From NCBI RefSeq assembly GCF_037031225.1, contig NZ_JAYEZN010000002.1:1-64000 (forward strand): DNA of 64,000 nt, given 5' to 3'. The stretch comes from Halorientalis sp. LT38. Lineage in GTDB: Archaea; Halobacteriota; Halobacteria; Halobacteriales; Haloarculaceae. This document shows, in pieces, positions 1 to 64,000 of the stretch (positions within the stretch are counted from its first letter, which is position 1; each line of letters opens with the position of its first letter). The translations under genes were made by a program, and so were the position numbers. Below the pieces are notes generated by a model, which made no database searches, was not told the DNA's origin, and was given only the letters and a program-made list of their open reading frames with translations.

Positions 1-96
1 ACGGACGACGGGACCGACGGTTCCACGGACGACGGGACCGACGGTTCCACGGACGACGGAACCGACGGTTCCACGGACGACGGAACCGATGGGTCG
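1..96 (+). repeat. Four 24-bp tandem repeats encoding TDDGTDGS
   Basis: Units at 1-24, 25-48, 49-72 and 73-96. The first two are identical, the third differs by one base and the fourth by a few more. The array may extend left of the window. It keeps the reading frame and is a coding repeat. Confidence 0.9.
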
Positions 97-369
97 AGCG
101 GGTCCGGCGGTATTCTGGTGATCGACGGATCGGACACGCCCGAGGACATCGCCAGGTACGACTTCACCGTGTCCGGCGACGTCGAGCGTGACGAGAGCCG
201 GTCGGAGGTCTACGACAGCGGTCTGCCCTGGGACCTGATGGAAGACCGGGTCCTCGAGAGTCGCGTGGTCGGGATCGTCGGGAACGGCACGGACGCCTAC
301 CGGTTCACCGGACAGCTGACGGACATCTCGGTGGTCGGACAGGCCGACTTCACCGTCATCGGCGAGTAA
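1..369 (+). CDS. C-terminal part of a protein with TDDGTDGS octapeptide repeats (5' truncated)
   Basis: The frame is open from base 1, so the start lies outside the window. The visible part begins with four tandem octapeptides of the form TDDGTDGS, encoded by a 24-bp repeat (bases 1-96), followed by a Ser/Gly linker and a soluble C-terminal segment of about 85 residues that begins near ILVIDGSDTP and ends TVIGE. No transmembrane segment is seen in the visible part. Acidic Thr/Asp/Gly/Ser repeats of this type are common linkers or stalks in haloarchaeal secreted or surface proteins; that role is inferred. I do not recognise the C-terminal domain. It faces the glycosyltransferase gene tail to tail, 40 bp away. 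Confidence 0.7.
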   Translation, partial: TDDGTDGSTDDGTDGSTDDGTDGSTDDGTDGSSGSGGILVIDGSDTPEDIARYDFTVSGDVERDESRSEVYDSGLPWDLMEDRVLESRVVGIVGNGTDAYRFTGQLTDISVVGQADFTVIGE

Positions 370-409
370 CACGGACTCCAGCCCGCGTCGTGTGCCGGAT
401 CTGCGCCGG

Positions 410-1483
410 TCACTGCGCGCTCGCGGGCTGTGGATCCGACTCGTAGACGTCGAGGAGGTTCCTGGTGAGGCGCTCCCAGGTGTAGTCCGACGCACAGGCT
501 TCGCGGTTCCTGCGAGCCATGGCTTCGGTGCGTTCGGGGTCGCGGATCAGCGTCGCGAGCGCCGAGACCAGCGCCTCCTCGTCGCCGGGCTCGACGAGGA
601 GGCCGTTGTCCTCGTCGATCACCTCCGGAATCGCGCCGACGGCGGTCGAGACGATGGCGTTCCCGCTCGCCATCCCCTCGAGCATGGCGATCGGGAGCCC
701 CTCCGCGTAGGTCGGGAGGACGAACACGGACCCCTTCGCCAGGAGCTCGCGTTTTCGCTCCTCGGAGACGTACCCGTGATAGGTGACGTAGTCACGGTCC
801 GCGACGAACGCCTGCACCTCCGCTGCGAGCGGGCCGTCCCCCGCGATGTCGACCCGGAACGGTCGTTCGACCGTGCGTTCGAGTTCGTCGAGCGCGTCGA
901 GGAGTTCCGAGACGCCCTTCCGCGGGACCAGGTTCGAGACGAAGACGAGCCGCACGGGATCGGCCGTGAACTGCGGGTCGTAGGCGTCGAGCGTGATCGC
1001 GTTCGGCACGACGTGGATGTCGGCCTCCGTGACGTGTTTCGAGACGACCTCGCGCCAGGAGTCCGAGAGGACGATGACGTCGTCGACGGCCCCAAAGACC
1101 GCTCGCTGTAACAGCGAGACGAGTACCGAATCGGTCTCGAGGAACTCGTCGAAGGTCGAGCCGTGAACGTGGAGGATCACCTTCGAGCCCCAGACGTACT
1201 TCGCGAAGAGGACGAAGAAGGCGGATCTGTAGAACGAGAACCGGATCGCGGTGTGGACGTGGACGACCTCCGGCGGATCCTGGAACGGAAAGAGCGCGAG
1301 CACTCGCAGCGTCCGGAACAGCCCCCGAAGGATCCGGGCGAGTCCGCTCCCGGGGGGCGTCGAGTACCGCTCGTGAACCCGTACGGGCACGTGGTCGCGG
1401 AGGTGCTCTCGTTGCTTGTCGATGAACTGGGCCATCCCACCCGTGCCGGTCGGCCCGACGATCAAGACGCCGTCTGTGATCAT
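410..1483 (-). CDS. Glycosyltransferase family 4 (GT-B fold) protein
   Basis: A 357-residue GT-B type glycosyltransferase. The N-terminus has a glycine-rich loop (VGPTGTGGMAQF) typical of the acceptor domain. The C-terminal donor domain has the usual RLVFVSNLVPRKGV strand-loop, the GDGPL motif, and the hallmark segment around LPTYAEGLPIAMLEGMASG, where the EGLP...E pattern binds the nucleotide sugar. By family it transfers a sugar from a nucleotide-activated donor onto a growing glycan at the inner face of the membrane; donor and acceptor cannot be read from sequence. It lies downstream of the deacetylase and the WecB gene on the same strand, 133 bp from the former, with its own TATA-like stretch near 1528. 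The start is the first ATG of the frame. Confidence 0.9.
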   Translation of the reverse strand: MITDGVLIVGPTGTGGMAQFIDKQREHLRDHVPVRVHERYSTPPGSGLARILRGLFRTLRVLALFPFQDPPEVVHVHTAIRFSFYRSAFFVLFAKYVWGSKVILHVHGSTFDEFLETDSVLVSLLQRAVFGAVDDVIVLSDSWREVVSKHVTEADIHVVPNAITLDAYDPQFTADPVRLVFVSNLVPRKGVSELLDALDELERTVERPFRVDIAGDGPLAAEVQAFVADRDYVTYHGYVSEERKRELLAKGSVFVLPTYAEGLPIAMLEGMASGNAIVSTAVGAIPEVIDEDNGLLVEPGDEEALVSALATLIRDPERTEAMARRNREACASDYTWERLTRNLLDVYESDPQPASAQ

Positions 1484-1616
1484 TGACGTACCACCATAGG
1501 ACGACGTATCGGGATCGGACCGATAGTAATAGACCTTCTAAGTGTGGGACTGCGTCTCGTACGAGACCGGTAGTCGAAGCCAGTCGCGTCCGGCGGGCCG
1601 GCTCCGGATCGGGCGG

Positions 1617-2516
1617 TCAGGCTCGCTCGGCCACACTCTGTCTCTCGTCCACGAGGAACTCCTCGTAGAACTGGCCCGGAGACCCGACCCACGCGCCCCG
1701 TTCGAGCGCGCCTTCGACGAGTTGCCGATACAGACGCCGGTATCCCGGAAAGTCGCGGTCGCAGAAGTAGCGCGGATGGAACAGCGCCGTCATCACGGCC
1801 CGTTCGGCGGCGGCGGTGTCCAGCAGGGACTCACAGACCGCCCACGCGCGGGCGAACTCCTCGCCGGGGTCGGGGAGGTGTTGCTCCATCAGGGTCAGCG
1901 GGAACACCACGAACTCGTCGTCGAACGGTCTGACGACGTCGTAGCCGAACTGGAACCCACACTCCGTCCTCGAGCCGAGCGACGCGTCGTACTCGAGCCC
2001 GATGGCCTCGTGATGGCGCCACGTGTCCGGAATCTCCAGGTTCAGGTAGTGCTGTCGACCGCCCCTGATCTCGCCGTCGACGACCGATTCGATGCGCGAT
2101 TTCTCACGCTGCAATCGCTCGCGATCGTCCGGCGTGTGAAACGAGCCGTGCAGGCCGACCTCCCAGCCGTCCCCCTCGAGTCGACGGAGGACGGTGGCGA
2201 GCTCCGGGTCCCGGACGTCGTACCGACCGAGCGCCTGCACGAGCGCGTCGAAGTCGAGGAGGTCGGTCGGCGAGTGGTTCCACACCGGCGGTTCGCTCAG
2301 GAAGTAAAACGCCGAACGCACGCCCAGGTCCGCCTCCAGGTCCGTGATCGTCTCGAACTGCCAGTAGGGGTTCCGGCCGGGCAGCAGGTCGAGCAGGTGG
2401 CTCGGTGCTCGCTCCGTCACCGCGTAGAACAGCGACTGGTAGGTCTTGTACGGTCTATCGACGTCGTGGGTGAGACAGAGCGCGAACGGGTAGTCGGTGT
2501 TCTCGACGACGGTCAT
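1617..2516 (-). CDS. Polysaccharide deacetylase-like (NodB homology) protein
   Basis: 299 residues. The N-terminal CLTHDVDRPY segment matches NodB motif 1, whose Asp is the catalytic base and metal neighbour. GLHGSFHT further on supplies the H-x-x-x-H metal-binding pair of motif 2. The family removes N-acetyl or other acyl groups from sugars, often within surface polysaccharide clusters. The ATG directly abuts the TGA of the WecB gene (2517-2519), so the two are almost certainly one transcript. A WecB-type epimerase, this deacetylase and a GT4 enzyme together point to an amino-sugar-containing surface glycan. The acceptor is unknown. It could also act on a lipid-linked intermediate rather than a finished polymer. 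Confidence 0.85.
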   Translation of the reverse strand: MTVVENTDYPFALCLTHDVDRPYKTYQSLFYAVTERAPSHLLDLLPGRNPYWQFETITDLEADLGVRSAFYFLSEPPVWNHSPTDLLDFDALVQALGRYDVRDPELATVLRRLEGDGWEVGLHGSFHTPDDRERLQREKSRIESVVDGEIRGGRQHYLNLEIPDTWRHHEAIGLEYDASLGSRTECGFQFGYDVVRPFDDEFVVFPLTLMEQHLPDPGEEFARAWAVCESLLDTAAAERAVMTALFHPRYFCDRDFPGYRRLYRQLVEGALERGAWVGSPGQFYEEFLVDERQSVAERA

Positions 2517-3617
2517 TCAACGTGACACCCTGGCCGTCCGCGGTTCGCTTCCGTCGACGCCGGTTTCGAGCGCCGACACGATCCGTGCGGCAGCGTTGCC
2601 GTCCCCGTACGGGTCCGGTTTCGTCGTGGTGTCGAACACCCGACCGAGATTGCGCTCGATCGCGCCGCTGTCCGAACCGACGAGGACGTTCCAGCCGCAG
2701 GCGACCGTCTCCTCCCACTCGGTCTCCTCGCGGAGCGTCACGCAGGGGGTGTCCAGGTAGAAGGCCTCCTTCTGGACGCCACCGGAGTCGGTCGCGACGC
2801 GCTCTGCCCCGTCGACGAGCCGGAGGAAGTCCAGGTAGCCGACCGGATCGATCAGCTCGATCGGGCCCGGCAGGTCCCCGAGCAGTCCCGCGTCGTCGAG
2901 CGCCTGCTCGGTCCGGGGATGCGCCGGGAAGACGACCGGGAGCCGCGACTCGGCGAGTCCGGCGAGGATCTCGACCAGCCGGTCCGGGTCGTCGGTGTTC
3001 GTCGCGCGGTGGACCGTCGCGAGGACGTACTCCCCGTCGTCGTATCCGAGCCGGTCCAGCACGGACGAGCGCTCGCGCGCTCGCTCCCGGACGGCAAGCA
3101 GCGAATCGTACATCACGTCGCCGGTGACGTGGACGCCGTCCGTGATGCCCTCGGCGGCGAGCCTGTCCGCCGCGCGCGTCGACGGCGCGAACAGCAGGTC
3201 CGAGCAGTGATCGGTCAGGACGCGGTTCGTCTCTTCGGGCATCGACCAGTTGTCGCTGCGGAGGCCCGCCTCGACGTGGGCGACGAGCGGCTCGCGTTTC
3301 GCGCCGGCGAGGGCGGCGGCCAGCGTGGAGTTCGTGTCGCCGTAGACGAGTACGACGTCCGGCGATTCGTCTGCGACGACGCCGTCGAGTTCGGCGAGCA
3401 TCGCTGCGGTCTGTTCCCCGTGAGTCCCCGAGCCGACGCCGAGGTTCGCGTCCGGTTCGGGGATGGGGAGCTCCTCGAAGAACACGTCGCTGAGTTCGTG
3501 GTCGTAGTGCTGTCCCGTGTGGACGAGCACCTCCTCGTGTGCGCCCGAGAGCGCGTCGGAGACGGGGAACGCTTTCACGAACTGCGGGCGAGCGCCGACG
3601 ACGGAGAGGACCTTCAT
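2517..3617 (-). CDS. wecB: UDP-N-acetylglucosamine 2-epimerase (non-hydrolysing), WecB type
   Basis: 366 residues. Interconverts UDP-GlcNAc and UDP-ManNAc, the first step towards UDP-ManNAcA. The N-terminus MKVLSVVGARPQFVKAFPV is diagnostic; further family marks are HTGQHYDHELSDVFF, VYGDTNSTLA, HVEAGLRS and, in the C-terminal domain, ATDSGGVQKEA and CVTLREETEWEE. I chose the ATG at 3617 because the family begins directly with MKVL; an in-frame upstream extension of ten residues is not family-like. The UDP-sugar dehydrogenase at 51187-52557 would be the natural next enzyme, but it lies far away. A TAACAAA element sits near 3744-3750 on this strand. Confidence 0.93.
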   Translation of the reverse strand: MKVLSVVGARPQFVKAFPVSDALSGAHEEVLVHTGQHYDHELSDVFFEELPIPEPDANLGVGSGTHGEQTAAMLAELDGVVADESPDVVLVYGDTNSTLAAALAGAKREPLVAHVEAGLRSDNWSMPEETNRVLTDHCSDLLFAPSTRAADRLAAEGITDGVHVTGDVMYDSLLAVRERARERSSVLDRLGYDDGEYVLATVHRATNTDDPDRLVEILAGLAESRLPVVFPAHPRTEQALDDAGLLGDLPGPIELIDPVGYLDFLRLVDGAERVATDSGGVQKEAFYLDTPCVTLREETEWEETVACGWNVLVGSDSGAIERNLGRVFDTTTKPDPYGDGNAAARIVSALETGVDGSEPRTARVSR

Positions 3618-4014
3618 CTGGAGCCCCTCCGCGAACCGTCGACACACCGAACTACCGCCGTCCTGCGCACAGTACCACCACGAGGGACCCGAGCGAGAGT
3701 CGCCAACATACTACGATCGACCGAACGGTCGCCGTTGTGTCCCTTTGTTATGGATTACGTGCCGGACGACTCCGTGTATCAGACCGCGGCTAACGGGCCG
3801 CGAGGCGGGACGAGTGGCGGCCGACAGATTCGTCTCGGCGAGCGCTGGCGCCGAGGCCGGCCGAACGACGACGCGGCGAGTCCTCGTTCCCGCGGCGGAC
3901 GCTGGAGGGGAGGGATCCCGAACCGGTAACCACACTATAACGAAACGGATCGAACTCGCAGCTACGCGATACGGAACGGCGCCGGAGACGTCCGTGCCTG
4001 GAGACAAACAGACA
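3618..4014. other. Intergenic region between divergent wecB and FemAB-like genes
   Basis: About 400 bp that must carry both promoters. On the minus strand a TAACAAA element lies at 3744-3750, preceded by CA. On the plus strand an AT-rich stretch (ACTATAACGAA, near 3934-3944) lies about 70 nt ahead of the FemAB-like start and could be its TATA box with a short leader. No convincing gene was seen. Confidence 0.5.
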
Positions 4015-5058
4015 ATGAGCGTGGAAATCAGGGAAGCGACACAGACGGATCGGTCGGAGTGGAACGGGTACGTCGAGCAGTCGCCGTGGGCCGGGCTCTT
4101 TCACCGCCGGGAGGTGATCGACGCGCTCGCCCGGCACACCGACGCGACCCCCACCCTCCTGGTGGGGTTCAAGGGGCAGGAACCGGTCGGGATCTTCCCG
4201 GTGTTCGAGCTGCGGAAGGGACCGGTCTCGGCCGCGGTGTCGCCGCCACCGGACGTCCGAGTCCCCTATCTCGGGCCCGCCCCGCTGAACGTCGACGGGA
4301 TGAAACAGCGCAAGGCCGAGCGTCGCCAGCGCCGCTTTCTCGAGGGCTGTCTCGACTGGATCGACGAGATGCTCGATCCGGCGTACGTCCACCTGCGACT
4401 ACACCACGGATATCCCGACCTGCGTCCGCTGACCTGGGAGGCGTTCGACGTCGACCCCGCCTACACCTACCTCGTCGACCTCTCGGTCGGGCGCGAGGAC
4501 CTGCTCGACTCCTTCAGCCGCGACGCCCGGACCAACATCCGGGACGGCCGGGAGAACGACGACGTGACCGTCGAGGAGGGCGGCCGCGGCGACGTCCCCT
4601 TCGTCATGGATCGTGTCCGGCGGCGGTACGAGCGCCAGGACGTCGACTTCGGGCTCCCGACCGCGCTGGTCACGGACCTCTACGAGTCCCTGCCCGAGGG
4701 GGCGATCCGCCCCTACGTCTGTCGCGTGGACGGCCGCCGGGTCGGCGGCATCCTGGCCTGCGAGCTCGGGGACACCATTTCTCGGTGGCAGGGCGGGGTC
4801 AAGACCGACCTCGAGGTCGACGCGTCGATCAACGACCTGCTCGACTGGCGGGTGATGGCCGACGCCGTGGACCGCGGCCTGACGACCTACGACCTCGTCG
4901 GCGCCAACAACCAGCGAATCAACGACTACAAGGCGAAGTTCAATCCGGAACTCCAGCAGTTCTACAGCGTCGAACGCGGGTCGACGGTGATGACCCTCGC
5001 GACAGGCCTCTACCAGCGCCTCCGGGGGACCACCGGCAGCCTCTCGCCGGTGAAGTAG
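4015..5058 (+). CDS. FemAB/GNAT-like acyltransferase of the surface-polysaccharide type
   Basis: 347 residues. The layout is that of FemAB-related, GNAT-fold proteins (often annotated lipid II:glycine glycyltransferase or CelD/BcsL-like): an N-terminal GNAT half with SPWAGLFHRREVIDAL and LVGFKGQEPVGIFPVF, then SFSRDARTNIRDGRENDDV, and a second half ending in the conserved TTYDLVGANNQRINDYKAKF block. In archaea, which lack lipid II, such enzymes are thought to acylate exopolysaccharide or glycan sugars; that is inference. I chose the ATG at 4015 (MSVEIREAT), since the frame upstream is not family-like. It is divergent from wecB and belongs to the same glycan region. Confidence 0.8.
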   Translation: MSVEIREATQTDRSEWNGYVEQSPWAGLFHRREVIDALARHTDATPTLLVGFKGQEPVGIFPVFELRKGPVSAAVSPPPDVRVPYLGPAPLNVDGMKQRKAERRQRRFLEGCLDWIDEMLDPAYVHLRLHHGYPDLRPLTWEAFDVDPAYTYLVDLSVGREDLLDSFSRDARTNIRDGRENDDVTVEEGGRGDVPFVMDRVRRRYERQDVDFGLPTALVTDLYESLPEGAIRPYVCRVDGRRVGGILACELGDTISRWQGGVKTDLEVDASINDLLDWRVMADAVDRGLTTYDLVGANNQRINDYKAKFNPELQQFYSVERGSTVMTLATGLYQRLRGTTGSLSPVK

Positions 5059-5067
5059 CGCGGGGCG

Positions 5068-5448
5068 TCAGCCCGTCGCGGCGACGTCCGCCACCGCGTC
5101 GACCAGTTTCTCGTACAGTTCGTCGGCCTGCTCGTCGTCGTAGTCGGTGTGGTACTCCTTCGCCACCCCGCGCTTGGCGAGGTTGACGTGCCGGTCCGGC
5201 GTGACGCCGTGGTCGTCGAGGCACTCGCGCGCACATTCGAGGGGACAGCCGTCGATCACGACCGTCGGCCGCCCGGACGTGGCGGCGTCGACGAGCGGTC
5301 CCACGTCGCCACCGACGCCGGCGATACAGGACATCTCCGCCACCTGCTCCCGGTCGAGCCTGACCGCGAGGTCGTTCGCCATCTGCGCCGCGCTCGAACA
5401 CCCCGAACAGGAGTAGACGAGCGGCAGGTCGTCGTACGCGTCCGTCAT
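5068..5448 (-). CDS. DGC-domain putative zinc-binding protein
   Basis: 126 residues with the cysteine pattern of the DGC family: YSCSGCSSAAQMAND at the N-terminus, MSCIAGVGGD in the middle, and the name-giving region VIDGCPLECARECL. These conserved cysteines are thought to bind zinc. Biochemical function is not established; members often neighbour sulfur-transfer and redox genes, which fits the DUF2249-like gene upstream (86 bp away, same strand) and the peroxiredoxin beyond it. Length and start agree with the family. Confidence 0.85.
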   Translation of the reverse strand: MTDAYDDLPLVYSCSGCSSAAQMANDLAVRLDREQVAEMSCIAGVGGDVGPLVDAATSGRPTVVIDGCPLECARECLDDHGVTPDRHVNLAKRGVAKEYHTDYDDEQADELYEKLVDAVADVAATG

Positions 5449-5533
5449 CGAGAGACGGGTGATCCGGGGTCGCCCAAAGCCTTGCCCCGAACGCCGTTCG
5501 CCACGGACCCGGTCGCGGCCAGTCGTGGGACCG

Positions 5534-5767
5534 CTACTTCTTCGGCAGGGTCGCGACGAACTCCTCGGGGCCGACCCGGTCGACCACGTAGTTCTCGGCG
5601 TCGAACGACTCCACCTCGGCCGCCATCTGGTGGTACAGCGGCGTCGGCTCGTGATCGTTGACGATGGTCAACGCTTCGCCCGAGTCCAGGTCCTCGAAGG
5701 CCTGGAAGATCTTCGGGTGGCGCTCGGGCGGCGGGATCTCGCGGATGTCGAGTCGTGTTCCTGTCAT
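5534..5767 (-). CDS. DUF2249 / TusA-like small protein
   Basis: 77 residues. The pattern LDIREIPPPERHPKIFQAFEDLDSGE followed by LTIVNDHEPTPLYHQM is typical of DUF2249, a family with the SirA/TusA-like fold. The conserved NDHEP segment is visible, but the catalytic cysteine of true TusA sulfur carriers is absent; the protein has no cysteine at all. In other prokaryotes these proteins occur with haemerythrin-like, nitric-oxide and redox proteins. Here it lies between a peroxiredoxin and a DGC protein on one strand, which suggests a shared redox or sulfur role, by context only. Confidence 0.85.
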   Translation of the reverse strand: MTGTRLDIREIPPPERHPKIFQAFEDLDSGEALTIVNDHEPTPLYHQMAAEVESFDAENYVVDRVGPEEFVATLPKK

Positions 5768-5840
5768 TCCGACCAGACCTTCCGGCGGGACGACGAAGGC
5801 CGTTGTTCCGAAGGTGTTCCCCTCGCCTCCTCGCGACGGC

Positions 5841-6314
5841 TCAGGAGGATTCGACGGCGTCGAACAGTTCCTCGTAGTCGGGTTCGTTCGTCGGGTCGTC
5901 GGCGACCCAGCGGTAGACGACCGTCCCGTCCTCGTCGAGGACGAAGACGGCCCGGTTGGCGATGCCGTACAGCCCCAGGTCCGGGATGTCCATCTCCAGG
6001 TCGTAGGCCCGGATGGCGTCGCCGCCCATGTCGCTCACGAGGTCGAACTCGATGCCGTGCTCGTCGCGGAACGCGCCCTGGGAGAACGCCGAATCGGCGC
6101 TGACGCCGAGCAGCGTCGCCCCCCGCTCCTCGAACTCGGCGCGTCGGTCCTCGAGGGCGACCATCTCGTTGGTGCAGGGCGGCGTGAACGCCCCCGGGAA
6201 GAAGGCGAGCACGACCGGGCCGTCGCCGAGTCGGTCAGACAGGTCGAACGATTCGTGATCGCTGGTGCCGAGCGTCGCGGTGAACGTCGGCGCGGTGTCT
6301 CCGTTCTCGGGCAT
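5841..6314 (-). CDS. Peroxiredoxin (AhpC/TSA, Bcp/AhpE-like)
   Basis: 157 residues. Thioredoxin-fold peroxidase that reduces peroxides through a peroxidatic cysteine. The active-site motif is FFPGAFTPPCTNEM, equivalent to the P-x-x-x-T/S-x-x-C pattern, with the Cys in the PPC turn. The second conserved region, GVSADSAFSQGAF, and RAVFVLDEDGTVVYRWV also match the family. No second cysteine is visible elsewhere, so it looks like a 1-Cys enzyme needing an external reductant. The ATG at 6314 gives the standard MPENGDTAPTF start; a longer in-frame extension is not family-like. It is followed by the DUF2249-like and DGC genes. Confidence 0.92.
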   Translation of the reverse strand: MPENGDTAPTFTATLGTSDHESFDLSDRLGDGPVVLAFFPGAFTPPCTNEMVALEDRRAEFEERGATLLGVSADSAFSQGAFRDEHGIEFDLVSDMGGDAIRAYDLEMDIPDLGLYGIANRAVFVLDEDGTVVYRWVADDPTNEPDYEELFDAVESS

Positions 6315-6385
6315 CACTCCAAGTGGGACCGCCAGCCGCATAAATTCGGTCACGAACGCGGTCCCCTGCCGGGTCGCGTCCCCGG

Positions 6386-7087
6386 TCACCCCCGCGGCGG
6401 GTCCGTGAGCGCCGGGTCCCGCGCCGAGGGCGTGAGCGACTTCAGGTCGAACTCGGACTTGCCGCAGAACCGCTCGGCCAGCGACGCGAGCGCGCCCGTC
6501 CGGAGCACGTCGGCGACGTTGTGGGCGAGCAGCGGTTCGAACTCCCCGGCCTCGAAGGCCGCGACGGCCTCGCCGCTGTCGTCGAAGGGATCGGCCGCCG
6601 TCAAGCCGTTTCCCACGAGGGTATCGTAGGCAGTCACCAGGTCGTTCCGGTCCTCGCCGTCGGCGGTCGTGTTGAACCGCTTGCGGATCAGCGGCAGCAC
6701 GTCGGCGTACGGGACGTCGTCGAAGGGCCACTGCAGTCCCAGCAGCGCGTATCGCGTCCGGAGGAAGGGGAGGTCGAACCCGCCGTTGAACCGCTCGCCG
6801 TTGTAGGCAACGAGGAGATACTCCCGGGGAGCGACGGCCTCTCCGAGGAACGCGGCGACCGCTTCGAGCAGTGCCCGCTCGTCGGGGTGGACTCGCACCT
6901 GGACCGCCGTCTCGAAGGTCTCGCTCAGCCGGGATTCGAGTCGGTCCGCGTCGGCCGGGTGCCCGTCCGCGTTCAGAAAGACCCGACAGCCGAGCGGTAG
7001 CGAGAACCCGACGACGCTCACGGCCGCGTCGGTCTCGAACCCGCTCGTCTCGATGTCGAACGGGACGTGCGTCAGGCGCGTCCCCAT
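6386..7087 (-). CDS. DEDD-type 3'-5' exonuclease-like (RNase H fold) protein
   Basis: 233 residues. Three blocks of a DEDD exonuclease can be read: FDIETSG near the N-terminus (ExoI, Asp and Glu), AYNGERFNGGFDLPFL in the middle (ExoII, with Asp) and LLAHNVADVLRTG (ExoIII-like, His/Asp). This is the arrangement of stand-alone exonuclease domains related to the proofreading domain of family B polymerases and to YprB-type RNase H-like nucleases. It probably acts in DNA repair or RNA turnover. The ATG at 7087 is preferred; a GTG nine bases upstream is possible. It is followed 71 bp later by the peroxiredoxin gene. Confidence 0.75.
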   Translation of the reverse strand: MGTRLTHVPFDIETSGFETDAAVSVVGFSLPLGCRVFLNADGHPADADRLESRLSETFETAVQVRVHPDERALLEAVAAFLGEAVAPREYLLVAYNGERFNGGFDLPFLRTRYALLGLQWPFDDVPYADVLPLIRKRFNTTADGEDRNDLVTAYDTLVGNGLTAADPFDDSGEAVAAFEAGEFEPLLAHNVADVLRTGALASLAERFCGKSEFDLKSLTPSARDPALTDPPRG

Positions 7088-7506
7088 CGTGACCACCCTT
7101 CGTTCACGCTCGCCGCCCGGTTCCCCCGACTCGTCTCGGTCGGTGTTCGATCCCCCCGAACCGTCCGGGACGAGACGCGGTCCGCTCCGCTCGCGCGTTC
7201 TGGAACGCCTCGTCCGGGGTCGCTGTCACCCATACTCGACCGTCGACCCGACGGCAGTTAACGCGTGCCGGGCCGTTTCCGGATTTCCGGACCGGCCCGC
7301 GAGCCGCGACGGCCGTGGCCCACCGCCTCGGCCCCCGACCGTCGGACGATCGTCTGTTACCATCTCTCACGGAACTGGAAACCGACCGACGACGACGGTT
7401 ATTCGCCAATTTACGCTCCGATATAATGTGAAAGAAGCGTCAGACACCTATCTAATTCCTCTCAGAAACAATTAACTCCCTCGCTGAGAGAATACCAAGA
7501 GCAATC
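7088..7506. other. Intergenic region between divergent exonuclease and small CPRC-protein genes
   Basis: About 420 bp. It contains a TTTCCGGATTTCCGG direct repeat at 7276-7290, also seen ahead of the orc and RadA-like genes, an AT-rich stretch (GATATAATGTG) near 7420-7430, and a second (CAATTAAC) near 7469-7476, about 34 nt before the GTG at 7507 and so a candidate TATA box. No gene recognised. Confidence 0.5.
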
Positions 7507-7734
7507 GTGTCGACCCCCGAAAACACCGTGGACGCGACCGAGGCGCCCCTCACACTGCCGTGTGATCACAGCTTCGCGTATTCGACGCTCTCGGACTCGG
7601 TCGCCTTCACCATCGAGAACATCGGGTCGACCGCGGACGGTGCGATGTACATGGAGATCGCCTTCTCCTGTCCGCGCTGTGAGTCACCGGTGAAAGTCGA
7701 ACTCCTCGAGTCGGTCGTCCAGTCGATGGCGTAA
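7507..7734 (+). CDS. Small hypothetical protein with a CPRC motif
   Basis: 75 residues from a GTG start. It has a threonine/glutamate-rich N-terminus, a central segment resembling a beta-rich domain, and one CPRC knuckle near residue 57 (FSCPRCESPVKVELLE). An additional cysteine and a histidine (LPCDHSF) near residue 19 could complete a zinc site. Function unknown; the size and motif resemble the many small zinc-ribbon proteins of haloarchaea. A TATA-like element lies about 34 nt upstream. Confidence 0.65.
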   Translation: MSTPENTVDATEAPLTLPCDHSFAYSTLSDSVAFTIENIGSTADGAMYMEIAFSCPRCESPVKVELLESVVQSMA

Positions 7735-7780
7735 CCCGGCCGGTGTCGTCACAGTCGCGGCCGTCTTCTCGCCTCGCCAG

Positions 7781-8353
7781 TCACTCCCAGTCTCCGGCCT
7801 GGATCTCTTCGGCGGCGGTCCGCGCGCGCTCGACGTACTCGTCGACGAACGCGTCAAGGCCGACGATCAGCGCCTCGCGCCGGACCTGTCGCTCGACCTC
7901 CGCGTGGACGTCGCGGCAGAGCCGCTCCATCCGGTCCTGTGCCGCGTTGTGGCGCCGCTTGGCCGCCTCGTCCCCGAGCCGGTAGTTGCGGAGGCCCCGT
8001 TCCTCGAAGGCGACCTCGATGCGCCGGGCGGCCTCGCGATAGATCCCCGCGATGCGGTTCCACGGGGCCGTCCCCGCGAGGCTGCGGTCGCGGAATTCGG
8101 GGTCCTGGACGATCCGGCGCGCGAACGCGTCGATGGTCTCGGGCGTCGCGGTGTCGAAGAAGAAGTAGCGTTCGAGGACGTAGTCGGGGCCGGTCACCAC
8201 GACGTAGTCCCGCCCGCCGATCGGTCCCGTGGGGTCGAGGCCTCGCTCGACGTGGGCACCGTCGTCGTGGAACGACGAGACGACGTACCGCTCCGCGTCC
8301 GTCTCGGGAGCGACGCCCCGTGACGACCGCGTCGGTGCCCACTCGCCCGCCAT
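7781..8353 (-). CDS. Hypothetical protein, second gene of a two-gene unit
   Basis: 190 residues, acidic and arginine-rich, predicted soluble. Residues 20-90 look alpha/beta (RYVVSSFHDDGAHVERGL, RDYVVVTGPDYVLERYFFFD) and the C-terminal 100 are helical. I do not recognise the family. The ATG at 8353 lies one base from the TAG of the upstream gene (8355-8357), so the two are translationally coupled. The partner has a possible ribbon-helix-helix layout, so the pair could be a DNA-binding protein plus effector, but nothing further can be said. Confidence 0.6.
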   Translation of the reverse strand: MAGEWAPTRSSRGVAPETDAERYVVSSFHDDGAHVERGLDPTGPIGGRDYVVVTGPDYVLERYFFFDTATPETIDAFARRIVQDPEFRDRSLAGTAPWNRIAGIYREAARRIEVAFEERGLRNYRLGDEAAKRRHNAAQDRMERLCRDVHAEVERQVRREALIVGLDAFVDEYVERARTAAEEIQAGDWE

Positions 8354-8354
8354 G

Positions 8355-8729
8355 CTATCGCTCGAACTCGTCGGAGCTGACGCCCGGGACCTCGTCGACC
8401 TGCTCGGCGAACTCCGCCGCCGAGAGGTCACCGATCGCCTCGAGCCCCAGCCGGATCATGACGGGGTAGAAGTGGCGGGTCACCGCCATGTCGCCGCCGT
8501 ACTCCCGCTGGACCGCCTCCGCCATCTGGGCCCTGGTCGCCTCCAGCGCTCCGTCCAGTTCGGCCGGGACGTAGAAGTTGCGGTGCTCCCACTCCTTCTG
8601 CACGTGCTCGACCCGCGGGGTCCCGCCGCTGTCGTTCGCGGCGCCGTCGCTGCCCGACCCCGGGGGTCGGTCCTGCACCTTCGAGACCGCGTTCTCGCCC
8701 GCCCGTCGCGAAGGAGAGTGTTCGCTCAT
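8355..8729 (-). CDS. Hypothetical small protein with possible ribbon-helix-helix segment
   Basis: 124 residues: a disordered Ser/Gly/Pro-rich N-terminus (about 45 residues) and a compact C-terminal part. In the latter a short strand-like stretch (RNFYVPAEL) is followed by a helix and then by VTRHFYPVMIRLGLEAIGDL, the strand-helix-helix order of MetJ/Arc-type DNA-binding proteins. That assignment is from pattern only. It is the first gene of a two-gene unit with 7781-8353. The ATG at 8729 was chosen because the frame upstream (to about 8930) has unusual composition. Confidence 0.6.
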   Translation of the reverse strand: MSEHSPSRRAGENAVSKVQDRPPGSGSDGAANDSGGTPRVEHVQKEWEHRNFYVPAELDGALEATRAQMAEAVQREYGGDMAVTRHFYPVMIRLGLEAIGDLSAAEFAEQVDEVPGVSSDEFER

Positions 8730-8982
8730 GGCGCGATCACTCCCGCGCGAGTTCGGGGCGGACGCGGCCGGGTTTCCTGACCAGTGTGATTGGACGGCAT
8801 GGTTCTGTGGGTCTAACCCTATCTGGGCTCCCCCTGCAAAAAGATGCGTCAGACAGCTGACTCCCTCCTGTCCGCCGATTTGCAGTGGAAATCGGCGACG
8901 GGACGGCGGTGGCCCGTAAGACAATCCCACCGGCGTGAGACGGCGTCGGCGTCGTGCGGGCGACTCGACCGGCGGGGCGGCG

Positions 8983-9288
8983 TCAGTGGTAGAAGGGCGT
9001 CACCTCGATCGTCCCGTCGCCCTGGACCTCGACGAAACACTCCTCGTAGGAGAAGACCACGTAGAGCCCGTCGCTCGCGCTGTTTTCCACGAGTTCCTCG
9101 ATCGACTCGACGTCGACCGTCTCGTACAGCGGTTCGTGATCCGTCACGTCGCCCCCGGCGGCAGACTCGATGGCTTCCGACAGCGTCACGTGGAACGGCT
9201 CGTTGCCGTTCCAGGCGTGTTTCAGCGCCGGCTCGCTCTGCCCGGTTGTGGCCGTTCCGTCGGTCGTATCTCGCGTTGTGTCGTGCAT
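8983..9288 (-). CDS. HalOD1 output-domain protein
   Basis: 101 residues. The core (FHVTLSEAIESAAGGDVTDHEPLYETVDVESIEELVENS, here split by the eye into helix and loop) ends with VVFSYEECFVEVQGDGTIEV, the pattern of haloarchaeal output domain 1. These domains occur singly or at the end of signalling proteins; their molecular action is unknown to me. Two more HalOD1 proteins lie in this window (28178-28534 and 31035-31400). The ATG at 9288 is preferred because the frame upstream is not family-like. Confidence 0.85.
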   Translation of the reverse strand: MHDTTRDTTDGTATTGQSEPALKHAWNGNEPFHVTLSEAIESAAGGDVTDHEPLYETVDVESIEELVENSASDGLYVVFSYEECFVEVQGDGTIEVTPFYH

Positions 9289-9713
9289 AGTTGAACTGGT
9301 GCCCTCTCGATCGCTCCGCTCGATCGCGGCGTCGTGACTGACTTCCACGGCGCGGCGGTGCGTGGTCCCGTCCGCCTCGCGACGACGCGCCCCGTCTCCA
9401 TCCAGAATGACCAGTCCAATGAATGTTTTTCTGCAAACACGATACGTTCGGCGAAAACGGATACAATAATTTTCCCGACAGCAACTAACCAGCAGACGAA
9501 GGAGGATTACGAGAGAACTGATCGTAATCAAGACATCACCGATCACAGGCATATCGTCGCCGACACGCGCACGGATGTATTACAGGCCGCTGGCGTCCGG
9601 GTCCCGTCCCGGTAAATGGCCCGCCCAGCGTCTGTTATACACGTCGCCGTCCCCGTATTTCACAGTACAGTTGACACGAACCGGGCGGTCGACCCGGTCC
9701 CGACCGTCGCCGG
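9289..9713. other. Intergenic region between the orc gene end and the HalOD1 gene
   Basis: About 425 bp. The part 9405-9510 is clearly AT-richer than its surroundings (for example GATACAATAATTTTCC near 9457-9472) and may hold the HalOD1 promoter and the orc terminator. I found no ORB-like repeats and no gene. Confidence 0.45.
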
Positions 9714-10724
9714 TCAGCGCTCGATGGCTTCGTAGGTGCGGTTCGGGCCGTTCCCGGCGCTCCGGACGAGGTCGTAGTCGTCCAGCTTCCGGAGGTAGGT
9801 GCGGACGGTGCGTTCCGTCTTGGGCTCGGGCACGCGGGACTCGTAGCGCTCGTATATCTCCCGGGGCGGGAGCTCGTCGGCCTCGGCCAGGACGTCGAAC
9901 ACCGCCCGCTGGTCGTCGGTGAGCTTCTTCAGGTTGCGTTCGTGGAGCTCCTCGCGCGCCGTCGGGATCGCCGCGCTCACGTCGGCCGGGCGGATCTCGG
10001 CCGCGCCCTCGTGGTCGGCGTTGCGCGCGGCCGAGCGGAGGATGCCGATCGCGTCGCGCGCGTTACCCGCCGCGGCGTCGGCGATTCGCTCGACCTGGGC
10101 CGTCGATATCGCGCCCGGGGCCAGGCCCCACTCGATGCGGTCCTCGAGCAGGGAGACCAGTTCTGCCTGGGTGTACCGGTCGAAGGAGATGGTCACGCTG
10201 CTCCGGAGCCGGGACTGCAGCCGCTCGTCGAGCGACGCGGTGACCTCCCGCTTGCGGTTGGCGATGAGCACCATCGTGATGTGGGGCATCGGGTAGAGCT
10301 TCCGCAGGACGCCCTTGTCCTCGAGCTGGTCGACCTCGTCGAGGACGAGCAGGTAGGGGCTGTCGACGGCCTCGATCCGGGAGACCATCTCGTCGAGCGG
10401 GGTCGACCGGTGGACGTCGTAGGAGGTCCCGACGCCCTCGAGGATCTTGTACAGAACGCGAAACCGGTTGGAGTGTTGCCAGCAGTCGATGTAGTGGCTC
10501 TCGACGTCGAGCACCTGCTCCTGGAGTTTGTCGACGGTGTAGCGCGCGATACAGGTCTTGCCGGCGCCCGACGGTCCCACGAGGAAGGTGTCCTGGGGCC
10601 GATCGTCATCGAGCACCGGCTCCAGGGCCTTGGACATCTGGTTGACCTCCTCGTGGCGGTGGACGATCTCCTTCGGCAGGAAGTCGTCCTGTAACACCCG
10701 CGCGTTCTGTATCACGGTGGTCAT
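9714..10724 (-). CDS. Orc1/Cdc6 family replication initiator paralogue (short form)
   Basis: 336 residues, shorter than the roughly 400 usual for archaeal Orc1/Cdc6. It has Walker A GPSGAGKT at 50-57, Walker B LLVLDEVD at 125-132, an IANRKREVTASLDERLQSRL sensor-1 region, and a C-terminal winged-helix region (DELPPREIYERYE to RTVRTYLRKLDDYDLV). By family it binds origin repeats and loads MCM helicase, but haloarchaea carry many paralogues, some without an origin. No ORB-like repeats flank this one. Upstream at 10760-10780 lies a TTTCCGGA-type repeat shared with the RadA-like operon. ATG start at 10724. Confidence 0.9.
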   Translation of the reverse strand: MTTVIQNARVLQDDFLPKEIVHRHEEVNQMSKALEPVLDDDRPQDTFLVGPSGAGKTCIARYTVDKLQEQVLDVESHYIDCWQHSNRFRVLYKILEGVGTSYDVHRSTPLDEMVSRIEAVDSPYLLVLDEVDQLEDKGVLRKLYPMPHITMVLIANRKREVTASLDERLQSRLRSSVTISFDRYTQAELVSLLEDRIEWGLAPGAISTAQVERIADAAAGNARDAIGILRSAARNADHEGAAEIRPADVSAAIPTAREELHERNLKKLTDDQRAVFDVLAEADELPPREIYERYESRVPEPKTERTVRTYLRKLDDYDLVRSAGNGPNRTYEAIER

Positions 10725-10759
10725 GTTCGATGTCGCCGAGGTAATAGCTACCCGGGGCG

Positions 10760-10780
10760 TTTCCGGAAATTCCGGATTTC
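10760..10780. promoter_or_regulatory. TTTCCGGA-type repeat upstream of the orc gene
   Basis: The sequence TTTCCGGAAATTCCGGATTTC lies 36-56 nt upstream of the orc start. It combines TTTCCGGA with a second TTCCGGA half, 10 bp apart. Similar double elements lie at 7276-7290 and 18624-18638. Position suggests a promoter-proximal operator; the binding factor is unknown. Confidence 0.4.
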
Positions 10781-10958
10781 ATAGTTCACCCGACCGTCAC
10801 GTCGCGCGCCCGGCCAGCCGACGGGTGCGTGCGTCGTGGTTGCCGGATCCGTCCCGAGTAGCCAGTTCTGTGAAAGCACGGTGATAGATCCACTTCACGG
10901 TTCCGTTTCCGGGAGCGGCCGCGCGAGAACGGAGCGGGCGAGCGAACGGCGCGGCGAG

Positions 10959-11309
10959 TCAGTCCTCGCGGACCCAGGCGAACCGCGGGTGGAGCCAGTG
11001 CCAGTACCCGCCCTCGCACTCCGCCACCCAGCGCTCGACGTCGGGTCGCGAGGTCACGTCCCGGACGTCGTCCTCCGCCAGGTCGTCCACGCCGCCCTCG
11101 TCGAACGGGACCGAGACCACCTTCCGGAGGATCGTCTCGTGGAATATCGCCCGGGTCCCACGCCGTCGGACGCCGACCAGCCGATACTGGGCCGTGTCCT
11201 TCGCGAGGAGCGCCTCCGCGGCCGCCGCCGGGTCGGCGAAGTCGTCCGCGCCGTCTATCGCCGCCGCCAGGTCCTCCCGGACCCGGATCTCGAACGGTCG
11301 TTGCGACAT
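10959..11309 (-). CDS. Hypothetical haloarchaeal protein (tryptophan-rich C-terminus)
   Basis: 116 residues, acidic and soluble, with no recognised domain. The N-terminus (FEIRVREDLAAAIDGADDF) looks like a helix-loop, the middle (TAQYRLVGVRRRGTRAIFHE) like beta strands, and the C-terminus GGYWHWLHPRFAWVRED is rich in Trp and His. The ATG at 11309 is the only good start. It stands alone between the orc gene and a large noncoding region. Confidence 0.6.
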   Translation of the reverse strand: MSQRPFEIRVREDLAAAIDGADDFADPAAAAEALLAKDTAQYRLVGVRRRGTRAIFHETILRKVVSVPFDEGGVDDLAEDDVRDVTSRPDVERWVAECEGGYWHWLHPRFAWVRED

Positions 11310-11617
11310 AGTTGCAGTTTGGTCGAGTATCTCTCACACGGTCGTCGCAGGCGGTAAAACTACCGACCGTTCGGCCGGGCGAGTCGAGTCGAAACTATGG
11401 CAGATCAGTTATGAAATTATTCATATCAATACGTGCGGCGTCGGTCCCGAAACCCGGTGTCAGACACGGGTCGGACCCTCGTCGAGCGAGTGACGGATTC
11501 GATACCCGTTTTCCGGAAATCGACCGCGTTTATAATCGAAGCCGGGCACTGTCGGTGACGACGACCGTCCGAGGGCGCTCGGATTCGGCGGTCGAACCGA
11601 CGGCCTATCCGGTCATA

Positions 11618-11635
11618 ATTAGGACGTATCCTAAT
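11618..11635. promoter_or_regulatory. 18-bp palindrome resembling a DtxR/MDR1-type operator
   Basis: ATTAGGACGTATCCTAAT: perfect 7-bp arms (ATTAGGA / TCCTAAT) around a 4-bp centre. DtxR-family metal-dependent regulators, including archaeal MDR1, bind palindromes built on TTAGG and CCTAA. The site lies 10 bp upstream of a TATA-like box on the plus strand, where a repressor would cover the TFB-binding position. Regulator identity is inferred. Confidence 0.5.
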
Positions 11636-11676
11636 GACAGGACAATTTTAATTCGACTGGGGCTATTCGGTTGCAC

Positions 11677-11759
11677 CGCTAGGGAAACTTGGGTCCAGAA
11701 GGACGGGTTGGTGGAACAGCACGTCCTTCGTCGGGTACCTGTAAAAGCGTTTCCCAGCG
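11677..11759 (+). ncRNA. Candidate structured small RNA or leader
   Basis: Two nested stems can be drawn. The outer stem pairs 11677-11688 (CGCT, bulged A, GGGAAAC) with 11749-11759 (GTTTCCCAGCG). The inner stem pairs GAAGGACG at 11698-11705 with CGTCCTTC at 11722-11729 and closes a 16-nt loop. A TATA-like ATTTTAATT sits 24-32 nt before the 5' base of the outer stem, so transcription would start close to the stem. It could be an independent sRNA or the leader of the membrane-protein gene at 11883. No Rfam family recognised. Confidence 0.4.
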
Positions 11760-11882
11760 CCAGCGGCGCCACCGTCGGTCGATCCGACGGGCCGCCGAGA
11801 CAGGATACAACGATGACCGATACACGCACGCGGGCGACGGAGGAGGCCGACCCACCGCAGGAACGCGACCCCACGGCCGGGG

Positions 11883-12485
11883 GTGAAACCGGTGGGTAAA
11901 GTCTCGAGCCGCGACCCCGCCGACGAGTGGGAAGTCACGACGCCGGAGTGGAACGGCGACGTCGAGGTCCAGCTGCGCGACGACGAGATCGCCGTCGTCG
12001 TGCCGGACGACGCGCCGTATACGTCTGATGACGTCGTAATAACCGACGGACGGGAGCACGACGAGACGCTCTTTCCCGCGGACGCCGCGTGGCCGCTGGT
12101 CGTCCCGAGCGTCGCCGGGCTGGTCGCGCTCGCGGCCGACTGGCTGGACCCGCTGGCCGGGTTCGGCACGGCCGGGTGGGTCCTCACGGTCGGCCTCTAC
12201 TGGCTGTACACGCTGGTCGGGGTCCTCGGCACGCTGGCGCTGTACGAGCGCGCGTCGGCCGCCCCGGACGAGGGGCTGGCCTCGAACCCGTGGCCGTACA
12301 TCGTGGGCGGCGGCCTCGGGTTCACCGCGATCCAGGTCCTCCTCCGGGACCTCCCGGCGACGTGGCAGGCGGTCGCCGGCTCGCTCGCCGGCGCGTTCCT
12401 CTTCGGCTGCGTGGTCGCCGCCTCGATCACCGGCCCGCTCTACCTCTTCGTCTCCGCCCGAACGAGCGCCCCCGCCGCGACCTGA
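11883..12485 (+). CDS. Predicted membrane protein with acidic N-terminal domain
   Basis: 200 residues. The N-terminal 65 are soluble and acidic (WEVTTPEWNGDVEVQLRDDE). They are followed by about four membrane segments: LVVPSVAGLVALAADWL, GWVLTVGLYWLYTLVGVLG, YIVGGGLGFTAIQVLL, and LAGAFLFGCVVAASITGPLYL. No recognised family. The start is a GTG at 11883; a second GTG four codons later is equally possible. It ends 12 bp from the end of the convergent HerA-like gene. Confidence 0.65.
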   Translation: MKPVGKVSSRDPADEWEVTTPEWNGDVEVQLRDDEIAVVVPDDAPYTSDDVVITDGREHDETLFPADAAWPLVVPSVAGLVALAADWLDPLAGFGTAGWVLTVGLYWLYTLVGVLGTLALYERASAAPDEGLASNPWPYIVGGGLGFTAIQVLLRDLPATWQAVAGSLAGAFLFGCVVAASITGPLYLFVSARTSAPAAT

Positions 12486-12497
12486 CGGGGCGCGTTT

Positions 12498-13898
12498 TCA
12501 GAGCAGCAGGAGGGCCACGACCGCGAGTCCGAGCAGCACCAGCGCCGCGTACAGCAGTCGGTTCGATTCCCGCTCGGGCTCGGCCTCCCCCAGCGGATCG
12601 CGAGTCCCCGACCCCGATTGCGAACCGGTGACGTCGGCGAGCCGGTGGCGCAGCGAGTGGGTCGCCCGGGCGCCGCGACTGTGCAGCACCCCGAACAGGT
12701 ACACCATCATGTCGCCCAGTTCCAGGAGCAGGTTGTCCCGCTCGGCCACGTCGGACTGCGCCCGTGATCGAGATGTCCCGTTCGAGCGCGTGTCATCGGC
12801 GCTCGACGCCGACGCCTGCGAACCGGAGCTCTCGGTCCCGGCCGATCCGGCGTCGTTCGACGAGTCCTCGGCGGCGTCGGCGTCGCCGTCCGAATCCGCC
12901 TCGTCCGGTTCCGTCGACTCGGACTCCGCGTCCGCTTCGGCGTCCGCGTCCGAAGCAGGCTCTGGTTCCGGCTCCGATTCCGGCTTTTCGTCGGTCTCGC
13001 TCTCCGCCTCCGCGGCCGCCTCGTCCGGGTCCGCGTTCAGCGTCCCGGCGGCGTTCAGGCGCTCGACCAGCGCGGAGTCGACGGGTCTGAGGTCGGGGAC
13101 CGCCGCGTCCGAGAAGTCCGGAGTCTGCCCGACGTCGACGGTCTCGCGCATCCGGAACTTCACCCGCCGGACCTGCTCGTCCCAGTCGGTCATGAGGATG
13201 GCCTCGCCGTTCTCCAGTTTCTCGACCGCCTTCGCCGCGTCGGCGTCGATGATCCGGCTGACGACGTCCGTGTCGTTGTTCCAGGTCAGCCGGTGCCAGA
13301 CGAGCCAGTTGCACTGGGTGATGTAGTCCTTGTCGACCGCGGCCGGGCGCTGGGAGATGGCACAGATCCCGAGCCCGCGCTTGCGGCCCCGCTTTGCCAC
13401 CTGTAACAGCCGCTCGCTGAGGCCGTCGATCCCGCCCGACTGCGGGAGGTACTCGTGAGCCTCCTCGACGAGCAGCAGGAAGGGCTTCTTGTGCGTTTTT
13501 TCCCGGACGAACAGCTCGCGGACGACCCGCTCGAGGATGTCGTGAACCTCCGACTCGTCGATGTAGCCGGAGACGTCCAATACTACGGGGACGTTCTCCT
13601 CGAGGGCCATCGTCGCGAGCATCTCGGCGTGTTCGACACCGACTTTGGCGTCGCAGGTGTCGTCGGCGCCGACGTGGAGGACCTCGTATTGCTCCTTGAG
13701 GCCGTAGTACTCCCCGTCGGTGTCGACGATGAGGAAGCTCAGGTCGTGTTCGAGCAGTTCCTCGGCGATGACGCTCGCGGTGACGGACTTGCCCGAGCCG
13801 GACTTGCCGGTGATGAAGCCCCGGCCGGTCAGGAGCTCGATCACTGGGAGGGTCCCACCGTCGACCGTGACGGTGATGTGCTCGGGCGGATCGCTCAT
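12498..13898 (-). CDS. HerA-like ATPase with acidic linker and C-terminal membrane anchor
   Basis: 466 residues. The ATPase core fills the first 270: Walker A GKSGSGKS at 31-38, Walker B LLLVEEAHE at 141-149, then QVAKRGRKRGLGICAISQRP, a HerA/FtsK-superfamily helicase signature. The family includes DNA translocases that work with the NurA nuclease in end resection, but no NurA is adjacent. After about residue 295 comes a 100-residue Glu/Asp/Ser/Ala low-complexity stretch, a helical segment (LLLELGDMMVYLFGVLHSRG), and a final hydrophobic helix (LLYAALVLLGLAVVALLLL) that would anchor it in the membrane. That anchor is unusual for HerA. Start ATG at 13898. Confidence 0.85.
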   Translation of the reverse strand: MSDPPEHITVTVDGGTLPVIELLTGRGFITGKSGSGKSVTASVIAEELLEHDLSFLIVDTDGEYYGLKEQYEVLHVGADDTCDAKVGVEHAEMLATMALEENVPVVLDVSGYIDESEVHDILERVVRELFVREKTHKKPFLLLVEEAHEYLPQSGGIDGLSERLLQVAKRGRKRGLGICAISQRPAAVDKDYITQCNWLVWHRLTWNNDTDVVSRIIDADAAKAVEKLENGEAILMTDWDEQVRRVKFRMRETVDVGQTPDFSDAAVPDLRPVDSALVERLNAAGTLNADPDEAAAEAESETDEKPESEPEPEPASDADAEADAESESTEPDEADSDGDADAAEDSSNDAGSAGTESSGSQASASSADDTRSNGTSRSRAQSDVAERDNLLLELGDMMVYLFGVLHSRGARATHSLRHRLADVTGSQSGSGTRDPLGEAEPERESNRLLYAALVLLGLAVVALLLL

Positions 13899-14017
13899 TG
13901 CCCGTGGTTGCGTGTGAGCCAGTATATGCCTTCTGTCCGATACGACCGCCGACGGCCGGGTCGGGTCGCCCGGCGATCCCCCAGTAGACTTTTGAAAGAA
14001 CCGTGAGAGGAGCCGAT

Positions 14018-14452
14018 ATGGTGTCGCTGCCGGGTCGGCGGTTCGCGCGAGGGACGCTCCTCTTCGTCCTCGGAAGTTCGCTCGTCCTCACCGCGAGTTT
14101 CGTCGGGGCGCTGGGGCTGGTCTCCGGCGACCTGTCGAACACCCAGTCCCGGCTCCCGATCTACGTCCTCGGGATGGCGACCGTCTTCGTCGCCCTGATG
14201 TTCGGCCTCGTCAAGCACGACGCCGACGGCCTGACGGCCATGCTCGGCTCCGTCGGCGTCTCGCTGATCGCGTTCGTCCTCATCGGCCTCTCCGGGGAGG
14301 GGCTGACCTACGCCGTCCTGTATCCCGGTCGCGTGTTCGGTTCGCACCTCCTCGCCTACTTCCTCGCCGCCGGGCTGATCGGGACCGGCCTCGGCTACTG
14401 GGTGATCGCGTACTGGCGGGAGTTCACCGCGCGCGCGACGCCCGCGGAGTAG
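14018..14452 (+). CDS. Small predicted membrane protein (four helices)
   Basis: 144 residues with four hydrophobic segments (LLFVLGSSLVLTASFVGAL, IYVLGMATVFVALMFGLV, MLGSVGVSLIAFVLIGL, LLAYFLAAGLIGTGLGYWVI) and a charged loop, FGLVKHDADGL. No recognised domain, but the composition and size resemble conserved haloarchaeal membrane proteins. The ATG at 14018 is preferred because a TATA-like TTTTGAAAG lies about 28 nt upstream; a GTG at 14003 is possible. It is divergent from the HerA-like gene. Confidence 0.65.
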   Translation: MVSLPGRRFARGTLLFVLGSSLVLTASFVGALGLVSGDLSNTQSRLPIYVLGMATVFVALMFGLVKHDADGLTAMLGSVGVSLIAFVLIGLSGEGLTYAVLYPGRVFGSHLLAYFLAAGLIGTGLGYWVIAYWREFTARATPAE

Positions 14453-14885
14453 TCGCCCGAATTCGTTATCGCCGGGAATCATCGACGCGTCGACGAGCCC
14501 GACCCGCGTCGAAGCTCGCTGTCACGTGCGCTCACATATATACAGACGCCGACACGACCCCCCCACTCTGGCTCGCCGAAACGGTCACGATCGTGAACTG
14601 TTTTCGAACCCTCACTTTCGACTACACACCGTCGTCACGTCCCCGGATTCCGGGGCCGAAACGCTCGACTGGAAACGGACCTTTCGGGCGGCCGACGGCA
14701 CTAATTACGGAGATTGCGAGACGGCGGGTCGCTTCAATTAACGCGCCGTCGTCCGATCGGTCGATCGGCGGCGACGGCACTCTGTGGCACCTGTGTCAGA
14801 TATCTTGTACTGACAGTAAACGTTTTCACCCTCCCAGTCGACGCATCGAGCAGTGAACGTGTAATCGCGGCATCGTATTATAATC
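14453..14885. other. 433-bp intergenic region upstream of the Cdc48 N-domain gene
   Basis: Holds several AT-rich patches (ACATATATACAG near 14532-14543; TCAATTAACG near 14735-14744; ATCGTATTATAATC near 14871-14884). The last touches the start codon at 14886 and is too close to be the TATA box of a leaderless gene. No gene seen. Confidence 0.4.
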
Positions 14886-15422
14886 ATGACCAAAAGTCGG
14901 TTTCGATCGCGTCGGCGACGCGGTGTGAGACTCACCGTCGAAAATCGGCCGCTCTCGAAGGGCCGGGGAGAGTCCGTCCTCGTCGGCGCGCCCTCGCTCT
15001 TGCACATCGGCCAGCGGCCGGGCGACCCGATCGAGATCCAGGGCGCCGAGATCACGTACGCGCGGGCGCGACACTCGGATCCCGACGACTGGCACGACGG
15101 CTGCATCTACATGGACGAGGTGTTCCAGCGCAACGCCGGCGTCGAACCCGGCGAGTCGGTCACGATCGAGCCCGCGCGCGTCGAACCGGCGACGACGGTC
15201 ACCCTCCGCTATCACGCCGGCGCCGCCGAGCCGCGAGCCGACGGCGCGGTGCCCCAGATCCGGAGCACGCTCCGCGACCGCGCCATCTTCGCCGGCGACG
15301 TGATCCCCCTCTTCTCGATCAGTCGCTCGGACCCGCCCTGCGTCGAGATCGCCGACGTCCACCCCGACGCCGCCGGCCTCATCCGTCCGGAGACGACGCT
15401 CGACTTCGAGTGGGTCGGCTGA
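14886..15422 (+). CDS. Stand-alone Cdc48/VAT N-domain-like protein
   Basis: 178 residues. The middle aligns by eye with the N-terminal substrate-binding domain of Cdc48/VAT ATPases: an equivalent of the double-psi barrel (IGQRPGDPIEIQGAEITYAR) and the block WHDGCIYMDEVFQRNAGVEPGESVTIEPA, close to the D-G-x-x-R-x-N-A-G-V-x-x-G-D pattern. No AAA ATPase module follows; the protein ends soon after LDFEWVG. It could act as an adaptor that presents clients or competes with Cdc48 cofactors; this is inference. The N-terminus is strongly basic (KSRFRSRRRRG). It converges on the PolB2 gene with a 44-bp coding overlap. Confidence 0.65.
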   Translation: MTKSRFRSRRRRGVRLTVENRPLSKGRGESVLVGAPSLLHIGQRPGDPIEIQGAEITYARARHSDPDDWHDGCIYMDEVFQRNAGVEPGESVTIEPARVEPATTVTLRYHAGAAEPRADGAVPQIRSTLRDRAIFAGDVIPLFSISRSDPPCVEIADVHPDAAGLIRPETTLDFEWVG

Positions 15423-17505
15423 AACGCGAAAGCGCCGTCGCCGTCGTCTCCGCGAGGTACTCGCGGATCTCCCCCCGTCGCCACCCCTCCGGCGAGAGCA
15501 CGCTCTCGGTCGCGCGCACGAGCAACTCCCCGTAGAAGGCGGGATCGTACGTTTCAGGCGACTCCGAAGCGAGCGCGACCCGGTCCCGATCGGACTTCTC
15601 GTCGTCGACGACCACGTAGGCGACGTGCTGTCCGGGGTGGAGGTCCCGACCGCGGTCGCCCGCCCGCTCCAGCGCCGCGACGGTCTTCGTGTACTGGTCG
15701 TAGGCGTCGACGGCCTTCGAGGTCCGCTTGTCGATCACGAGCCGGTCGGGATCGACCGCGCCGGCCCGCAGGGCTTCGAGTTCGCTCGCCAGCCGGTCGC
15801 AGACGGGTTCGGGCGATCGGTGGCGGTCGAACGTCTCGATCAGGTCCTGCTGGACGGCGGCCACGTATTCGGGGGTACTCCGCTGGCGGCACTCGATGCC
15901 CCTGTACTTGTAGTCGCCGCCGTCCGCTTCCCGCCCGAAGTACTTCGTCAGCGCGCCGGCGTCGCTGTCCCGGCAGGGGACGAACGCGATCCAGTCGTAG
16001 GCCGCCTCGTACTCGAGGCGGATCCCCGCGTCGTCGGTGATCTCGGCCGCGACCTCGGGCAGCGGGCGCTGGGAACAGTCCTCGCGGGCGGTGACCCAGA
16101 TGCTGTCGACGATGCCGTGGACGACGCGCCAGCCGGCGGCCTCCAGCGTCTCTTTCGCGTCCAGCAGGATCTCGCGGGCGTAGGCGTTGATCGCCTCGTG
16201 GCACTCGATCCGGCCGAACTTGGCGTTCGAGAAGCCCTGGTAGCCGAAACAGGAGACCAGGATCCACTTGATCGCGGCCGAACGGCCCTCCAGATTCTCG
16301 ACGCGCTCGGGGTCGGTCGCGGCGTCGATCGCCCGCTTGATATCGTCGCGGTCGTCGATCAGCGGTTGCAGGACGTCGACGAGATAGCCCGCCTCGTCGC
16401 AGACGCTGTACCCCAGTCCGGGGACGTCCTCGCGGTCGGCGTGACACGCACAGCGGATCTTGTCCGGCGAGACGTTGTACTCGCAGATGACGTTCGGGTA
16501 GAGCGAACTGAAGTCGAGTTCGTGGACGCCGTCGTGGACGCCCACGTCCGGCGAGAAGGTGAACCCGCCGCGGTCTGCCGTCTGCAACTGCCGGGCGCTC
16601 TTGAACTGCTCGTGGCGCCAGGACTTCCAGGGCACCAGCACGCCTCGATCCATCGCCTCGCGGATCTGCATCGCGGTCAGGACGTTCCCGATCGACGCCC
16701 AGGCCAGTTCCTGCAGCGGCTTCCACGACCGCCGGACGAGGTCGAGACAGCCCTCCAGGTTCGTCTCGCCGTAGAAGAACGTGTTCGACCGGTCGACGAT
16801 GGCCCGCCCCGGGAGGCCATACCGCGCCGGGGAGTGCCCGACCTGGCCGTAGCTCTCGTAGGTCGATTCGCCTGCGAGTCGCTCCCAGCCGGGTTCGCGA
16901 CCCAGGTCGACGTCGAGGCCGTGCTCGGCGGCCAGTTCGTACACCGTCGGAACGATCTCGGCCGAACTCAGCACGAGCACGTCCGGATCGACCGCCCGCA
17001 CGCGCGCGTCGACGGTCTCGATCACGTCCGGGACCGATCCCTCGCAGGGCTCGCCGTCGATTCGAACGCCGGGGAGGTCGTCGTTGTCCAGCGCGGTCCG
17101 ATCGGCGTCGATGGCAAGCGTCGTGAGGACCTCCTCGGGCGCGGGGCTGGTCCCCGTCTCCAGACAGTAGCGGAACTGCGGCGAGAAGTCGACGTTATAG
17201 AGCCGGTACTCGCCGGGCTCGCCCCACCGCCGGAGCCGCGTCGCGGCCTGCCGCACGTCGTCGATCCGCTCGACGTCGATCCGGACGACCCGTTCGGGGT
17301 CGCGTCTGAAGCCAGTCCTGTGCCGCTCGACGGCCGTCTCGGCGACGTAGGGCAGCCCCGCGACCCTCGCCGCCAGGTCGTCGACGTCGCCCGGCGCCGA
17401 CGCGTACAGCGTGGGGCGGTAGCCGGCGTCGAGCTCGGACTCGGCCCCGTCGTCGGTCACCGACCAGCGCCGGACGCCCTCGTCGAGGAAGTCGACCGTG
17501 AACAT
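15379..17505 (-). CDS. Family B DNA polymerase, PolB2 type, predicted catalytically impaired
   Basis: 708 residues. Motif A is intact (DFSSLYPNVI at 331-340). Motif B is divergent (K413 to FGYQG, lacking the usual N-S pair). Motif C reads HGIVDS at 463-468, so the first Asp of the canonical Y-G-D-T-D-S is replaced by Ile465 while Asp467 remains. The exonuclease region lacks a recognisable ExoII N-x-x-x-F-D and ExoIII Y-x-x-x-D. This matches the archaeal PolB2 group, described as having disrupted active sites. It probably has a structural or accessory role in repair or translesion synthesis. Its start lies two bases after the stop of the coiled-coil gene, so it is the last gene of a three-gene operon. 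Confidence 0.88.
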   Translation of the reverse strand: MFTVDFLDEGVRRWSVTDDGAESELDAGYRPTLYASAPGDVDDLAARVAGLPYVAETAVERHRTGFRRDPERVVRIDVERIDDVRQAATRLRRWGEPGEYRLYNVDFSPQFRYCLETGTSPAPEEVLTTLAIDADRTALDNDDLPGVRIDGEPCEGSVPDVIETVDARVRAVDPDVLVLSSAEIVPTVYELAAEHGLDVDLGREPGWERLAGESTYESYGQVGHSPARYGLPGRAIVDRSNTFFYGETNLEGCLDLVRRSWKPLQELAWASIGNVLTAMQIREAMDRGVLVPWKSWRHEQFKSARQLQTADRGGFTFSPDVGVHDGVHELDFSSLYPNVICEYNVSPDKIRCACHADREDVPGLGYSVCDEAGYLVDVLQPLIDDRDDIKRAIDAATDPERVENLEGRSAAIKWILVSCFGYQGFSNAKFGRIECHEAINAYAREILLDAKETLEAAGWRVVHGIVDSIWVTAREDCSQRPLPEVAAEITDDAGIRLEYEAAYDWIAFVPCRDSDAGALTKYFGREADGGDYKYRGIECRQRSTPEYVAAVQQDLIETFDRHRSPEPVCDRLASELEALRAGAVDPDRLVIDKRTSKAVDAYDQYTKTVAALERAGDRGRDLHPGQHVAYVVVDDEKSDRDRVALASESPETYDPAFYGELLVRATESVLSPEGWRRGEIREYLAETTATALSRFSRPTRSRASSPDG

Positions 17506-17506
17506 C

Positions 17507-17839
17507 TCACTCCCCGTCCCGGGTGGATTCGGGGGGCTCGCCCCGGGCTTCGAGTTCCTCGACCCGTCGGGAGAGCGCGTCGACGCGCTTCGAGAGGTCC
17601 TCGACCTGGGCTTCGAGTTCCCGCCGTCGCCGCTCCTGGCCGAGCGCGACGGAGAACAGGATCGAGGGCAGCGGCCTGTCGCGATTCAGGTAGCCCGCGG
17701 CGTCGGCGTGTTCGCGCGCGTACTCGAACAGGGCGTCGAAGTGCTCCTGGTCGCGGCGGCGGAGGGCCCGCCGGTAGTCCCCCCAGCGCTCCTCGATCCC
17801 GTCCAGTTGCCGCCGGAAGGTGGGATTGGTCCGGCCCAT
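17507..17839 (-). CDS. Small coiled-coil protein in the PolB2 operon
   Basis: 110 residues. The N-terminal half is helical and charged (FRRQLDGIEERWGDYRRALRRRD), the middle reads YARE then LNRDRPLPSILFSVALGQE, and the C-terminal 40 residues form a heptad-like coiled coil (VEDLSKRVDALSRRVEELEA). No catalytic motif. It lies between the RadA-like and PolB2 genes with 3 bp and 1 bp gaps, so co-translation is very likely. It may bridge the two proteins; inference from context only. Confidence 0.75.
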   Translation of the reverse strand: MGRTNPTFRRQLDGIEERWGDYRRALRRRDQEHFDALFEYAREHADAAGYLNRDRPLPSILFSVALGQERRRRELEAQVEDLSKRVDALSRRVEELEARGEPPESTRDGE

Positions 17840-17842
17840 CGG

Positions 17843-18580
17843 TCACCCCTCCAGGGTCGCCGGCGTGATCGGGTCCGGGTCGCCCACGCTGTAGCGCTCG
17901 TACAGCGGTTGCCGGGCGCGCAGGATCTCGGCCCAGTAGGTCAGCGTCGTCTGGACGAGCCCGTCGCCGAGGGGGTAGGCCAGCGTCTCGCGGTCGGCCG
18001 TCTCGAACCGCAGCCCCTGCGCTGTCTCCCGGCAGGTGATCGTCCCGTCGGCGGCCGTCTCGAAGGGCGCCGACAGGTCGTCGCGCTTCCAGCGGGAGAC
18101 CAGCACCGGGACGTCGAGTTCCCGGGCGAGCGTCCGGAGCCGCGCGAGGACCCGATACAGCAGGTCCTCGGCGGTCCCCGATCTGACGTCGTCGGCCCGG
18201 TACAGCGCGTCGACCGCGGGGCAGACGATGAGCGACACGTCCTCGGGGGCCGGGACCCGGCGCGCGTCGGCGTCGGGGCCGTCCCGCACCGCCTCGAAGC
18301 ACCGCTCGACGATGGCAGCGTGCTGGTAGGCGGTGAACCCCCGGGCGACGCGGATGCGGTCGAGCACCCGCGGGTCCGGGGCGAGCGTCGAGAGCGTGTC
18401 CGTCCGCGCGTGGTCGAGCGCGTCGATCCAGACGGCGGTCCCCGTCGACGAGCCCAGAAGCAGCGCGTCGAGCGCCAGCGACTGGATCGCCTCGACCGGC
18501 GGCGCGTCCGTCGCCGACTGGAGCAACTGGAGGCCCGGTTCAACCGCCGGCAGTTCCGGCAGTCGTTCGCGTTCGTGCAT
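17843..18580 (-). CDS. Degenerate RadA/RecA-like protein (ImuA-like) in the PolB2 operon
   Basis: 245 residues. The core order is that of RecA/RadA-like proteins: a strand leading to AVWIDALDHARTDTLSTL, where RadA has its acidic strand after the P-loop helix, then ARGFTAYQHAAIVERC, and SLIVCPAVDALYR in the Walker B position. No Walker A GxxxxGKT is visible, and Walker B lacks its Asp, so ATP hydrolysis is unlikely. Bacterial ImuA, a RecA-like accessory of the ImuB-DnaE2 mutasome, is a functional analogy. It is the promoter-proximal gene of the operon; a TTTCCGGATTTCCGG element lies 44-58 nt upstream of the ATG at 18580. Confidence 0.65.
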   Translation of the reverse strand: MHERERLPELPAVEPGLQLLQSATDAPPVEAIQSLALDALLLGSSTGTAVWIDALDHARTDTLSTLAPDPRVLDRIRVARGFTAYQHAAIVERCFEAVRDGPDADARRVPAPEDVSLIVCPAVDALYRADDVRSGTAEDLLYRVLARLRTLARELDVPVLVSRWKRDDLSAPFETAADGTITCRETAQGLRFETADRETLAYPLGDGLVQTTLTYWAEILRARQPLYERYSVGDPDPITPATLEG

Positions 18581-18620
18581 ACCCACTGCTCGGGACGAGA
18601 CACGGGTAAGCGCTGCAGGG

Positions 18621-18640
18621 GGATTTCCGGATTTCCGGGA
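18621..18640. promoter_or_regulatory. TTTCCGGATTTCCGG element upstream of the RadA-like/PolB2 operon
   Basis: GGATTTCCGGATTTCCGGGA contains two TTTCCGG units 8 bp apart, 41-60 nt upstream of the RadA-like start. It matches the elements at 7276-7290 and, less exactly, 10760-10780. A shared regulator of replication/repair genes is possible. Confidence 0.45.
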
Positions 18641-18667
18641 ACGGCGCGTCGAGGCCGACCGGGCGGC

Positions 18668-18955
18668 TCACATGGAGGGTTCGTAGCCCTCCTCCCGGAG
18701 CGCGGACGCGACGATCAGCCGGAGTTCGGGTGCCACTTCGGCCTTCGGGACGACCTCCCCGGTCTGGGTCCAGTAGAAGCGGAAGGTGGAGACGTCGTAG
18801 GTCCCGTCGTCGAGTTCGGTCGTGACCTCGACCTGCACCTGGTCTTCGAACTGGGTCACCGTCTTGCTGACCACCATGTCCCGGCTCCGGAGCTCGACCG
18901 TGCCACCGCCGGCACCGCCCCCGACGCCGTCCGGTCCGGGTCGCCGCGTGGTCAT
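18668..18955 (-). CDS. Small hypothetical protein
   Basis: 95 residues. The first 20 are a Gly/Arg linker; the rest looks like a small beta-rich domain (VELRSRDMVVSKTVTQFE, VEVTTELDDGTYDV, FRFYWTQTGEVV) ending in a helix (VAPELRLIVASALREEGYE). No cysteine, no membrane segment, no recognised family. It lies upstream of the RadA-like/PolB2 operon on the same strand but 88 bp away with a possible promoter between, so it may be separately transcribed. A TATA-like AT-rich stretch lies near 19020-19045. Confidence 0.55.
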   Translation of the reverse strand: MTTRRPGPDGVGGGAGGGTVELRSRDMVVSKTVTQFEDQVQVEVTTELDDGTYDVSTFRFYWTQTGEVVPKAEVAPELRLIVASALREEGYEPSM

Positions 18956-19130
18956 CGCGACACCTCCGCGGAGGCAGGGGTCGTCGGCGACGCCGTCAGT
19001 GACTGCGGCTGCATGCTACCGACTACCAAACACCGAATACTATGTATTTCTAATAGTTGTTGACAGCTTACGGGTCGAATTACTGATACGGCGCGATGGG
19101 ATTAACGTGTTCGAGCGCGTCCGACGGGTA

Positions 19131-21221
19131 TCAGAGTTCGGTCCATTCGATTTCGTCTGCTCCAGCGAGCGCGTCCACGCGCACGGTCGCTTCGTCTTCG
19201 ACGTAGAGATACTCGTGGTGTCGCCCCGCGTCGGTCGACGGTTCCTCCCACTCGATGAGGCGGACATCGTCGACTGTGATGGTATTCGAGTCGCGATCTT
19301 CCGGGGGCGACAAGAGGGCGAACAGGTTCAGGAACGACGATCCGTCGGGCGGGACGAGCCGGTAGCGGAACTGCTGCCAGTCTCCGTCCGTCGTCTCTAG
19401 CTCGACCGTGACTCCGTCGAACGACGATCCACCTGCGCTGGAGTACCACGGCACGAGGAGCTCCACACTCGAACCCGTCTCCGACCGATACCAGCCCGTC
19501 AGTGTATACGACTGGCCTTCGATGGGGATTCGGCTGACGGGCGACAGAATACTCTGACGGCTGTTCTCCCGATAACTCGTCAACCGGAGACCGCCGGTTT
19601 CACGCCCGACGGTTGGCCCGGTGGCCGTGGGACCGCGGCGGAACCGCCACAGCGGCGCGGTGTACTGGGCACCGTCCACGAGTATCTCCTCGAACGACCC
19701 GGTGTACAATCGGTCGCGGCCGACCGCGACCGTTCCCGAGGCGTCGGCGATCTCGATCGTGCCGCCGGCGTCGCGCTCGTACACTGTCTCCGGACCGCCG
19801 AGCCGTCGCTCGGTCGTCGTCGTCCCAGGCGTCGACGTAACGACACCGGCGCGACCGGCGGTCCCGAATCTGAGTTGCCCCGTCGACAACGCCGCGGCGT
19901 CGCGGGCGATCTTGTTTCGAACGGCGCCAGCGGTGCCCTTTGGCACGTATCCATCGAGGAGCACTGGCTCGGCGAGGACTCGCTGTAGCCCATCGCTGTC
20001 GACGTGAGCGACCAGCACGTACGACCGGAGGGTCTCCCAGAGGACCTGATCGAAGACCAGATTCCCGAGCGACCAGGCGATCAGTGAGCCGTCCCGTATC
20101 TCGAGACCGCCGGTGACGTGTGGATGATGGTTGACGACCAGGTCCGCGCCCGCCCCGACTGCCACGCCGGTAAGTTGACGGACGGAGTCCGTTGGCTCAC
20201 GCTGGTATTCCTGGCCGCCGTGGATTTGCACGACGACGACGTCCGCCCTGCTGGCCGCTCGGGTGACCTCGGCGCGGAGTTTCTCCGCCGTCGCTTCCGC
20301 GACGCCAGCGTCCCCGGGAACCGTAAGGCTCCGCCCGTTTTGTGTGAGGGTGTACGAGTCCGCCTGGGACCTGTCTGCGGACCAGTCCCGGTCGTACTGG
20401 TCTCCAACGACCGTGGTACAAGAGACGTATGCGACGCTCGGACCCCTGGTCTCGAATACCGCCGGCTGCCACGCTTCGTCGCTCGACATCCCGGCACCCG
20501 AGCGAGCGATTCCCGCACGATCGAGTTCCGCGCGTGTTTCCTCGAGCCCCGGTGTCAACGCATCGAACACGTGATTGTTCCCGAGGGCGGCGTAGTCGAC
20601 CCCCGAATCGGCGAGCACTCCGGCAGCGACCGGATGGCTCGTGAACTGGAACGTCTTGCCTGGAAACGTCCAGTCCGTGGTCGTCAGAGGCGTCTCCAGG
20701 TTTATCGACATGATGTCGGTGTGCTCCAACAGCGGTCGGATCGGTCGGAGGACGTCTCGATGTGTTTTCTGCCGTGACCCCGGGTCGATACGCGCTCGTT
20801 CCGAGAGCCCGTCACCGCCGGTGTCGTAGAACCGACGCCCGAACATCACGTCGCCACCGAAGCCGAGACTCACCGTCGTTCCCGTGTCTGGCGTGAGACG
20901 GACGACGGGCTCGTCACCGGCGGTCACGGCCCGTACCCGAGACAGGTACTCGGGGTGGCTGGCCCGGACCCACACCGACTGCTCGACCGTGACCTCGAAC
21001 CGACCCGCCTCGTCGGTTCGGGCCTCGGTATCGACACCGCCCGATGGCCCGATGACTTCGACGGTGGCATCGGGAACCGGGCTCCCCTGCAGGTCGGTGA
21101 CTGCGCCGCTGATTGGGGCACCGCCGCTCCCGGAGTTCGGAACGCCGCACCCGGCCAGGCCGACCAGCGCGCTGGCACCCGTTGCCCGCAACAACTGCCG
21201 ACGCGAGACGCCGAACTCCAC
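19131..21221 (-). CDS. capA: CapA-like metallophosphatase lipoprotein with C-terminal carbohydrate-binding-type domain
   Basis: 696 residues. The N-terminus is a Tat lipoprotein signal: twin arginine in SRRQLLRATGAS and lipobox LAGC with Cys25. Residues 35-105 form a carboxypeptidase-regulatory-like beta domain. Residues 115-420 are the CapA (PGA_cap) domain: GGDVMFGR at 122-129, SINLETPL, ALGNNHVFD, VQIHGGQEY and NHHPHVTGG supply the metal ligands. The last 150 or so residues look like a beta-sandwich of the carbohydrate-binding kind (SYTLTGWYRSETGSSVELLV). CapA proteins take part in export, attachment or release of poly-gamma-glutamate at the cell surface. It follows capB after 98 bp. Confidence 0.88.
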   Translation of the reverse strand: MEFGVSRRQLLRATGASALVGLAGCGVPNSGSGGAPISGAVTDLQGSPVPDATVEVIGPSGGVDTEARTDEAGRFEVTVEQSVWVRASHPEYLSRVRAVTAGDEPVVRLTPDTGTTVSLGFGGDVMFGRRFYDTGGDGLSERARIDPGSRQKTHRDVLRPIRPLLEHTDIMSINLETPLTTTDWTFPGKTFQFTSHPVAAGVLADSGVDYAALGNNHVFDALTPGLEETRAELDRAGIARSGAGMSSDEAWQPAVFETRGPSVAYVSCTTVVGDQYDRDWSADRSQADSYTLTQNGRSLTVPGDAGVAEATAEKLRAEVTRAASRADVVVVQIHGGQEYQREPTDSVRQLTGVAVGAGADLVVNHHPHVTGGLEIRDGSLIAWSLGNLVFDQVLWETLRSYVLVAHVDSDGLQRVLAEPVLLDGYVPKGTAGAVRNKIARDAAALSTGQLRFGTAGRAGVVTSTPGTTTTERRLGGPETVYERDAGGTIEIADASGTVAVGRDRLYTGSFEEILVDGAQYTAPLWRFRRGPTATGPTVGRETGGLRLTSYRENSRQSILSPVSRIPIEGQSYTLTGWYRSETGSSVELLVPWYSSAGGSSFDGVTVELETTDGDWQQFRYRLVPPDGSSFLNLFALLSPPEDRDSNTITVDDVRLIEWEEPSTDAGRHHEYLYVEDEATVRVDALAGADEIEWTEL

Positions 21222-21319
21222 CTACGTTTCCCCCCGTGCCGATTCCGTCGGTGTCGTCGCTGCGTCTTCGACGGCGAGGGAGCCTCGACGCCGATTCTTC
21301 CATTTGAGGGGTGCGGTGT

Positions 21320-23371
21320 TCATTCGTCCAGCTCGACCCCCGTACCGTCCGCGGCGGGCCCCTCGTCGGACGACCCACCGATGTTGACGACGTCGGCGTT
21401 GGCAGCCAGCGGTCGGATCCGCTCGACCATCCGCTCGGCAGCGGCCCGGGTGTCGTACGCGCGCGTCCCGTCCGCGACGATCCGGCCGTTCGAGCTGCGC
21501 GCTCGCCAGCGGTAGCCACCGGATTTGTCCTCGTACACCTCGATGTCGACCGCGGTCGATTGCGCGCTGAACCGACCGACCGCACTGACCGCGCCCCCGC
21601 GCCGGACGTAGCCTTCACCGCTATCAGCGCGGATCGTTTCGTCCTCGTCACGCAACCGCCACCGGTACTCGCCGGCCCGGTCTTCGTACACCTCGTATCG
21701 ACCGCGCGCGGTGCTGCTCGGGCCCGGATGGATCAGCCTGCCCCGCGTGTCCGAGTCCGTGCTCGCAGATTCGAAATCGACCTCGACACCACCTTCGAGG
21801 GCTTGCTCGTCGAGATCGGCGACGGCGTGCGATCCACCCGTTCGTTCGGCGAGAAGGCGTTCCATTTCCCGCATGAACGGGGCGACGGTGTTCCCCATGA
21901 ACAGTATCGGGCGACCGTCGGCGAGCAGTTCGTCCAGAACTGCCGCCGGATCGGCAGCCGGTGAGTGTGACTCACAGGGCACGTCGAGTGCGTCGACGAA
22001 GGCACGGCGGTGATCGCCGCCGACGTGGACGCGATCGATACAGTCCCGTTCGGCGAGGATGTTCATGTACTCCGCGAACGACGCGGATCGCCCACGGCGG
22101 TCAGACCGGAGATAGACGAACGGCAGGACGTGCTCGCCGCCCTGGACGAGCGCACGGCGGATCGCTTCCGTGCTTTCGATATCGTTGGCCTTGGCGGCGT
22201 TGAAGACCCGCTGTCCGCTGACGATCGACCACGACGGCTGGGCGCGCTCGAGGTACCCGGCGATTCGATCGGCGGGCAGGGGCGGTTCGTCGAGGCGCTC
22301 CAGGACCGCCTCGAGTGCGTACACGGTCTCGGCGCTGACGAGACCCCGATGGCGTTCCGGAACGTCGACCTGTGAGATCGTCCCGTTTCGCTTTTCGATC
22401 TCTTCGCGGAGGTACTCGTGGATGACCGGGTGTTGTTCGCCGCTGACCACGTGTGTGCCCGCGGGGATGGAGCGGCCGAAGGCGCGAGCGATTCGCTGGC
22501 GGTCCGCACCGAGCGTCTCGGTGTGATCCCGACGGACGTTGCAGAGAACGACGATATCGGGATCGAGGAATCGTTCGTTGACCATTCGCATCGTGTATTC
22601 GGTGATGGCCTGATTCTCGACGATAGCGACGTCAGGTGCCGGGCTCTCGTAGGTCGTCGGCCCCAGCCGCTGGAAGAACTCGACGTTCTCGTAGAGGGTG
22701 ACACGTGGACTGTGGCGCTCGATCGGCACCACCGCGCCGTTCCTGATGAGTGTCGGTCGATCGCCGGTGATCTTCGTGAGCGTATCGTAGCCGCGTCGGT
22801 TGAACACGTCATCGAGCCGTTTCGCCGTCGATGACTTCCCCCGAATGCCGGAGACAGCGATCTGTATGTCCGCTTCCTTCAGCACCTTTCGGTGGCGCTT
22901 GCCACGTCCGACGATCGACTCGAGGGCTCGGAGCGGCCGCCCGACACGCCCGACCTCGAATCGGTCGGTGACTAGCTGCTCTTCGGGCGGATGCGTGAGC
23001 CGGACCTGCGCTCTTGGCGCGACGTCCCGAAACCGATTGATGTCGTCTGTCGCTTCCTCCGTCGTCGCTCGTTGGTTCGAACCGATGGCGAGCGTCCGTC
23101 CCGCCCCTCGCTCACCGACGACGAGCCGCCAGATCCACGTCCCGTCCTGTTCGACGGTCTCGAATCCGGCCACCCCCTCGTACAACTCACTCGATAGCAC
23201 GGTCCAGAGCCGATCGATCGCGGCGAGGGTCTCGTTGACGGACGAATAGGTCTCGAGACTGTGTGCGAGCGTCTCCCGATCGTCTCGGAGCAGCCATTGC
23301 CAGTCGGAGCCCGTCGGTGAAACCTCGAACTGCAGTCGGTCGTCGGCATCCGGTACCGGATCGCTGTTCAT
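21320..23371 (-). CDS. capB: CapB/PgsB-like Mur-ligase fused to four HVO_2922/DUF1508-like repeats
   Basis: 683 residues. The central part (about 165-530) is a Mur ligase-type ATPase of the CapB/PgsB family: P-loop GIRGKSST at 175-182, VENQAITEYTMRM, VVLCNVRRDHTETLG. CapB activates the gamma-carboxylate of glutamate for polymerisation. Unusually, short repeats of the type EVYEDKSGGYRWR...IVADGTRAYDTR, which I associate with HVO_2922/DUF1508 domains, flank it: two divergent copies at about 14-58 and 69-116, and two clear copies at about 560-655. Ordinary CapB has about 400 residues. The ATG overlaps the capC stop by ATGA. The order capC-capB-capA on one strand argues for one polymer-synthesis machine. 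Confidence 0.85.
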   Translation of the reverse strand: MNSDPVPDADDRLQFEVSPTGSDWQWLLRDDRETLAHSLETYSSVNETLAAIDRLWTVLSSELYEGVAGFETVEQDGTWIWRLVVGERGAGRTLAIGSNQRATTEEATDDINRFRDVAPRAQVRLTHPPEEQLVTDRFEVGRVGRPLRALESIVGRGKRHRKVLKEADIQIAVSGIRGKSSTAKRLDDVFNRRGYDTLTKITGDRPTLIRNGAVVPIERHSPRVTLYENVEFFQRLGPTTYESPAPDVAIVENQAITEYTMRMVNERFLDPDIVVLCNVRRDHTETLGADRQRIARAFGRSIPAGTHVVSGEQHPVIHEYLREEIEKRNGTISQVDVPERHRGLVSAETVYALEAVLERLDEPPLPADRIAGYLERAQPSWSIVSGQRVFNAAKANDIESTEAIRRALVQGGEHVLPFVYLRSDRRGRSASFAEYMNILAERDCIDRVHVGGDHRRAFVDALDVPCESHSPAADPAAVLDELLADGRPILFMGNTVAPFMREMERLLAERTGGSHAVADLDEQALEGGVEVDFESASTDSDTRGRLIHPGPSSTARGRYEVYEDRAGEYRWRLRDEDETIRADSGEGYVRRGGAVSAVGRFSAQSTAVDIEVYEDKSGGYRWRARSSNGRIVADGTRAYDTRAAAERMVERIRPLAANADVVNIGGSSDEGPAADGTGVELDE

Positions 23372-24537
23372 GCACCGTCACCTCCACTGAGGATGGACGC
23401 AGCGTGGACCGACTCGTCGTCGGGGAGTGTCGGCGTGAGCCAGTACGCCACCGCGAACGAAATCGCCGTGATGACACCCATCACGGCGACCGCCGTGGGA
23501 GTGAGCGACTGGATCGGTGCGTTCGGTTGTGGCCGGCCGACCAGCAGGGCCAGTCCCAGCAGCGGGACGAAGATAGCGACCGAGAGGGCCGCGAACGTTC
23601 GCCGATGGCCGCTCGCCGTTACGTGGAAGTTGTACGCGCTGAGCCCGCCCAGGATGCCGGCGAATAGAGCCGAGAGGCCGCGAACGACCGGAAGTTCCAC
23701 CGAGAGGGGGATCACCAGCACCACCGCGATCGCGGTCCCGATGCCCACTAACACCCGGCCGTACAGGAGCGTGGTCCGGTTGATCGCTTCGATGAGCACG
23801 TAGCTAACGGCGAAGACGAGCGCGAACACGACGGGCAACCAGATACTGGCGAGCGTAAAGACGGCGAGCAGCGCGATCGAAACGATCCCGACGCGAAGGC
23901 CGAACCGAGCCCTCACCGATTCGGCGAAGACCATCCCGATGAGCAGCACGACCGCACCGAGTCGCTGTTTGATGAGTGACGGTTCGGGTGGCGTTGAAAC
24001 CGCCGCCCCCTTGAAGGCCGCCACGTCCGCGGTCTGAGAGAACAGCACCGGTGGTGCCATTCCGCCGAGGCGGGCAGCGTTTGCGGGAGTGATGAGCAAA
24101 TAGCCGAGCACCAGGAGTGCTCCGAGAAGCCCCGTGGCGACGAACAGGTCTGTACGACGGCGCTCTGGTTTGAGCTGGTGGTAATTGAACGCCGCCAGTC
24201 CCGGTATGATACTCCCGATGAAGAGGATCGACTGGAACGCCTGATCGGCGACAGCCGTCAGTGTGTACAACATGCCGAGGGGGACGAGCGATCCGACGAC
24301 GATTGCTGCCAGGAGTTCCTGGCGCCCGTAGATGAGCGTTCGATCTTTGAGGACCTGTAACCCCACATACGCGACGGCGAAACTCAAAACGAAGATCGGG
24401 AGCATCACCACGTTTTTCAGGGTATAGACGGCGATGACGCTCACCGTGATGGCCCCCCCGAGCCGGTATCCGTACCACTGCGTGAGCGTTGCGACAGACA
24501 GGAGGCCGAGAACGATTAACAATCCAGCAACGAGCAT
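23368..24537 (-). CDS. capC: CapC/PgsC-like polytopic membrane protein, internally duplicated
   Basis: 389 residues with about ten membrane segments. Two halves of similar layout can be seen: the first ends near FNYHQLKPERRRTDLFVA, the second near YNFHVTASGHRRTFAALS. Each half has an N-terminal hydrophobic pair, a TLIYGR or TTLLYGR motif, and the Y/F-N-x-H loop. Bacterial PgsC is about 150 residues and matches one half. PgsC forms the membrane part of the poly-gamma-glutamate synthase with CapB. I chose the ATG at 24537 (MLVAGLLIVLGLL); a TATA-like AATAAAAAG lies about 28 nt upstream (24561-24569), fitting a leaderless transcript. The stop overlaps the capB start. Confidence 0.82.
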   Translation of the reverse strand: MLVAGLLIVLGLLSVATLTQWYGYRLGGAITVSVIAVYTLKNVVMLPIFVLSFAVAYVGLQVLKDRTLIYGRQELLAAIVVGSLVPLGMLYTLTAVADQAFQSILFIGSIIPGLAAFNYHQLKPERRRTDLFVATGLLGALLVLGYLLITPANAARLGGMAPPVLFSQTADVAAFKGAAVSTPPEPSLIKQRLGAVVLLIGMVFAESVRARFGLRVGIVSIALLAVFTLASIWLPVVFALVFAVSYVLIEAINRTTLLYGRVLVGIGTAIAVVLVIPLSVELPVVRGLSALFAGILGGLSAYNFHVTASGHRRTFAALSVAIFVPLLGLALLVGRPQPNAPIQSLTPTAVAVMGVITAISFAVAYWLTPTLPDDESVHAASILSGGDGA

Positions 24538-24560
24538 ACTACGAAAGATGTGCAACTGGC

Positions 24561-24569
24561 AATAAAAAG
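24561..24569 (-). promoter_or_regulatory. TATA-like box of the capCBA operon
   Basis: On the minus strand it reads CTTTTTATT, centred 28 nt upstream of the capC ATG. The spacing is that expected for a leaderless haloarchaeal transcript. Confidence 0.5.
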
Positions 24570-24908
24570 TCTCGTATATGAGGCCTCCTATTTATTCCAT
24601 TGCTTTAATAACAATGAACATATACTTTCGGCGGAGCGCGGCGGCTGCGTGGTTACACTCTCCGGCGTCCCGGAACCGCTCCAGATCAGTTGCCTGCATA
24701 CCACGAACGCTCGTCTCGAGAGCGGTCTGCAGCGGTCCCCGCTCGTCGATCCGAGCGAACCCACAGATTGCAGGCCCGCGAAACCCACGGTAGACTCACT
24801 TCCACAGACGCCAGTTCCGTATATCAGCATACGGTTTATGTTTCGAGGTTCGGCAGTATCGTGCCCTAGACACCCGGATTCCGTCGAATTCGGTAATTTC
24901 GTAGATAG

Positions 24909-24932
24909 TCGTGATTACTCCGATAATCACGA
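24909..24932. other. dif/att-like inverted repeat upstream of the tyrosine recombinase gene
   Basis: Perfect 9-bp arms TCGTGATTA and TAATCACGA flank a 6-bp centre CTCCGA. The architecture (two inverted arms around a 6-bp crossover region, with ATTA/TAAT at the inner ends) is that of Xer dif sites. It lies 121 bp ahead of the recombinase ATG. It could instead be an operator for the recombinase gene. Confidence 0.45.
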
Positions 24933-25052
24933 GCAGATTGAAGTGGGAGCGCGCCGTCGGGTGAGCACGAATGCTGGATCGAGTCGTTGCGGCCGCTTCC
25001 CCCGGGGTTTGCGCGCCGAGAGCTGCCGCGCCGGAGCGCGGAGGGGAGACGG

Positions 25053-26267
25053 ATGGCTGAGCGCGCGCGGTCGACGCCGCTGGCCCAGACCTTCGAGCGC
25101 TACCTCCAGGACAAGGGGAAGGGACGGGGCGGCGACGGCGGGAACTACCGCCGGAACGCGGCCCGTGAACTGGCGCGATTCGCCGAGTGGGCCGCCGGTG
25201 ACCGGGGCGGAGACGACTGGTCCGGGATCGAGGCCGCCGACCAACCGACGTTCGCTGACCTCGACGAGCGAGTCTTCCGGGCGTACGCCCGCCACCTCGC
25301 CGGCGACCGCGGCCTCAAGGAGAACACGGTGCAGACGTACTACGCTTACGTCTCGGCGTGGTGTGGGTGGTGCGTCAACGAGGGCTATCTGGCGGCCCAC
25401 TACGCCCAGCGGGCGAGCGCGACGGCGCCGCTACCCGAGGACGACGGGCGCAAGCCCGGCGATCAGCAGGCCTGGACCACCGAGCAGCGCCACGCGATCA
25501 CCCGGCACGTCGACGACCGCGCCCGGGAAGCCATCGAGGCGTTCACGACGCTTCCGGCGGACGGCGACCCCCGAGAGAAGCAGCGAGCGCGGTACAACGC
25601 GCTGAAAGCCGCGCGCGATCGTGCCCTGGTCGTCGTCCTCGCCTACACCGCCGTCCGGGTCGGCGAACTGCTGCGGGACCCGGACGATCCCCGCCGGCGG
25701 GGCGTCCGGTGGGGCGAGCTCGACCTCGACGACGGGAGCATGGACGTCTACCGGAAGAAACAGCGGTGGGACGCCGCCAGCCTCCCAGACCCGGTGATCG
25801 GGCCGCTCCGGAGCTATCGCCGACTGCTGGACCCGCCGTCAGACAGATGGCCGGTGTTCCCAACCTTCGACCGACGGACGCTCGCAGACCGTTTGCAGAC
25901 GGCGTTCGCGGACCGCGGACTGACGTCCGACGAGATCGAAAATCGGCGCGAGGGAGCCGTTCGCGACCTTCTGCTGGCGATCGAGGCGGACGTCCGGCCA
26001 CCCTCGCTGACCACGGACGGGGCGCGATCCGTCCTGCAACGCCTCACGGCGGCCGCCGACGTCGACGTGGCGCACCCGAAGCACGACTACCTCGCCCCGC
26101 ACGGCGGCCGGCGCGGGATGGGCGAGGTCCTCGTCCGCGCGTTCGGGTACACCGTCGCCGCCCGGTATCTGGACAACTCCGAGGAGATGGTCCGGGAGCG
26201 CTACTCCCACATCGAGGCCGGCGAGTTGGGCGACGTCGCCACCGAGGCGCTCGAGGAGATCGACTGA
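25053..26267 (+). CDS. Tyrosine recombinase / integrase (XerC/D-like)
   Basis: 404 residues. The N-terminal 130 form a core-binding domain (TFERYLQDKGKG, YARHLAGDRGLKENTVQTYY). The catalytic domain shows Arg202 in TAVRVGELLRDP, a Lys in DVYRKKQRWD, His350-x-x-Arg353 in PHGGRRGMGE, and the nucleophile Tyr384 in RERYSHIEAGE. It catalyses site-specific recombination. Bounded by a dif-like repeat upstream and the 13-bp array plus parA downstream, it may resolve replicon dimers rather than integrate a virus; no tRNA att site is seen. The ATG at 25053 (MAERARSTPLAQTFERY) is chosen because residues upstream look non-coding. Confidence 0.9.
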   Translation: MAERARSTPLAQTFERYLQDKGKGRGGDGGNYRRNAARELARFAEWAAGDRGGDDWSGIEAADQPTFADLDERVFRAYARHLAGDRGLKENTVQTYYAYVSAWCGWCVNEGYLAAHYAQRASATAPLPEDDGRKPGDQQAWTTEQRHAITRHVDDRAREAIEAFTTLPADGDPREKQRARYNALKAARDRALVVVLAYTAVRVGELLRDPDDPRRRGVRWGELDLDDGSMDVYRKKQRWDAASLPDPVIGPLRSYRRLLDPPSDRWPVFPTFDRRTLADRLQTAFADRGLTSDEIENRREGAVRDLLLAIEADVRPPSLTTDGARSVLQRLTAAADVDVAHPKHDYLAPHGGRRGMGEVLVRAFGYTVAARYLDNSEEMVRERYSHIEAGELGDVATEALEEID

Positions 26268-26304
26268 CGGCCCGCGGTCCCAGGCCCCGATCGGCGCGCC
26301 GATA

Positions 26305-26642
26305 TTCTAGCTGAGCCAACCAGCTGAGCCAGCTGGCTAAGTTAGCTGAGTTAGCTAGTCAACCCACCGGTCAGATCGACGCAGCCAGCCAACTGGGCCA
26401 CCGAGCCCGCTCAGCCGGCCGAGCCCACTGACCCAGTCACCTGGCTGCCCCAGCGGTCCGAGCCATCTGGCTCGAACAGCTAACCCAGCCATCTGGCGAG
26501 CCCATCTGGACTGCCCAACTTGCTCACCCAGCTAACTAGGCCAGCTAGCTGAGCCAGTTGGCTTAGCCAGCTAAGTTAGCCAGCGAAGTAAGCCAGCTAA
26601 GTCTGCCAGCCAGACCAGTTAACTGAGTCAGCTGGATAGGTC
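26305..26642. repeat. Array of 26 contiguous 13-bp units: candidate centromere
   Basis: The 338 bp divide without insertion or deletion into 26 units of 13 bp, for example AGCCAGCTAAGTT (26565-26577), AGCCAGCGAAGTA (26578-26590), AGCCAGCTAAGTC (26591-26603), GAACAGCTAACCC (26474-26486) and AACCAGCTGAGCC (26318-26330). Units are degenerate but keep an AGC/CAGCT-like core and often an AG or GG at the start. The array fills the gap between the recombinase stop and the parA promoter. The placement is that of a plasmid partition centromere with autoregulatory function, which tandem binding by a ribbon-helix-helix protein would explain. Confidence 0.8.
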
Positions 26643-26653
26643 GTCTGACTTAC

Positions 26654-26663
26654 CTTTAAGTAG
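26654..26663 (+). promoter_or_regulatory. TATA-like box of parA
   Basis: CTTTAAGTAG is centred 28 nt before the parA ATG at 26686 and starts 12 bp after the last full unit of the 13-bp array. A protein filling the array would stand next to TBP/TFB. Confidence 0.5.
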
Positions 26664-26685
26664 CTCCCCGCGTGAATCGACGTAT

Positions 26686-27525
26686 ATGCTCTCTTACACG
26701 GTCTATAGCGAAGCGGGGGGCGTCGGAAAGACGACGCTCGCGGCGAACCTCGCGAAAGCCGAAGCACGAGCGGGCCGGGACGTCCTCGTCATCGACTTCG
26801 ACACCCAGGAGGCGTCGCTGTCCTACCTGCTCGACGTGGACGAAAACCGCAGTAACAAGGAGGCTGACAGCCTGCTGCGGCACATGATCGACCGGCCACG
26901 AGGCCCGTTCGAGGATCTCGTGGAGACGAGCGAAGGGATCGACGTCGTCCCGGCGCACAACATCCTCGAGTACGCCTCGAAACACCTCCAGCGTCGGGCG
27001 GAAGAGGCCGCCGACTTCGGGGAATCGTTCAACCCGAACAAACAGCTGCTTCGGGTCCTCAAGGACGCCGGCGTCGCCGAGAAATACGACACGCTCATCA
27101 TCGATCCGCCGGCCAGCCCCGACATCAAGCTGCACAACGCGATTCACGCCACGCGACACCTGGTGATCCCCTTCGAGCCCAGCGGGAAGGGGTACGAGTC
27201 GGTCCAGGGACTCGACGACATCGTCGCCGGACTCGAGAACAACCTGGACATCGAGGTCGGCGTCCTGGCGATCGTGCCCAACCGATTCGAGGGGCTCAAC
27301 ACCCAGAAGGAGTTCCTGGCGGAGATCGAAGCCGAGGGCTGGGAGGTGCCAGTGACCTTCCGCAAGCGGTCCTCGCTGCTCGAAGGGTGCTGGAACGAGC
27401 AATGTACCGCATATCGCTATATCGAGGAATTCCGCGATCGCGACCGGGAGCACGAACTGGAGACGCTGGAGAAGTTCGACGAGCTCGCGGCCTACATCCG
27501 CCGACAGGCGGAGGTGCCGGCATGA
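26686..27525 (+). CDS. parA: ParA-family partition ATPase
   Basis: 279 residues. Deviant Walker A at 9-17 (EAGGVGKTT), Walker A' DFDTQEASLSYLL, and Walker B LIIDPPASPD are all present. It is a small ParA without an N-terminal DNA-binding domain (type Ib-like); such ATPases segregate plasmids or secondary chromosomes by a diffusion-ratchet on the nucleoid. The C-terminus (EELETLEKFDELAAYIRRQ-like helix) is charged. The start ATG lies 28 nt from a TATA-like box. The stop overlaps the start of the next gene (ATGA), as in classic parAB operons. Haloarchaeal genomes also use ParA-like proteins for cell positioning (MinD/ParA-like), so the role is inferred from context. Confidence 0.9.
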   Translation: MLSYTVYSEAGGVGKTTLAANLAKAEARAGRDVLVIDFDTQEASLSYLLDVDENRSNKEADSLLRHMIDRPRGPFEDLVETSEGIDVVPAHNILEYASKHLQRRAEEAADFGESFNPNKQLLRVLKDAGVAEKYDTLIIDPPASPDIKLHNAIHATRHLVIPFEPSGKGYESVQGLDDIVAGLENNLDIEVGVLAIVPNRFEGLNTQKEFLAEIEAEGWEVPVTFRKRSSLLEGCWNEQCTAYRYIEEFRDRDREHELETLEKFDELAAYIRRQAEVPA

Positions 27526-28013
27526 AGCAGGGCTCGACCGACGATCCGTTCGCGGACGACGCGGAGACGAATCGGGATACGGAGACGAAACCGGCAGACG
27601 AGGAGGGGGCGGCGCGGTCGGAGGCGGAGGAAACGGATCGATCTGAGGCGGCAGCGGCGGAGACGGCAGCGGATTCGGCGTCGTCGCGAGAAGCGACGGC
27701 TACAGAGGCGAGCACCGACGAATCGACCGATTCCGGCGTTGACAGCGGCTCCGTCGGCAAGTCCGCCGGGCGGTCGCTCCCGTACATCTACAAGCGCGAC
27801 GCGGTCAAGGAGGGGCGGTCCCAGCGGCCGGTCTACCTCCGCGAGTACAACGAGGAGCGGATCGTCCAACTGGTCGACGACGTCGAGGAACTCCTGGCGA
27901 CGGAGGTCACCAAGACCGACGTGCTCGAGGCCGCCATGGAGACGGCCATCGAGAACCCGGAGCTCGTCGTCGAGACGCTCAAGACGGAGCGGTACGGCTA
28001 CGACTGGGAGTGA
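27522..28013 (+). CDS. ParA partner with C-terminal ribbon-helix-helix-like domain (centromere-binding candidate)
   Basis: 163 residues. The first 85 are disordered, Glu/Asp/Ala/Ser/Thr-rich. Residues 87-163 start SLPYIYKRDAVKEGRSQ and continue with a strand (RPVYLREYN) and two helices (EERIVQLVDDVEELLATEV and TKTDVLEAAMETAIENPEL), the order of ribbon-helix-helix DNA-binding proteins such as ParG or omega. In those systems an RHH protein binds tandem repeats ahead of parA. The ATG overlaps the parA stop. The disordered N-terminus could contact ParA, as the flexible tails of ParG do. Alternative: an unrelated regulator of the parA operon. Confidence 0.72.
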   Translation: MKQGSTDDPFADDAETNRDTETKPADEEGAARSEAEETDRSEAAAAETAADSASSREATATEASTDESTDSGVDSGSVGKSAGRSLPYIYKRDAVKEGRSQRPVYLREYNEERIVQLVDDVEELLATEVTKTDVLEAAMETAIENPELVVETLKTERYGYDWE

Positions 28014-28049
28014 CCGGGCGCGAGCGCCCGGCCGACGGTCACCGCCCGG

Positions 28050-28181
28050 TCACTCGAGTTCGACCGTCGGCGGGTCGCCGTTCCAGCCGTAGGAGAAGAC
28101 GACGAAGAGCACGGTCAACAGTCCGATCCCCGCGAGTCCGAGTCCGAACAGTTTGGTGAGCGTCCTGAGCACACGCGTCAC
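28050..28181 (-). CDS. 43-residue single-span membrane protein
   Basis: Reads MTRVLRTLTKLFGLGLAGI, then a hydrophobic stretch LLTVLFVVFSYGW, ending NGDPPTVELE. The GTG start (28179-28181) overlaps the TGA of the upstream HalOD1 gene (28178-28180), a GTGA coupling that supports it being real. One membrane segment with a basic N-terminus suggests the N-terminus is inside. Function unknown. It and the HalOD1 gene converge on the parA operon, with 36 bp between stops. Confidence 0.6.
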   Translation of the reverse strand: MTRVLRTLTKLFGLGLAGIGLLTVLFVVFSYGWNGDPPTVELE

Positions 28182-28534
28182 CTCGGGTGAGGCGAATAAG
28201 TACTTTCAGGTCCAGGCTGCCGGGTGTCCCGGACCTCGATCGCACCGTCGGCCCGGACCGTCACCGCGTACGTCCAGATGCCGAAGGAGAGCGACGCGCC
28301 AGCCGCGGCCCGTCCCCGGCCCGAGGGCGCGAACAGGTCGTCCAAGGCCGCGGGGTCGACGCGGTCGAACAGCGCCCGCTCGGCGACCGTGACGTCGACG
28401 TCCGCAACGTCGGCGAGCGCGTGCGTGAGCGTGGTCCGCAACCGCACACCTCGCCCGTGCTCGTGCCTGACGTGGTACACGTTCTGGGTGCGTTGCCCGA
28501 CCGGCCGGCCCGCGTTCGTCGGCTGCCGTCTCAT
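28178..28534 (-). CDS. HalOD1 output-domain protein
   Basis: 118 residues. After an Arg-rich start, GVRLRTTLTHALADVADVDVT, LFDRVDPAALDDLFAPSG, and LSFGIWTYAVTVRADGAIEV follow the HalOD1 pattern (helix, short beta elements, final V-x-x-x-G-x-I-x-V strand). The protein is closely related to the HalOD1 gene at 31035, sharing TTTLAHAVADV-like and LFAP motifs. It forms a coupled pair with the tiny membrane protein downstream, which may tether it or sense a signal; inference. Confidence 0.82.
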   Translation of the reverse strand: MRRQPTNAGRPVGQRTQNVYHVRHEHGRGVRLRTTLTHALADVADVDVTVAERALFDRVDPAALDDLFAPSGRGRAAAGASLSFGIWTYAVTVRADGAIEVRDTRQPGPESTYSPHPR

Positions 28535-28762
28535 CGTCTGTTAGTTGCACGATATACGACGTTCGCTGATAACGATTCGGGTTCGATTCGGAGTCGGGAG
28601 TCTCGCGGGGCTGTAGCGGCCTGCGTGACGGGAAGGGAGCCCAGTCGTGATACCGGGTTACAGAGAGGTCTGAAGAGCTACCGGGTATCCGAAAGGAAGC
28701 GGAAGCGCGTCACGGTCGTCGCTGCGGTCGGGTCGGTCACGGCACGGTCGATCGGGTGGGTC

Positions 28763-29020
28763 CTACATCTTCGGCGGCAGTTCGTCCGAGGTTTCGGGCG
28801 CGCGCTCGTCGATCGTCCTCGGTCCCAGTCGGTCGAGTTCCGCTTCGAGCGCTTCGATCCGGCGGTCGATGCGGTCCTCGACGCGCTGTAGTTGCCCGGC
28901 CAGGCGTTCCAGTCCGTCGACGGTCGCTCGCTGGCGGTCTCCGGACGAACAGCACCACCGGAGGTGGCGATCGAGTCGATCGTACGAGAGCGTCGTGTAA
29001 CACTCGGGACAGCGTGGCAT
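28763..29020 (-). CDS. CxxC...HxxxxCC zinc-finger plus coiled-coil protein
   Basis: 85 residues. MPRCPECYTTLSYDRLDRHLRWCC provides two N-terminal cysteines, a histidine and a terminal cysteine pair, so a small C2HC-type zinc finger. A coiled coil of about 35 residues follows (LAGQLQRVEDRIDRRIEAL). A paralogue of the same build is at 43552-43800. DNA or RNA binding is possible; there is no direct evidence. ATG at 29020. Confidence 0.7.
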   Translation of the reverse strand: MPRCPECYTTLSYDRLDRHLRWCCSSGDRQRATVDGLERLAGQLQRVEDRIDRRIEALEAELDRLGPRTIDERAPETSDELPPKM

Positions 29021-29185
29021 ATACTACTACGAAATATCCCACCTGCGACCTTCATCGTTGGCCCGAATCCTTTAGGATCGGAGCGCGAGGATGGCGGGAA
29101 ACCGCCTCCCGGCCTCGGGTTTTATCTGCCGCTTCGTGGTACCCCTATGCGGTCGGTCACCGCCGCTTCGAGACCGACGACAACC

Positions 29186-29989
29186 ATGAGCTATCAGGGA
29201 GACGACCCGAACAGACGACGGCAGCGACAGCAAACCGGAACGCCGCGCCAGCAGCCTCAGTCGAGCGGACAGCAGTTGCCGCAGTCGGGCGGACAGCAGC
29301 CGCCGCAGTCGGGCGGCTCACAGCAACCGCCCGCCGGACAGCCGTCGGCACAGCAACAGCCCACCCAGCAGCCCCCAGCCCAGGGGTACCAGCAGGGACG
29401 ACAGGGACAGCAACCGACCGGATACCAGCAACAGCAAGGCACACAACCCCAGCCGAGAACCGGCCAGTTCGGTGCCCAGGGAGCGGGTGCCGGCCACCCG
29501 CAGATGCCCGGGCAGGGCGGGCCGCAGCCGCCACAGGCCAGGGGCCGGCGTGCACGGCTGAGTCCGGCGACTGTCGAGGAGGTCGTCAGCACCGACGTCG
29601 TCACCGCCCAGCGCGACACGCCCGTCTCCACGGTCGCGGCGTCGATGGAGAAACACGACGTGGGGTGCGTCGTGGTCGTCGAGGACGACGGCGAGACGCC
29701 GGTCGGCGTCATCACCGACCGCAAGATCGCGCTCGCGATCGAGTCGACCCCGGACATCGGGAAGCGGCCTGCGGAGGAACTCGTCTCCGGTGACCTGCTC
29801 GTCGGCACGATGGAGATGACGGTGTTCGAGGCGCTCGACAAACTGTCGGAAGCCAGCGTGCGCCGGCTCCCGGTCGTCGACGAGGGTGGCTCGCTCGCCG
29901 GGATCGTCACGCTCGACGACCTGATCGTCGTCTTCGGCCGTGGCCTCGGCGACGTCGCCGAGATCATCGCGACCCAGACGATGCAGTAG
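29186..29989 (+). CDS. CBS-pair protein with glutamine-rich N-terminus
   Basis: 267 residues. The first 125 are a low-complexity Gln/Pro/Gly region without hydrophobic core (GQQLPQSGGQQPPQSGG type). Residues 130-265 hold two CBS motifs (EEVVSTDVVTAQRDTPVSTV ... GVITDRKIALAI; VFEALDKLSEASVRRLPVVD ... GIVTLDDLIVVF), which bind adenine nucleotides or act as energy sensors. The Q-rich tail is shared in style with the 31655, 32955, 39165 and 40286 products. The ATG at 29186 (MSYQGDDPNRRRQ) fits the start pattern MSQ/MSY of the group. Confidence 0.88.
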   Translation: MSYQGDDPNRRRQRQQTGTPRQQPQSSGQQLPQSGGQQPPQSGGSQQPPAGQPSAQQQPTQQPPAQGYQQGRQGQQPTGYQQQQGTQPQPRTGQFGAQGAGAGHPQMPGQGGPQPPQARGRRARLSPATVEEVVSTDVVTAQRDTPVSTVAASMEKHDVGCVVVVEDDGETPVGVITDRKIALAIESTPDIGKRPAEELVSGDLLVGTMEMTVFEALDKLSEASVRRLPVVDEGGSLAGIVTLDDLIVVFGRGLGDVAEIIATQTMQ

Positions 29990-30265
29990 CCCCGACGCGT
30001 CGGGGCTGCGATCACGGGTGCCCCCTCGAGCGTTCCTCGCCAGCCCCGCCCATACCCCGCCCGCTCGGCGGCCGGTCGTGGCCAATCGGTTGCTGGATAG
30101 TTGCGAACTGGGTAGAACTGCCTGCGTTTCGAACTCGGATCGTTGCCGTTCTTTACAGCTGTACGTTCGTAATCCATCCGGCCCGGAGCGCCCGGTCCAG
30201 GGTTGCGTTCGCGGCTTGCGAGTGCAGGCAGCAACCATTCGAGGGCACCGACGTTTGCTCTGACG

Positions 30266-30508
30266 ATGGCGACAGAGATCACGGCCGAAGACGAAGGGAA
30301 AGCAGTCGTTCGCGGGAACGAGACAGTCGGGCGCGTCGTCGACGTGAGCCAGGGAACGGCCTACGTCGACCCCAACCCGGACCTCACGGAGACCATCAGG
30401 TCGAAGCTGGGGTGGGGCGACCGGAACGAGGCAGACGGATACCCGCTCCAGGAGGCGAGCATCGAGTCGGTGACGGACGACGAGGTCCGCCTCCGGGCAG
30501 GGAACTGA
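30266..30508 (+). CDS. PRC-barrel-like small protein
   Basis: 80 residues. The build EITAEDEGKAVVRGNETVGRVVDV, TAYVDPNPDLTETIRSKLGW, and QEASIESVTDDEVRLRAG fits a haloarchaeal PRC-barrel-like family. A second copy with a long acidic tail is at 34141-34587; both contain the G-K-x-V-V-x-x-x-x-x-x-G-x-V and Y-V-x-P-x-P patterns. PRC barrels often bind RNA or act in assembly. ATG at 30266. Confidence 0.75.
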   Translation: MATEITAEDEGKAVVRGNETVGRVVDVSQGTAYVDPNPDLTETIRSKLGWGDRNEADGYPLQEASIESVTDDEVRLRAGN

Positions 30509-30544
30509 ACCCGGGCGCCGACGTCCCCGCCAGCTGGCGACGAC

Positions 30545-30805
30545 TCACTCCTCCCAGACGAGTTCGAGAGACAGTGACGCCGTACAGCCCGGATCCTCCA
30601 GTTGCTGGTCCTCGGCGGTCTCCGTCCTGTCGGCGTCGAGATGGCCCGGACAGTGACCGGTCTCGACGATCTGGTGGAGCGAGACCGTCGAGCCACACGA
30701 CGGGCAGTCGACGACGTACCCCTCGTCGGTCTCGTGGAGGGCGTCGGGGCCGAGTTCCATCCTCGCTGCGTTCGCACCGCCGTCGGTCGCCGAGTCGTCG
30801 GACAT
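30545..30805 (-). CDS. Small zinc-ribbon-type protein
   Basis: 86 residues. CPSCGSTVSLHQIVETGHCPGH in the middle gives a C-x2-C pair, two histidines and a further cysteine, so a zinc-binding fold is likely. The N-terminus is acidic and unstructured; a final Cys occurs near DPGCTASLSLE. No recognised function. It is convergent with the PRC-barrel gene and divergent from the HalOD1 gene at 31035. Confidence 0.65.
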   Translation of the reverse strand: MSDDSATDGGANAARMELGPDALHETDEGYVVDCPSCGSTVSLHQIVETGHCPGHLDADRTETAEDQQLEDPGCTASLSLELVWEE

Positions 30806-31034
30806 GAACGGGTCAGGTGTCGGGACGAACGCGGGTAAACCTGTCCCAGCGGGGGGGCGTTCCGGCGGGATCGAAGCAGCCGGTTACGCTTTCTAGGTCG
30901 GGGTTACGCACGGGTATCACCGAGTGGTCGTCGCGTCGTGATTTTCGCGGTCCGCAGGGGTCGTCGACCCCGACCGGGGGTCGTAAGGGGAGAAAAACTT
31001 TTGGTAACGCTACTGTAACGGGTCTACGAGATAG

Positions 31035-31400
31035 ATGAGTAATCGCAACGTGTCTCATTCCAATCACGCGGTCGCGTCGCGACCAGTCGGTCACAGGCAG
31101 GATCCGTACGTCGTCCACCACGAATTCGGCGGTCCGGCGGAGTTGACGACGACGCTGGCCCACGCGGTCGCCGACGTCACCGGGGTCGACGTGACCGAGA
31201 CGGGCTTCACCCTCAACGACTACGTCGATCCGGACGCGCTCGACCGCCTGTTCGCCCCGAAACCGGACGGATCGCCCCGGACGAACGGCCATCTCAGTTT
31301 CTCGGTCTGGAACTGCCAGGTCACCGTCTACAGCACCGGGCAGATCGTCGTGAGCCAGCCCCAACCCCAGCCTCAGGGCGGGCATGCCGGCCCGCAGTAG
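31035..31400 (+). CDS. HalOD1 output-domain protein
   Basis: 121 residues, related to the 28178-28534 product. Seen: LTTTLAHAVADVTGVDVTETG, LNDYVDPDALDRLFAPKPDG, and LSFSVWNCQVTVYSTGQIVV. It ends in a Gln/Pro-rich tail (QPQPQPQGGHAGPQ), echoing the tails of its neighbours. The TATA-like AAAAACTTTT lies near 30993-31002, about 36 nt from the ATG at 31035. Confidence 0.82.
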   Translation: MSNRNVSHSNHAVASRPVGHRQDPYVVHHEFGGPAELTTTLAHAVADVTGVDVTETGFTLNDYVDPDALDRLFAPKPDGSPRTNGHLSFSVWNCQVTVYSTGQIVVSQPQPQPQGGHAGPQ

Positions 31401-31654
31401 GCCCCGTCGGCACGCTGATGGCCGCCCGCGTGAGCGATCGTGAACTGGCGGCCGACGGCCCCGTCGATCGCCCGACAGAATCCGCTTACCCGACCCCGGA
31501 ACTGGAAATCCAGGGCTATCGAGTGAACGATAGCGGCTGTTTATACCGACGCCAGCGGACGACACTGACGCACCGTTCGGTTCGGAAACGGCGAGCGACG
31601 GTCGCCCGCGCGGATCCGACGGTCGATAGACGCTTTCGAGACCTCACGTTACCA

Positions 31655-32464
31655 ATGAGTCAGCAACAACAGACCCAGCAAGGGCCCGGGGAGTCGAGCG
31701 CAGAATCAACACAGCAAACGCTCATGGAGAACGGTCGCAAGGCCGTCCGGCAGTTCGTCGAACTGCCGCTCCAGCAGACACTGGAGTTCCAGCGCAGCGC
31801 CGCGCAACTGTTCGTGAACGGCCTGGAGGCACAGAGCTGGGCCCAGCAACGCGGGATCGAACTGACGAAAGACAGCATGGGCAGTTACCTCCAGACGCTG
31901 GACAACGTCGTCGAGAACGCGGAGCAGATGGCCGAGACGGAGATGGCCGCGGCCAGCCAGCAGGGCGAGGCGATGCAGCAAGGGATGGGCGAAGCGATGC
32001 AACAGGGGATGTCCCAGCTGGGCGGCGAACAGCAGATGGGCGGCGACCAGGGGATGGGTGGCCAGCCGATGCAGCAGCCCCAGGGGATGGGGCAGGAAGC
32101 CGGCGGGATCGGGGGCCAACAGCAACCGCCCGGCTCCCAGCAGCAGCCGCCCGGAGGCCAGCAGCAGCCACCGGAGATGCAACAGCATGGCCCACAACAG
32201 CAGCCCCCGGGGATGGGCCAGCAGCCACCACAGCCCCAGGGATCGCAACAGCAGCCGCCGGGGATCCAACAGCAGCCACAGCCCCCACAGCAGCCACCGA
32301 CCGACATCCAGACCCCGCCGCAATCGGCCGGTCAGCAGCCGCCGAAACAGCCGCCCCAGCAGCCAGAACCCACCGAGACGCCGGAGTCCGGGGCGGAGCC
32401 GAAGCCGACCGAGACCCCGCCGGAAGAGCGCTCCAAGGAGGAGCCGGTCCCCGAATCGAAGTAA
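31655..32464 (+). CDS. Helical (phasin-like) protein with long Gln/Pro-rich tail
   Basis: 269 residues. Residues 22-100 form a continuous amphipathic helical stretch (GRKAVRQFVELPLQQTLEFQ, SAAQLFVNGLEAQSWAQQRG, SYLQTLDNVVENAEQM), similar in style to phasins that coat granules. The remaining 165 are low-complexity Gln/Pro/Gly/Met repeats such as QQQPPG, then an acidic Pro/Glu tail (PEPTETPESGAEPKPTE). No Cys, no membrane segment. Phasin identity is not proven; no PHA-synthesis gene is in the window. The helical region could bind a granule or a partner, and the tail may drive condensation; inference. ATG at 31655. Confidence 0.6.
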   Translation: MSQQQQTQQGPGESSAESTQQTLMENGRKAVRQFVELPLQQTLEFQRSAAQLFVNGLEAQSWAQQRGIELTKDSMGSYLQTLDNVVENAEQMAETEMAAASQQGEAMQQGMGEAMQQGMSQLGGEQQMGGDQGMGGQPMQQPQGMGQEAGGIGGQQQPPGSQQQPPGGQQQPPEMQQHGPQQQPPGMGQQPPQPQGSQQQPPGIQQQPQPPQQPPTDIQTPPQSAGQQPPKQPPQQPEPTETPESGAEPKPTETPPEERSKEEPVPESK

Positions 32465-32561
32465 CGACGCCGGATCAGACCGCTCTTTTTTCGGGCGCGT
32501 GACTGCTCGTCCGTAGAATCCGTTTCCCGGTACCGGCGCGTGCCGATCGCCGACCGCTCCG

Positions 32562-32885
32562 TCAGTCCTCGGTCCAGTACATCAGGTCCGTCTTCGAGAC
32601 CGCGCAGTTCGGGCACTCACCGGGGAGCCCCCCGTCGATCTCGCCCATCTCCCCGCAGTTGGTACAGCGCCACATCAACTCGGCCTCGCCGAACGCGTGG
32701 CCCGAGCGGGCGTGCTCGATGCTCAACGACTCGACGCCCTCCCGGACCGTCAGGTAGACGCCGCCCTCCTCGACACCGCGGATCGTTCCGGCCGAGACGC
32801 CGTCTTCCGTGTACAGCGTCTGGCCGAACGAGAGCTCGACCTCGTTCATCTCCGTCGATTCGGGGGTTTCACCTCGGCCGCTCAT
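32562..32885 (-). CDS. Zinc-ribbon (rubredoxin-like) small protein
   Basis: 107 residues. A beta domain (ELSFGQTLYTEDGVSAGTIRG, GVYLTVREGVESLSIEHARS) is followed by WRCTNCGEMGEIDGGLPGECPNC, a pair of C-x2-C knuckles 16 residues apart that would hold one zinc or iron. The arrangement resembles the C-terminal rubredoxin-like ribbon of rubrerythrins and fits the company of a DPS gene just upstream (69 bp). Role in electron transfer or nucleic-acid binding is unknown. ATG at 32885. Confidence 0.72.
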   Translation of the reverse strand: MSGRGETPESTEMNEVELSFGQTLYTEDGVSAGTIRGVEEGGVYLTVREGVESLSIEHARSGHAFGEAELMWRCTNCGEMGEIDGGLPGECPNCAVSKTDLMYWTED

Positions 32886-32954
32886 ACCCCCGGCTTCGAT
32901 CCGGAGTGGGAAAAAGAGTCTGTCGGGTCCGTTGCCACCTCCGCCCCGGCGACG

Positions 32955-33665
32955 CTACTGGCCGGTGATCGGGGGCCTCTCGTTGCCGGTCTTCGACGAT
33001 GCGATCGGCTGCGTCTGGAGGTGGGCCTCGAGGAACCACAGGTACTGGCTCACGTCACGGGAGAGTTCGTTGAGGAGGTCCGCGGTGTCGACGTCCCCGG
33101 CGTCGGTGGCCGTCTCGATGTCGCCGCTGAGGTTGGCGTCGTGGACGGCCAGCCGCTCGGCGAGCGCCTCCACGAACTGCGGGCCGGTCACGACCCCCTG
33201 CGGGAACGGTGGGACGGTGCAGCGGTCGGCCGCCATCCGCGTGGTCCCGAGCGCCTCGCCGCCCAGCGCCGTGATCCGTTCCGCCAGCGCGTCGACGTGC
33301 TCGTCGAACGTCTCCGCGATCTCCTCGAACAGCTCGTGGAGCCCGACGAAGGACATCCCCTTGACGTTCCAGTGTGCGTACCTCGCGTGACTGGCGAGGA
33401 CCGTCGCGTCGGCGAGCGCCCGGGTGAGCGTCTCTATGCTCTGGCGTCGGATCGGCTCGGACAGGTAGTTCCCCGTCGGGAACATCTGGCCGTCGTACTG
33501 GTCGACGCCCGTCCCGGGTTGCGTCTGCCCGGCGGCCTGTTGCGTCGATCGGCCGGCCTCCGGACCGGCTGCGTGTTGCGTCTGGCGTCCGGTCTCCGAA
33601 CCGGTGGGCTGCTCGACCGCGTTGCTGTACTGTTGGGACTGTCCGATCGCGTGGCGTTGGCTCAT
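32955..33665 (-). CDS. dps: DPS-family ferritin-like protein with Gln-rich N-terminal extension
   Basis: 236 residues. Residues 65-225 are a DPS domain: ARYAHWNVKGMSFVGLHELF then EIAETFDEHVDALAERI, which supplies His, Asp and Glu ligands of the inter-subunit ferroxidase site. DPS oxidises and stores iron, protecting DNA from peroxide. Most DPS proteins have about 165-185 residues; the extra N-terminal 60 are a Gln/Thr/Gly-rich disordered segment (SQRHAIGQSQQYSNAVEQP). DPS tails often bind DNA, but this one is not basic. It is followed by the zinc-ribbon gene. Start ATG at 33665. Confidence 0.92.
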   Translation of the reverse strand: MSQRHAIGQSQQYSNAVEQPTGSETGRQTQHAAGPEAGRSTQQAAGQTQPGTGVDQYDGQMFPTGNYLSEPIRRQSIETLTRALADATVLASHARYAHWNVKGMSFVGLHELFEEIAETFDEHVDALAERITALGGEALGTTRMAADRCTVPPFPQGVVTGPQFVEALAERLAVHDANLSGDIETATDAGDVDTADLLNELSRDVSQYLWFLEAHLQTQPIASSKTGNERPPITGQ

Positions 33666-33752
33666 GGTCGTCGCACCCGGTGGTCCCTCAACGACCGGGG
33701 CAAAGAAACTTCCTGGGGGTTCGGCCTGCGGTGCGAATCGGCGCTAGCACCG

Positions 33753-34040
33753 CTAGAACGACTCGTCCTCGTAGCCGATCTGGGTGTCGTTGGACTCGCG
33801 GTCGCTGTAGAACTTCCGTCCGATGGCCTCGTCGCCGACCATGTTGAGGACGCTCTGTTTGACCTCGTCGGCGGACTCGTAGCTCTGCTCGTCCTGCGTG
33901 TCGAGCACCGACGCCAGCGACACCGTCCCGCCGGCGTGTTCGATCTCGCCGTCCCCGTGGGCCGCGAGCAGTTCCTCGTTCGTCAGCGGGTACGACTCGT
34001 CCTCCAGCGCCGGCTCCAGGTCGCCGAAGTCGAGTCCCAT
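33753..34040 (-). CDS. DUF5789-family small protein
   Basis: 95 residues. The pattern LEPALEDESYPLTNEELLAAHGD, HAGGTVSLASVL, ESADEVKQSVLNMVGDEAIG, then RKFYSDRE, matches a small haloarchaeal family I know as DUF5789. Function not known. The ATG at 34040 (MGLDFGDLE) is preferred to a GTG at 34067. It is upstream of the DPS gene on the same strand, 87 bp apart, with no strong evidence for or against an operon. Confidence 0.75.
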   Translation of the reverse strand: MGLDFGDLEPALEDESYPLTNEELLAAHGDGEIEHAGGTVSLASVLDTQDEQSYESADEVKQSVLNMVGDEAIGRKFYSDRESNDTQIGYEDESF

Positions 34041-34140
34041 CTCTCGCTCTGTGGTCACTGGCGTCACCGGGACCCCGTACCACGCGGACGGGCAAAAGCG
34101 GCCGGGTCCGTGAACCCCCGGCTCGGGGAAGCCGTCGGCG

Positions 34141-34587
34141 TCACGTCGACTCGTCGCCGCCCTTTCCCGTGCGTCGATCCGACTCTTCGTCCATCTCCTC
34201 TCTGCGCATGTCCGACTGCTCCTCCCTGCCCTCGTCGGTCCCGTCGAACTGGTCCTCGTCGCGCTGCTCGATGCCCTCCTCGTCGGCCCCCTCGTCGTCG
34301 GTCCCGGCTTCCCTGCCCTCCGCAGAGCGTTCCTCGTCGCCCTCGTCTGTGATCACGACCTCGGTGCCGGTGACCTGGACGACGCGTTCGCGGTCGACGC
34401 GGTAGGCGTCCTCGTCGTGGCCCTCCCAGTCGAGCGTCGCCTTGACCCGGTCGACGAGCGACGGGTCCGGAAACACGTAGAGCCCGTCGTCGCGGACCGC
34501 GGTCACCATCCCGATCGATTCCCCGGCGTCGTCGACGACCGTCTTCCCCTCGTCGGTCTCCCTGAGCGTCGGTCGGTCTGCATCCAT
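34141..34587 (-). CDS. PRC-barrel-like protein with highly acidic tail
   Basis: 148 residues. The first 80 resemble the 30266-30508 product: LRETDEGKTVVDDAGESIGM, GLYVFPDPSLVDRVKATLDW, RVVQVTGTEVVITDEG. The C-terminal 65 residues are almost entirely Glu, Asp, Arg, Gly and Gln (DEGADEEGIEQRDEDQFDG). Such a tail would be disordered and strongly hydrated in high salt. The paralogy to 30266 suggests duplication within the block. ATG at 34587. Confidence 0.7.
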   Translation of the reverse strand: MDADRPTLRETDEGKTVVDDAGESIGMVTAVRDDGLYVFPDPSLVDRVKATLDWEGHDEDAYRVDRERVVQVTGTEVVITDEGDEERSAEGREAGTDDEGADEEGIEQRDEDQFDGTDEGREEQSDMRREEMDEESDRRTGKGGDEST

Positions 34588-34774
34588 GGTACCGGCCAAC
34601 AGCGTACGACGGCGGCGACCATAACTCCGCGGGTGGTGAGCGGGTACCGGGACCTGCCCGGCCTTCGAGGCGCCGACGCGGTCGTCTTCGCGGGGGCGCG
34701 TCGGCTTGAGTGGCTTGGGCCTGCAGGCTGGGCGTTGATCCGGGTCGCTGGTGTACCTGACGGTGGTGAAAGCC

Positions 34775-35545
34775 ATGCGCCCACAGGCTCAGACTCTCCT
34801 ACAGCTCGACGTACCGAACCTGGTCGAGGGGACGATAACCGACGTGATCGCGTTCGTGCCCCGGCTGGTCGGAGCGCTCGTGATCCTCCTGATCGGCTGG
34901 GTGATCGGCATCGTTCTGGGGAAGCTCGTCAGTCGGGTGACAGACAAGGTGGAACTGGACGAACTGGTCCTCGACACACCGCTCGGCGGAATGATGGGCG
35001 GGACGGAGCGAGCCGTCTCCACGACGTTCGGGGCCATCACGAAGTGGTTCGTGGTCGCCCTGGCCGTGCTGGCGGCCGCGGACGTCCTCGCGATCACGCT
35101 GCTCTCCGAGTGGATCCAGACCGCCGTGTCCTACCTCCCGGCCTTCATCGGCGGGCTGGTCGTGATCGTCGCCGGGTTCGTGGTGGCCGACTTCATCGGC
35201 GACGCCATCACCAGCACGCGGGCGTCGACGGAGACGTCGTACACCTCCTGGTTCGCCGCGGGTACCCGGATGTTCCTGTACTTCACGGCGATCGTGATCG
35301 GGCTGGACACGATGGGAATCGACGTGAGCATCCTGTTCGTGTTCGCGCGGGCGCTCGCGTACGGCCTCGCCGCAGCGCTCGCCATCGGCCTCGGCGTCGC
35401 CTTCGGCTGGGGCGGCCACCGCTACGTCGCCAACAACATCGACCGCTGGATGGGGCAGGCCTCCTCCAACACGCCGAAGCCCTCCGGGTCGCCAGAGGCC
35501 GACGGCGGTCGCCGGGAATCACCCGAGGAGCGACCGGAGGACTGA
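34775..35545 (+). CDS. Mechanosensitive channel-like (MscS-TM/CmpX-type) membrane protein
   Basis: 256 residues with about four membrane helices: FVPRLVGALVILLIGWVIG, VVALAVLAAADVLAITLL, YLPAFIGGLVVIVAGFVVAD, and MFLYFTAIVIGLDTM plus FARALAYGLAAALAIGLGVA. The repeated GW-x-IG-x-x-x-G-K-L and F-V-V-A-D-F-I-G-D blocks fit the conserved TM-helix repeat proteins related to the small-conductance mechanosensitive channel family. It probably senses membrane tension or osmolarity, in line with the stress-related neighbours. Start at ATG 34775 preferred; a GTG at 34751 is possible. Confidence 0.82.
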   Translation: MRPQAQTLLQLDVPNLVEGTITDVIAFVPRLVGALVILLIGWVIGIVLGKLVSRVTDKVELDELVLDTPLGGMMGGTERAVSTTFGAITKWFVVALAVLAAADVLAITLLSEWIQTAVSYLPAFIGGLVVIVAGFVVADFIGDAITSTRASTETSYTSWFAAGTRMFLYFTAIVIGLDTMGIDVSILFVFARALAYGLAAALAIGLGVAFGWGGHRYVANNIDRWMGQASSNTPKPSGSPEADGGRRESPEERPED

Positions 35546-35729
35546 GGCGCGCAGGCGAATCCGCGGTCCCCGCACGGTGATAGGTCCCCTCGCGCCCGGA
35601 CGGTCCGGGTGTCGTCGAGCCGTTTCGCCGAGCTTTCCTACGTGTCAGATCGCGTGAGGGATCGGTACCGCCGCGTTACTCGAAATAGCCACTGTATAGT
35701 AAAAACCGAACTCGCCCTGGACTGCATCC

Positions 35730-36401
35730 ATGGGAACGATCGTGGAGGCTCAGGTCCCGGCGGCGGAGTTCGCACTCGGGGACACCGTTTCGACGGTTCC
35801 GGCGGCCTCCTTCGAGACGGTCCGGACGGTCACCTCGGGCATGGATCAGCCGTTGCCCTTCCTGTGGGCCGCGGCACCGGAGTTCGACCGGCTCGACGAC
35901 GCGATGCGCGACGACGACAGCACGGCCGAGGTGACGCGACTGGTCCGCGACGGGAAACACGCCCTCTACGCCGTGCGCTGGCAGGCCCGGGTCCGGGGGC
36001 TGGTCCAGCTCATCGCCGACGAGGACGGGACCCTCCTCGACGCGCGGCTGCACGACGACACCTGGAAGCTCCGCGTCCTGTTCCCGGAGAAAGCGGCGAT
36101 GTCGTCCTTTTACGACTGCTGCCGGGGCTACGGCGTCGACATCGACGTCAACCGCGTGAACGGCCTCGAGAGCGTCGTCCGCCACGGCGGGACGCGGCTC
36201 TCTGCCGAGCAGTACGAGGCGCTCTCGGAGGCGCTCGACGCAGACTACTACGGCGTCCCCCGCGGCTCGACGCTGGTCGAACTCTCCGACCGACTCGACG
36301 TCTCCCACCAGGCCGTCTCGGAGCGACTCCGACGGGCCCATCAGGCGCTGATCGAGTCGTCGCTGCACGACGGCCTCACGCCGGACGAACCGCACCCCTG
36401 A
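35730..36401 (+). CDS. Bat-type HTH_10 transcription regulator
   Basis: 223 residues. The C-terminal 60 contain the haloarchaeal HTH_10 domain: LSAEQYEALSEALDADYYGVP then STLVELSDRLDVSHQAVSERLRRAH, the recognition helix. The N-terminal 150 form the associated bacterioopsin-activator-like sensory half (VRWQARVRGLVQLIADEDG). These regulators commonly act on nearby genes; the adjacent MscS-like and YihY genes are candidates. A TATA-like TATAGTAAAAA lies near 35695-35705, about 30 nt upstream. The stop directly abuts the stop of YihY (convergent). Confidence 0.9.
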   Translation: MGTIVEAQVPAAEFALGDTVSTVPAASFETVRTVTSGMDQPLPFLWAAAPEFDRLDDAMRDDDSTAEVTRLVRDGKHALYAVRWQARVRGLVQLIADEDGTLLDARLHDDTWKLRVLFPEKAAMSSFYDCCRGYGVDIDVNRVNGLESVVRHGGTRLSAEQYEALSEALDADYYGVPRGSTLVELSDRLDVSHQAVSERLRRAHQALIESSLHDGLTPDEPHP

Positions 36402-37259
36402 CTAGCCCCTCGATCGGCCCTCGACCCGGGGTGCCCGGTAGGCGGGCCCGGGGTTCGGCGGCGGCTGGCGACCGGCGAGGACGACGTTCGTGACCCCGCC
36501 GATCAGGAAGACGAGCGCCGCGAAGTAGAGCCAGGTGACCAGGAGGAGGACGCCGCCGAGGACGCCGTACAGCTCCGCCGTCGAGGAGATGGAGATGTAC
36601 ACCTGAAAGAGTAACTGCAGCAGGATCCAGCCCACGACCGAGACGATCACGCCCGGCACCGCCTCCAGCGGCTCGATATCCACGTCGGGGAAGACGTAGT
36701 AGACCGGGTAGAACGCGGCCGACAGCGCCGCGACGAGAAACAGGACGTTCAGGACGCCGAGGAAGGGAATATCCGGTACCATGGCGAAGACGACGCCCGC
36801 GAACAGCATCGCGAGCATCGCCCCGCCCATCGCCGCCATCACGACCAGCGCGTCGGTGACCTGATCGCGAAGCGGGCCGTGCCCGCCCGTCCCGTAGAGC
36901 TGTGCGAACGCCGTGTCCAGCCGGCGAAACAGCGTCAACGCCCCCCAGGCCAGCGCCGCCACGCCGAGCACGGAGAGACCGAACCGACCGCTCGCGCGCG
37001 TCAGCGAGTCGAAGAGGACGCTCTGGCCGGCCGGCGAGAGATAGCGCCGGGTCATCGTCATCACGATCGCCACGAGCTGGTCTCCGCCGAGCCAGGAGAG
37101 CACGAGGACCACGAGCAACAGGAGCGGCAACAGGGAGACGAAGGCCGAATACGCCAGGCTCCCGGCCATGAAGGACACGTCGCGCTCGCGGAACTCCGCG
37201 GCGATCTCGCGGACGACGGCCGTCACGTCGCCGACGCGACCGGGGAGGGCGAAGCTCAT
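36402..37259 (-). CDS. YihY/BrkB-family membrane protein
   Basis: 285 residues with six membrane segments. Family signs: MAGSLAYSAFVSLLPLLLL in helix 1, WGALTLFRRLDTAFAQLYG after helix 2, VFPDVDIEPLEAVPGVI before helix 5, and YGVLGGVLLLVTWLYFAALVFLIGG at the end. The family (once wrongly called RNase BN) is an uncharacterised inner-membrane group. In haloarchaea it is common next to stress and osmotic genes. ATG at 37259. Confidence 0.9.
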   Translation of the reverse strand: MSFALPGRVGDVTAVVREIAAEFRERDVSFMAGSLAYSAFVSLLPLLLLVVLVLSWLGGDQLVAIVMTMTRRYLSPAGQSVLFDSLTRASGRFGLSVLGVAALAWGALTLFRRLDTAFAQLYGTGGHGPLRDQVTDALVVMAAMGGAMLAMLFAGVVFAMVPDIPFLGVLNVLFLVAALSAAFYPVYYVFPDVDIEPLEAVPGVIVSVVGWILLQLLFQVYISISSTAELYGVLGGVLLLVTWLYFAALVFLIGGVTNVVLAGRQPPPNPGPAYRAPRVEGRSRG

Positions 37260-37450
37260 CGCTGCCCCGATCGCCGGCCTGACTGCCGGTCCATGTCACT
37301 TACATCCAGGGGCGGCGGGAACTTATGGGCCGCGGATATCGAACCGTTGACAGCCTGCCGATCGGGTTGCCGACGATCCGGGCTCCCCCGCCCGGCGCCT
37401 TGCAGAATCCGGCCGCGGGTTTTCGGCCGCGCGCGTGGAGACAATCGAGG

Positions 37451-39076
37451 ATGACAACGGATGACGCGCGAACCGACGGCGGCGGTGACGGCGGTGACGG
37501 CGTTCCCACTCGCGACGGTGGGGCGAGCCGCGAGTCGGTGTGGTTGGACGATGGCACGGCCACCGAGTACGAGCCGCTTGCGGGTGACCTGACGGTCGAC
37601 ACGGTCGTGGTCGGCGGCGGCATCGCCGGGATCACGACGGCCTACCACCTCGCGACCGCCGGTCAGTCCGTGGCCCTGCTGGAACGGGACCGCTTGCTCG
37701 GCGGGACGACCGGCCGCACGACGGCGAAGCTCACCTCGTTGCACGGACTGGTCTACGCCGACCTGCTCCAGACGGCGGGCGAGGCCCGGGCCCGGGAGTA
37801 CGCGCGGGCCAACCAGGCCGCCATCGACCGCGTCGAGCGCCTGATCGACGACCTCGGCGTGGACTGCGAGTTCGAGCGCACGGACGCCTACACCTACGTC
37901 ACGGACCGGTCGAAGCGCGAGCGAATCCGCGAGGAGGTCCGGGCCGCGAAACGGCTCGACCTCCCGGCCTCGTACGAGTCGTCGGTCGACCTCCCGTTCG
38001 AGACGGTCGGCGCGGTCCGGTTCGAAGACCAGGCGCGGTTCGACCCCGGGACCTACCTCCGCGCGCTGGCCGCGGCGATCGAGGACGCGGGGGGCCGGAT
38101 CTACGAGGGGACACGGGCGACGGACGTCTCCGGGGGCTCGCCCTGTCGAGTGGAGACCGATCGGGGGTCGGTGACGGCCGACGCCGTCGTGGTCGCCACC
38201 CACTTCCCGATCACCGACCACGCCGGCTACTTCGCGCGGCTGTCGCCCAAGCGGTCCTACGTCCTCGCCGTCCGCCTCGAGGACGAGGTGCCCGAGGGGC
38301 TGTACTACGACCCGTCCGAGCCGTACTTCTCGGTTCGTCCGCACCCGCGCGGGCGCGAGTCGACGGTCCTGATCGGCGGGCAGAACCACCGGACCGGCCG
38401 CGGCGGCAGCACGGCCGAGCGCTATCGGCGGCTCGAATCGGCCGCCCGCGACCGCTTCGACGTCGCCGCCGTCGAGAATCGCTGGGCGACCCAGGACTTC
38501 CGGACGGTCGACGGCGTCCCCTTCGTGGGGACGCTCCCGGTGTTCGACCAGGGCGTCTACGTCGCCACCGGCTTCGGCGGCTGGGGGATGACCAACGGCA
38601 CCGCGGCCGGGCGACTCCTCGCCGACCGCATCCTCGGGCACGAGCCGGAGTGGGGTCGCGTGTTCCGCCCCACGCGGTTCACGCTCCCCGCCGGCGCTGG
38701 CGCGTTCCTCTCGCACAACGGCCACGCGGCGCGACACCTGGTCAGCGGCTGGTTCGAGCGGCGACCGAGCGCCGCCGAGACAACGCTCGCCGAGGACGAG
38801 GCGCGCGTCTTCCGGTCCGGCGCCGGTCCCGTTGCTGCGTATCGGGACGAGGACGGCGACCTGCACGCGGTCTCGGCGGTCTGTCCGCACATGGGCTGTC
38901 TCGTCGAGTGGAACGACGGCGAGCGCTCGTGGGACTGCCCGTGTCACGGCTCCCGGTTCGACGTCGACGGGGCCGTCCTGGACACGCCCGCCGTCGACGG
39001 ACTCGACCCCGTCGCCGGGATATCCGAACAGCGAGAGCGCGAGCGTCGCTCGCCGACTCCGTCGGACGACCGGTGA
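37451..39076 (+). CDS. FAD-dependent oxidoreductase with C-terminal Rieske domain
   Basis: 541 residues. A DAO-type FAD domain starts with the dinucleotide motif VVVGGGIAGITTAYHL (Gly55-Gly60) and includes a GGTTGRTTAKLTSLHG stretch and GFGGWGMTNGTAAG near the C-terminus of that domain. The last 90 residues form a Rieske 2Fe-2S domain: Cys478-Pro-His480 in CPHMGC and Cys496-Pro-Cys-His499 in CPCHGS. Such fusions (YhfW-like) are thought to oxidise amino or imino compounds with electron transfer through the Rieske centre. The ATG at 37451 (MTTDDARTDGG) is preferred. Divergent from YihY; a Gly/Asp N-terminal leader is non-conserved. Confidence 0.9.
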   Translation: MTTDDARTDGGGDGGDGVPTRDGGASRESVWLDDGTATEYEPLAGDLTVDTVVVGGGIAGITTAYHLATAGQSVALLERDRLLGGTTGRTTAKLTSLHGLVYADLLQTAGEARAREYARANQAAIDRVERLIDDLGVDCEFERTDAYTYVTDRSKRERIREEVRAAKRLDLPASYESSVDLPFETVGAVRFEDQARFDPGTYLRALAAAIEDAGGRIYEGTRATDVSGGSPCRVETDRGSVTADAVVVATHFPITDHAGYFARLSPKRSYVLAVRLEDEVPEGLYYDPSEPYFSVRPHPRGRESTVLIGGQNHRTGRGGSTAERYRRLESAARDRFDVAAVENRWATQDFRTVDGVPFVGTLPVFDQGVYVATGFGGWGMTNGTAAGRLLADRILGHEPEWGRVFRPTRFTLPAGAGAFLSHNGHAARHLVSGWFERRPSAAETTLAEDEARVFRSGAGPVAAYRDEDGDLHAVSAVCPHMGCLVEWNDGERSWDCPCHGSRFDVDGAVLDTPAVDGLDPVAGISEQRERERRSPTPSDDR

Positions 39077-39164
39077 GCCGCGTCGGAGAATGCGACCGGC
39101 GTCGGTTCACGGCGTCGCGCGAGCGGCCGGGAACCGAGGCGCGGTCAGTTCGCCGCGTCGGCGA

Positions 39165-40091
39165 TCAGAACTGCTGACGGCTCTGGCCTTTCTGGCCCTG
39201 CTGCTCCTGCTGCTCCTGCTGCTTGTACTGGAGCCCGCCCTGTGATTGCTGGCCGCCCTGCTGGCCGGTCTGTTCCTGCGTGCCGGTCTGCTGGGGCTGT
39301 TGCTGCTGGCCCATTTGAGGCTGCTGTTGCCGGCCCATCTCGGGCTGTTGCTGTCCGATCTGGGGTTGCTGCTGGGACTGAATCCCTTGTTGGGGCTGCC
39401 GTTGCTGTCGCTGGCCCATCTGGGGCTGCTGCTGTTGGCCCGTCTGTGGGGATTTCTGTTGCCCCATCTGCGGCTGCTGCTGTTGCTGCTGGGATGGTTG
39501 GCCCTGCTGGGATGGTTGGCCCTGCTGGGACGGCTGGCCCTGCTGGGACGGCTGGCCCTGCTGGGACGGCTGGCCCTGCTGCCCCGGTTGCTTGGTCTCC
39601 TGGCCCAGCACTTCGATTCCCTTTCCGATCCCTTCGGTCATCTGACCGAGCTGTTCGGCCTGTTGCCCGATCTCTTTCTGGGCTCGCTGTTGTATCTCCT
39701 GGGCCCCCTGCTGGCTCTCCTGCATCTGGCCACCGCCGAACCCGGGCGACTGCTGCTGGCCCGTCCCCTGGGGTTGCTGACGCTGTTGTCCCTGCTGCTG
39801 GGGCTGTTGCTGGCCCATCTGCTCGGGCTGCTGCTGTTGCCCCGTCTGGGGCTGCTGTTGCCCGAACCCCTGCGTGGCCCCTTGCTGTTGTGGCTGCTGG
39901 GACTGGATTCCCTGCTGTGGCTGCTGCTGGGGCTGGTACTGTTCGCGCTGCTGGCCCAATTCGGCCTGTCCCTGCTGTCCGAAGTCGGTCTGGCCCTGCT
40001 GGCGCTGCCCGAGTCCCTGCTGGGTCCCCGTCTGCTGTCGTTCGGAGCCTCGCTGTGACTGTCCTGTCTGCTGTCGGTTTTCCTGACTCAT
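39165..40091 (-). CDS. Extremely glutamine-rich low-complexity protein
   Basis: 308 residues, close to half of them Gln, with Gly, Pro, Met, Ser and Thr making most of the remainder. It has repeats such as QQGQPS (five in a row at about residues 180-210) and QQQPQMGQ. One central segment, QQRAQKEIGQQAEQLGQMTE followed by GIGKGIEVLGQE, is helical, and would act as the folded core. No enzyme motif. The composition resembles prion-like or condensate-forming regions. ATG at 40091 (MSQENRQQTG); the start pattern equals other members of the block. Opposite-strand frames through this region are Leu-rich artefacts of CAG-type codons. Confidence 0.75.
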   Translation of the reverse strand: MSQENRQQTGQSQRGSERQQTGTQQGLGQRQQGQTDFGQQGQAELGQQREQYQPQQQPQQGIQSQQPQQQGATQGFGQQQPQTGQQQQPEQMGQQQPQQQGQQRQQPQGTGQQQSPGFGGGQMQESQQGAQEIQQRAQKEIGQQAEQLGQMTEGIGKGIEVLGQETKQPGQQGQPSQQGQPSQQGQPSQQGQPSQQGQPSQQQQQQPQMGQQKSPQTGQQQQPQMGQRQQRQPQQGIQSQQQPQIGQQQPEMGRQQQPQMGQQQQPQQTGTQEQTGQQGGQQSQGGLQYKQQEQQEQQGQKGQSRQQF

Positions 40092-40219
40092 GATCTGGTA
40101 TGTCGCGCCGCTGTCGGCTGGTGTCTTTGCGCCCGTTCCTGTCCCGGGGGAGAAGTCCCGGGTCGGCGTCGACGGGGTCGGTGTCGCGTCCCCGTCGGAG
40201 GCTGCCACTCCCCTCCAAT

Positions 40220-40237
40220 TAACCGTTTCGTCGGTTA
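40220..40237. promoter_or_regulatory. Inverted repeat upstream of the Gln-rich protein gene
   Basis: TAACCG and CGGTTA arms separated by TTTCGT, about 130 nt upstream of the start at 40091 and just after the end of the copper-binding gene. A further CGGTTAG occurs near 40275-40283. It may be an operator or a terminator hairpin for the gene at 40286. Confidence 0.35.
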
Positions 40238-40285
40238 GGGTTTCTAAGGAGCCGTTATACCGTTGCAGCCGTTTCTTGGCGACGG

Positions 40286-40831
40286 TTAGAACCCCTGGGT
40301 CGCACCGCCCTGCTTGCCGGGCTGCATGCCACCGGACTGCATACCGCTGGACTGCATCCCGCCGGACTGCATGCCACCGCCCTGCGTCGATCCCATTCCC
40401 TGCTGGACGGCCTGCATCGTCTGTCCGAGGGTCTGGGCGCACTCCTGGCAGTGCGGGTTCTGATGCTGTGCGCACTCCTGGGCACAGGCCTGGACCGACT
40501 GCTGGAAGGTCTGGAGGATCTCCTGTCCGAACCGGGAGTTACGCGGTAGCATGGCGACCGCGGCCTCGCCGATCTCGGCCACGTCTTCGCAGAGCCGGAT
40601 GCACTCGACCATCTGGGGGTTGCTCTCCTGGATACACTGGTCGGCACACCAGGAGCAGACGTCGATGGCGCGGCTGATGCTCTCGGTGAGCTGCTGGCCC
40701 TGGTGCTGGCCGCCCTGCGTCGTCGATCCCTGCTGTTGGCCCTGGATCCCGCCCGACTGCTGCTGGGGCTGTTTGGCGTACTGCTGCCCGGTCTGTGCGC
40801 CGCTCGACTGCTGGAACTGGCCTCCTGTCAT
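40286..40831 (-). CDS. Four-helix-bundle copper-binding protein (DUF326/Csp-like) with Gln-rich termini
   Basis: 181 residues. The core (about 45-145) carries cysteine pairs facing a helical bundle: IDVCSWCADQC, ECIRLCEDV, VQACAQECAQH, NPHCQECAQ. This is the pattern of copper storage (Csp) and DUF326 proteins, which hold Cu(I) along the bundle. The N-terminal 45 and C-terminal 35 residues are Gln/Gly/Ser/Met-rich repeats (GGMQSGGMQSSGMQSGG), where Met may add copper-binding capacity. It precedes the Gln-rich protein gene by about 195 bp. Start ATG at 40831. Confidence 0.85.
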   Translation of the reverse strand: MTGGQFQQSSGAQTGQQYAKQPQQQSGGIQGQQQGSTTQGGQHQGQQLTESISRAIDVCSWCADQCIQESNPQMVECIRLCEDVAEIGEAAVAMLPRNSRFGQEILQTFQQSVQACAQECAQHQNPHCQECAQTLGQTMQAVQQGMGSTQGGGMQSGGMQSSGMQSGGMQPGKQGGATQGF

Positions 40832-40944
40832 GCTAACACGGGCGTCGAACGCCCGGCTGCCAGTTTCACGAGGGGCGCCATAGGTATAGCACGGTTATCT
40901 CAGGTAACCCCGGCGTATCCGTCGCCGTCCGGCGGCGGGACCGT

Positions 40945-41304
40945 CTAGACCCCGGGGACGCCCGCCGCGTCGAAGGTGGTCACGCCGAGCGCCGCGAGGA
41001 TGGCGATGACGATCAGCGACGCGAGCCAGGCGATCAGCGCGATGGCGATGGCGTTGAGCCATCCGCCCGGGTAGCGGTAGTTGATGACCGCGATGTACGC
41101 GATCAGGGCCACGAGCGGTCCCAGGAGCGGTATCCACCCGATCAGGAACGCGACGAGCACCCAGACGGCGGCCCCGATCAGCGCGGTGATGAGCGCGTAC
41201 GTGAAGTCCTCGGTGTTCGTGATTACCCGGGCCCCGACGTAGATACCGAGCGCGCCGATCAGGAGGCTCACCGCGAACACGATCAGGGTGTCGATGACGG
41301 CCAT
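40945..41304 (-). CDS. Four-helix small membrane protein (paralogue of 63112-63471)
   Basis: 119 residues, four membrane segments (DTLIVFAVSLLIGALGIYVG, YALITALIGAAVWVLVAFLI, GPLVALIAYIAVINYRY, AIAIALIAWLASLIVIAIL) and a conserved C-terminus, VTTFDAAGVPGV. The 63112-63471 protein shares the pattern VSLLIGALGI, the central WIPxLGP/GIPGLGP loop, and the ending VTEFDAFGVPG. Unknown function. ATG at 41304. Confidence 0.75.
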   Translation of the reverse strand: MAVIDTLIVFAVSLLIGALGIYVGARVITNTEDFTYALITALIGAAVWVLVAFLIGWIPLLGPLVALIAYIAVINYRYPGGWLNAIAIALIAWLASLIVIAILAALGVTTFDAAGVPGV

Positions 41305-41361
41305 GCCGCCTCTCTCCCACCCGCGACCGTTGTTATAGGGGGGCTTCTGGACGCGGCCCGC

Positions 41362-42459
41362 TCAGATCTCGACCCAGCGGCCGTCGCGGTCGGCTCGCTG
41401 GATCGCGTCGAGCAGCCGCTGGACCGCCAGGCCCGCCTCGAAGTCGGGATCGTACGCACCGTCGGTCGCGACGGCGCGCAGGAACTCGGAGTCCTGGTTG
41501 ACGATGGCGTGTTCCCAGCCGAGGACGTGCCCGGGGGGCCACCAGTGCTCGACGTAGGGGTCCTCGGCCTCGGTGACGAGTTCCCGCTCGAACCCGCGGG
41601 CGTCGGCGCGGCGGACGAGCAGTTCGTTCGGCCGCTCCAGCGACCACCGGAGCGCCCCCTCGGTCCCGTCGAGTTCGAGCCGGTGGTCGTTCTTCCGCCC
41701 GGGCGCGACCCGGGAGGCCTCGACGGATCCCATCGCCCCGTTCTCGAACGCTAGCTGGGCACTGTATGCGTCGTCGACCGTGACCGCACTGGTCCCGTCG
41801 CCCTCGGGATCCGGTCGTTCCTCGACGAACGTCCGGGTGTGACCACTGACCCGTTCGACGTCGCCCACGAGGTACCGTGCGAGGTCCAGCGTGTGCGCGC
41901 CGAGGTCGCCCAGCGCCCCGCTGCCGGCGAGGTCCGCATCCAGCCGCCAGGACCACGGCGCGTCGGGATCGAGCAGCCAGTCCTGGAGGTACTGCCCGCG
42001 AAAGGCGCGGATCTCGCCGAGTGCGCCGCGCTCGACCAGCCGTTTCGCTCGCGCGACCGCGGGCAGGAACCGATAGTTGAACGCGATGGCCGCCGTCGCG
42101 TCGCTCTCCGCCGCGGTCGCGGCCATCCTGTCGGCGTCGTCGAACTCGTCCGCGAGGGGTTTCTCACAGAGGACGTGCACGTCCCGTTCGAGGGCGGTAA
42201 TCGACGGCTCGGCGTGGAGGAAGTTCGGCGCGAGATTGAACAGGACGTCCACGTCGTCGATGGCCTCGCGCCAGCCGGTCGCGGTCTCGGCGAAGCCCAG
42301 CCGGTCGGCCGCCGTCTCCAGGGCCGACTCGTCGCGCCCGATCAGAACCCGCCGTTCCGTCTCCGGGGCGTCCGGGAAGAACATGGGGAGCCGCGCCAGG
42401 GCGTTCGCGTGCGCCCGACCCATGAACCCGTACCCGAGGAAGCCGATGCGGAGGGTCAC
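41362..42459 (-). CDS. Gfo/Idh/MocA-family oxidoreductase
   Basis: 365 residues. Rossmann start RIGFLGYGFMGRAHANAL, the CEKPLADEFDDADRM lysine segment (catalytic Lys of EKP), and the C-terminal beta-sheet domain with DLGAHTLDLARYLVGDVERV. NAD(P)-dependent oxidation or epimerisation of a sugar or polyol. It begins with a GTG that overlaps the stop of the upstream isomerase (GTGA at 42456-42459), so the pair act together, probably in use of inositol or a rare sugar. Both look catabolic in type. Long frame upstream is an artefact. Confidence 0.88.
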   Translation of the reverse strand: MTLRIGFLGYGFMGRAHANALARLPMFFPDAPETERRVLIGRDESALETAADRLGFAETATGWREAIDDVDVLFNLAPNFLHAEPSITALERDVHVLCEKPLADEFDDADRMAATAAESDATAAIAFNYRFLPAVARAKRLVERGALGEIRAFRGQYLQDWLLDPDAPWSWRLDADLAGSGALGDLGAHTLDLARYLVGDVERVSGHTRTFVEERPDPEGDGTSAVTVDDAYSAQLAFENGAMGSVEASRVAPGRKNDHRLELDGTEGALRWSLERPNELLVRRADARGFERELVTEAEDPYVEHWWPPGHVLGWEHAIVNQDSEFLRAVATDGAYDPDFEAGLAVQRLLDAIQRADRDGRWVEI

Positions 42460-43421
42460 GCCCAGAACGCCTCCCCGGGATCGGTCTCGATCAGGACCCG
42501 GTCGAGCAGTTCGACGGCCTTCTCCAGCCCCTCCTGGGGACTCAGCAGGGCGTCCTCGTGTTCGATGCTCACCGCGCCGTCGTAGCCGACCAGTCGCAGC
42601 GCGGTGACGATTCGTTTCCAGTGGCGCTCCCCGTGGCCGTACCCCACGGTGCGGAACAGCCAGGACCGCTCGGCCGGCCGATCCAGCGGCGTCGTGTCGA
42701 GGACGCCCCGGGTCCGACACCGGTCGGGGTACAGCTCCGTGTCCTTGGCGTGGACGTGGTGGATCGCGTCCCGGTCGCCCAGCCACCGGATCGCCGCGAC
42801 CGGATCGATCCCCTGCCAGTAGAGGTGCGACGGGTCGAAGTTCGCCCCCACGCGTTCGTTCGTCGCGTCCCTGAGCCTGGCGAGCCCGTGGGGTTCGTGG
42901 ACGAGCATGTTCGGGTGCATCTCGATCGCGATGTCGACGCCGCGGTCGGCCGCGAGCGCGGCGACGTCGGGCCAGTACTCGGTCGCCCGCTCCCACTGGT
43001 ACGCGAGGGCGTCGGCGTGCTCGGGCGGCCAGGCAGCGGTGATCCAGTTCGGCGTCGCGTCGTCGGGGCTCCCGCCCGGGAGGCCGGAGAAGCAGGTGAC
43101 CGCGGGCACGTCGAGCGCGTCCGCCAGCCGGATCGCCCGGCGGAGTTCCCGATCGGCAGTCTCGGCCCGCTCCGGATCGGGATGGAGCGGGTTGTTGTGG
43201 GTGGCCAGAGCGCTGACCGACAGGTCCCGGTCGTCGAGAGTGCGCCGGAGGGCCGTCCGGCGGTCGGGGTCGTCGACGAGGGCAGCGGGTTCGAGGTGGT
43301 CGCTCCCGGGGAACCCGCCACATCCCAGTTCGACGGCGTCGACGCCGAGATCGGCGAGGTAGTCGAGCGCGTCCCCGAGCGGGCGCTGCCCGAGGGGGAC
43401 GGTCAGGACACCGAGGTCCAT
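42456..43421 (-). CDS. Sugar phosphate isomerase/epimerase (AP-endonuclease-2-like TIM barrel)
   Basis: 321 residues. Xylose-isomerase-like TIM barrel: LGVDAVELGCGGFPG, VSALATHNNPLH, DVPAVTCFSGLPGG, IAIEMHPNMLV, VGANFDPSHLYWQG, IHHVHAKDTELYPDR, and AVSIEHED supply the usual metal ligands (Glu, Asp, His, Glu). Related proteins are IolE/IolI-type dehydratases or epimerases, which act with Gfo/Idh/MocA dehydrogenases. It is the first gene of a coupled pair. ATG at 43421. Confidence 0.9.
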   Translation of the reverse strand: MDLGVLTVPLGQRPLGDALDYLADLGVDAVELGCGGFPGSDHLEPAALVDDPDRRTALRRTLDDRDLSVSALATHNNPLHPDPERAETADRELRRAIRLADALDVPAVTCFSGLPGGSPDDATPNWITAAWPPEHADALAYQWERATEYWPDVAALAADRGVDIAIEMHPNMLVHEPHGLARLRDATNERVGANFDPSHLYWQGIDPVAAIRWLGDRDAIHHVHAKDTELYPDRCRTRGVLDTTPLDRPAERSWLFRTVGYGHGERHWKRIVTALRLVGYDGAVSIEHEDALLSPQEGLEKAVELLDRVLIETDPGEAFWA

Positions 43422-43551
43422 GGCGACCGTTCAACGTCCGGCTGTTAATAGCTCCCTGTCAGCGGACCCGACGGTCGCGGGACGCGGGACGTTGCGTGGG
43501 GGGTTGCGGTCGTCTCCGTCGCCGTCGTCGCCGTGTGCGAGGCCGGCTGTC

Positions 43552-43800
43552 TTATCGCCGCGGGCGGGACCGGCTGTTCGTCCCGCCGTTCTCGTCGGTA
43601 CGGGAGCGCTTGACCTCGAGTTCCGATTCGAGGGCGCGGAGTCGGCGGTACATCCGGCGTTCGACGGCCTCGATCCGTCGGTCGATCCGCTCGAACGGCA
43701 GGGCGCCCACCCCGGCGTCGTCGCTGCCCGTGCAATACCGCTCGTGTCTCGCGAGGCGGTCGTAGGAAACCGGCCGCTCACAGACGGGGCAAGTCGGCAT
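43552..43800 (-). CDS. CxxC zinc-finger plus coiled-coil protein (paralogue of 28763-29020)
   Basis: 82 residues. MPTCPVCERPVSYDRLARHERYC is nearly the same pattern as MPRCPECYTTLSYDRLDRHLRWC of the other copy, so a small C2HC-type zinc finger. A helix with IDRRIEAVERRMYRRLRALE follows, and an Arg/Ser/Asn tail. Two copies in 64 kb suggest a conserved small family. Role unknown. ATG at 43800, on the strand opposite to the Gfo/Idh gene at 43929. Confidence 0.7.
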   Translation of the reverse strand: MPTCPVCERPVSYDRLARHERYCTGSDDAGVGALPFERIDRRIEAVERRMYRRLRALESELEVKRSRTDENGGTNSRSRPRR

Positions 43801-43928
43801 GTTGGTACGTGTGATACAACGCCTCACGGCATGACTCTTTGGTTGCCGTGCGGCTCGGCGCCGGCGTCTGTCACTCGCGCGAAATTGGGCAGCGTCAGAC
43901 CTTTCGCTTCCAATCCCCCACGAGGTGT

Positions 43929-44960
43929 ATGGCCCTGCAGATCGGCGTCATCGGAGTCGGTGGACTCGGCTACCTCCAGGCCAAGACCTACCGCGAGCTG
44001 GGGAGCGTCGAGATCGTGGCGGCCGCCGACATCACCGCCGACGCCCGCGACCTCTTCGAACGGGAGTTTCACGCGCCGGCCTACGAGACCCACCGTGCCC
44101 TCCTCCACGAACACGCCGCGGAACTCGACGCGGTCACGATCGTCACCCCGCACACGCTGCACTACGACCAGGCGATGGCGTGCCTGGATCGCGGCCTCCA
44201 CGTCCTCGTCGAGAAACCGATGGTGACGGACGTCGGCAACGCGAAGACGCTCGTCCAGACGGCGACCGAGCGCGACCTCGTCCTGCAGGTCGGCTACCAG
44301 CGACGCTTCCACGAGGGGTTCCGCGAGATCGACCGCCTGCTCGGGAGCGGCCGGATCGGCCACCTCCACTCCGTCAACTGTTTCGTCAGCCAGAACTGGA
44401 TCGACAACCACCGCGGCACCTGGCGGGTCGACCCGTCGCTGTCCGGCGGCGGGCAGCTCTACGACACCGGCTCGCACGTCATCGACACGCTGCTCTGGCT
44501 CACGCACGCCCATCCCACCACCGTCTCGGCCCAGATCGAGTACGCCATGCCCGATATCGACGTCAACAGCGTGCTGACCATCGGCATGGAACGCGACGAC
44601 CAGCCGGTCCTGGCGAGCGTCGCCATCGTCGGCGACGGCGTCGACCTCACCCCGAGAGAGGGGTACCGCTTCTGGGGCACGAGCGGTTCGATCTCGTACA
44701 TGGACGACGAACTGGTCGTCACCGAACGTGACGGCGCGACCTACCGGACCGAGATGACCATCGACGCCGACTTCGACGCCCTGAACCGGCGAAAGCTCCG
44801 GAACTTCGCCGACGCCATCGAGGGCACCGCGGAGTCGGCGGTACCCGGAACCGTCGGCCTCACCGTCACCGCGGTCACCGAAGCCGCCTACCAGGCGGCC
44901 GCCTCCGGCTCGACCGTCTCGGTCCAGTCGATCATCGACGGGGCCGCCGTCGAGCAGTAA
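43929..44960 (+). CDS. Gfo/Idh/MocA-family oxidoreductase
   Basis: 343 residues. N-terminal QIGVIGVGGLGYLQAKTYRE dinucleotide fold, VEKPMVTDVGNAKTLV with the catalytic Lys, VGYQRRFHEGF, and SGGGQLYDTGSHVIDTLLWL at the substrate site. Substrate unknown; two other members occur in nucleotide-sugar operons here, but this one stands alone. ATG at 43929 preferred; upstream residues look non-coding. After the stop, the sequence carries two or three imperfect copies of a short GTCGTCGAACAG-like unit. Confidence 0.88.
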   Translation: MALQIGVIGVGGLGYLQAKTYRELGSVEIVAAADITADARDLFEREFHAPAYETHRALLHEHAAELDAVTIVTPHTLHYDQAMACLDRGLHVLVEKPMVTDVGNAKTLVQTATERDLVLQVGYQRRFHEGFREIDRLLGSGRIGHLHSVNCFVSQNWIDNHRGTWRVDPSLSGGGQLYDTGSHVIDTLLWLTHAHPTTVSAQIEYAMPDIDVNSVLTIGMERDDQPVLASVAIVGDGVDLTPREGYRFWGTSGSISYMDDELVVTERDGATYRTEMTIDADFDALNRRKLRNFADAIEGTAESAVPGTVGLTVTAVTEAAYQAAASGSTVSVQSIIDGAAVEQ

Positions 44961-45017
44961 TCGTCGTCATCGAACAGTAATCGCCGTCGTCGAACAGGAC
45001 CGCCTCGGTCGAACAGA
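44945..45017. repeat. Imperfect direct repeats at the 3' end of the Gfo/Idh gene
   Basis: The final codons (GCCGTCGAGCAGTAATCG) are echoed downstream by ATCGAACAGTAATCGCC, GTCGAACAGGACCGCC and GTCGAACAG. The unit is about 20-21 bp. This looks like a slipped duplication of the gene end; no function seen. Confidence 0.5.
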
Positions 45018-45046
45018 ACCGTCACTGTCGAGTCGATCCCCGGAAA

Positions 45047-45895
45047 TCACCCGACTGGCCGACGGAAGACGGTCTCGGCGAGCCAGTCCAGGAAGGGCGC
45101 GACGGCGCGCTGTGAATCGAGGCGGAACTCGGCGTCGGTCGCGTCGGTGCCGACGCGGACGCCGACGTCGACCGGTCGGAGCGTCCGGAACACGTCCTCG
45201 TCGGTGGTGTCGTCGCCGAGATAGATCGTCCGGTGGCCTGCGGGCAGGTCCGCGGCGATCCACTCCACCGCCCGGCCTTTGTCCCACTCGACGCGCGGCC
45301 GCACCTCGACCGACTCCCGGCCGGGAACCAGGTGGACGTCCTCGCCCAGCGCGGGCGCGAGTTCGTCGATCCGTTCCGGGACCGTCGGCCGGACGTCCGG
45401 CGGCACGCGTCTGTAGTGGACGGTGAGCGAGAGCGATTTGTCCTCGATCGAACAGCCCGGGACGTCGCCGAGTTCCCGGGCGAGGATGCGGCGGGCGCGG
45501 TCGATTGCGGGCCGCCGCCGGCGAGCCGTCGGGTGAACGACCGTCTCCGCCCCCCGCTGCAGTTCCAGGCCGTGGTTGCCGGCGTAGATTGCACCCTCGA
45601 GCGCGACCCGGCCCCGGAGATCGACGAGTTCGCGTCCGCTCACGATCGCGACCACGGCGTCGGGGTGGGCCGCGAGACGGCCCAGGACGCGTGCGTTGGC
45701 GGGGGTGATCTCCGGGATCGAGGGATCCTCCGCGATCGGGGCGAGCGTCCCGTCGAAGTCGGTCGCCACCAGGAGGGCTGTGCCGGCGGCGAGACGTCCC
45801 GCGATCTCGTCGCTGGCGGTCACCGCGTCTTTCGTGTGTGACAGCCTGTCGTTCGATAACCGGTCTCGTCCACCAGCGTCGGTTGGTTGGGTCAC
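45047..45895 (-). CDS. otsB: Trehalose-6-phosphate phosphatase (HAD family)
   Basis: 282 residues. HAD motif I ATDFDGTLAPI (nucleophile Asp), motif II VAIVSGREL, and motif IV YLGDDTTDEDVF; YAGNHGLELQRG is typical of OtsB. It converts trehalose 6-phosphate to trehalose. The start is a GTG at 45895 (MTQPTDAGG), 22 bp after the otsA stop, so an otsA-otsB operon. Trehalose acts as a compatible solute and stress protectant. Confidence 0.93.
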   Translation of the reverse strand: MTQPTDAGGRDRLSNDRLSHTKDAVTASDEIAGRLAAGTALLVATDFDGTLAPIAEDPSIPEITPANARVLGRLAAHPDAVVAIVSGRELVDLRGRVALEGAIYAGNHGLELQRGAETVVHPTARRRRPAIDRARRILARELGDVPGCSIEDKSLSLTVHYRRVPPDVRPTVPERIDELAPALGEDVHLVPGRESVEVRPRVEWDKGRAVEWIAADLPAGHRTIYLGDDTTDEDVFRTLRPVDVGVRVGTDATDAEFRLDSQRAVAPFLDWLAETVFRRPVG

Positions 45896-45917
45896 GGCTT
45901 TTGAGGGGTGTGATCGC

Positions 45918-47543
45918 TCACGTCGGCTGGCGTCGCGGGGCAGTGGGGCGGTTCGGTCGGAGAATCCGGCGGACCCACGACTGCAGGTTTCGGGCCGCGA
46001 CGGCCCGTCGGAGGCCCGCCATGCGCTGGCGGCGCTCCTCGCTCGGCATCGCGAGCGCGTCCTCGATCGTCGTCGCGAAGTCGGCGCGGTCGAACGGGTC
46101 GATCGCGAGCGCGTGTTCCCCGATCTCGTCGTACGCGCCGGTGCCCCGGCTCAGGACGAGCACGCCGGGATCGGCTCCCTGTGCCGCGACGAACTCCTGT
46201 GCGACGAGGTTCATCCCGTCGCGGATGGGGCTCACCAGCGCGAGATCGGCCTCGCGGTAGAGGCCGTACAGTTCCGACTGCGACAGGTGCGCCGTGGTGT
46301 AGAGTACCGGTTGCCAGTCTTCGGTCCCGAAGCGCTCGTTGATCCGTTCGACGCAGTCAGTGACTTCGTCACGGATGGCCTCGTACGCCGGAATCCGCGA
46401 GCGGCTGACGCTCGCGACCTGGACGTAGGTCAACTCCCCGCGGCGTTCGGGGCTGTCCTCCCACAGCTGTTCGAGCGCGCGGAGGCGTTCGGGGATCCCC
46501 TTCGTGTAGTCGAGGCGGTCGACGCCGACCGCGAGCCGTACGTCCTCGGTGACGTCGTTGCGAGCCCGGAGTTGCTGCGGGAAGGCCCTGGCTTCCGGCG
46601 ACGTCGCGGCCTCCCGGACGTCGTCGACGGGGACGCCCATCGGCACCGCCTGGACGGTCACGTCCCGGCCCTGATAGTCGATCCGGCGGCCCTGCCAGTC
46701 GACGGTCGCTTCGTCGACGGCGGTCGCGACGCACTCGAGGAAGTTGTCGGCGTACCGTTCCGTGTGGAACCCGATCCGGGAGCAGCCGAGCAGCCCCCTG
46801 AGGAGGTCGTGTCGCCGCGGACAGGCGCGGAAGGTGTCCCACGCAGGCCAGGGGATGTGCCAGAACTGGGCGATGTCGGCGTCCGGGCCGAGTTCGCGGC
46901 GGACCGCGCGCGGCGCGAGCGCGAAGTGGTAGTCGTGAAACCAGATCGTGATCCTGTCGGCCCGGTTCTCGTCGACGCTGGCGACGGCGTTCTCGGCGAA
47001 CCGGTCGTTGACCGTCCGGTAGGCCTCCCAGAACTCGGACTCGCAGTTCACGTGCCCGAGAAAGGAGTGACAGAGCGGCCAGAGAACCTGGTTGCTGAAT
47101 CCGTAGTAGTAGTTCGAGACCTCATCCTCGGTGAGCCAGACGCGCCTGAGCGTGTACGATTCCTCGCCCGGTGGGACGTCGACGCACCCCTCGTCGTCGA
47201 CGATCTCCCGGTCCGCGTCGCCGTCACCCCACGCGACCCACAGGCCCCCGGCGTCCTGCATCACCGGGTCGAGGCCCGCCGTCACACCGCCGGTCGGGCG
47301 GTCGACGGTGACGTCACCGTCCTCGATCCCGTGGCTGTACGGCTGTCGGTTCGAGACCACGACCAGTTGCCGATCCGGGCCATCCCCGATGGTCGGATCT
47401 CGCAATCCCGGGGATTCCCGTTGCCGGTTCGATTCGCGTCGCCGGTTCGATCCGCGCCCCGACTCTCGCCCCGATGGAACGTTCGTCGATCCGTGCTCGC
47501 CGGTCCCGTAGCCGTGCCGCGATGAGTGAGTGAAATCGTGCAT
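45918..47543 (-). CDS. otsA: Trehalose-6-phosphate synthase (GT20)
   Basis: 541 residues. Transfers glucose from a nucleotide sugar to glucose 6-phosphate. Family marks: LVVVSNRQPY, ITIWFHDYHFALAP, IGFHTERYADNF, AVGVDRLDYTKGIPERL, and SPIRDGMNLVAQEFV. The first 55 residues are a disordered Arg/Ser/Glu/Gly-rich extension (RESGRGSNRRRESNRQRES) not found in bacterial OtsA. The ATG at 47543 is used; a longer frame upstream runs into repeats and is not plausible. Downstream otsB is 22 bp away. The promoter lies at the edge of the repeat-rich region. Confidence 0.93.
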   Translation of the reverse strand: MHDFTHSSRHGYGTGEHGSTNVPSGRESGRGSNRRRESNRQRESPGLRDPTIGDGPDRQLVVVSNRQPYSHGIEDGDVTVDRPTGGVTAGLDPVMQDAGGLWVAWGDGDADREIVDDEGCVDVPPGEESYTLRRVWLTEDEVSNYYYGFSNQVLWPLCHSFLGHVNCESEFWEAYRTVNDRFAENAVASVDENRADRITIWFHDYHFALAPRAVRRELGPDADIAQFWHIPWPAWDTFRACPRRHDLLRGLLGCSRIGFHTERYADNFLECVATAVDEATVDWQGRRIDYQGRDVTVQAVPMGVPVDDVREAATSPEARAFPQQLRARNDVTEDVRLAVGVDRLDYTKGIPERLRALEQLWEDSPERRGELTYVQVASVSRSRIPAYEAIRDEVTDCVERINERFGTEDWQPVLYTTAHLSQSELYGLYREADLALVSPIRDGMNLVAQEFVAAQGADPGVLVLSRGTGAYDEIGEHALAIDPFDRADFATTIEDALAMPSEERRQRMAGLRRAVAARNLQSWVRRILRPNRPTAPRRQPT

Positions 47544-47673
47544 GATCCCGAATGGGTACTTCGACGGCTCGAACGGATGGCAGGCTATGCCGGGACAAGG
47601 CGATGGTGCCTGCATCTGAAAGGAGTGGTCGCGAGTGGCGGTGGGACGGGCGGAAGGATCGAAGTGGGTGGCC

Positions 47674-47707
47674 GCGCGCGCACACCGGGTTTCCGGTGAA
47701 ACGGGGG
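47674..47707 (+). repeat. Left arm of a perfect 34-bp inverted repeat
   Basis: Includes the first ORB-like copy (47681-47700) with GCGCGCG before it and ACGGGGG after it. It is the exact reverse complement of 48492-48525. The distance between the arms is about 785 bp. Confidence 0.85.
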
Positions 47708-47792
47708 AGAAGGGTGGGGGAGGGGAGGTGGGGGAGGAAGGGAGGAGAGTCTGGGGACGGGACTGGCGGAAGGATGAATGTGAGTGCGCGCG

Positions 47793-47812
47793 CACACCGG
47801 GTTTCCGGTGAA
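47793..47812 (+). repeat. ORB-like copy 2
   Basis: CACACCGGGTTTCCGGTGAA, again preceded by GCGCGCG. The core CACCGG-GTTT-CCGGTG is a 6-bp inverted repeat. Confidence 0.8.
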
Positions 47813-47893
47813 AACGGTTCTGAGAGGGGGGCTGCTGCCAGATGTCGGGAAGGTGGTCAGAGACCCGCCAGTTGCCGGAACGGGACGGAGGGA

Positions 47894-47913
47894 CACACCG
47901 GGTTTCCGGTGAA
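47894..47913 (+). repeat. ORB-like copy 3
   Basis: CACACCGGGTTTCCGGTGAA; here the GCGCGC prefix is absent (preceded by GGA). Confidence 0.8.
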
Positions 47914-48166
47914 TTGGCAGGAGAGCAGGCCTCTCCTCTCGCGTTTTCGTTGTAATACGATATACACTTGCTGTTCTCTCCGCTAGTCTCCGCTAGTGTT
48001 GTCGATCCAGCTGCAAGATCCCTAGATTTGTTGCCACAGCAATTAAGTTTAAATAGGTGTAGTGAGAAAAGCTAGCCAAGTACATCACAACAAAGAAAGT
48101 GATGACTCAGTCATCACGACGGCTCGAGCGAGCCAGTCGAAACGATCGTGCTGCACACTTCTGCTG

Positions 48167-48238
48167 TCGGTCTTGCCGTCGGTCTTCCCGTCAGTCTTCC
48201 CGTCAGTCTTCCCGTCAGTCTTCCCGTCAGTCTTGCTG
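48167..48238. repeat. Six 12-bp tandem repeats between the ORB-like clusters
   Basis: Units of TCAGTCTTCCCG (exact at 48191, 48203 and 48215), with variants at 48167, 48179 and 48227. A frame on the minus strand would encode KTDG repeats but has no gene-like surroundings. Possible iteron or slippage product. Confidence 0.75.
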
Positions 48239-48491
48239 TTGACTCCTGCTGTTGAGTCCTTGAGTCCACTCCTGTTGGCTGCGTACGCCCGTACCTTCAG
48301 CTGCCCGTCCCGCCTGGGATACACCTCGTTCCGTGTCTCGAGTCGTCTAGGACCGGTCTCTGTCTATCTGTCTGTCTGTCATTAGCCGTTTTCGCGTCCG
48401 TTGCACTCGATCTGGGCCCCGGTTCTCGTCCCGCTCCACACCCGGAATCCCACCCCGACCCCCGTTTCAACTCCACCCCCACCCCCTCTTC

Positions 48492-48525
48492 CCCCCGTTT
48501 CACCGGAAACCCGGTGTGCGCGCGC
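48492..48525 (-). repeat. Right arm of the perfect 34-bp inverted repeat
   Basis: Exact reverse complement of 47674-47707 and includes ORB-like copy 4 (48499-48518). Confidence 0.85.
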
Positions 48526-48547
48526 ACCCCTCTTACTTATAAACCAT

Positions 48548-48567
48548 TTCACCGGAAACCCGGTGTC
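48548..48567 (-). repeat. ORB-like copy 5
   Basis: On the plus strand it reads TTCACCGGAAACCCGGTGTC, one base different from the exact reverse complement of copy 1. It follows copy 4 by 49 bp and is followed by the AT-rich stretch 48571-48606. Confidence 0.8.
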
Positions 48568-48778
48568 CGATTAAGACATCTTATATAACTATTCTTTAAT
48601 ATCTCAGCTGTCAGCAGCGGGTCCGGTAGTTCAGTCGACAGTGTCACATCCCGGTCAGCTGGTGTCGGGTCACTCGTAGTCGATGCGTGTGATCGTCGAT
48701 AGGCTGTGCATACGTCGGAGCGAGTGGGATAGTCGGTGTATAACTATAGACGAACGTTCATAACGAAAAGATGGACCC

Positions 48779-49072
48779 ATGTTCGACTTGACTGGTTTCC
48801 AACGAGACATCATGTACTTGGTTGCGGGCCTGAACGACCCACACGGCCTCGCAGTCAAGGACGAACTCGAAAAGTACTACGAATCAGAGATCCACCACGG
48901 GCGGCTGTATCCGAACCTGGACGAGCTCGTGAAGAAAGGACTCATCAAGAAAGGCAAGAAGGACCGACGCACGAACGTGTACAAACTGACCGACCGCGGA
49001 CTCCGGGAGCTCCAGGACCGCCGGGAGTGGGAGGACCAGTACCTGCAGGAAAAACAGGCCATCACGACGTGA
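48779..49072 (+). CDS. PadR-family transcriptional regulator
   Basis: 97 residues. FQRDIMYLVAGLNDPHGLAV, then ELEKYYESEIHHGRLYPNLDELVKKGLIKKG with the recognition helix and wing (DRRTNVYKLTDRGLRELQ) match PadR winged helices. Such small PadR proteins repress nearby genes. It flanks the candidate origin region. A TATA-like TATAACTATAGACG lies near 48738-48751, about 30-40 nt upstream of the ATG at 48779. Confidence 0.9.
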   Translation: MFDLTGFQRDIMYLVAGLNDPHGLAVKDELEKYYESEIHHGRLYPNLDELVKKGLIKKGKKDRRTNVYKLTDRGLRELQDRREWEDQYLQEKQAITT

Positions 49073-49326
49073 ACACCGGGCGGGGACTCTCGAACCGCTC
49101 CCGGTTCGCAGCCACCGGGTAACAAACCGTCCGTCAGCCGTCGGTATCGTTCGATGCTCCGATCCACGCCGGCACCGACGGTCCGGACGGACAGTACAGC
49201 GCGTCCATCGGCGCCACAGAGTAACTGGCGACCGGCGGGACTGAACAGCCGGCGATCGATAGAGCCGAGCGGCCGGCGCTCGACGGGATCGAATCGCCAC
49301 CGACCGGCCGATTCTCTTCCGCGGCG

Positions 49327-49716
49327 ATGGTGATCCAGAGCCGGGCAGTGCGATCCAGACTATCGTTCCGGTCCGTGTCCGCCCCCTGGATCCTGGCACT
49401 CGTGCTGACCAAGGCCGGCGACCTGACGACGACCATCCTCGGTCTCGTCGTCGTCGACGGGCTCACCGAGCGCAATCCCGTGGCCGCAGCCATCGTCGCC
49501 CGCTTCGGGATCGTCGGACTGTGCTGGCTGACCCTGGTCGTTCTCGGCGTGGTCGTCCTCGTCGTCGAATTCGCCGCGCGGATTATCGAGCGGGACACGG
49601 AGACCGATCTGAGTGGCGACGCGGCTTACCTGCTCGGCTATCTCCCGCTGGTCGCACTGTTCACACTTGCGACTGTGTACAACGCTGTATTACTGTGTGT
49701 ACGCACCTTCTCGTAG
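49327..49716 (+). CDS. Small predicted membrane protein (three helices), DUF5658-like
   Basis: 129 residues, with helices LVLTKAGDLTTTILGLVVV, GIVGLCWLTLVVLGVVVLVV, and YLLGYLPLVALFTLATVYNAVLL. The motif GDLTTTILGLVVVDGLTERNPV is like a haloarchaeal family with a conserved D-x-x-T-T helix and G-x-x-E-x-N-P loop (DUF5658 from memory). Function unknown. A TAACAAA element is near 49121-49127 on the plus strand, some 200 nt upstream. Confidence 0.7.
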   Translation: MVIQSRAVRSRLSFRSVSAPWILALVLTKAGDLTTTILGLVVVDGLTERNPVAAAIVARFGIVGLCWLTLVVLGVVVLVVEFAARIIERDTETDLSGDAAYLLGYLPLVALFTLATVYNAVLLCVRTFS

Positions 49717-49821
49717 GCACGGGGGCGCCTGTCACGGTGTGGCTCGTAACCCCTCTATAACTAACCCATCGCCACGTCAGCCATGGATCGACGTCGCGCG
49801 TGCGGTGTACGAGGTGGTAGC

Positions 49822-50016
49822 ATGGACGAGGGTCACCAGATCGAGGACGTGACGGACGGAGTAACGGATCCAGAACTGGTCTCGGTCGTCGTCGAGGACG
49901 ACGACGCGCCGGATCGCTGTACGATTTTCAACCCCGAATCGACGGGGGTCGATCGGATGTCACGGTGGATCACCGCCGAGGCCGACCAGCTCGTCGATCT
50001 GTACGACAACCGGTAA
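49822..50016 (+). CDS. Small haloarchaeal protein (DUF7511-like)
   Basis: 64 residues. The core ELVSVVVEDDDAPDRCTIFN, then VDRMSRWITAEADQLVDLYD is one I associate with a small haloarchaeal family in which a short beta hairpin ends C-T-I-F-P/N and is followed by a W-I-T/S-A-x-x helix. Function unknown. The ATG at 49822 (MDEGHQIEDV) is preferred to one further upstream at 49783. Confidence 0.65.
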   Translation: MDEGHQIEDVTDGVTDPELVSVVVEDDDAPDRCTIFNPESTGVDRMSRWITAEADQLVDLYDNR

Positions 50017-50182
50017 CGGGGCGGTGCCGGCGGGAACCGGCGGGCGTCGAAGAATCGAAACACCGCTCCCCCGCGGTGGTGACGGCGGGTCGTCACAGAC
50101 AGGGGCGATGACTGGGTCGAACTCTGTCGAACGAACTCGTGCCGGTCGAACGTTGCCGAAGTGAGTCGTACCGGCCGGCGAC

Positions 50183-50782
50183 TTACTCGTCCCGACCGGC
50201 GTCCGCTTCGATCGCGTGGAGTGCCGAGAAGCCACCGATGGCCAGGCAGAACACGCCGAGTGCGACCACCGACGCCATCCCGCCCATCAGGAGGCTGATC
50301 AAAAAGAGGGCGCCGCCGCCGCCGCTCAGCCCGAGGTAGTATCGGTGCCACGGCCGCGTCTTCGGTGACTGGTTGTCCAGGTACTCGTAGAGCTGGGGCG
50401 CGTTCTGGCCGAGGGAGACGATCCCACGGTTCTGGTTGAACTGGACGATCCCCATGTCGGCCATCTTCGGCAGATGACACTGGTAGAGACCGACGTACAC
50501 GCGCTTTCGCTGACTCGACGTGATCGAGGCGATGTCCGTGTCGTTCTCCAGGGCGGCGATGTGTTCGGCGAGGTCACTAAGCGTCACCTGTTGCTCGTGC
50601 TCGCGCAGGTATCTGATGACTTCGCGACGCCGTTCGTTTTTCAAAATTTCGAATATGAGATCTAACGACAGCTCCGTGGCGGGTGACTCCTCACCCCCTT
50701 CCGCATCCGTTGTCGATTCCGTAGGCGATTCTTCGATCGGTTTCGTGGTAGGTCCGGTTGACCCCGTTTCCTGTGTACTCAT
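50183..50782 (-). CDS. Winged-helix protein with two membrane helices (DUF7344-like)
   Basis: 199 residues. After a disordered Glu/Thr/Ser-rich 40 residues comes a winged helix (LDLIFEILKNERRREVIRYL, TLSDLAEHIAALEND, KRVYVGLYQCHLPKMADMGI), then IVQFNQNRGIVSLG as wing and two hydrophobic helices near the C-terminus (ALFLISLLMGGMASVVAL, CLAIGGFSALHAIEA). A close paralogue is at 55189-55737. Membrane-linked regulators of this type are widespread in haloarchaea; targets are unknown. ATG at 50782. Confidence 0.78.
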   Translation of the reverse strand: MSTQETGSTGPTTKPIEESPTESTTDAEGGEESPATELSLDLIFEILKNERRREVIRYLREHEQQVTLSDLAEHIAALENDTDIASITSSQRKRVYVGLYQCHLPKMADMGIVQFNQNRGIVSLGQNAPQLYEYLDNQSPKTRPWHRYYLGLSGGGGALFLISLLMGGMASVVALGVFCLAIGGFSALHAIEADAGRDE

Positions 50783-51186
50783 GTACTAATCACCCGTCTC
50801 TCGGATTCCAAATCGTTCCCCTCCCAGGCGGTCGACCTACCGGAGCGCGTCTCCATTCGCTCCATTACTGCTGGTAGGGCTCTCCCTATGACCGTCGCCA
50901 CGTGGGAACGCCGTGGTTTATCCGTGGCGTCTACACGAACGTCAGGTAGGCACTTAATTGTTATTTGTCGTATAGGATATGAATAGGGACGTAAGTGTGC
51001 TGAAACCGCATACAGTACTCACACAAGAAAACGAAGGTCAGTAATACGGATTACGACCGTCCGGATCGGCCGGCTAGGCCATACGTATCGGCAGCTGGTG
51101 GGCAGATGAGCGGTCCTCGACTCGCGCGACGGCCGCGATCCACGCCACCGTTATCTTCCAAAATACATTATTGAAAATTGAACGGT
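50783..51186. other. 404-bp intergenic region upstream of the winged-helix gene
   Basis: Between the start of the winged-helix gene and the end of the dehydrogenase gene. It has an AT-rich patch at 50955-50990 and another at 51164-51180 that may terminate the dehydrogenase operon. A 13-bp palindrome, TTGAACGGTTCAA (51178-51190), overlaps the dehydrogenase stop codon. No gene seen. Confidence 0.4.
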
Positions 51187-52557
51187 TCAATTCCGCGCAC
51201 CAGTCCCGACGCCGATCGTCCGGACGGGGCCGTTCACCGCGTCCGCCTCGATCGCATCGCGCCCGTCGACGACGACCAGATCGTCGAGCGAACCCCAGTC
51301 CAGGCGCTCGAACTCCGGGTGGGCCGTCGCGAGGACGACGCCGTCGAGATCCACGTCCGGAAGGTCGGCGACGCTCGCGCTTTCGACGTCGAACCCGTCC
51401 AGGTCGACGACAGGGTCGACGCCGACCACGTCGACGCCCGCCGCTCGAAGCGACGACGCGATGGCGGCGCCCGGCGCTTCGCGCGTCTCGTCCACGCCGG
51501 GGCGGTACGCGAAGCCCAGCACGGCCACCGTGGCGTCGGCCGGATCGACGCCGGCGTCGGCCAGTCCCGCGAACAGTTTCCCGACCGCGTACTCGGGCAT
51601 GGCGTCGTTGATCCGCCGGGCCCGCTCCAGGAGCGGCGTCCCGGTCTCACAGGTGTCGATGAGGAAGTACGGGTAGTAGGGGATGCAGTGGCCGCCGACG
51701 CCCGCGCCGGGGCGGTGCAGATCGCAGTACGGCTGGGTGTTGGCAGCCTCGATGGCCGCGTACACGTCGACGCCCAGTTCCTCCGCCAGCGTGGCGAGTT
51801 CGTTCGCCAGGGCGATGTTGACGTCGCGGTAGACGCCCTCGAACACCTTCACGCACTCGGCGGTCCGGGCGTCCGCCACGGCGTGGACCTCGTTGTCGGT
51901 CACCTCGTCGTAGAGGGCCGCGGCCGCTCGCGTGCTCTCCTCGTCGATCCCGCCGACGACCTTCGGATACGCGCCCCGGACGTCCTGCAGCGCGCGGCCG
52001 CTGGCGGTGCGCTCGGGGCAGAAGGCGACGCCGAACTCGCCGCGCTCGCAGTCGCTCTCGGCTTCGAGCAGCGGCGCGACCACCTCGTCGCAGGTCCCCG
52101 GCGGGACGGTCGACTCGATGCAGACCAGGTCGCCGGGATCGAGGCCGCTCGCCACCGCCGAGATGGCCGCCCGGAGCGTCGACAGGTCGGGGCTGCCGTC
52201 CGAGACGAGCGTGGGAACGATGACGACGTGGACCGCCGCGTCGGCGGCCGCCGCGTCGCCCTCGGTCGTCGCCTGGAGCGAGTCCGCCTCGACCACCGTC
52301 CGGAGCGCGTCGTCCAGGCCCGGCTCGCCGGTCACCGGACTGCGCCCGTCGTTGATCGCGTCGACGACCGCCGCGTCGACGTCCACGCCGACGACGTTGC
52401 CGGTGGTCTCGGCCAGGACCGTCGCGAGCGGGAGCCCCATCTTGCCGAGCCCGTAGACCGCGACCGGGACGCGACCGGCCCGGACCGCGGCCCGTCGCTC
52501 GGCCGGATCGGTCTCGCTACCGTACAGCGACCCGTCAGAAGCTTGCTGTCGGTGCAT
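51187..52557 (-). CDS. UDP-N-acetyl-D-mannosaminuronate dehydrogenase-like (WecC type) nucleotide-sugar dehydrogenase
   Basis: 456 residues. Oxidises a UDP-hexose(amine) C6 to the uronate with 2 NAD+. N-terminal YGLGKMGLPLATVLAE, CIESTVPPGTCDEVV, CPERTASGRALQDV, GVGGHCIPYYPYFLID with the catalytic Cys, and the C-terminal VAVLGFAYRPGVDETREAPG. GVGGHCIPYYPY is typical of the WecC subgroup rather than UGD (GSCFPKD), so UDP-ManNAc or UDP-GlcNAc is a likely substrate. It is last in a three-gene operon after the Gfo/Idh and DegT genes; its ATG lies next to the upstream stop (52559-52561). Confidence 0.9.
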   Translation of the reverse strand: MHRQQASDGSLYGSETDPAERRAAVRAGRVPVAVYGLGKMGLPLATVLAETTGNVVGVDVDAAVVDAINDGRSPVTGEPGLDDALRTVVEADSLQATTEGDAAAADAAVHVVIVPTLVSDGSPDLSTLRAAISAVASGLDPGDLVCIESTVPPGTCDEVVAPLLEAESDCERGEFGVAFCPERTASGRALQDVRGAYPKVVGGIDEESTRAAAALYDEVTDNEVHAVADARTAECVKVFEGVYRDVNIALANELATLAEELGVDVYAAIEAANTQPYCDLHRPGAGVGGHCIPYYPYFLIDTCETGTPLLERARRINDAMPEYAVGKLFAGLADAGVDPADATVAVLGFAYRPGVDETREAPGAAIASSLRAAGVDVVGVDPVVDLDGFDVESASVADLPDVDLDGVVLATAHPEFERLDWGSLDDLVVVDGRDAIEADAVNGPVRTIGVGTGARN

Positions 52558-52558
52558 G

Positions 52559-53551
52559 CTAGTTCTCGATCCTCGGCGGCGCGCCGGTCGCACAGTCCTC
52601 GATGCGGCGGGCGACGTCCAGGGCGGCGAGCGCGTCCTCGCCCGACACCGGTGGGCGCGACCCCGTGGTCGCTGCGTCCACGAACGCCTCGAGTTCGGCT
52701 CGCAGGGGTTCGCCGTTCTCGATGGTCGGGCGCTCGATGATGCTCTCGTGGCGGTACCGGAGGTCGCCGTCGGACTCGTAGTACTCGGGGACCGAGTGCC
52801 GGTGGATCTGGACGCCCTGGCTCTCGTAGTCGACGTTGACCCGGCACTCCCTGGCCGTGACGGCGAGTCGGCGGACCTTCTCCTGGGTCACCCGGCTGGC
52901 GGTCAGGTCGGCCACCACGCCGTCGTCGAACTCGAGTTGGGCGGTGACGTGGTCGCGGTCCCGTGCGCTCATCGCCGAGACCTGGTTCACGTCCTCGCCG
53001 AGCATCGACAGCACGATGTCGATGTCGTGGATCATCAGGTCGAGGACGACCCCGTCCTTGCTGTCGCGGTCGACGGGCGGACCCAGGCGCTGGACGTCGA
53101 CGGCGATGACGTCCAGGTCGGGCAGGATGTCGGTGAGCGCCCTGACGGCGGGGTTGAATCGCTCGACGTGGCCCACCTGCAGGGCCACGTCCTGCTCACG
53201 CGCCATATCAACCAGTTCGCGCCCGCGCGCGAGGTCGGACACGAACGGCTTCTCGATCAGGACGTCGACGCCGCGGTCGATGGCCTCGGTGGCGACGCCG
53301 TAGTGGTAGCGCGTCGGGACGGCGACGGACACGGCGTCACAGCGGTCGAGCAACTCGGACTGGCTCAACACCTCGGTGCCGTACTTGCCGGCGACGGCTG
53401 CGGCGCGGTCCTCGTCGGCGTCGGCGACGCCGGCGAGGCTGACGTTCGGCAGCTCGTCGTAGACGCGGGCGTGGTGCTGTCCCATCGACCCGACGCCAAC
53501 GACGCCGGCGGTCGGTGTTTCCGTGCTCGCTCGCGATTGCTCCTCGCTCAT
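52559..53551 (-). CDS. Gfo/Idh/MocA oxidoreductase, nucleotide-sugar 3-dehydrogenase type (WlbA-like)
   Basis: 330 residues. TAGVVGVGSMGQHHARVYDE, the LIEKPFVSDLARGREL lysine segment, VGHVERFNPAVRAL, and DLMIHDIDIVLSML follow the pattern of UDP-N-acetyl-hexosamine(uronate) 3-dehydrogenases. With a DegT aminotransferase immediately upstream and a WecC-type dehydrogenase downstream, the pathway is probably UDP-HexNAc to a 3-amino-3-deoxy uronic acid, as in the Wlb pathway. Located 13 bp after the DegT stop. Start ATG at 53551. Confidence 0.88.
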   Translation of the reverse strand: MSEEQSRASTETPTAGVVGVGSMGQHHARVYDELPNVSLAGVADADEDRAAAVAGKYGTEVLSQSELLDRCDAVSVAVPTRYHYGVATEAIDRGVDVLIEKPFVSDLARGRELVDMAREQDVALQVGHVERFNPAVRALTDILPDLDVIAVDVQRLGPPVDRDSKDGVVLDLMIHDIDIVLSMLGEDVNQVSAMSARDRDHVTAQLEFDDGVVADLTASRVTQEKVRRLAVTARECRVNVDYESQGVQIHRHSVPEYYESDGDLRYRHESIIERPTIENGEPLRAELEAFVDAATTGSRPPVSGEDALAALDVARRIEDCATGAPPRIEN

Positions 53552-53564
53552 GTTTGGGGTGTCG

Positions 53565-54674
53565 TCACTCGTGGCTCACTCCGTTGATCGTGCGGGCGAT
53601 CGTCCGGCGGTCCGCCTCGGTCGTCTCCGGGTGGATCGGCAGCGACAGCACTTCCTCGCTCGCGCGGTTGGCCACCGGCGTCGACGCCTCGACGTCGGCG
53701 TAGGCCGGCTGTTTCGGGATCGGCGTGGGGTAGTAGACTCCGGTGTCGATCCCGGCGGCCGACAGCTCCTCCTGCAGTCGCTCGCGGCGCTGGGTCCGGA
53801 TCGTGTACTGGTGGTAGACGTGTCGCCGCTCGACCGGTTCGACCGGCGGGATCACGGGCGTGTCCGCGACCAGGTCGGTCAGCTCCGCGGCGTTGGCCCG
53901 CCGCACGCGGTTGAACTGGGGCAACTTCTCGAGCTGCACCAGCCCGATGGCCGCGGCGACGTTCGTCATCCGGAAGTTGTGGCCGAGTTCGGTGTGGCGA
54001 TACGCCTCGTCGCGACCGTGGTTGATGAAGCGGGCCGCGCGCTCGGCGACGTCGTCGCGGTCCGTCACCACCGCACCGCCTTCCCCGGTCGTCATGTTCT
54101 TCGTCGGGTAGAAACTGAACGTGCCGACGTCGCCGATCGAGCCGACGGGACGGCCGTTGTGGCGCGCCCCGTGGGCCTGCGCGGCGTCTTCGATCAGGGC
54201 CAGGTCGAACCGGTCGGCGATCTCGCCGAGGCGGTCCATGTCCGCCGGCAGGCCGTAGAGGTGGACGGCCAGGATGGCGTCGACGTCCCCGTCCAGCTCG
54301 CGGATCACCGACTCCACGGCGTGGGGGTCGAGGTTGTACGTCTCGGGGTCGACGTCGGCGAACACCGGCTCGGCGCCGCAAAAGCGGATCGCGTTCGCCG
54401 ACGCGACGAAGGAGAAAGGGGTCGTCACGACCCGGTCGCCCTCGCCGATACCCAGTGCGTGGAGAGCCGTGTGCAGCGCCGTCGTCCCGTTGCTGGTGGC
54501 GACGGCGTGCTCGGTCCCGCAGAAGTCGGCGAAGGCCGACTCGAACGACGAGACGGTCTTGCCAGCGGCGAGCCGACCGGACTCGACGATCTCCGAGACG
54601 CGACTGGACTCGCGTTCGTCCAGTTGCGGGGCGGCGATGTCGACCGACCGGATCCGCTCCTCGCCCGTTACCAT
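53565..54674 (-). CDS. DegT/DnrJ/EryC1/StrS aminotransferase (nucleotide-sugar)
   Basis: 369 residues. PLP enzyme; FGTEHAVATSNGTTALHTAL-like helix start, IEDAAQAHGARHNGRPVGSIGDV, SFYPTKNMTTGEGGAV with the PLP lysine, and HTELGHNFRMTNVAAAIG. It transfers an amino group to a keto-sugar nucleotide. First gene of the operon with the 3-dehydrogenase and the WecC-type enzyme. The ATG at 54674 (MVTGEERIRSVDI) is preferred because the residues upstream to 54797 are unlike the family. A TAACAAA element is at 54815-54821 on the coding strand. Confidence 0.9.
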   Translation of the reverse strand: MVTGEERIRSVDIAAPQLDERESSRVSEIVESGRLAAGKTVSSFESAFADFCGTEHAVATSNGTTALHTALHALGIGEGDRVVTTPFSFVASANAIRFCGAEPVFADVDPETYNLDPHAVESVIRELDGDVDAILAVHLYGLPADMDRLGEIADRFDLALIEDAAQAHGARHNGRPVGSIGDVGTFSFYPTKNMTTGEGGAVVTDRDDVAERAARFINHGRDEAYRHTELGHNFRMTNVAAAIGLVQLEKLPQFNRVRRANAAELTDLVADTPVIPPVEPVERRHVYHQYTIRTQRRERLQEELSAAGIDTGVYYPTPIPKQPAYADVEASTPVANRASEEVLSLPIHPETTEADRRTIARTINGVSHE

Positions 54675-55188
54675 CGCTTCCCTCCCGGCGACGTGTGGCG
54701 TCGCTCGAGGGCACAGTTGCTCCGACAAACAGTGTTCGTTGTTGGGGGCCTCATAGTTCGAATTCACCAGCGGACGGATCCCCTGGTACGCCTGCATCCA
54801 GTCGGCTACACGCCTTTGTTATGCGGACCATTGACGCCCGGGTCATCGCCGCCTTACGTCCCGCCCCGGCCGCCGTTCCCGCGACGCCGACGTGCCAGCG
54901 CCCCGTCAGAACCGTGACCCGGCGCGATGACTGCCAGCCGGGAGTGCGGCGACGGCCAGCCGGGAGTGTGGAGCGGAGTGGCTGTGAGTGCGACGACGGT
55001 CGGCCGGGCGGCCCCGTCGCTCGTTCGGCGCGCTCGCCCGCCGTGTCCGGCGGTACCGACCTGCTACCGTTTATAAGATGGGTGTAACAAAGGGTAGAGC
55101 CGGTTATGTCCACTTACGTCACTCCGACATGACCGTGCCAGACGTCCAGTCTCGACGAGACAGCTAATCACGAGGGACGAACTCCTTG
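54675..55188. other. 514-bp intergenic region between divergent DegT and winged-helix genes
   Basis: Contains a TAACAAA element on the minus strand (54815-54821) and another on the plus strand (55085-55091), a TATA-like TTTATAAG at 55070-55077, a direct repeat GCCAGCCGGGAGTG (54933-54946 and 54955-54968), and an eight-codon mini-frame at 55106-55132. No larger gene seen. Confidence 0.45.
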
Positions 55189-55737
55189 ATGGCATACGAT
55201 CAGGAAGAACTGACACAGGATCTGGTTTTCGACATCCTGAGTAGTCCGCGTCGTCGATACGTCCTGTACTACCTCCGGACGGTCGGCGAACCGGTCGCGC
55301 TGAACGACCTGGCCGAACACGTCGCCGCGTGGGAAAACGAGACGGAGGTCGAGGACCTGTCCGATCAGGAACGCAAACGGGTCTACGTCTCCCTCTATCA
55401 GACCCACATCCCCAAACTCGACTCGGTCGGGATCGTGGACTACGATCAACAGAGCGGGATGGTCGAGTTGACCGACCGCGTCCACCGGATCGACGACTAC
55501 CTCACCGAGACCAGCGAACCGATCCCCTGGCAGCAGTTCTACATGGCACTGGCGCTGATCGGCGGCGCGCTGCTCGTGCTCGTCGGGCTCGACGTGGGCC
55601 CGTTCGGGACGATCCCGGAGCTGGTCGTCGGGCTCGTCGTCACGACAGGGTTCGCGATCTCCGCGACCGCGCACTACCTCTACTGGCGCTCCCAGCGACA
55701 GCAGGTGCCGTCTGAACTGCAGGACAGGGGCGACTGA
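55189..55737 (+). CDS. Winged-helix protein with two membrane helices (DUF7344-like)
   Basis: 182 residues. Same build as the 50183-50782 product: DLVFDILSSPRRRYVLYYL, LNDLAEHVAAWEN, KRVYVSLYQTHIPKLDSVGI, then ALALIGGALLVLVGLDV and LVVGLVVTTGFAISATAHYL as membrane helices. The conserved RKRVYV-x-L-Y-Q stretch is shared. The ATG at 55189 is preferred to a TTG one codon upstream. The TATA-like TTTATAAG at 55070-55077 implies a leader of about 90 nt. Confidence 0.78.
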   Translation: MAYDQEELTQDLVFDILSSPRRRYVLYYLRTVGEPVALNDLAEHVAAWENETEVEDLSDQERKRVYVSLYQTHIPKLDSVGIVDYDQQSGMVELTDRVHRIDDYLTETSEPIPWQQFYMALALIGGALLVLVGLDVGPFGTIPELVVGLVVTTGFAISATAHYLYWRSQRQQVPSELQDRGD

Positions 55738-55846
55738 CGCAATCGCCTCGCGAGCCACACGGAGCGGGCGGAGTGCTGGACAGTCGACGACCGATCACCG
55801 GTGAGCCGTCACCGGCGCTCCCGCTCCGGATCGAACCGCCGCGCTC

Positions 55847-56038
55847 TCACTCGTGGACCACGCCGCTTCCGGTCCGCAGCGAGCGCATCGTCGAACACTC
55901 GAGACACGCGTACACGTGGTCCTCGTTGTCACCGAAGACGCGAGCGAACGCGCTCGTAACGTAACTGCCGCAGTTTCGACACCGGGTCGACGTGTCGTCC
56001 GGGCGTTCCTCGACCACCGTCGTGAGTTCCGCGGTCAT
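55847..56038 (-). CDS. Small zinc-ribbon protein (DUF7563-like)
   Basis: 63 residues. RCRNCGSYVTSAFARVFGDN and VYACLECSTMRSL form two C-x2-C knuckles 24 residues apart, a single zinc ribbon. The R-V-F-G-D-N segment is typical of this small haloarchaeal group. Role unknown. A TAACAAA element lies at 56068-56074 on the coding strand, about 33 nt upstream of the ATG at 56038, which fits a promoter element. Confidence 0.75.
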   Translation of the reverse strand: MTAELTTVVEERPDDTSTRCRNCGSYVTSAFARVFGDNEDHVYACLECSTMRSLRTGSGVVHE

Positions 56039-56471
56039 ATACGGTCGGCACGTGGCGTGGGGGGTGCTTTGTTATACTACGGCTATTGACGCGTGTTCGC
56101 GTTGGTACGAGCTTACTGGCCGGTTCGACGGCTGACGCGGGCGTTCCGGCTCGTGGAGCGGCGGCGAGGCGATAAGGGTGGGTGTAACCGCGCCGCGACG
56201 CTCGCCGAGTTTCTGCACGCTGTCGGCCGCCGCGACGGTCCTGAAACGCCTGAGAACGTGTCGCTGACCACGCAATAAGGGGGACAAAATTATTGGGGGT
56301 GACGACGAACACGTGGCAAGTCACCGAAGGACGCCACGGACGGGAGGTCGGTGACGGCCGCGGCGAGCCGCCGTGCGCGGCGTCGTCGGTGCGACGGAGA
56401 CGGCCAGCGACGGGGTTGAGTGCGCAAACGACGCGGTACGGCCTGGCGCGACCAGGAGGACGATCAACCAA
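56039..56471. other. 433-bp intergenic region between divergent small genes
   Basis: Contains the zinc-ribbon promoter (TAACAAA at 56068-56074, minus strand). On the plus strand an AT-rich ACAAAATTATTGGG (near 56284-56297) lies about 180 nt upstream of the next gene. No coding frame convinced me. Confidence 0.4.
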
Positions 56472-56747
56472 ATGAATTCAGACTGGGACGATGTGAGCTT
56501 CGTTATCAGTTCGCAGTACCGGATCGCGGTCCTCAGACGGCTCGCGGACGGGCCAGCGACTCCGTCGAGAATCGCCAATGACGCCGATCTCGGCATCGCA
56601 CACATCTCGCGCGCCCTCCAGGGGCTGCGCGACCGGGACCTCGTCGAGCTGCTCGTCTCGGAGGACAGACGGAAAGGGCGCGTCTACGGGATCACCGAGA
56701 AAGGCGGGGACGTGTGGCAGAAAATCGAGGCCGAAAACATGGTGTGA
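56472..56747 (+). CDS. Winged-helix (MarR/PadR-like) regulator
   Basis: 91 residues. VSFVISSQYRIAVLRRLADG, PSRIANDADLGIAHISRAL, and LRDRDLVELLVSEDRRKGRV followed by YGITEKG form a compact winged helix with a recognition helix at IAHISRALQGL. Very like stand-alone haloarchaeal winged-helix regulators. The ATG at 56472 (MNSDWDDVS) is preferred. Targets not known. Confidence 0.85.
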   Translation: MNSDWDDVSFVISSQYRIAVLRRLADGPATPSRIANDADLGIAHISRALQGLRDRDLVELLVSEDRRKGRVYGITEKGGDVWQKIEAENMV

Positions 56748-56796
56748 GCGGTCGACCCCGGACCGCCCGGTCCCCTGTGTCGCCGCCGGACCGACG

Positions 56797-56913
56797 TCAC
56801 TCCTCGTCGTCGGACTCCTCCGGAACCAGCTGTTCCGGCGTCCGCTCGTGCATCGGTGTCCGTGCGAAGTCTGTAATCCGTTCCCACTCGCTATCTGTCA
56901 GCCGTCCTTGCAT
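56797..56913 (-). CDS. 38-residue small protein
   Basis: MQGRLTDSEWERITDFART, then PMHERTPEQLVPEESDDEE. Starts with a predicted short helix (DSEWERITDFA), ends acidic. It has an ATG, a stop, and a TATA-like TATTACTAAG on its strand near 56940-56949, about 30 nt upstream, fitting a leaderless transcript. I recall similar short W-E-x-I proteins in other haloarchaea, but cannot check. Function unknown. Confidence 0.6.
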   Translation of the reverse strand: MQGRLTDSEWERITDFARTPMHERTPEQLVPEESDDEE

Positions 56914-57142
56914 GCGCCAGTCCCTTCGACAGTCCGCGTCTTAGTAATACCCTTCTTAGTTCACAGGTAACCGGACCGTAAGAGGCACGTTCGACCGACG
57001 GCGGGGCGATACGAATCGATTCGCAGTTGATACGTTACCCGCTACGATCCGGTACCCAACGGTTCGAGCGAGTGCCTGTCGGTCGGCCGAACCGTTCGGA
57101 ACCGTTTTGTGGAAATCGGCGCGTAGTCTACGTGTATCTCGT

Positions 57143-57754
57143 ATGACCGAGACGGAGTGTTCGTGTAAGGTCGGTCGGGGCGTCGAGCGGTTCGGGCTCG
57201 CTGAGGTGAACGACGACCTCGTGCGCCGGTGGTGCGGGGAGGGACGGGAGCGCCAGAGCCTGCGCGAGCTCGCGACGTACTTCAACCAGCAGCTGCTGGG
57301 GGCGGCCGTCGAGTCCGCGGACGAGGCCCCGCTCTCCGGCGAGATCGAGAACCGCTACCGACTGCTCACGGCCGACGACGTGAGCAGCGGGGTCCGGACA
57401 CAGACCCGCCGACGGCTCGAGGCGGCGGGCGTCCCCGTCGAGGAGGTGGAATCGGCGTTCGTCTCCCACCAGACCGTCCACACCCACCTGACCGAGTGTC
57501 TCGGCGTCTCCCGGGAGGCAGAAGAGAGCGACCCCGAGACGCGTCGGCGGGCCGATCGCGACCGCATCCGGGCGCTCCAGAGTCGCACCGAGGTCGTCGC
57601 CAGCGACGCGCTCGAACGCCTCCGCGAGACCGAAGCACTGGCGCTCGGGGAGTTCGACGTCCTCGTCGACGTGACCGTCCTCTGCGACGACTGCGGCCGT
57701 CAGCACGACGTGGGGACCCTCCTGGATCAGGGGGGCTGTGACTGCCGGGAGTGA
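57143..57754 (+). CDS. rdfA: Rod-determining factor RdfA-like protein
   Basis: 203 residues. CSCKVGRGVERFGLAEVNDD, EGRERQSLRELATYFNQQLL, RYRLLTADDVSSGVRTQTRR, FVSHQTVHTHLTECLGV, and the C-terminal LCDDCGRQHDVGTLLDQGGC (zinc-like cysteines) match RdfA, a haloarchaeal DNA-binding-type regulator needed for rod shape. The following gene encodes the archaea-specific SMC-related protein, which I recall as its usual neighbour. ATG at 57143. Confidence 0.85.
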   Translation: MTETECSCKVGRGVERFGLAEVNDDLVRRWCGEGRERQSLRELATYFNQQLLGAAVESADEAPLSGEIENRYRLLTADDVSSGVRTQTRRRLEAAGVPVEEVESAFVSHQTVHTHLTECLGVSREAEESDPETRRRADRDRIRALQSRTEVVASDALERLRETEALALGEFDVLVDVTVLCDDCGRQHDVGTLLDQGGCDCRE

Positions 57755-57895
57755 GCCGCCGTCGTCTCTATGCACTGACTACTTTCCGCACGTACGGCTG
57801 TAAAGATGGACTTACTCCGCGACCGGCGCCGCGACCGGGGCACCGCTGTCCGGTGGTAACAAAACGTATGTAGGAGTAGTCACTGCCTTCTACAC

Positions 57896-59842
57896 ATGGA
57901 ACCGGTAGAGTCGTCCGGTGGCGTCGAGGTCGCGGTGGAGAACCTCGGCGGGATCGACCGGACGCGCCGCTCGTTCGAACCGGGGGTAACGGTGTTGACG
58001 GGTGAGAACGCGACGAATCGGACCTCGTTTCTCACGTCGCTGATGGCGGCGCTGGGGAGCGACGACGTGACCCTCAAAAGCGACGCGGAGCGCGGGGAGG
58101 TTCGCCTCGCGATCGACGGCGAGACCTACACGCGGACGCTGGAGCGGACCGACGACGGGGTCCGAACGAGCGGCGACCCGTACCTCGACGACCCGACCGT
58201 GGCGGACCTGTTCGCCTTCCTGCTCGAGTCCAACGAGGCGCGCCGGGCCGTCCGCTCCGGGGCGGACCTGCGCGAACTCGTGATGCGCCCGATCGACACC
58301 GGCGAGATCAACGCGGAGATCGACCGGCTCGAAGCGGAGAAACGCGAACTGGACGACGAACTCAAGGACCTGGACGCGCTGGAGCGCGAACGGGCCGACC
58401 TCGCCGAGGAGCGATCCCGCCTGGAGGCGGAGATCGAGGAGACGGAAGCCGAACTCGAGGAACGGCGCGCGGAACTGGACGCGCTCGACGCCTCGGTCGA
58501 GGAGACCAGGGCCCAGCGCGAACAGCTCGAAGCGGACTTCGCGGAACTGGAGGCGGCCCGCTCCGACCTGGATCGGGCGCGCCGCCAGCTCGAGACCGAA
58601 CGGGAGAGTCTGGCCTCGCTGCGCGAGGAGCGCACGGATCTGGAGCGTCGGCGCGAGGAGCTGCCCGACGACCCGGCCGACCGGATCGGCGAGATCGAGG
58701 CCGAACTCGACCGGCTCCGGAAACACGAGCGCTCGCTCGCGTCGACGATCAACCAGCTCGGACAGATCGTCCAGTTCAACGAGTCGATGGTCGACGGCGA
58801 GGACGAGGCGCCGGTGTCGGCCCTCGCCGACACCGACACGGAGGGCGACGTGACCGCGAAGCTCTTGCCCGAGAGCGACGACGTGGTCTGCTGGACCTGC
58901 GGGTCCGAGGTCGAGTCGGCGGCCATCGAGGACACCCTCGACCGGCTGCGGGACCTCCGCCGGGAGACGGTCGCCGAGCGACGCGAGGTGTCGGCCGAGA
59001 TCGACGACCTCCAGAGCGAGAAACGCGACCTGGAGTCGACGCAGTCCGAACGCGACCGGGTGGAGCGTCGGATCGAGGAACTCGACGACGAGATCGATCG
59101 ACGCACCGAGAACGAATCGGACCTGGAGTCGTCGATCGAGGACCTCGAGGCCCGCGTCGAGGAACTGGAGGGCGCCGTCCGCGACCGGGAGGACGCCGAC
59201 TACGAGGCGGTCCTGGAGCGCCATCGGGCGGTCAACGAACTGGAGTTCGAGGTCGAGTCAATCCGGGAAGACCTGGACGAGGTCGTCGACGAACTCGCGG
59301 CGATCGAGGACCGACTCGACGAGCGCGAGGAACTCGAGGACCGCCGGGCGTCGATCACCGAGGAGCTGCAGGCCCAGCGCACGCGGATCGAGCGCCTGGA
59401 GGCCGACGCGGTGGAGACCTTCAACGAACGCATGGCGGAGGTCCTCTCCCTGCTGGATTACGACGGGATCGACCGGATCTGGCTCGAGGCCCGCGAGCAG
59501 GAGGTCAGGGAGGGACGGCGCAAGACAACCGAACGGGTGTTCGACCTGCACGTCGTCCGCCGGGGGGAGGACGGCGGGGTCTACGAGGACGCCGTCGAGA
59601 CCCTGAGCGAGAGCGAACGCGAGGTCGCGGGCCTGGTCTTCGCGCTGGCCGGCTACCTCGCCCACGACCTCGACGAGACGGTGCCGTTCGTGATCCTCGA
59701 CTCGCTCGAGGCCATCGACGCCGACCGGATCGGGCGGCTGCTCGAGTACTTCGCCGACCACGCCCGCTACCTCGTCGTCGCGCTGCTCGAAGCGGACGCC
59801 GCGGCCGTCGACGACCGGCACGAGCGGATCCAGATGGGCTGA
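57896..59842 (+). CDS. Archaea-specific SMC-related protein
   Basis: 648 residues. N-terminal head (EVAVENLGGIDRTRRSFEPG, VLTGENATNRTSFL): the P-loop reads GENATNRTS at 36-44, without the usual GKS/T, as in this family. Long coiled coils span about 135-325 and 345-530, with a hinge or hook at CWTC (331-334) that could bind zinc like a Rad50 hook. The C-terminal head (SESEREVAGLVFALAGYLA, VPFVILDSLEAIDADR) has ABC signature-like and Walker B/D-loop parts. It probably bridges DNA in chromosome organisation or cell-shape control with RdfA (141 bp upstream). TAACAAA at 57857-57863, 33-39 nt ahead of the ATG. Confidence 0.85.
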   Translation: MEPVESSGGVEVAVENLGGIDRTRRSFEPGVTVLTGENATNRTSFLTSLMAALGSDDVTLKSDAERGEVRLAIDGETYTRTLERTDDGVRTSGDPYLDDPTVADLFAFLLESNEARRAVRSGADLRELVMRPIDTGEINAEIDRLEAEKRELDDELKDLDALERERADLAEERSRLEAEIEETEAELEERRAELDALDASVEETRAQREQLEADFAELEAARSDLDRARRQLETERESLASLREERTDLERRREELPDDPADRIGEIEAELDRLRKHERSLASTINQLGQIVQFNESMVDGEDEAPVSALADTDTEGDVTAKLLPESDDVVCWTCGSEVESAAIEDTLDRLRDLRRETVAERREVSAEIDDLQSEKRDLESTQSERDRVERRIEELDDEIDRRTENESDLESSIEDLEARVEELEGAVRDREDADYEAVLERHRAVNELEFEVESIREDLDEVVDELAAIEDRLDEREELEDRRASITEELQAQRTRIERLEADAVETFNERMAEVLSLLDYDGIDRIWLEAREQEVREGRRKTTERVFDLHVVRRGEDGGVYEDAVETLSESEREVAGLVFALAGYLAHDLDETVPFVILDSLEAIDADRIGRLLEYFADHARYLVVALLEADAAAVDDRHERIQMG

Positions 59843-60244
59843 GCGGACAGACCGAACGGGGGACCGAAAACGCGGGGGCAGGGCACGCACCCCGGCACCG
59901 GGTGGGGGCGGCTGGGCTTGCCGGGGCGCACAGGCCCGAACGGTGCTCTGGCCTAAAGTTATCCCCCGGATGTGATCCGCATAGCGCCCTGGACGCGCGG
60001 TAACCCCTCTGTACTCCGTCGCCTCCGCGACTGGCGGGGGCCGCGGGTGGGGTCGGCGTCCGACCGGTGACCGGCTTGGGAAGGGCACTGTGAGACTCTC
60101 CTGCGACCCCCGGTCCAGACCCGGTGGGAGGGACGGCCGGGCGGTCGGAGTGCGGCTCGGGACGCCGGGGCTAGCGGGGCCTTTCGGGCCCACGGCGCGG
60201 ATACTGACGCCATAACAAACCGTCGGCTCGCGCCACCCTCCGGT
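59843..60244. other. 402-bp intergenic region before the second DegT gene
   Basis: GC-rich without a recognisable gene. It contains a TAACAAA element at 60213-60219, centred 29 nt before the DegT ATG (60245), the best-placed copy of that element in the window. It may also hold the terminator of the SMC-related gene. Confidence 0.5.
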
Positions 60245-61348
60245 ATGTCCGAGTCCGTCGACTTCACAGACATCTACGCCGACGAGGCCATGGTCGACCG
60301 CGCGACCGAGGTCATCCGGAGCGGCCGCTACGTCAAGGGGCCGATGGTCGAGCGGTTCGAGGAAGCGTTCGCCGACTTCTGTGGGACCGACCACGCCGTC
60401 GGGGTCGCGAGCGGCACCGACGCGATCTACCTCTCGCTGAAGGCGGCCGGCGTCGAGCCCGGGGACGACGTGTTCGTGCCGGCACACACCTTCTTCGCGA
60501 CGGTGAGCCCGGTGCTGGAACTCGGCGCGACCCCGGTGTTCGTCGACCACGACCCGGAGACGTACACGATGGATCCCGACGACCTGGCCGAGAAGGTGTC
60601 GGCGGCCGACGACCCCGCCGCCGTCGTCCCGGTCCACATCTACGGCCACCCCGCCGAGATGGACGCGATCGGTGACGTGGCCGCGGACCACGACCTCGCC
60701 GTGATCGAGGACTCCTGTCAGGCCCACGGCGCGACCTACAGGGGCGACCGCGCCGGGAGCCTGGGCGACGCGGGCGCGTTCAGCTTCTATCCCTCGAAGA
60801 ACGTGACCGTCGCCGGCGACGGGGGGATGATCACGACGGACGCCCCGGACCTGGCTCGCGAGGCGCGAATGCTCCGCAATCACGGCCGCAACGACGACGG
60901 CGAACACGTCCGACTCGGCCTGAACCACCGCCTCGGCGAACTCCACGCCGCGCTGGGCCTCGAGCAACTCGACCACCTCGACGAGTGGAACGAGAACCGG
61001 CGGGCGGCCGCCGAGCGCTACACCGAGCGCCTGCGCGACGTCGATCAGGTCGACCCGCCGGTGGCGCGCGACCACGTCGAACACGTCTTCCACCTCTACG
61101 TGATCCGGGTGCCCGACCGGGACGACCTCCAGGAGTCGCTCGAGACGGCGGGGATCGACACGGGCGTTCACTACCCGGTCCCGACCCACGAACACCCGGC
61201 CGTCAGCGAGCGACTCGACGGAACGCCGCAGGTCCCCCGGACCGAGGAACTGACCGACGAGATCCTCTCGCTGCCGATGCACCCCCGCATCACTGACACG
61301 GAGATCGATCAGGTCTGCGCGACCATCGAGCGCCACTACGACCGATGA
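60245..61348 (+). CDS. DegT/DnrJ/EryC1/StrS aminotransferase
   Basis: 367 residues. PLP-dependent nucleotide-sugar aminotransferase: GTDHAVGVASGTDAIYLSLK, FFATVSPVLELGATPVFVD, IEDSCQAHGATYRGDRAGSL, FSFYPSKNVTVAGDGGMI with the PLP lysine, and VRLGLNHRLGELHAALGL. The sequence is closer to ArnB/FdtB/WlbC-type enzymes. The ATG at 60245 follows a TAACAAA element by 29 nt. The stop overlaps the next ATG (ATGA), so these two are a unit. It differs from the 53565-54674 enzyme, so two different amino sugars may be made. Confidence 0.9.
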   Translation: MSESVDFTDIYADEAMVDRATEVIRSGRYVKGPMVERFEEAFADFCGTDHAVGVASGTDAIYLSLKAAGVEPGDDVFVPAHTFFATVSPVLELGATPVFVDHDPETYTMDPDDLAEKVSAADDPAAVVPVHIYGHPAEMDAIGDVAADHDLAVIEDSCQAHGATYRGDRAGSLGDAGAFSFYPSKNVTVAGDGGMITTDAPDLAREARMLRNHGRNDDGEHVRLGLNHRLGELHAALGLEQLDHLDEWNENRRAAAERYTERLRDVDQVDPPVARDHVEHVFHLYVIRVPDRDDLQESLETAGIDTGVHYPVPTHEHPAVSERLDGTPQVPRTEELTDEILSLPMHPRITDTEIDQVCATIERHYDR

Positions 61349-62361
61349 GATACGGGATCGTCGGCACGGGCTACTGGGGGAAAAATCACGTCAGGGTCGC
61401 GTCGGAGCTCCGGGACGCCGGCGTGGTCGACGAGGTCGTGGTCTGCGACGTCGACGAGGAGCGCGCGGCGGACCTGGCCGAGACTCACGACGCCGAGTAC
61501 ACCACTAGCCACGACCGCCTCGACGCCGACGCCGCCTCCGTAGCGACCCCCTCGCCCACCCACGAGGGGATCGCCACGGACCTGCTGGAGACGGGGACGG
61601 ACCTGCTGGTCGAGAAACCGCTGGCGCTCTCGGCCGATGCGGCCTGGAACGTCGTCGAGACGGCCGAGGATCACGGGCGGACGCTCGGCGTCGGGCACAT
61701 CTTCCGGTACCACGCCGGACTCAGGGAGCTGAAGCGCCTCGTCGACGCCGGCGAACTCGGCGAGATCGAGTACCTCCACACCGCCCGGTTTTCCTTCCGC
61801 GTCCCGCGGGACACGACGGGCGTGCTCTACTCGCTCGCCGTCCACGACGTCGACGTGTACGACTTCCTGCTCGAGGAGCGCCCCGACCGGATCCACTGCG
61901 ACATGCACTCGACCCACCGCGAGGGCATCGACGAGACGACGACGCTCACCCTCGATTACGGGGACACGACGGGGGTCATCCACTCCTCCTGGCAGGTCCC
62001 GGCGTTCGGGAAGCGCCGCGACCTCGCCGTCACCGGCACCGAGGGCGCGGCCTACCTCGACTACCTCGCGGACACGGAGGTCGAGGTCTACGACGCGAGC
62101 ATCGTCGCCGACGACGACGGCGACCTGCGGAAACGGGATCGTGGCAAGACGGTCCACGAGGCGGCCGACGCGGAACCGCTGAAGACCGAACTCGAGGAGT
62201 TCGTCGCGGCCGCACGGGCGGGCCGGGACCCGCCGGCCAGCGGTCGCGTCGGTGCGCGAACCGTCGCCCTGCTCGAACGCGCTGCGGACGCTGCCGAGGC
62301 CGGCGAGGTCGTCGACGTCCCCGCCGTCTCGACCCGTCAGACGGCACCGAATACGGATTAA
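61345..62361 (+). CDS. Gfo/Idh/MocA oxidoreductase, nucleotide-sugar 3-dehydrogenase-like
   Basis: 338 residues. RYGIVGTGYWGKNHVRVASE, LLVEKPLALSADAAWNVVET with the catalytic Lys, VGHIFRYHAGLRELKRLV, LYSLAVHDVDVYDFLLEE. Dehydrogenases of this type introduce a 3-keto or 4-keto group for the DegT partner. Start overlaps the DegT stop by four bases. The pair parallels the 51187-54674 operon in order and family, but lacks a UDP-sugar dehydrogenase. Confidence 0.88.
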   Translation: MRYGIVGTGYWGKNHVRVASELRDAGVVDEVVVCDVDEERAADLAETHDAEYTTSHDRLDADAASVATPSPTHEGIATDLLETGTDLLVEKPLALSADAAWNVVETAEDHGRTLGVGHIFRYHAGLRELKRLVDAGELGEIEYLHTARFSFRVPRDTTGVLYSLAVHDVDVYDFLLEERPDRIHCDMHSTHREGIDETTTLTLDYGDTTGVIHSSWQVPAFGKRRDLAVTGTEGAAYLDYLADTEVEVYDASIVADDDGDLRKRDRGKTVHEAADAEPLKTELEEFVAAARAGRDPPASGRVGARTVALLERAADAAEAGEVVDVPAVSTRQTAPNTD

Positions 62362-62380
62362 TACAGCGTAAACAGGGGGT

Positions 62381-62788
62381 TCAGTACGCCTCGGCGTCGA
62401 CACCGAGCCTTTCGAAATCGGTCGTATTTTTCGTCACGACCGTCGCGTCGGCCGCCTCGGCGACGGCTGCGACGAGCACGTCGCCGGCCAGCGAGTTCAG
62501 TTCCGCCCGGTTCGTCGACCCGTCCTCGTGCAGTGGCGCTTCCAGGTCGGCGGCGACGACGGCGTGCTCCGACCGGAAGGGGACCACCTCGACCCAGTCG
62601 AAGGTCGCCCGGATCTCCGCGGGATCGAGTTCGCCCTGCAGCCGTCGACCGACCGCGATCTCCTTCAGGTTGATCGTGCTCGTCAGGAAGGTCGCCGTCT
62701 CCTCACGTTCCGCGAGGTAGTCGGCCACCGCGTCGCGACCGGCCCAGTAGTGGATCAGGAAAGTCGTATCAAGCAGTTTCGTCGTCAC
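62381..62788 (-). CDS. vapC: VapC-type PIN-domain toxin
   Basis: 135 residues from a GTG. PIN domain with the usual acidic residues: KLLDTTFLIHYWAGR (first Asp), LKEIAVGRR (Glu), LAGDVLVAAVAEAADATVVT (Asp) and TKNTTDFERLG (Asp). The family cleaves tRNA or rRNA when not held by its antitoxin. The gene overlaps the vapB-like antitoxin by 20 bp (62769-62788). Stop at 62381. Confidence 0.88.
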   Translation of the reverse strand: MTTKLLDTTFLIHYWAGRDAVADYLAEREETATFLTSTINLKEIAVGRRLQGELDPAEIRATFDWVEVVPFRSEHAVVAADLEAPLHEDGSTNRAELNSLAGDVLVAAVAEAADATVVTKNTTDFERLGVDAEAY

Positions 62789-63047
62789 CGTCGTCCTCCG
62801 CCATCTCGGCGATCGCTCGCGTCTGTCTGTCGGCACTTCCCGCCCCGACGCGCTCGCGGGAGCGCTCGGCCGCCCGCTCCAGGTCGGCGGCCTCCTCGGC
62901 CGGCAGCGTCCCGAACCCCTCGCGCCAGTCGGCCGTCGAATCCTCGATCAGGCGGTCCACGACGTCGGTGAAGCTCTCGCCCTCGCGCTTGCGGGCCTTC
63001 AACCGCTCGTAGACTTCCTCCCTGATCCCGATCGTCTTCGTTCCCAT
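62769..63047 (-). CDS. vapB: VapB-like antitoxin
   Basis: 92 residues. KTIGIREEVYERLKARKREG, then ESFTDVVDRLIEDS, is the N-terminal DNA-binding and dimerisation motif of the archaeal VapB (DUF217-type) antitoxins. The C-terminal half is acidic and disordered and would wrap the VapC toxin. A perfect 10-bp inverted repeat upstream (63050-63075) is the likely autoregulatory operator. ATG at 63047 (MGTKTIG). Confidence 0.87.
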   Translation of the reverse strand: MGTKTIGIREEVYERLKARKREGESFTDVVDRLIEDSTADWREGFGTLPAEEAADLERAAERSRERVGAGSADRQTRAIAEMAEDDGDDETA

Positions 63048-63049
63048 AC

Positions 63050-63075
63050 TTTGTGTTTGTGTACGCAAACACAAA
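63050..63075. promoter_or_regulatory. Palindromic operator of vapBC
   Basis: Arms TTTGTGTTTG (63050-63059) and CAAACACAAA (63066-63075), perfectly complementary, with a 6-bp centre. It starts two bases before the vapB ATG and covers the expected TATA and start region, so binding would block transcription. Confidence 0.7.
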
Positions 63076-63111
63076 AAGTGTGGCGGCGGGATTCGTCGCG
63101 GCCGGCTCACC

Positions 63112-63471
63112 TCAGAGGCCCGGCACGCCGAAGGCGTCGAACTCGGTGACGCCGGCCGAGGCGAGCACCGAGAGGACCACGACGGCCGCGATCCAGGCCA
63201 CCAGTGCGATGGCGGCCGCCGAGAACCAGCCCCCGCGGTAGCGTCGCTTGATGACCCACAGGTACGCCAGGAAGACGAGGACGGGACCGAGTCCGGGGAT
63301 GCCGCCGAAGAGCCAGCCGACGACGCTCCAGACGATCGCGCCGATCAGCGCCGTCCAGACGGCGTGTTCGTAGTCGCTCGTCCCCGTCACGAGCAAGGCG
63401 CCGACGTGGATGCCGAGCGCACCGATCAGCAGACTCACCAGAAACACGACGACGCTATCGACGAGTGCCAT
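63112..63471 (-). CDS. Four-helix small membrane protein (paralogue of 40945-41304)
   Basis: 119 residues. Four hydrophobic segments: SVVVFLVSLLIGALGIHVG, AVWTALIGAIVWSVVGWLFG, GPVLVFLAYLWVIKRRY and AAAIALVAWIAAVVVLSVLA. It shares with the 40945 product the start (D-x-x-V-x-F-x-V-S-L-L-I-G-A-L-G-I), the middle and the end VTEFDAFGVPG. Both unknown. ATG at 63471. Confidence 0.75.
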   Translation of the reverse strand: MALVDSVVVFLVSLLIGALGIHVGALLVTGTSDYEHAVWTALIGAIVWSVVGWLFGGIPGLGPVLVFLAYLWVIKRRYRGGWFSAAAIALVAWIAAVVVLSVLASAGVTEFDAFGVPGL

Positions 63472-63533
63472 ATCCTACCTGTCGACGCGGCAGTAAAAAA
63501 GCCGACGGCCGACGGCGCTCCCGTGTGCGGGCG

Positions 63534-64000
63534 CTACTCGGCCAGTACGTCCTCGTAGTCGGACTTCGTGAGGTAGAGTTTGCGGTCGCCGACGCGGGTC
63601 CAGGCCGGTTCGTGGGGCGGGAAGTCGAGCGCCCGGACCCGGTCGTAGAGGGCCAGTTGCGTCTCCGGGTCGTCCGTCGCGAGCGCTTCGGCGGGGATCT
63701 CCTTCAGGTCGGTCAGGCTGTCCTTGGTGTAGAAGTACCGCTCTCCGTCGTACTCGGACTGGGGCGTCGCGAGGTCGTCGATCTCGCGGGCGACGATCGA
63801 GGGCAGGCGCTCCTCGAACAGGTCGATCGAGGCGCCCCGGACCCGCTCGTAGAGGCTCCTTGCCGTGTCGTCCTCCGTGATCTGGACGAAGTTGCGGTCC
63901 ACGATCGCCCCGGCGTCGACGTCCTCGGCCATGACGTGCAACGTCGTCCCGTGACGCCAGTGGTCGTCCGCGCGGGCGTTCATGATCGAGTGGCTGAACA
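63534..64000 (-). CDS. Formyltransferase-domain protein (5' truncated by the window edge)
   Basis: The frame runs open to base 64000, so the N-terminus is beyond the window. The visible 155 residues include FSHSIMNARADD, HWRHGTTLHVMAEDVDAGAI, and DDTARSLYERVRGASIDLF, as in formyltransferases of the Fmt/GART fold. The conserved H-G-x-T-x-H-x-M-x-x-x-V-D-x-G-x-I pattern is clear. The C-terminal part (YFYTKDSLTDLKEIPAE) resembles sugar-nucleotide formyltransferases, so a role in N-formylation of an amino sugar next to the DegT/Gfo pair is plausible. Methionyl-tRNA formyltransferase is unlikely in archaea. Confidence 0.82.
   Translation of the reverse strand, partial: FSHSIMNARADDHWRHGTTLHVMAEDVDAGAIVDRNFVQITEDDTARSLYERVRGASIDLFEERLPSIVAREIDDLATPQSEYDGERYFYTKDSLTDLKEIPAEALATDDPETQLALYDRVRALDFPPHEPAWTRVGDRKLYLTKSDYEDVLAE

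Follow-up and report, generated by a model that had tools for sequence, protein, structure and literature searches.

A contiguous array of 13-bp units beside a haloarchaeal parA operon, a likely centromere of a type-Ib-like plasmid partition system

What does the centromere of a haloarchaeal plasmid look like? A review of archaeal segregation counts the appearance of archaeal chromosome and plasmid centromeres among the questions still outstanding (PMC5120986), and a 2025 survey found canonical ParB to be essentially absent beside archaeal parA (PMC12704722). The question is raised here by a locus in the window, by which we mean the whole 64,000-nucleotide stretch of DNA that was analyzed, where a run of 13-bp repeats lies between a recombinase gene and a parA operon. 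A preliminary description, made from the sequence alone, had read this run as 26 contiguous units suggestive of a centromere coated by a ribbon-helix-helix (RHH) partner protein. The features concerned are the following.

24987 to 26267, + strand: tyrosine recombinase gene, directly upstream of the array (Phage_int_SAM_5, 1.5e-4; weak XerC/XerA similarity)
26305 to 26642, no strand assigned: proposed centromere parS, 26 contiguous 13-bp units (from autocorrelation, profile, register, replicon-wide uniqueness, and a period kept in homologues)
26643 to 26649, + strand: GTCTGAC element, sharing the array's register and placed at -42, -43, or -44 from parA in most homologues
26655 to 26660, + strand: TATA-like box TTTAAG, with the parA ATG about 28 bp further on
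26686 to 27525, + strand: parA, encoding a ParA/MinD-type ATPase of 279 aa (Pfam AAA_31, 4.7e-19, and CbiA, 2.3e-17; PDB entry 1wcv, Soj, 1.6e-8)
27522 to 28013, + strand: gene of partner B, 163 aa (from alignment, AF2 models, and covariation with the unit)

The periodic 13-bp array at 26305 to 26642 is genuine. Its self-identity is 0.53 to 0.56 at lags of 13, 26, 39, and 52, where 0.26 is expected, and the corresponding z values against 500 dinucleotide-preserving shuffles are 10.8, 11.5, 9.8, and 10.4. Lags 4 and 9, which add up to 13, are also high; the unit is therefore internally structured, and because of this internal 4/9 repeat the exact unit register is uncertain by ±4. Identity at multiples of 13 is 0.45 to 0.52 whether the lags are short, middle, or long, so the array stays in register for about 300 bp. 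The unit has the loose consensus AGCCAGCTgACTc, with a dyad at AGCT. With a leave-one-out profile, 24 of the 26 units score positive, the exceptions being those at 26370 and 26448. Both edges are sharp. The four 13-mers preceding 26305 score -9 to -14 on the unit profile, and the first 13-mer after the array (GTCTGACTTACCT, at 26643) still scores +4.5, which puts the GTCTGAC element in register. Tandem Repeats Finder reported only the best-conserved parts, mainly 26528 to 26610, with period 13 and 0% indels. A period-13 scan of all 112,117 bp of the replicon gave z = 17.4 for the array and 3.2 for the runner-up; no second 13-bp array was found in that scan. The preliminary count of 26 contiguous units thus held, and the comparison with shuffled sequence that had been proposed with it was run and passed (z of about 10 to 11).

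Two ready readings of such a repeat can be ruled out. A CRISPR array consists of identical repeats of about 25 to 37 bp with unique spacers, and the units here are degenerate, contiguous, 13 bp long, and spacerless. Nor is the repeat coding: none of the listed open reading frames runs across it, and 13 is not divisible by 3. It was once proposed that CRISPR repeats serve haloarchaea in partition (Mojica 1995, cited in PMC2841640); the 13-bp array is a better candidate for that role.

The array lies on contig C2 (112,117 bp) of a genome of two contigs and 3.58 Mb, and a Cdc6/Orc1 gene is found at C2:97063, about 70 kb from the array (26305) in contig coordinates. We therefore regard C2 as a plasmid-sized replicon with its own Cdc6/Orc1. 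Short-period repeats occur at both of its ends (1 to 89, with a 24-bp period, and C2:111936 to 112117, with an 8/16-bp periodicity), which is consistent with, and no more than consistent with, a circular replicon cut within a repetitive gene. The tyrosine recombinase could plausibly be a plasmid resolvase lying outside the centromere; plasmid pHH400 likewise has a tyrosine recombinase upstream of parA. Three adjacent genes at 19131 to 24555 on the minus strand resemble a poly-gamma-glutamate capsule operon, with CapC identified by Pfam (23368 to 24555, 4.3e-26) and CapB-like and CapA-like products by eye. Proteins rich in Gln/Pro/Gly repeats cluster downstream of the partition operon (29187 to 29989, 31418 to 32464, and 39145 to 40475), one of them with a CBS-like C terminus by eye. 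Finally, at 48166 to 48380, where the DNA is locally richer in A+T (GC 0.62), 12-bp tandem repeats (GTCAGTCTTCCC, 5.8 copies) stand among further short repeats and may mark an origin or a recombination site.

Between the array and parA lie the GTCTGAC element and the TATA-like box. The latter was placed with the usual spacing of haloarchaeal promoters in mind, and homologues have TTTATA at the matching position. Since it stands about 28 bp ahead of the parA start, the transcript is inferred to be leaderless, probably. Of 87 non-redundant loci, 58 have GTCTGAC no more than 70 bp from parA, 43 of them at -42. The element is kept between array and TATA box across subfamilies whose units differ completely, and its role is unexplained.

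ParA has no N-terminal HTH, which agrees with a type Ib ParABS ATPase, and carries its P-loop at residues 9 to 16. Its Walker A sequence, SEAGGVGKT, aligns to NQKGGVGKT of Soj and has alanine where the signature lysine is expected. This lysine is absent in 87 of 87 non-redundant homologues, which read EAGG or ESGG (Ala, with Ser in two), and the ParA family thus fails the deviant Walker A criterion of type Ib ParABS systems, KGGxxK[ST]. The missing lysine recalls type 1 McdA; the modes of dimerization and ATP hydrolysis remain open.

The start of B overlaps the parA stop by 4 bp, as it does in most homologues, and another type Ib criterion, a small gene for a centromere-binding protein (CBP) directly 3' of parA, is met. 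B opens with a conserved motif (MKQGSTDDPF), followed by a linker that is acidic and variable and then by a C-terminal domain, again conserved; in the alignment of its relatives the N-terminal motif reads MK-G-x-DPF. In the AF2 model the core (pLDDT 94.9) has an extended segment that leads into two long helices, a strand-helix-helix topology. The best Foldseek matches in the PDB were plant TCP-domain/DNA complexes, with E > 1, and the antitoxin ParD2, an RHH protein, ranked lower. TCP domains also form beta-ribbon dimers. Membership of B in a known family was rejected: Pfam (its RHH families included) and NCBIfam gave no match, profile searches among PDB chains gave no sequence match, SegB included, and an hhalign comparison with haloarchaeal RHH_1 was not significant. 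An RHH fold is therefore likely and unproven, as it rests only on the predicted topology and on weak, non-significant fold matches. The preliminary naming of the partner as a candidate RHH protein has no more behind it than this prediction and these matches.

Is the period a property of this one replicon or of the family? A protein search found ten close parA loci (in Halorientalis, Halosimplex, Halobellus, and other haloarchaea), and all but one have a 13- or 26-bp periodicity upstream that ends in GTCTGAC and a TATA box; it is weak where little upstream DNA was available. In the exception (L017) the parA start is interrupted by a transposase-like gene, as judged by eye. We then compared the upstream regions of 113 loci, reduced to 87 non-redundant ones, taking for each the best period among 6 to 40 bp. 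This was 13 or 26 in 75 of the 87 and 39 in one more. None of 400 control segments, most of them coding and taken from this replicon and from related loci, had its best period at 13 or 26. A further type Ib criterion, repeated candidate sites beside the operon, is met by these 75 loci, in which the sites covary with the CBP. Arrays run from about 5 to 29 units (median, 9.5), with roughly a dozen loci having only 4 to 6, and among the 74 clear arrays, 38 have a unit whose palindrome is significant (p < 0.05). Unit kinds are unrelated between subfamilies: GTATAGCTATACN / AGCCAGCTnACTn, CTAACTNNTTAGT, CTAACTnnTTAGT, TGTTCATTA, TTCATTA types, and others. Across subfamilies, then, the unit sequence diverges completely and the 13-bp step stays. 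Two further points of the preliminary description are settled by this comparison: similar arrays do occur at related parA loci, and the proposal that selection acts on the period over the sequence held.

The system is widespread. By profile search, 236 of 392 Halobacteriales genomes contain a B-family relative, and they represent 65 of 95 genera; the ParA is encoded in 183 plasmid records. A viral origin was rejected, as no phage record had ParA or B. A distant ParA-B pair with 37% ParA identity (L136; Halobacterium salinarum R1 PHS3, 2501 to 3891) adjoins the gas-vesicle cluster; the units upstream of it are CTGTTACAGATA-like, with a best period of 13 bp (z 6.9).

If B reads the unit, the two should change together. 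Across 68 clear arrays we compared distances between unit profiles with distances between proteins. The Mantel correlation was 0.554 for unit and B domain and 0.469 for unit and ParA; in partial tests it was 0.342 for B given ParA (p = 0.001) and 0.071 for ParA given B. The unit sequence thus probably tracks B rather than ParA, a statement tempered by the rough control for relatedness, which entered through ParA distance only. The single B positions that covary most strongly with the unit are Q101, T130, K96, and K131 (window numbering), and in the AF2 model they fall in the predicted strand and the helix-2 N-cap. RHH proteins touch DNA at their strand and helix-2 N-cap. An AGCT core accompanies Gln101 in 26 of 38 arrays and other residues in 1 of 30 (Fisher p = 1e-8); Arg101 goes with TTCA types and Met101 mostly with CTAAC types. 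Such covariation is what a DNA-binding adaptor should show, and it supports the proposal of a centromere coated by the partner protein, although there are no binding data and binding itself is inferred.

Some arrays have left the promoter. An unbiased, genome-wide scan of 382 genomes for three TAGCTA cores set 13 bp apart had three hits, each at a parA-B operon and one of them downstream of B. In ten loci with few known upstream units (L037 and L039 to L047; nine Haloarcula-type, from one genus, and one other) a 13-bp array follows B, with z of 7.7 to 11.0, and in Haloarcula hispanica pHH400 (L134) the array lies about 140 bp after B (z 11.0). In Haloarcula-type plasmids two units are left at the promoter and the main array is downstream of B. 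This separation of array and promoter favors a centromere role beyond that of an operator. No clear downstream array was seen in the remaining loci read, including those with long upstream arrays. A rule that a short upstream array is always offset by a downstream one was rejected: 13 of 15 other short-array loci lack one, and two show weak signals. Downstream compensation is therefore a lineage feature and not universal. It is possible that 4 to 6 units suffice; in pSM19035, ParA activation needs a minimum of four contiguous repeats (PMC9499535).

We conclude that the array is likely the centromere-like parS of a type-Ib-like ParA plasmid partition system, a conclusion reached without binding, segregation, or plasmid-loss data. 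By inference, B dimers would occupy neighboring palindromic 13-bp units and so coat the array. With a helical turn of about 10.5 bp, every 13-bp step would rotate the binding face by some 85 degrees, four units making about five turns, and the B coat would therefore wind round the helix; the preliminary description had suggested such winding, and we take it up as an inference. The flexible N-terminal tail of each B dimer may offer its MK-G-DPF motif, the likely ParA-contacting peptide, to ParA-ATP on the nucleoid, and the plasmid would be placed and distributed in the manner of type Ib ParABS systems. The array is probably the operon's operator as well, a caveat to the original centromere proposal. 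The promoter-proximal units and the in-register GTCTGAC make autoregulation likely, with the units nearest the promoter as the putative operator for parA-B autorepression; here, too, binding data are lacking.

The strongest rival holds that the array is solely an operator, through which B autorepresses parA-B, and that the true centromere is elsewhere or nonexistent. In its favor, most loci have the array directly against the promoter, and a short block of units stays at the promoter even where there is a long array downstream. However, in ten loci a long array sits downstream of B, off the promoter, with the 13-bp step kept; 26 units over 300 bp are more than an ordinary operator needs; and the 112-kb replicon has no other 13-bp array. 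We consider this reading unlikely. Less likely still is that the units are replication iterons or origin boxes. Halorientalis sp. IM1011 does have a Cdc6/Orc1 gene just upstream of the array, but in the window's replicon that gene is far off (C2:97063, versus 26305), so that the criterion of a position beside the initiator, which iterons and ORB boxes should satisfy, is not met. Moreover, the array goes with parA-B and not with an initiator, and the unit sequence tracks B. Equally improbable is a system that positions cargo other than a plasmid, such as granules or gas vesicles. Type 1 McdA likewise lacks the signature lysine (PMC8262871), and a related pair stands beside gas-vesicle genes in H. 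salinarum R1 PHS3; against this, neighbors vary among loci, the family is common on plasmids, and the covariation of a DNA array with the partner makes DNA the cargo. An origin by chance, as an artefact of composition, or from repetitive coding or selfish DNA, for which only the degeneracy of single units speaks, is all but excluded by z values near or above 10 at four lags and by a period conserved in 75 of 87 loci.

For the preferred reading, a plasmid centromere, a bolder form can be stated: a DNA partition class of the haloarchaea's own, with a lysine-less ParA, an unrecognized centromere-binding family, and a fixed 13-bp step whose unit co-evolves with its binder. On balance we lean toward this form, by a small margin. 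If it is true, each adaptor subfamily has its own spelling of the unit, and the incompatibility of co-resident plasmids becomes readable from sequence. A ParA-B-array class would fill in the site and the adaptor that have been lacking for many haloarchaeal plasmids, and it offers dozens of natural adaptor-site pairs in which specificity diverges at a constant geometric step. Examples open to testing exist in model strains, on Haloarcula hispanica pHH400 and Halobacterium salinarum pNRC200. As the preliminary description had supposed, no haloarchaeal centromere in the form of a 13-bp array is described in the literature searched, from which subscription papers mostly fell outside.

How does the system compare with known ones? 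The nearest are type Ib ParABS systems with an RHH ParB, such as delta-omega of pSM19035 and ParFG of TP228, which share the small HTH-less ParA, the small CBP, and an uninterrupted run of short repeated sites by the promoter of the operon. The N terminus of type Ib CBPs is disordered, a further likeness to B. They differ in that the haloarchaeal ParA lacks the signature lysine and its CBP is not recognized by RHH models. The pSM19035 parS comprises 7 to 10 consecutive 7-bp heptads (PMC9499535), which are non-palindromic repeats, whereas the array's units are 13 bp long, often palindromic, and loose. The system would thus work like type Ib, as far as inferred binding and segregation allow; we do not class it as a member because the signature lysine of ParA was tested for and not met. 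SegAB, of Sulfolobales and some Euryarchaeota, is also archaeal; SegB is an RHH protein that binds the 13-bp palindrome TCTAGA-S-TCTAGA (PMC12284271), segA overlaps segB, and sites lie upstream of the operon. SegB sites, however, are scattered over the chromosome, whereas here there is one contiguous plasmid array on a 112-kb replicon, and B has no detectable sequence match to SegB among PDB chains. McdAB, which positions carboxysomes, resembles our system in its type 1 form through a ParA-family ATPase without the signature lysine (PMC8262871, PMC9178275); its cargo, in contrast, is a protein body with no DNA site, and McdA has SGGQGKT and a midprotein extension. AspA-ParBA of pNOB8 (PMC5120986) is, like the proposed ParA-B system, an archaeal plasmid partition system with a small DNA-binding protein, one that spreads helically on DNA; it differs in having three genes, a winged-HTH AspA, and a ParB adaptor with a histone-like C-domain.
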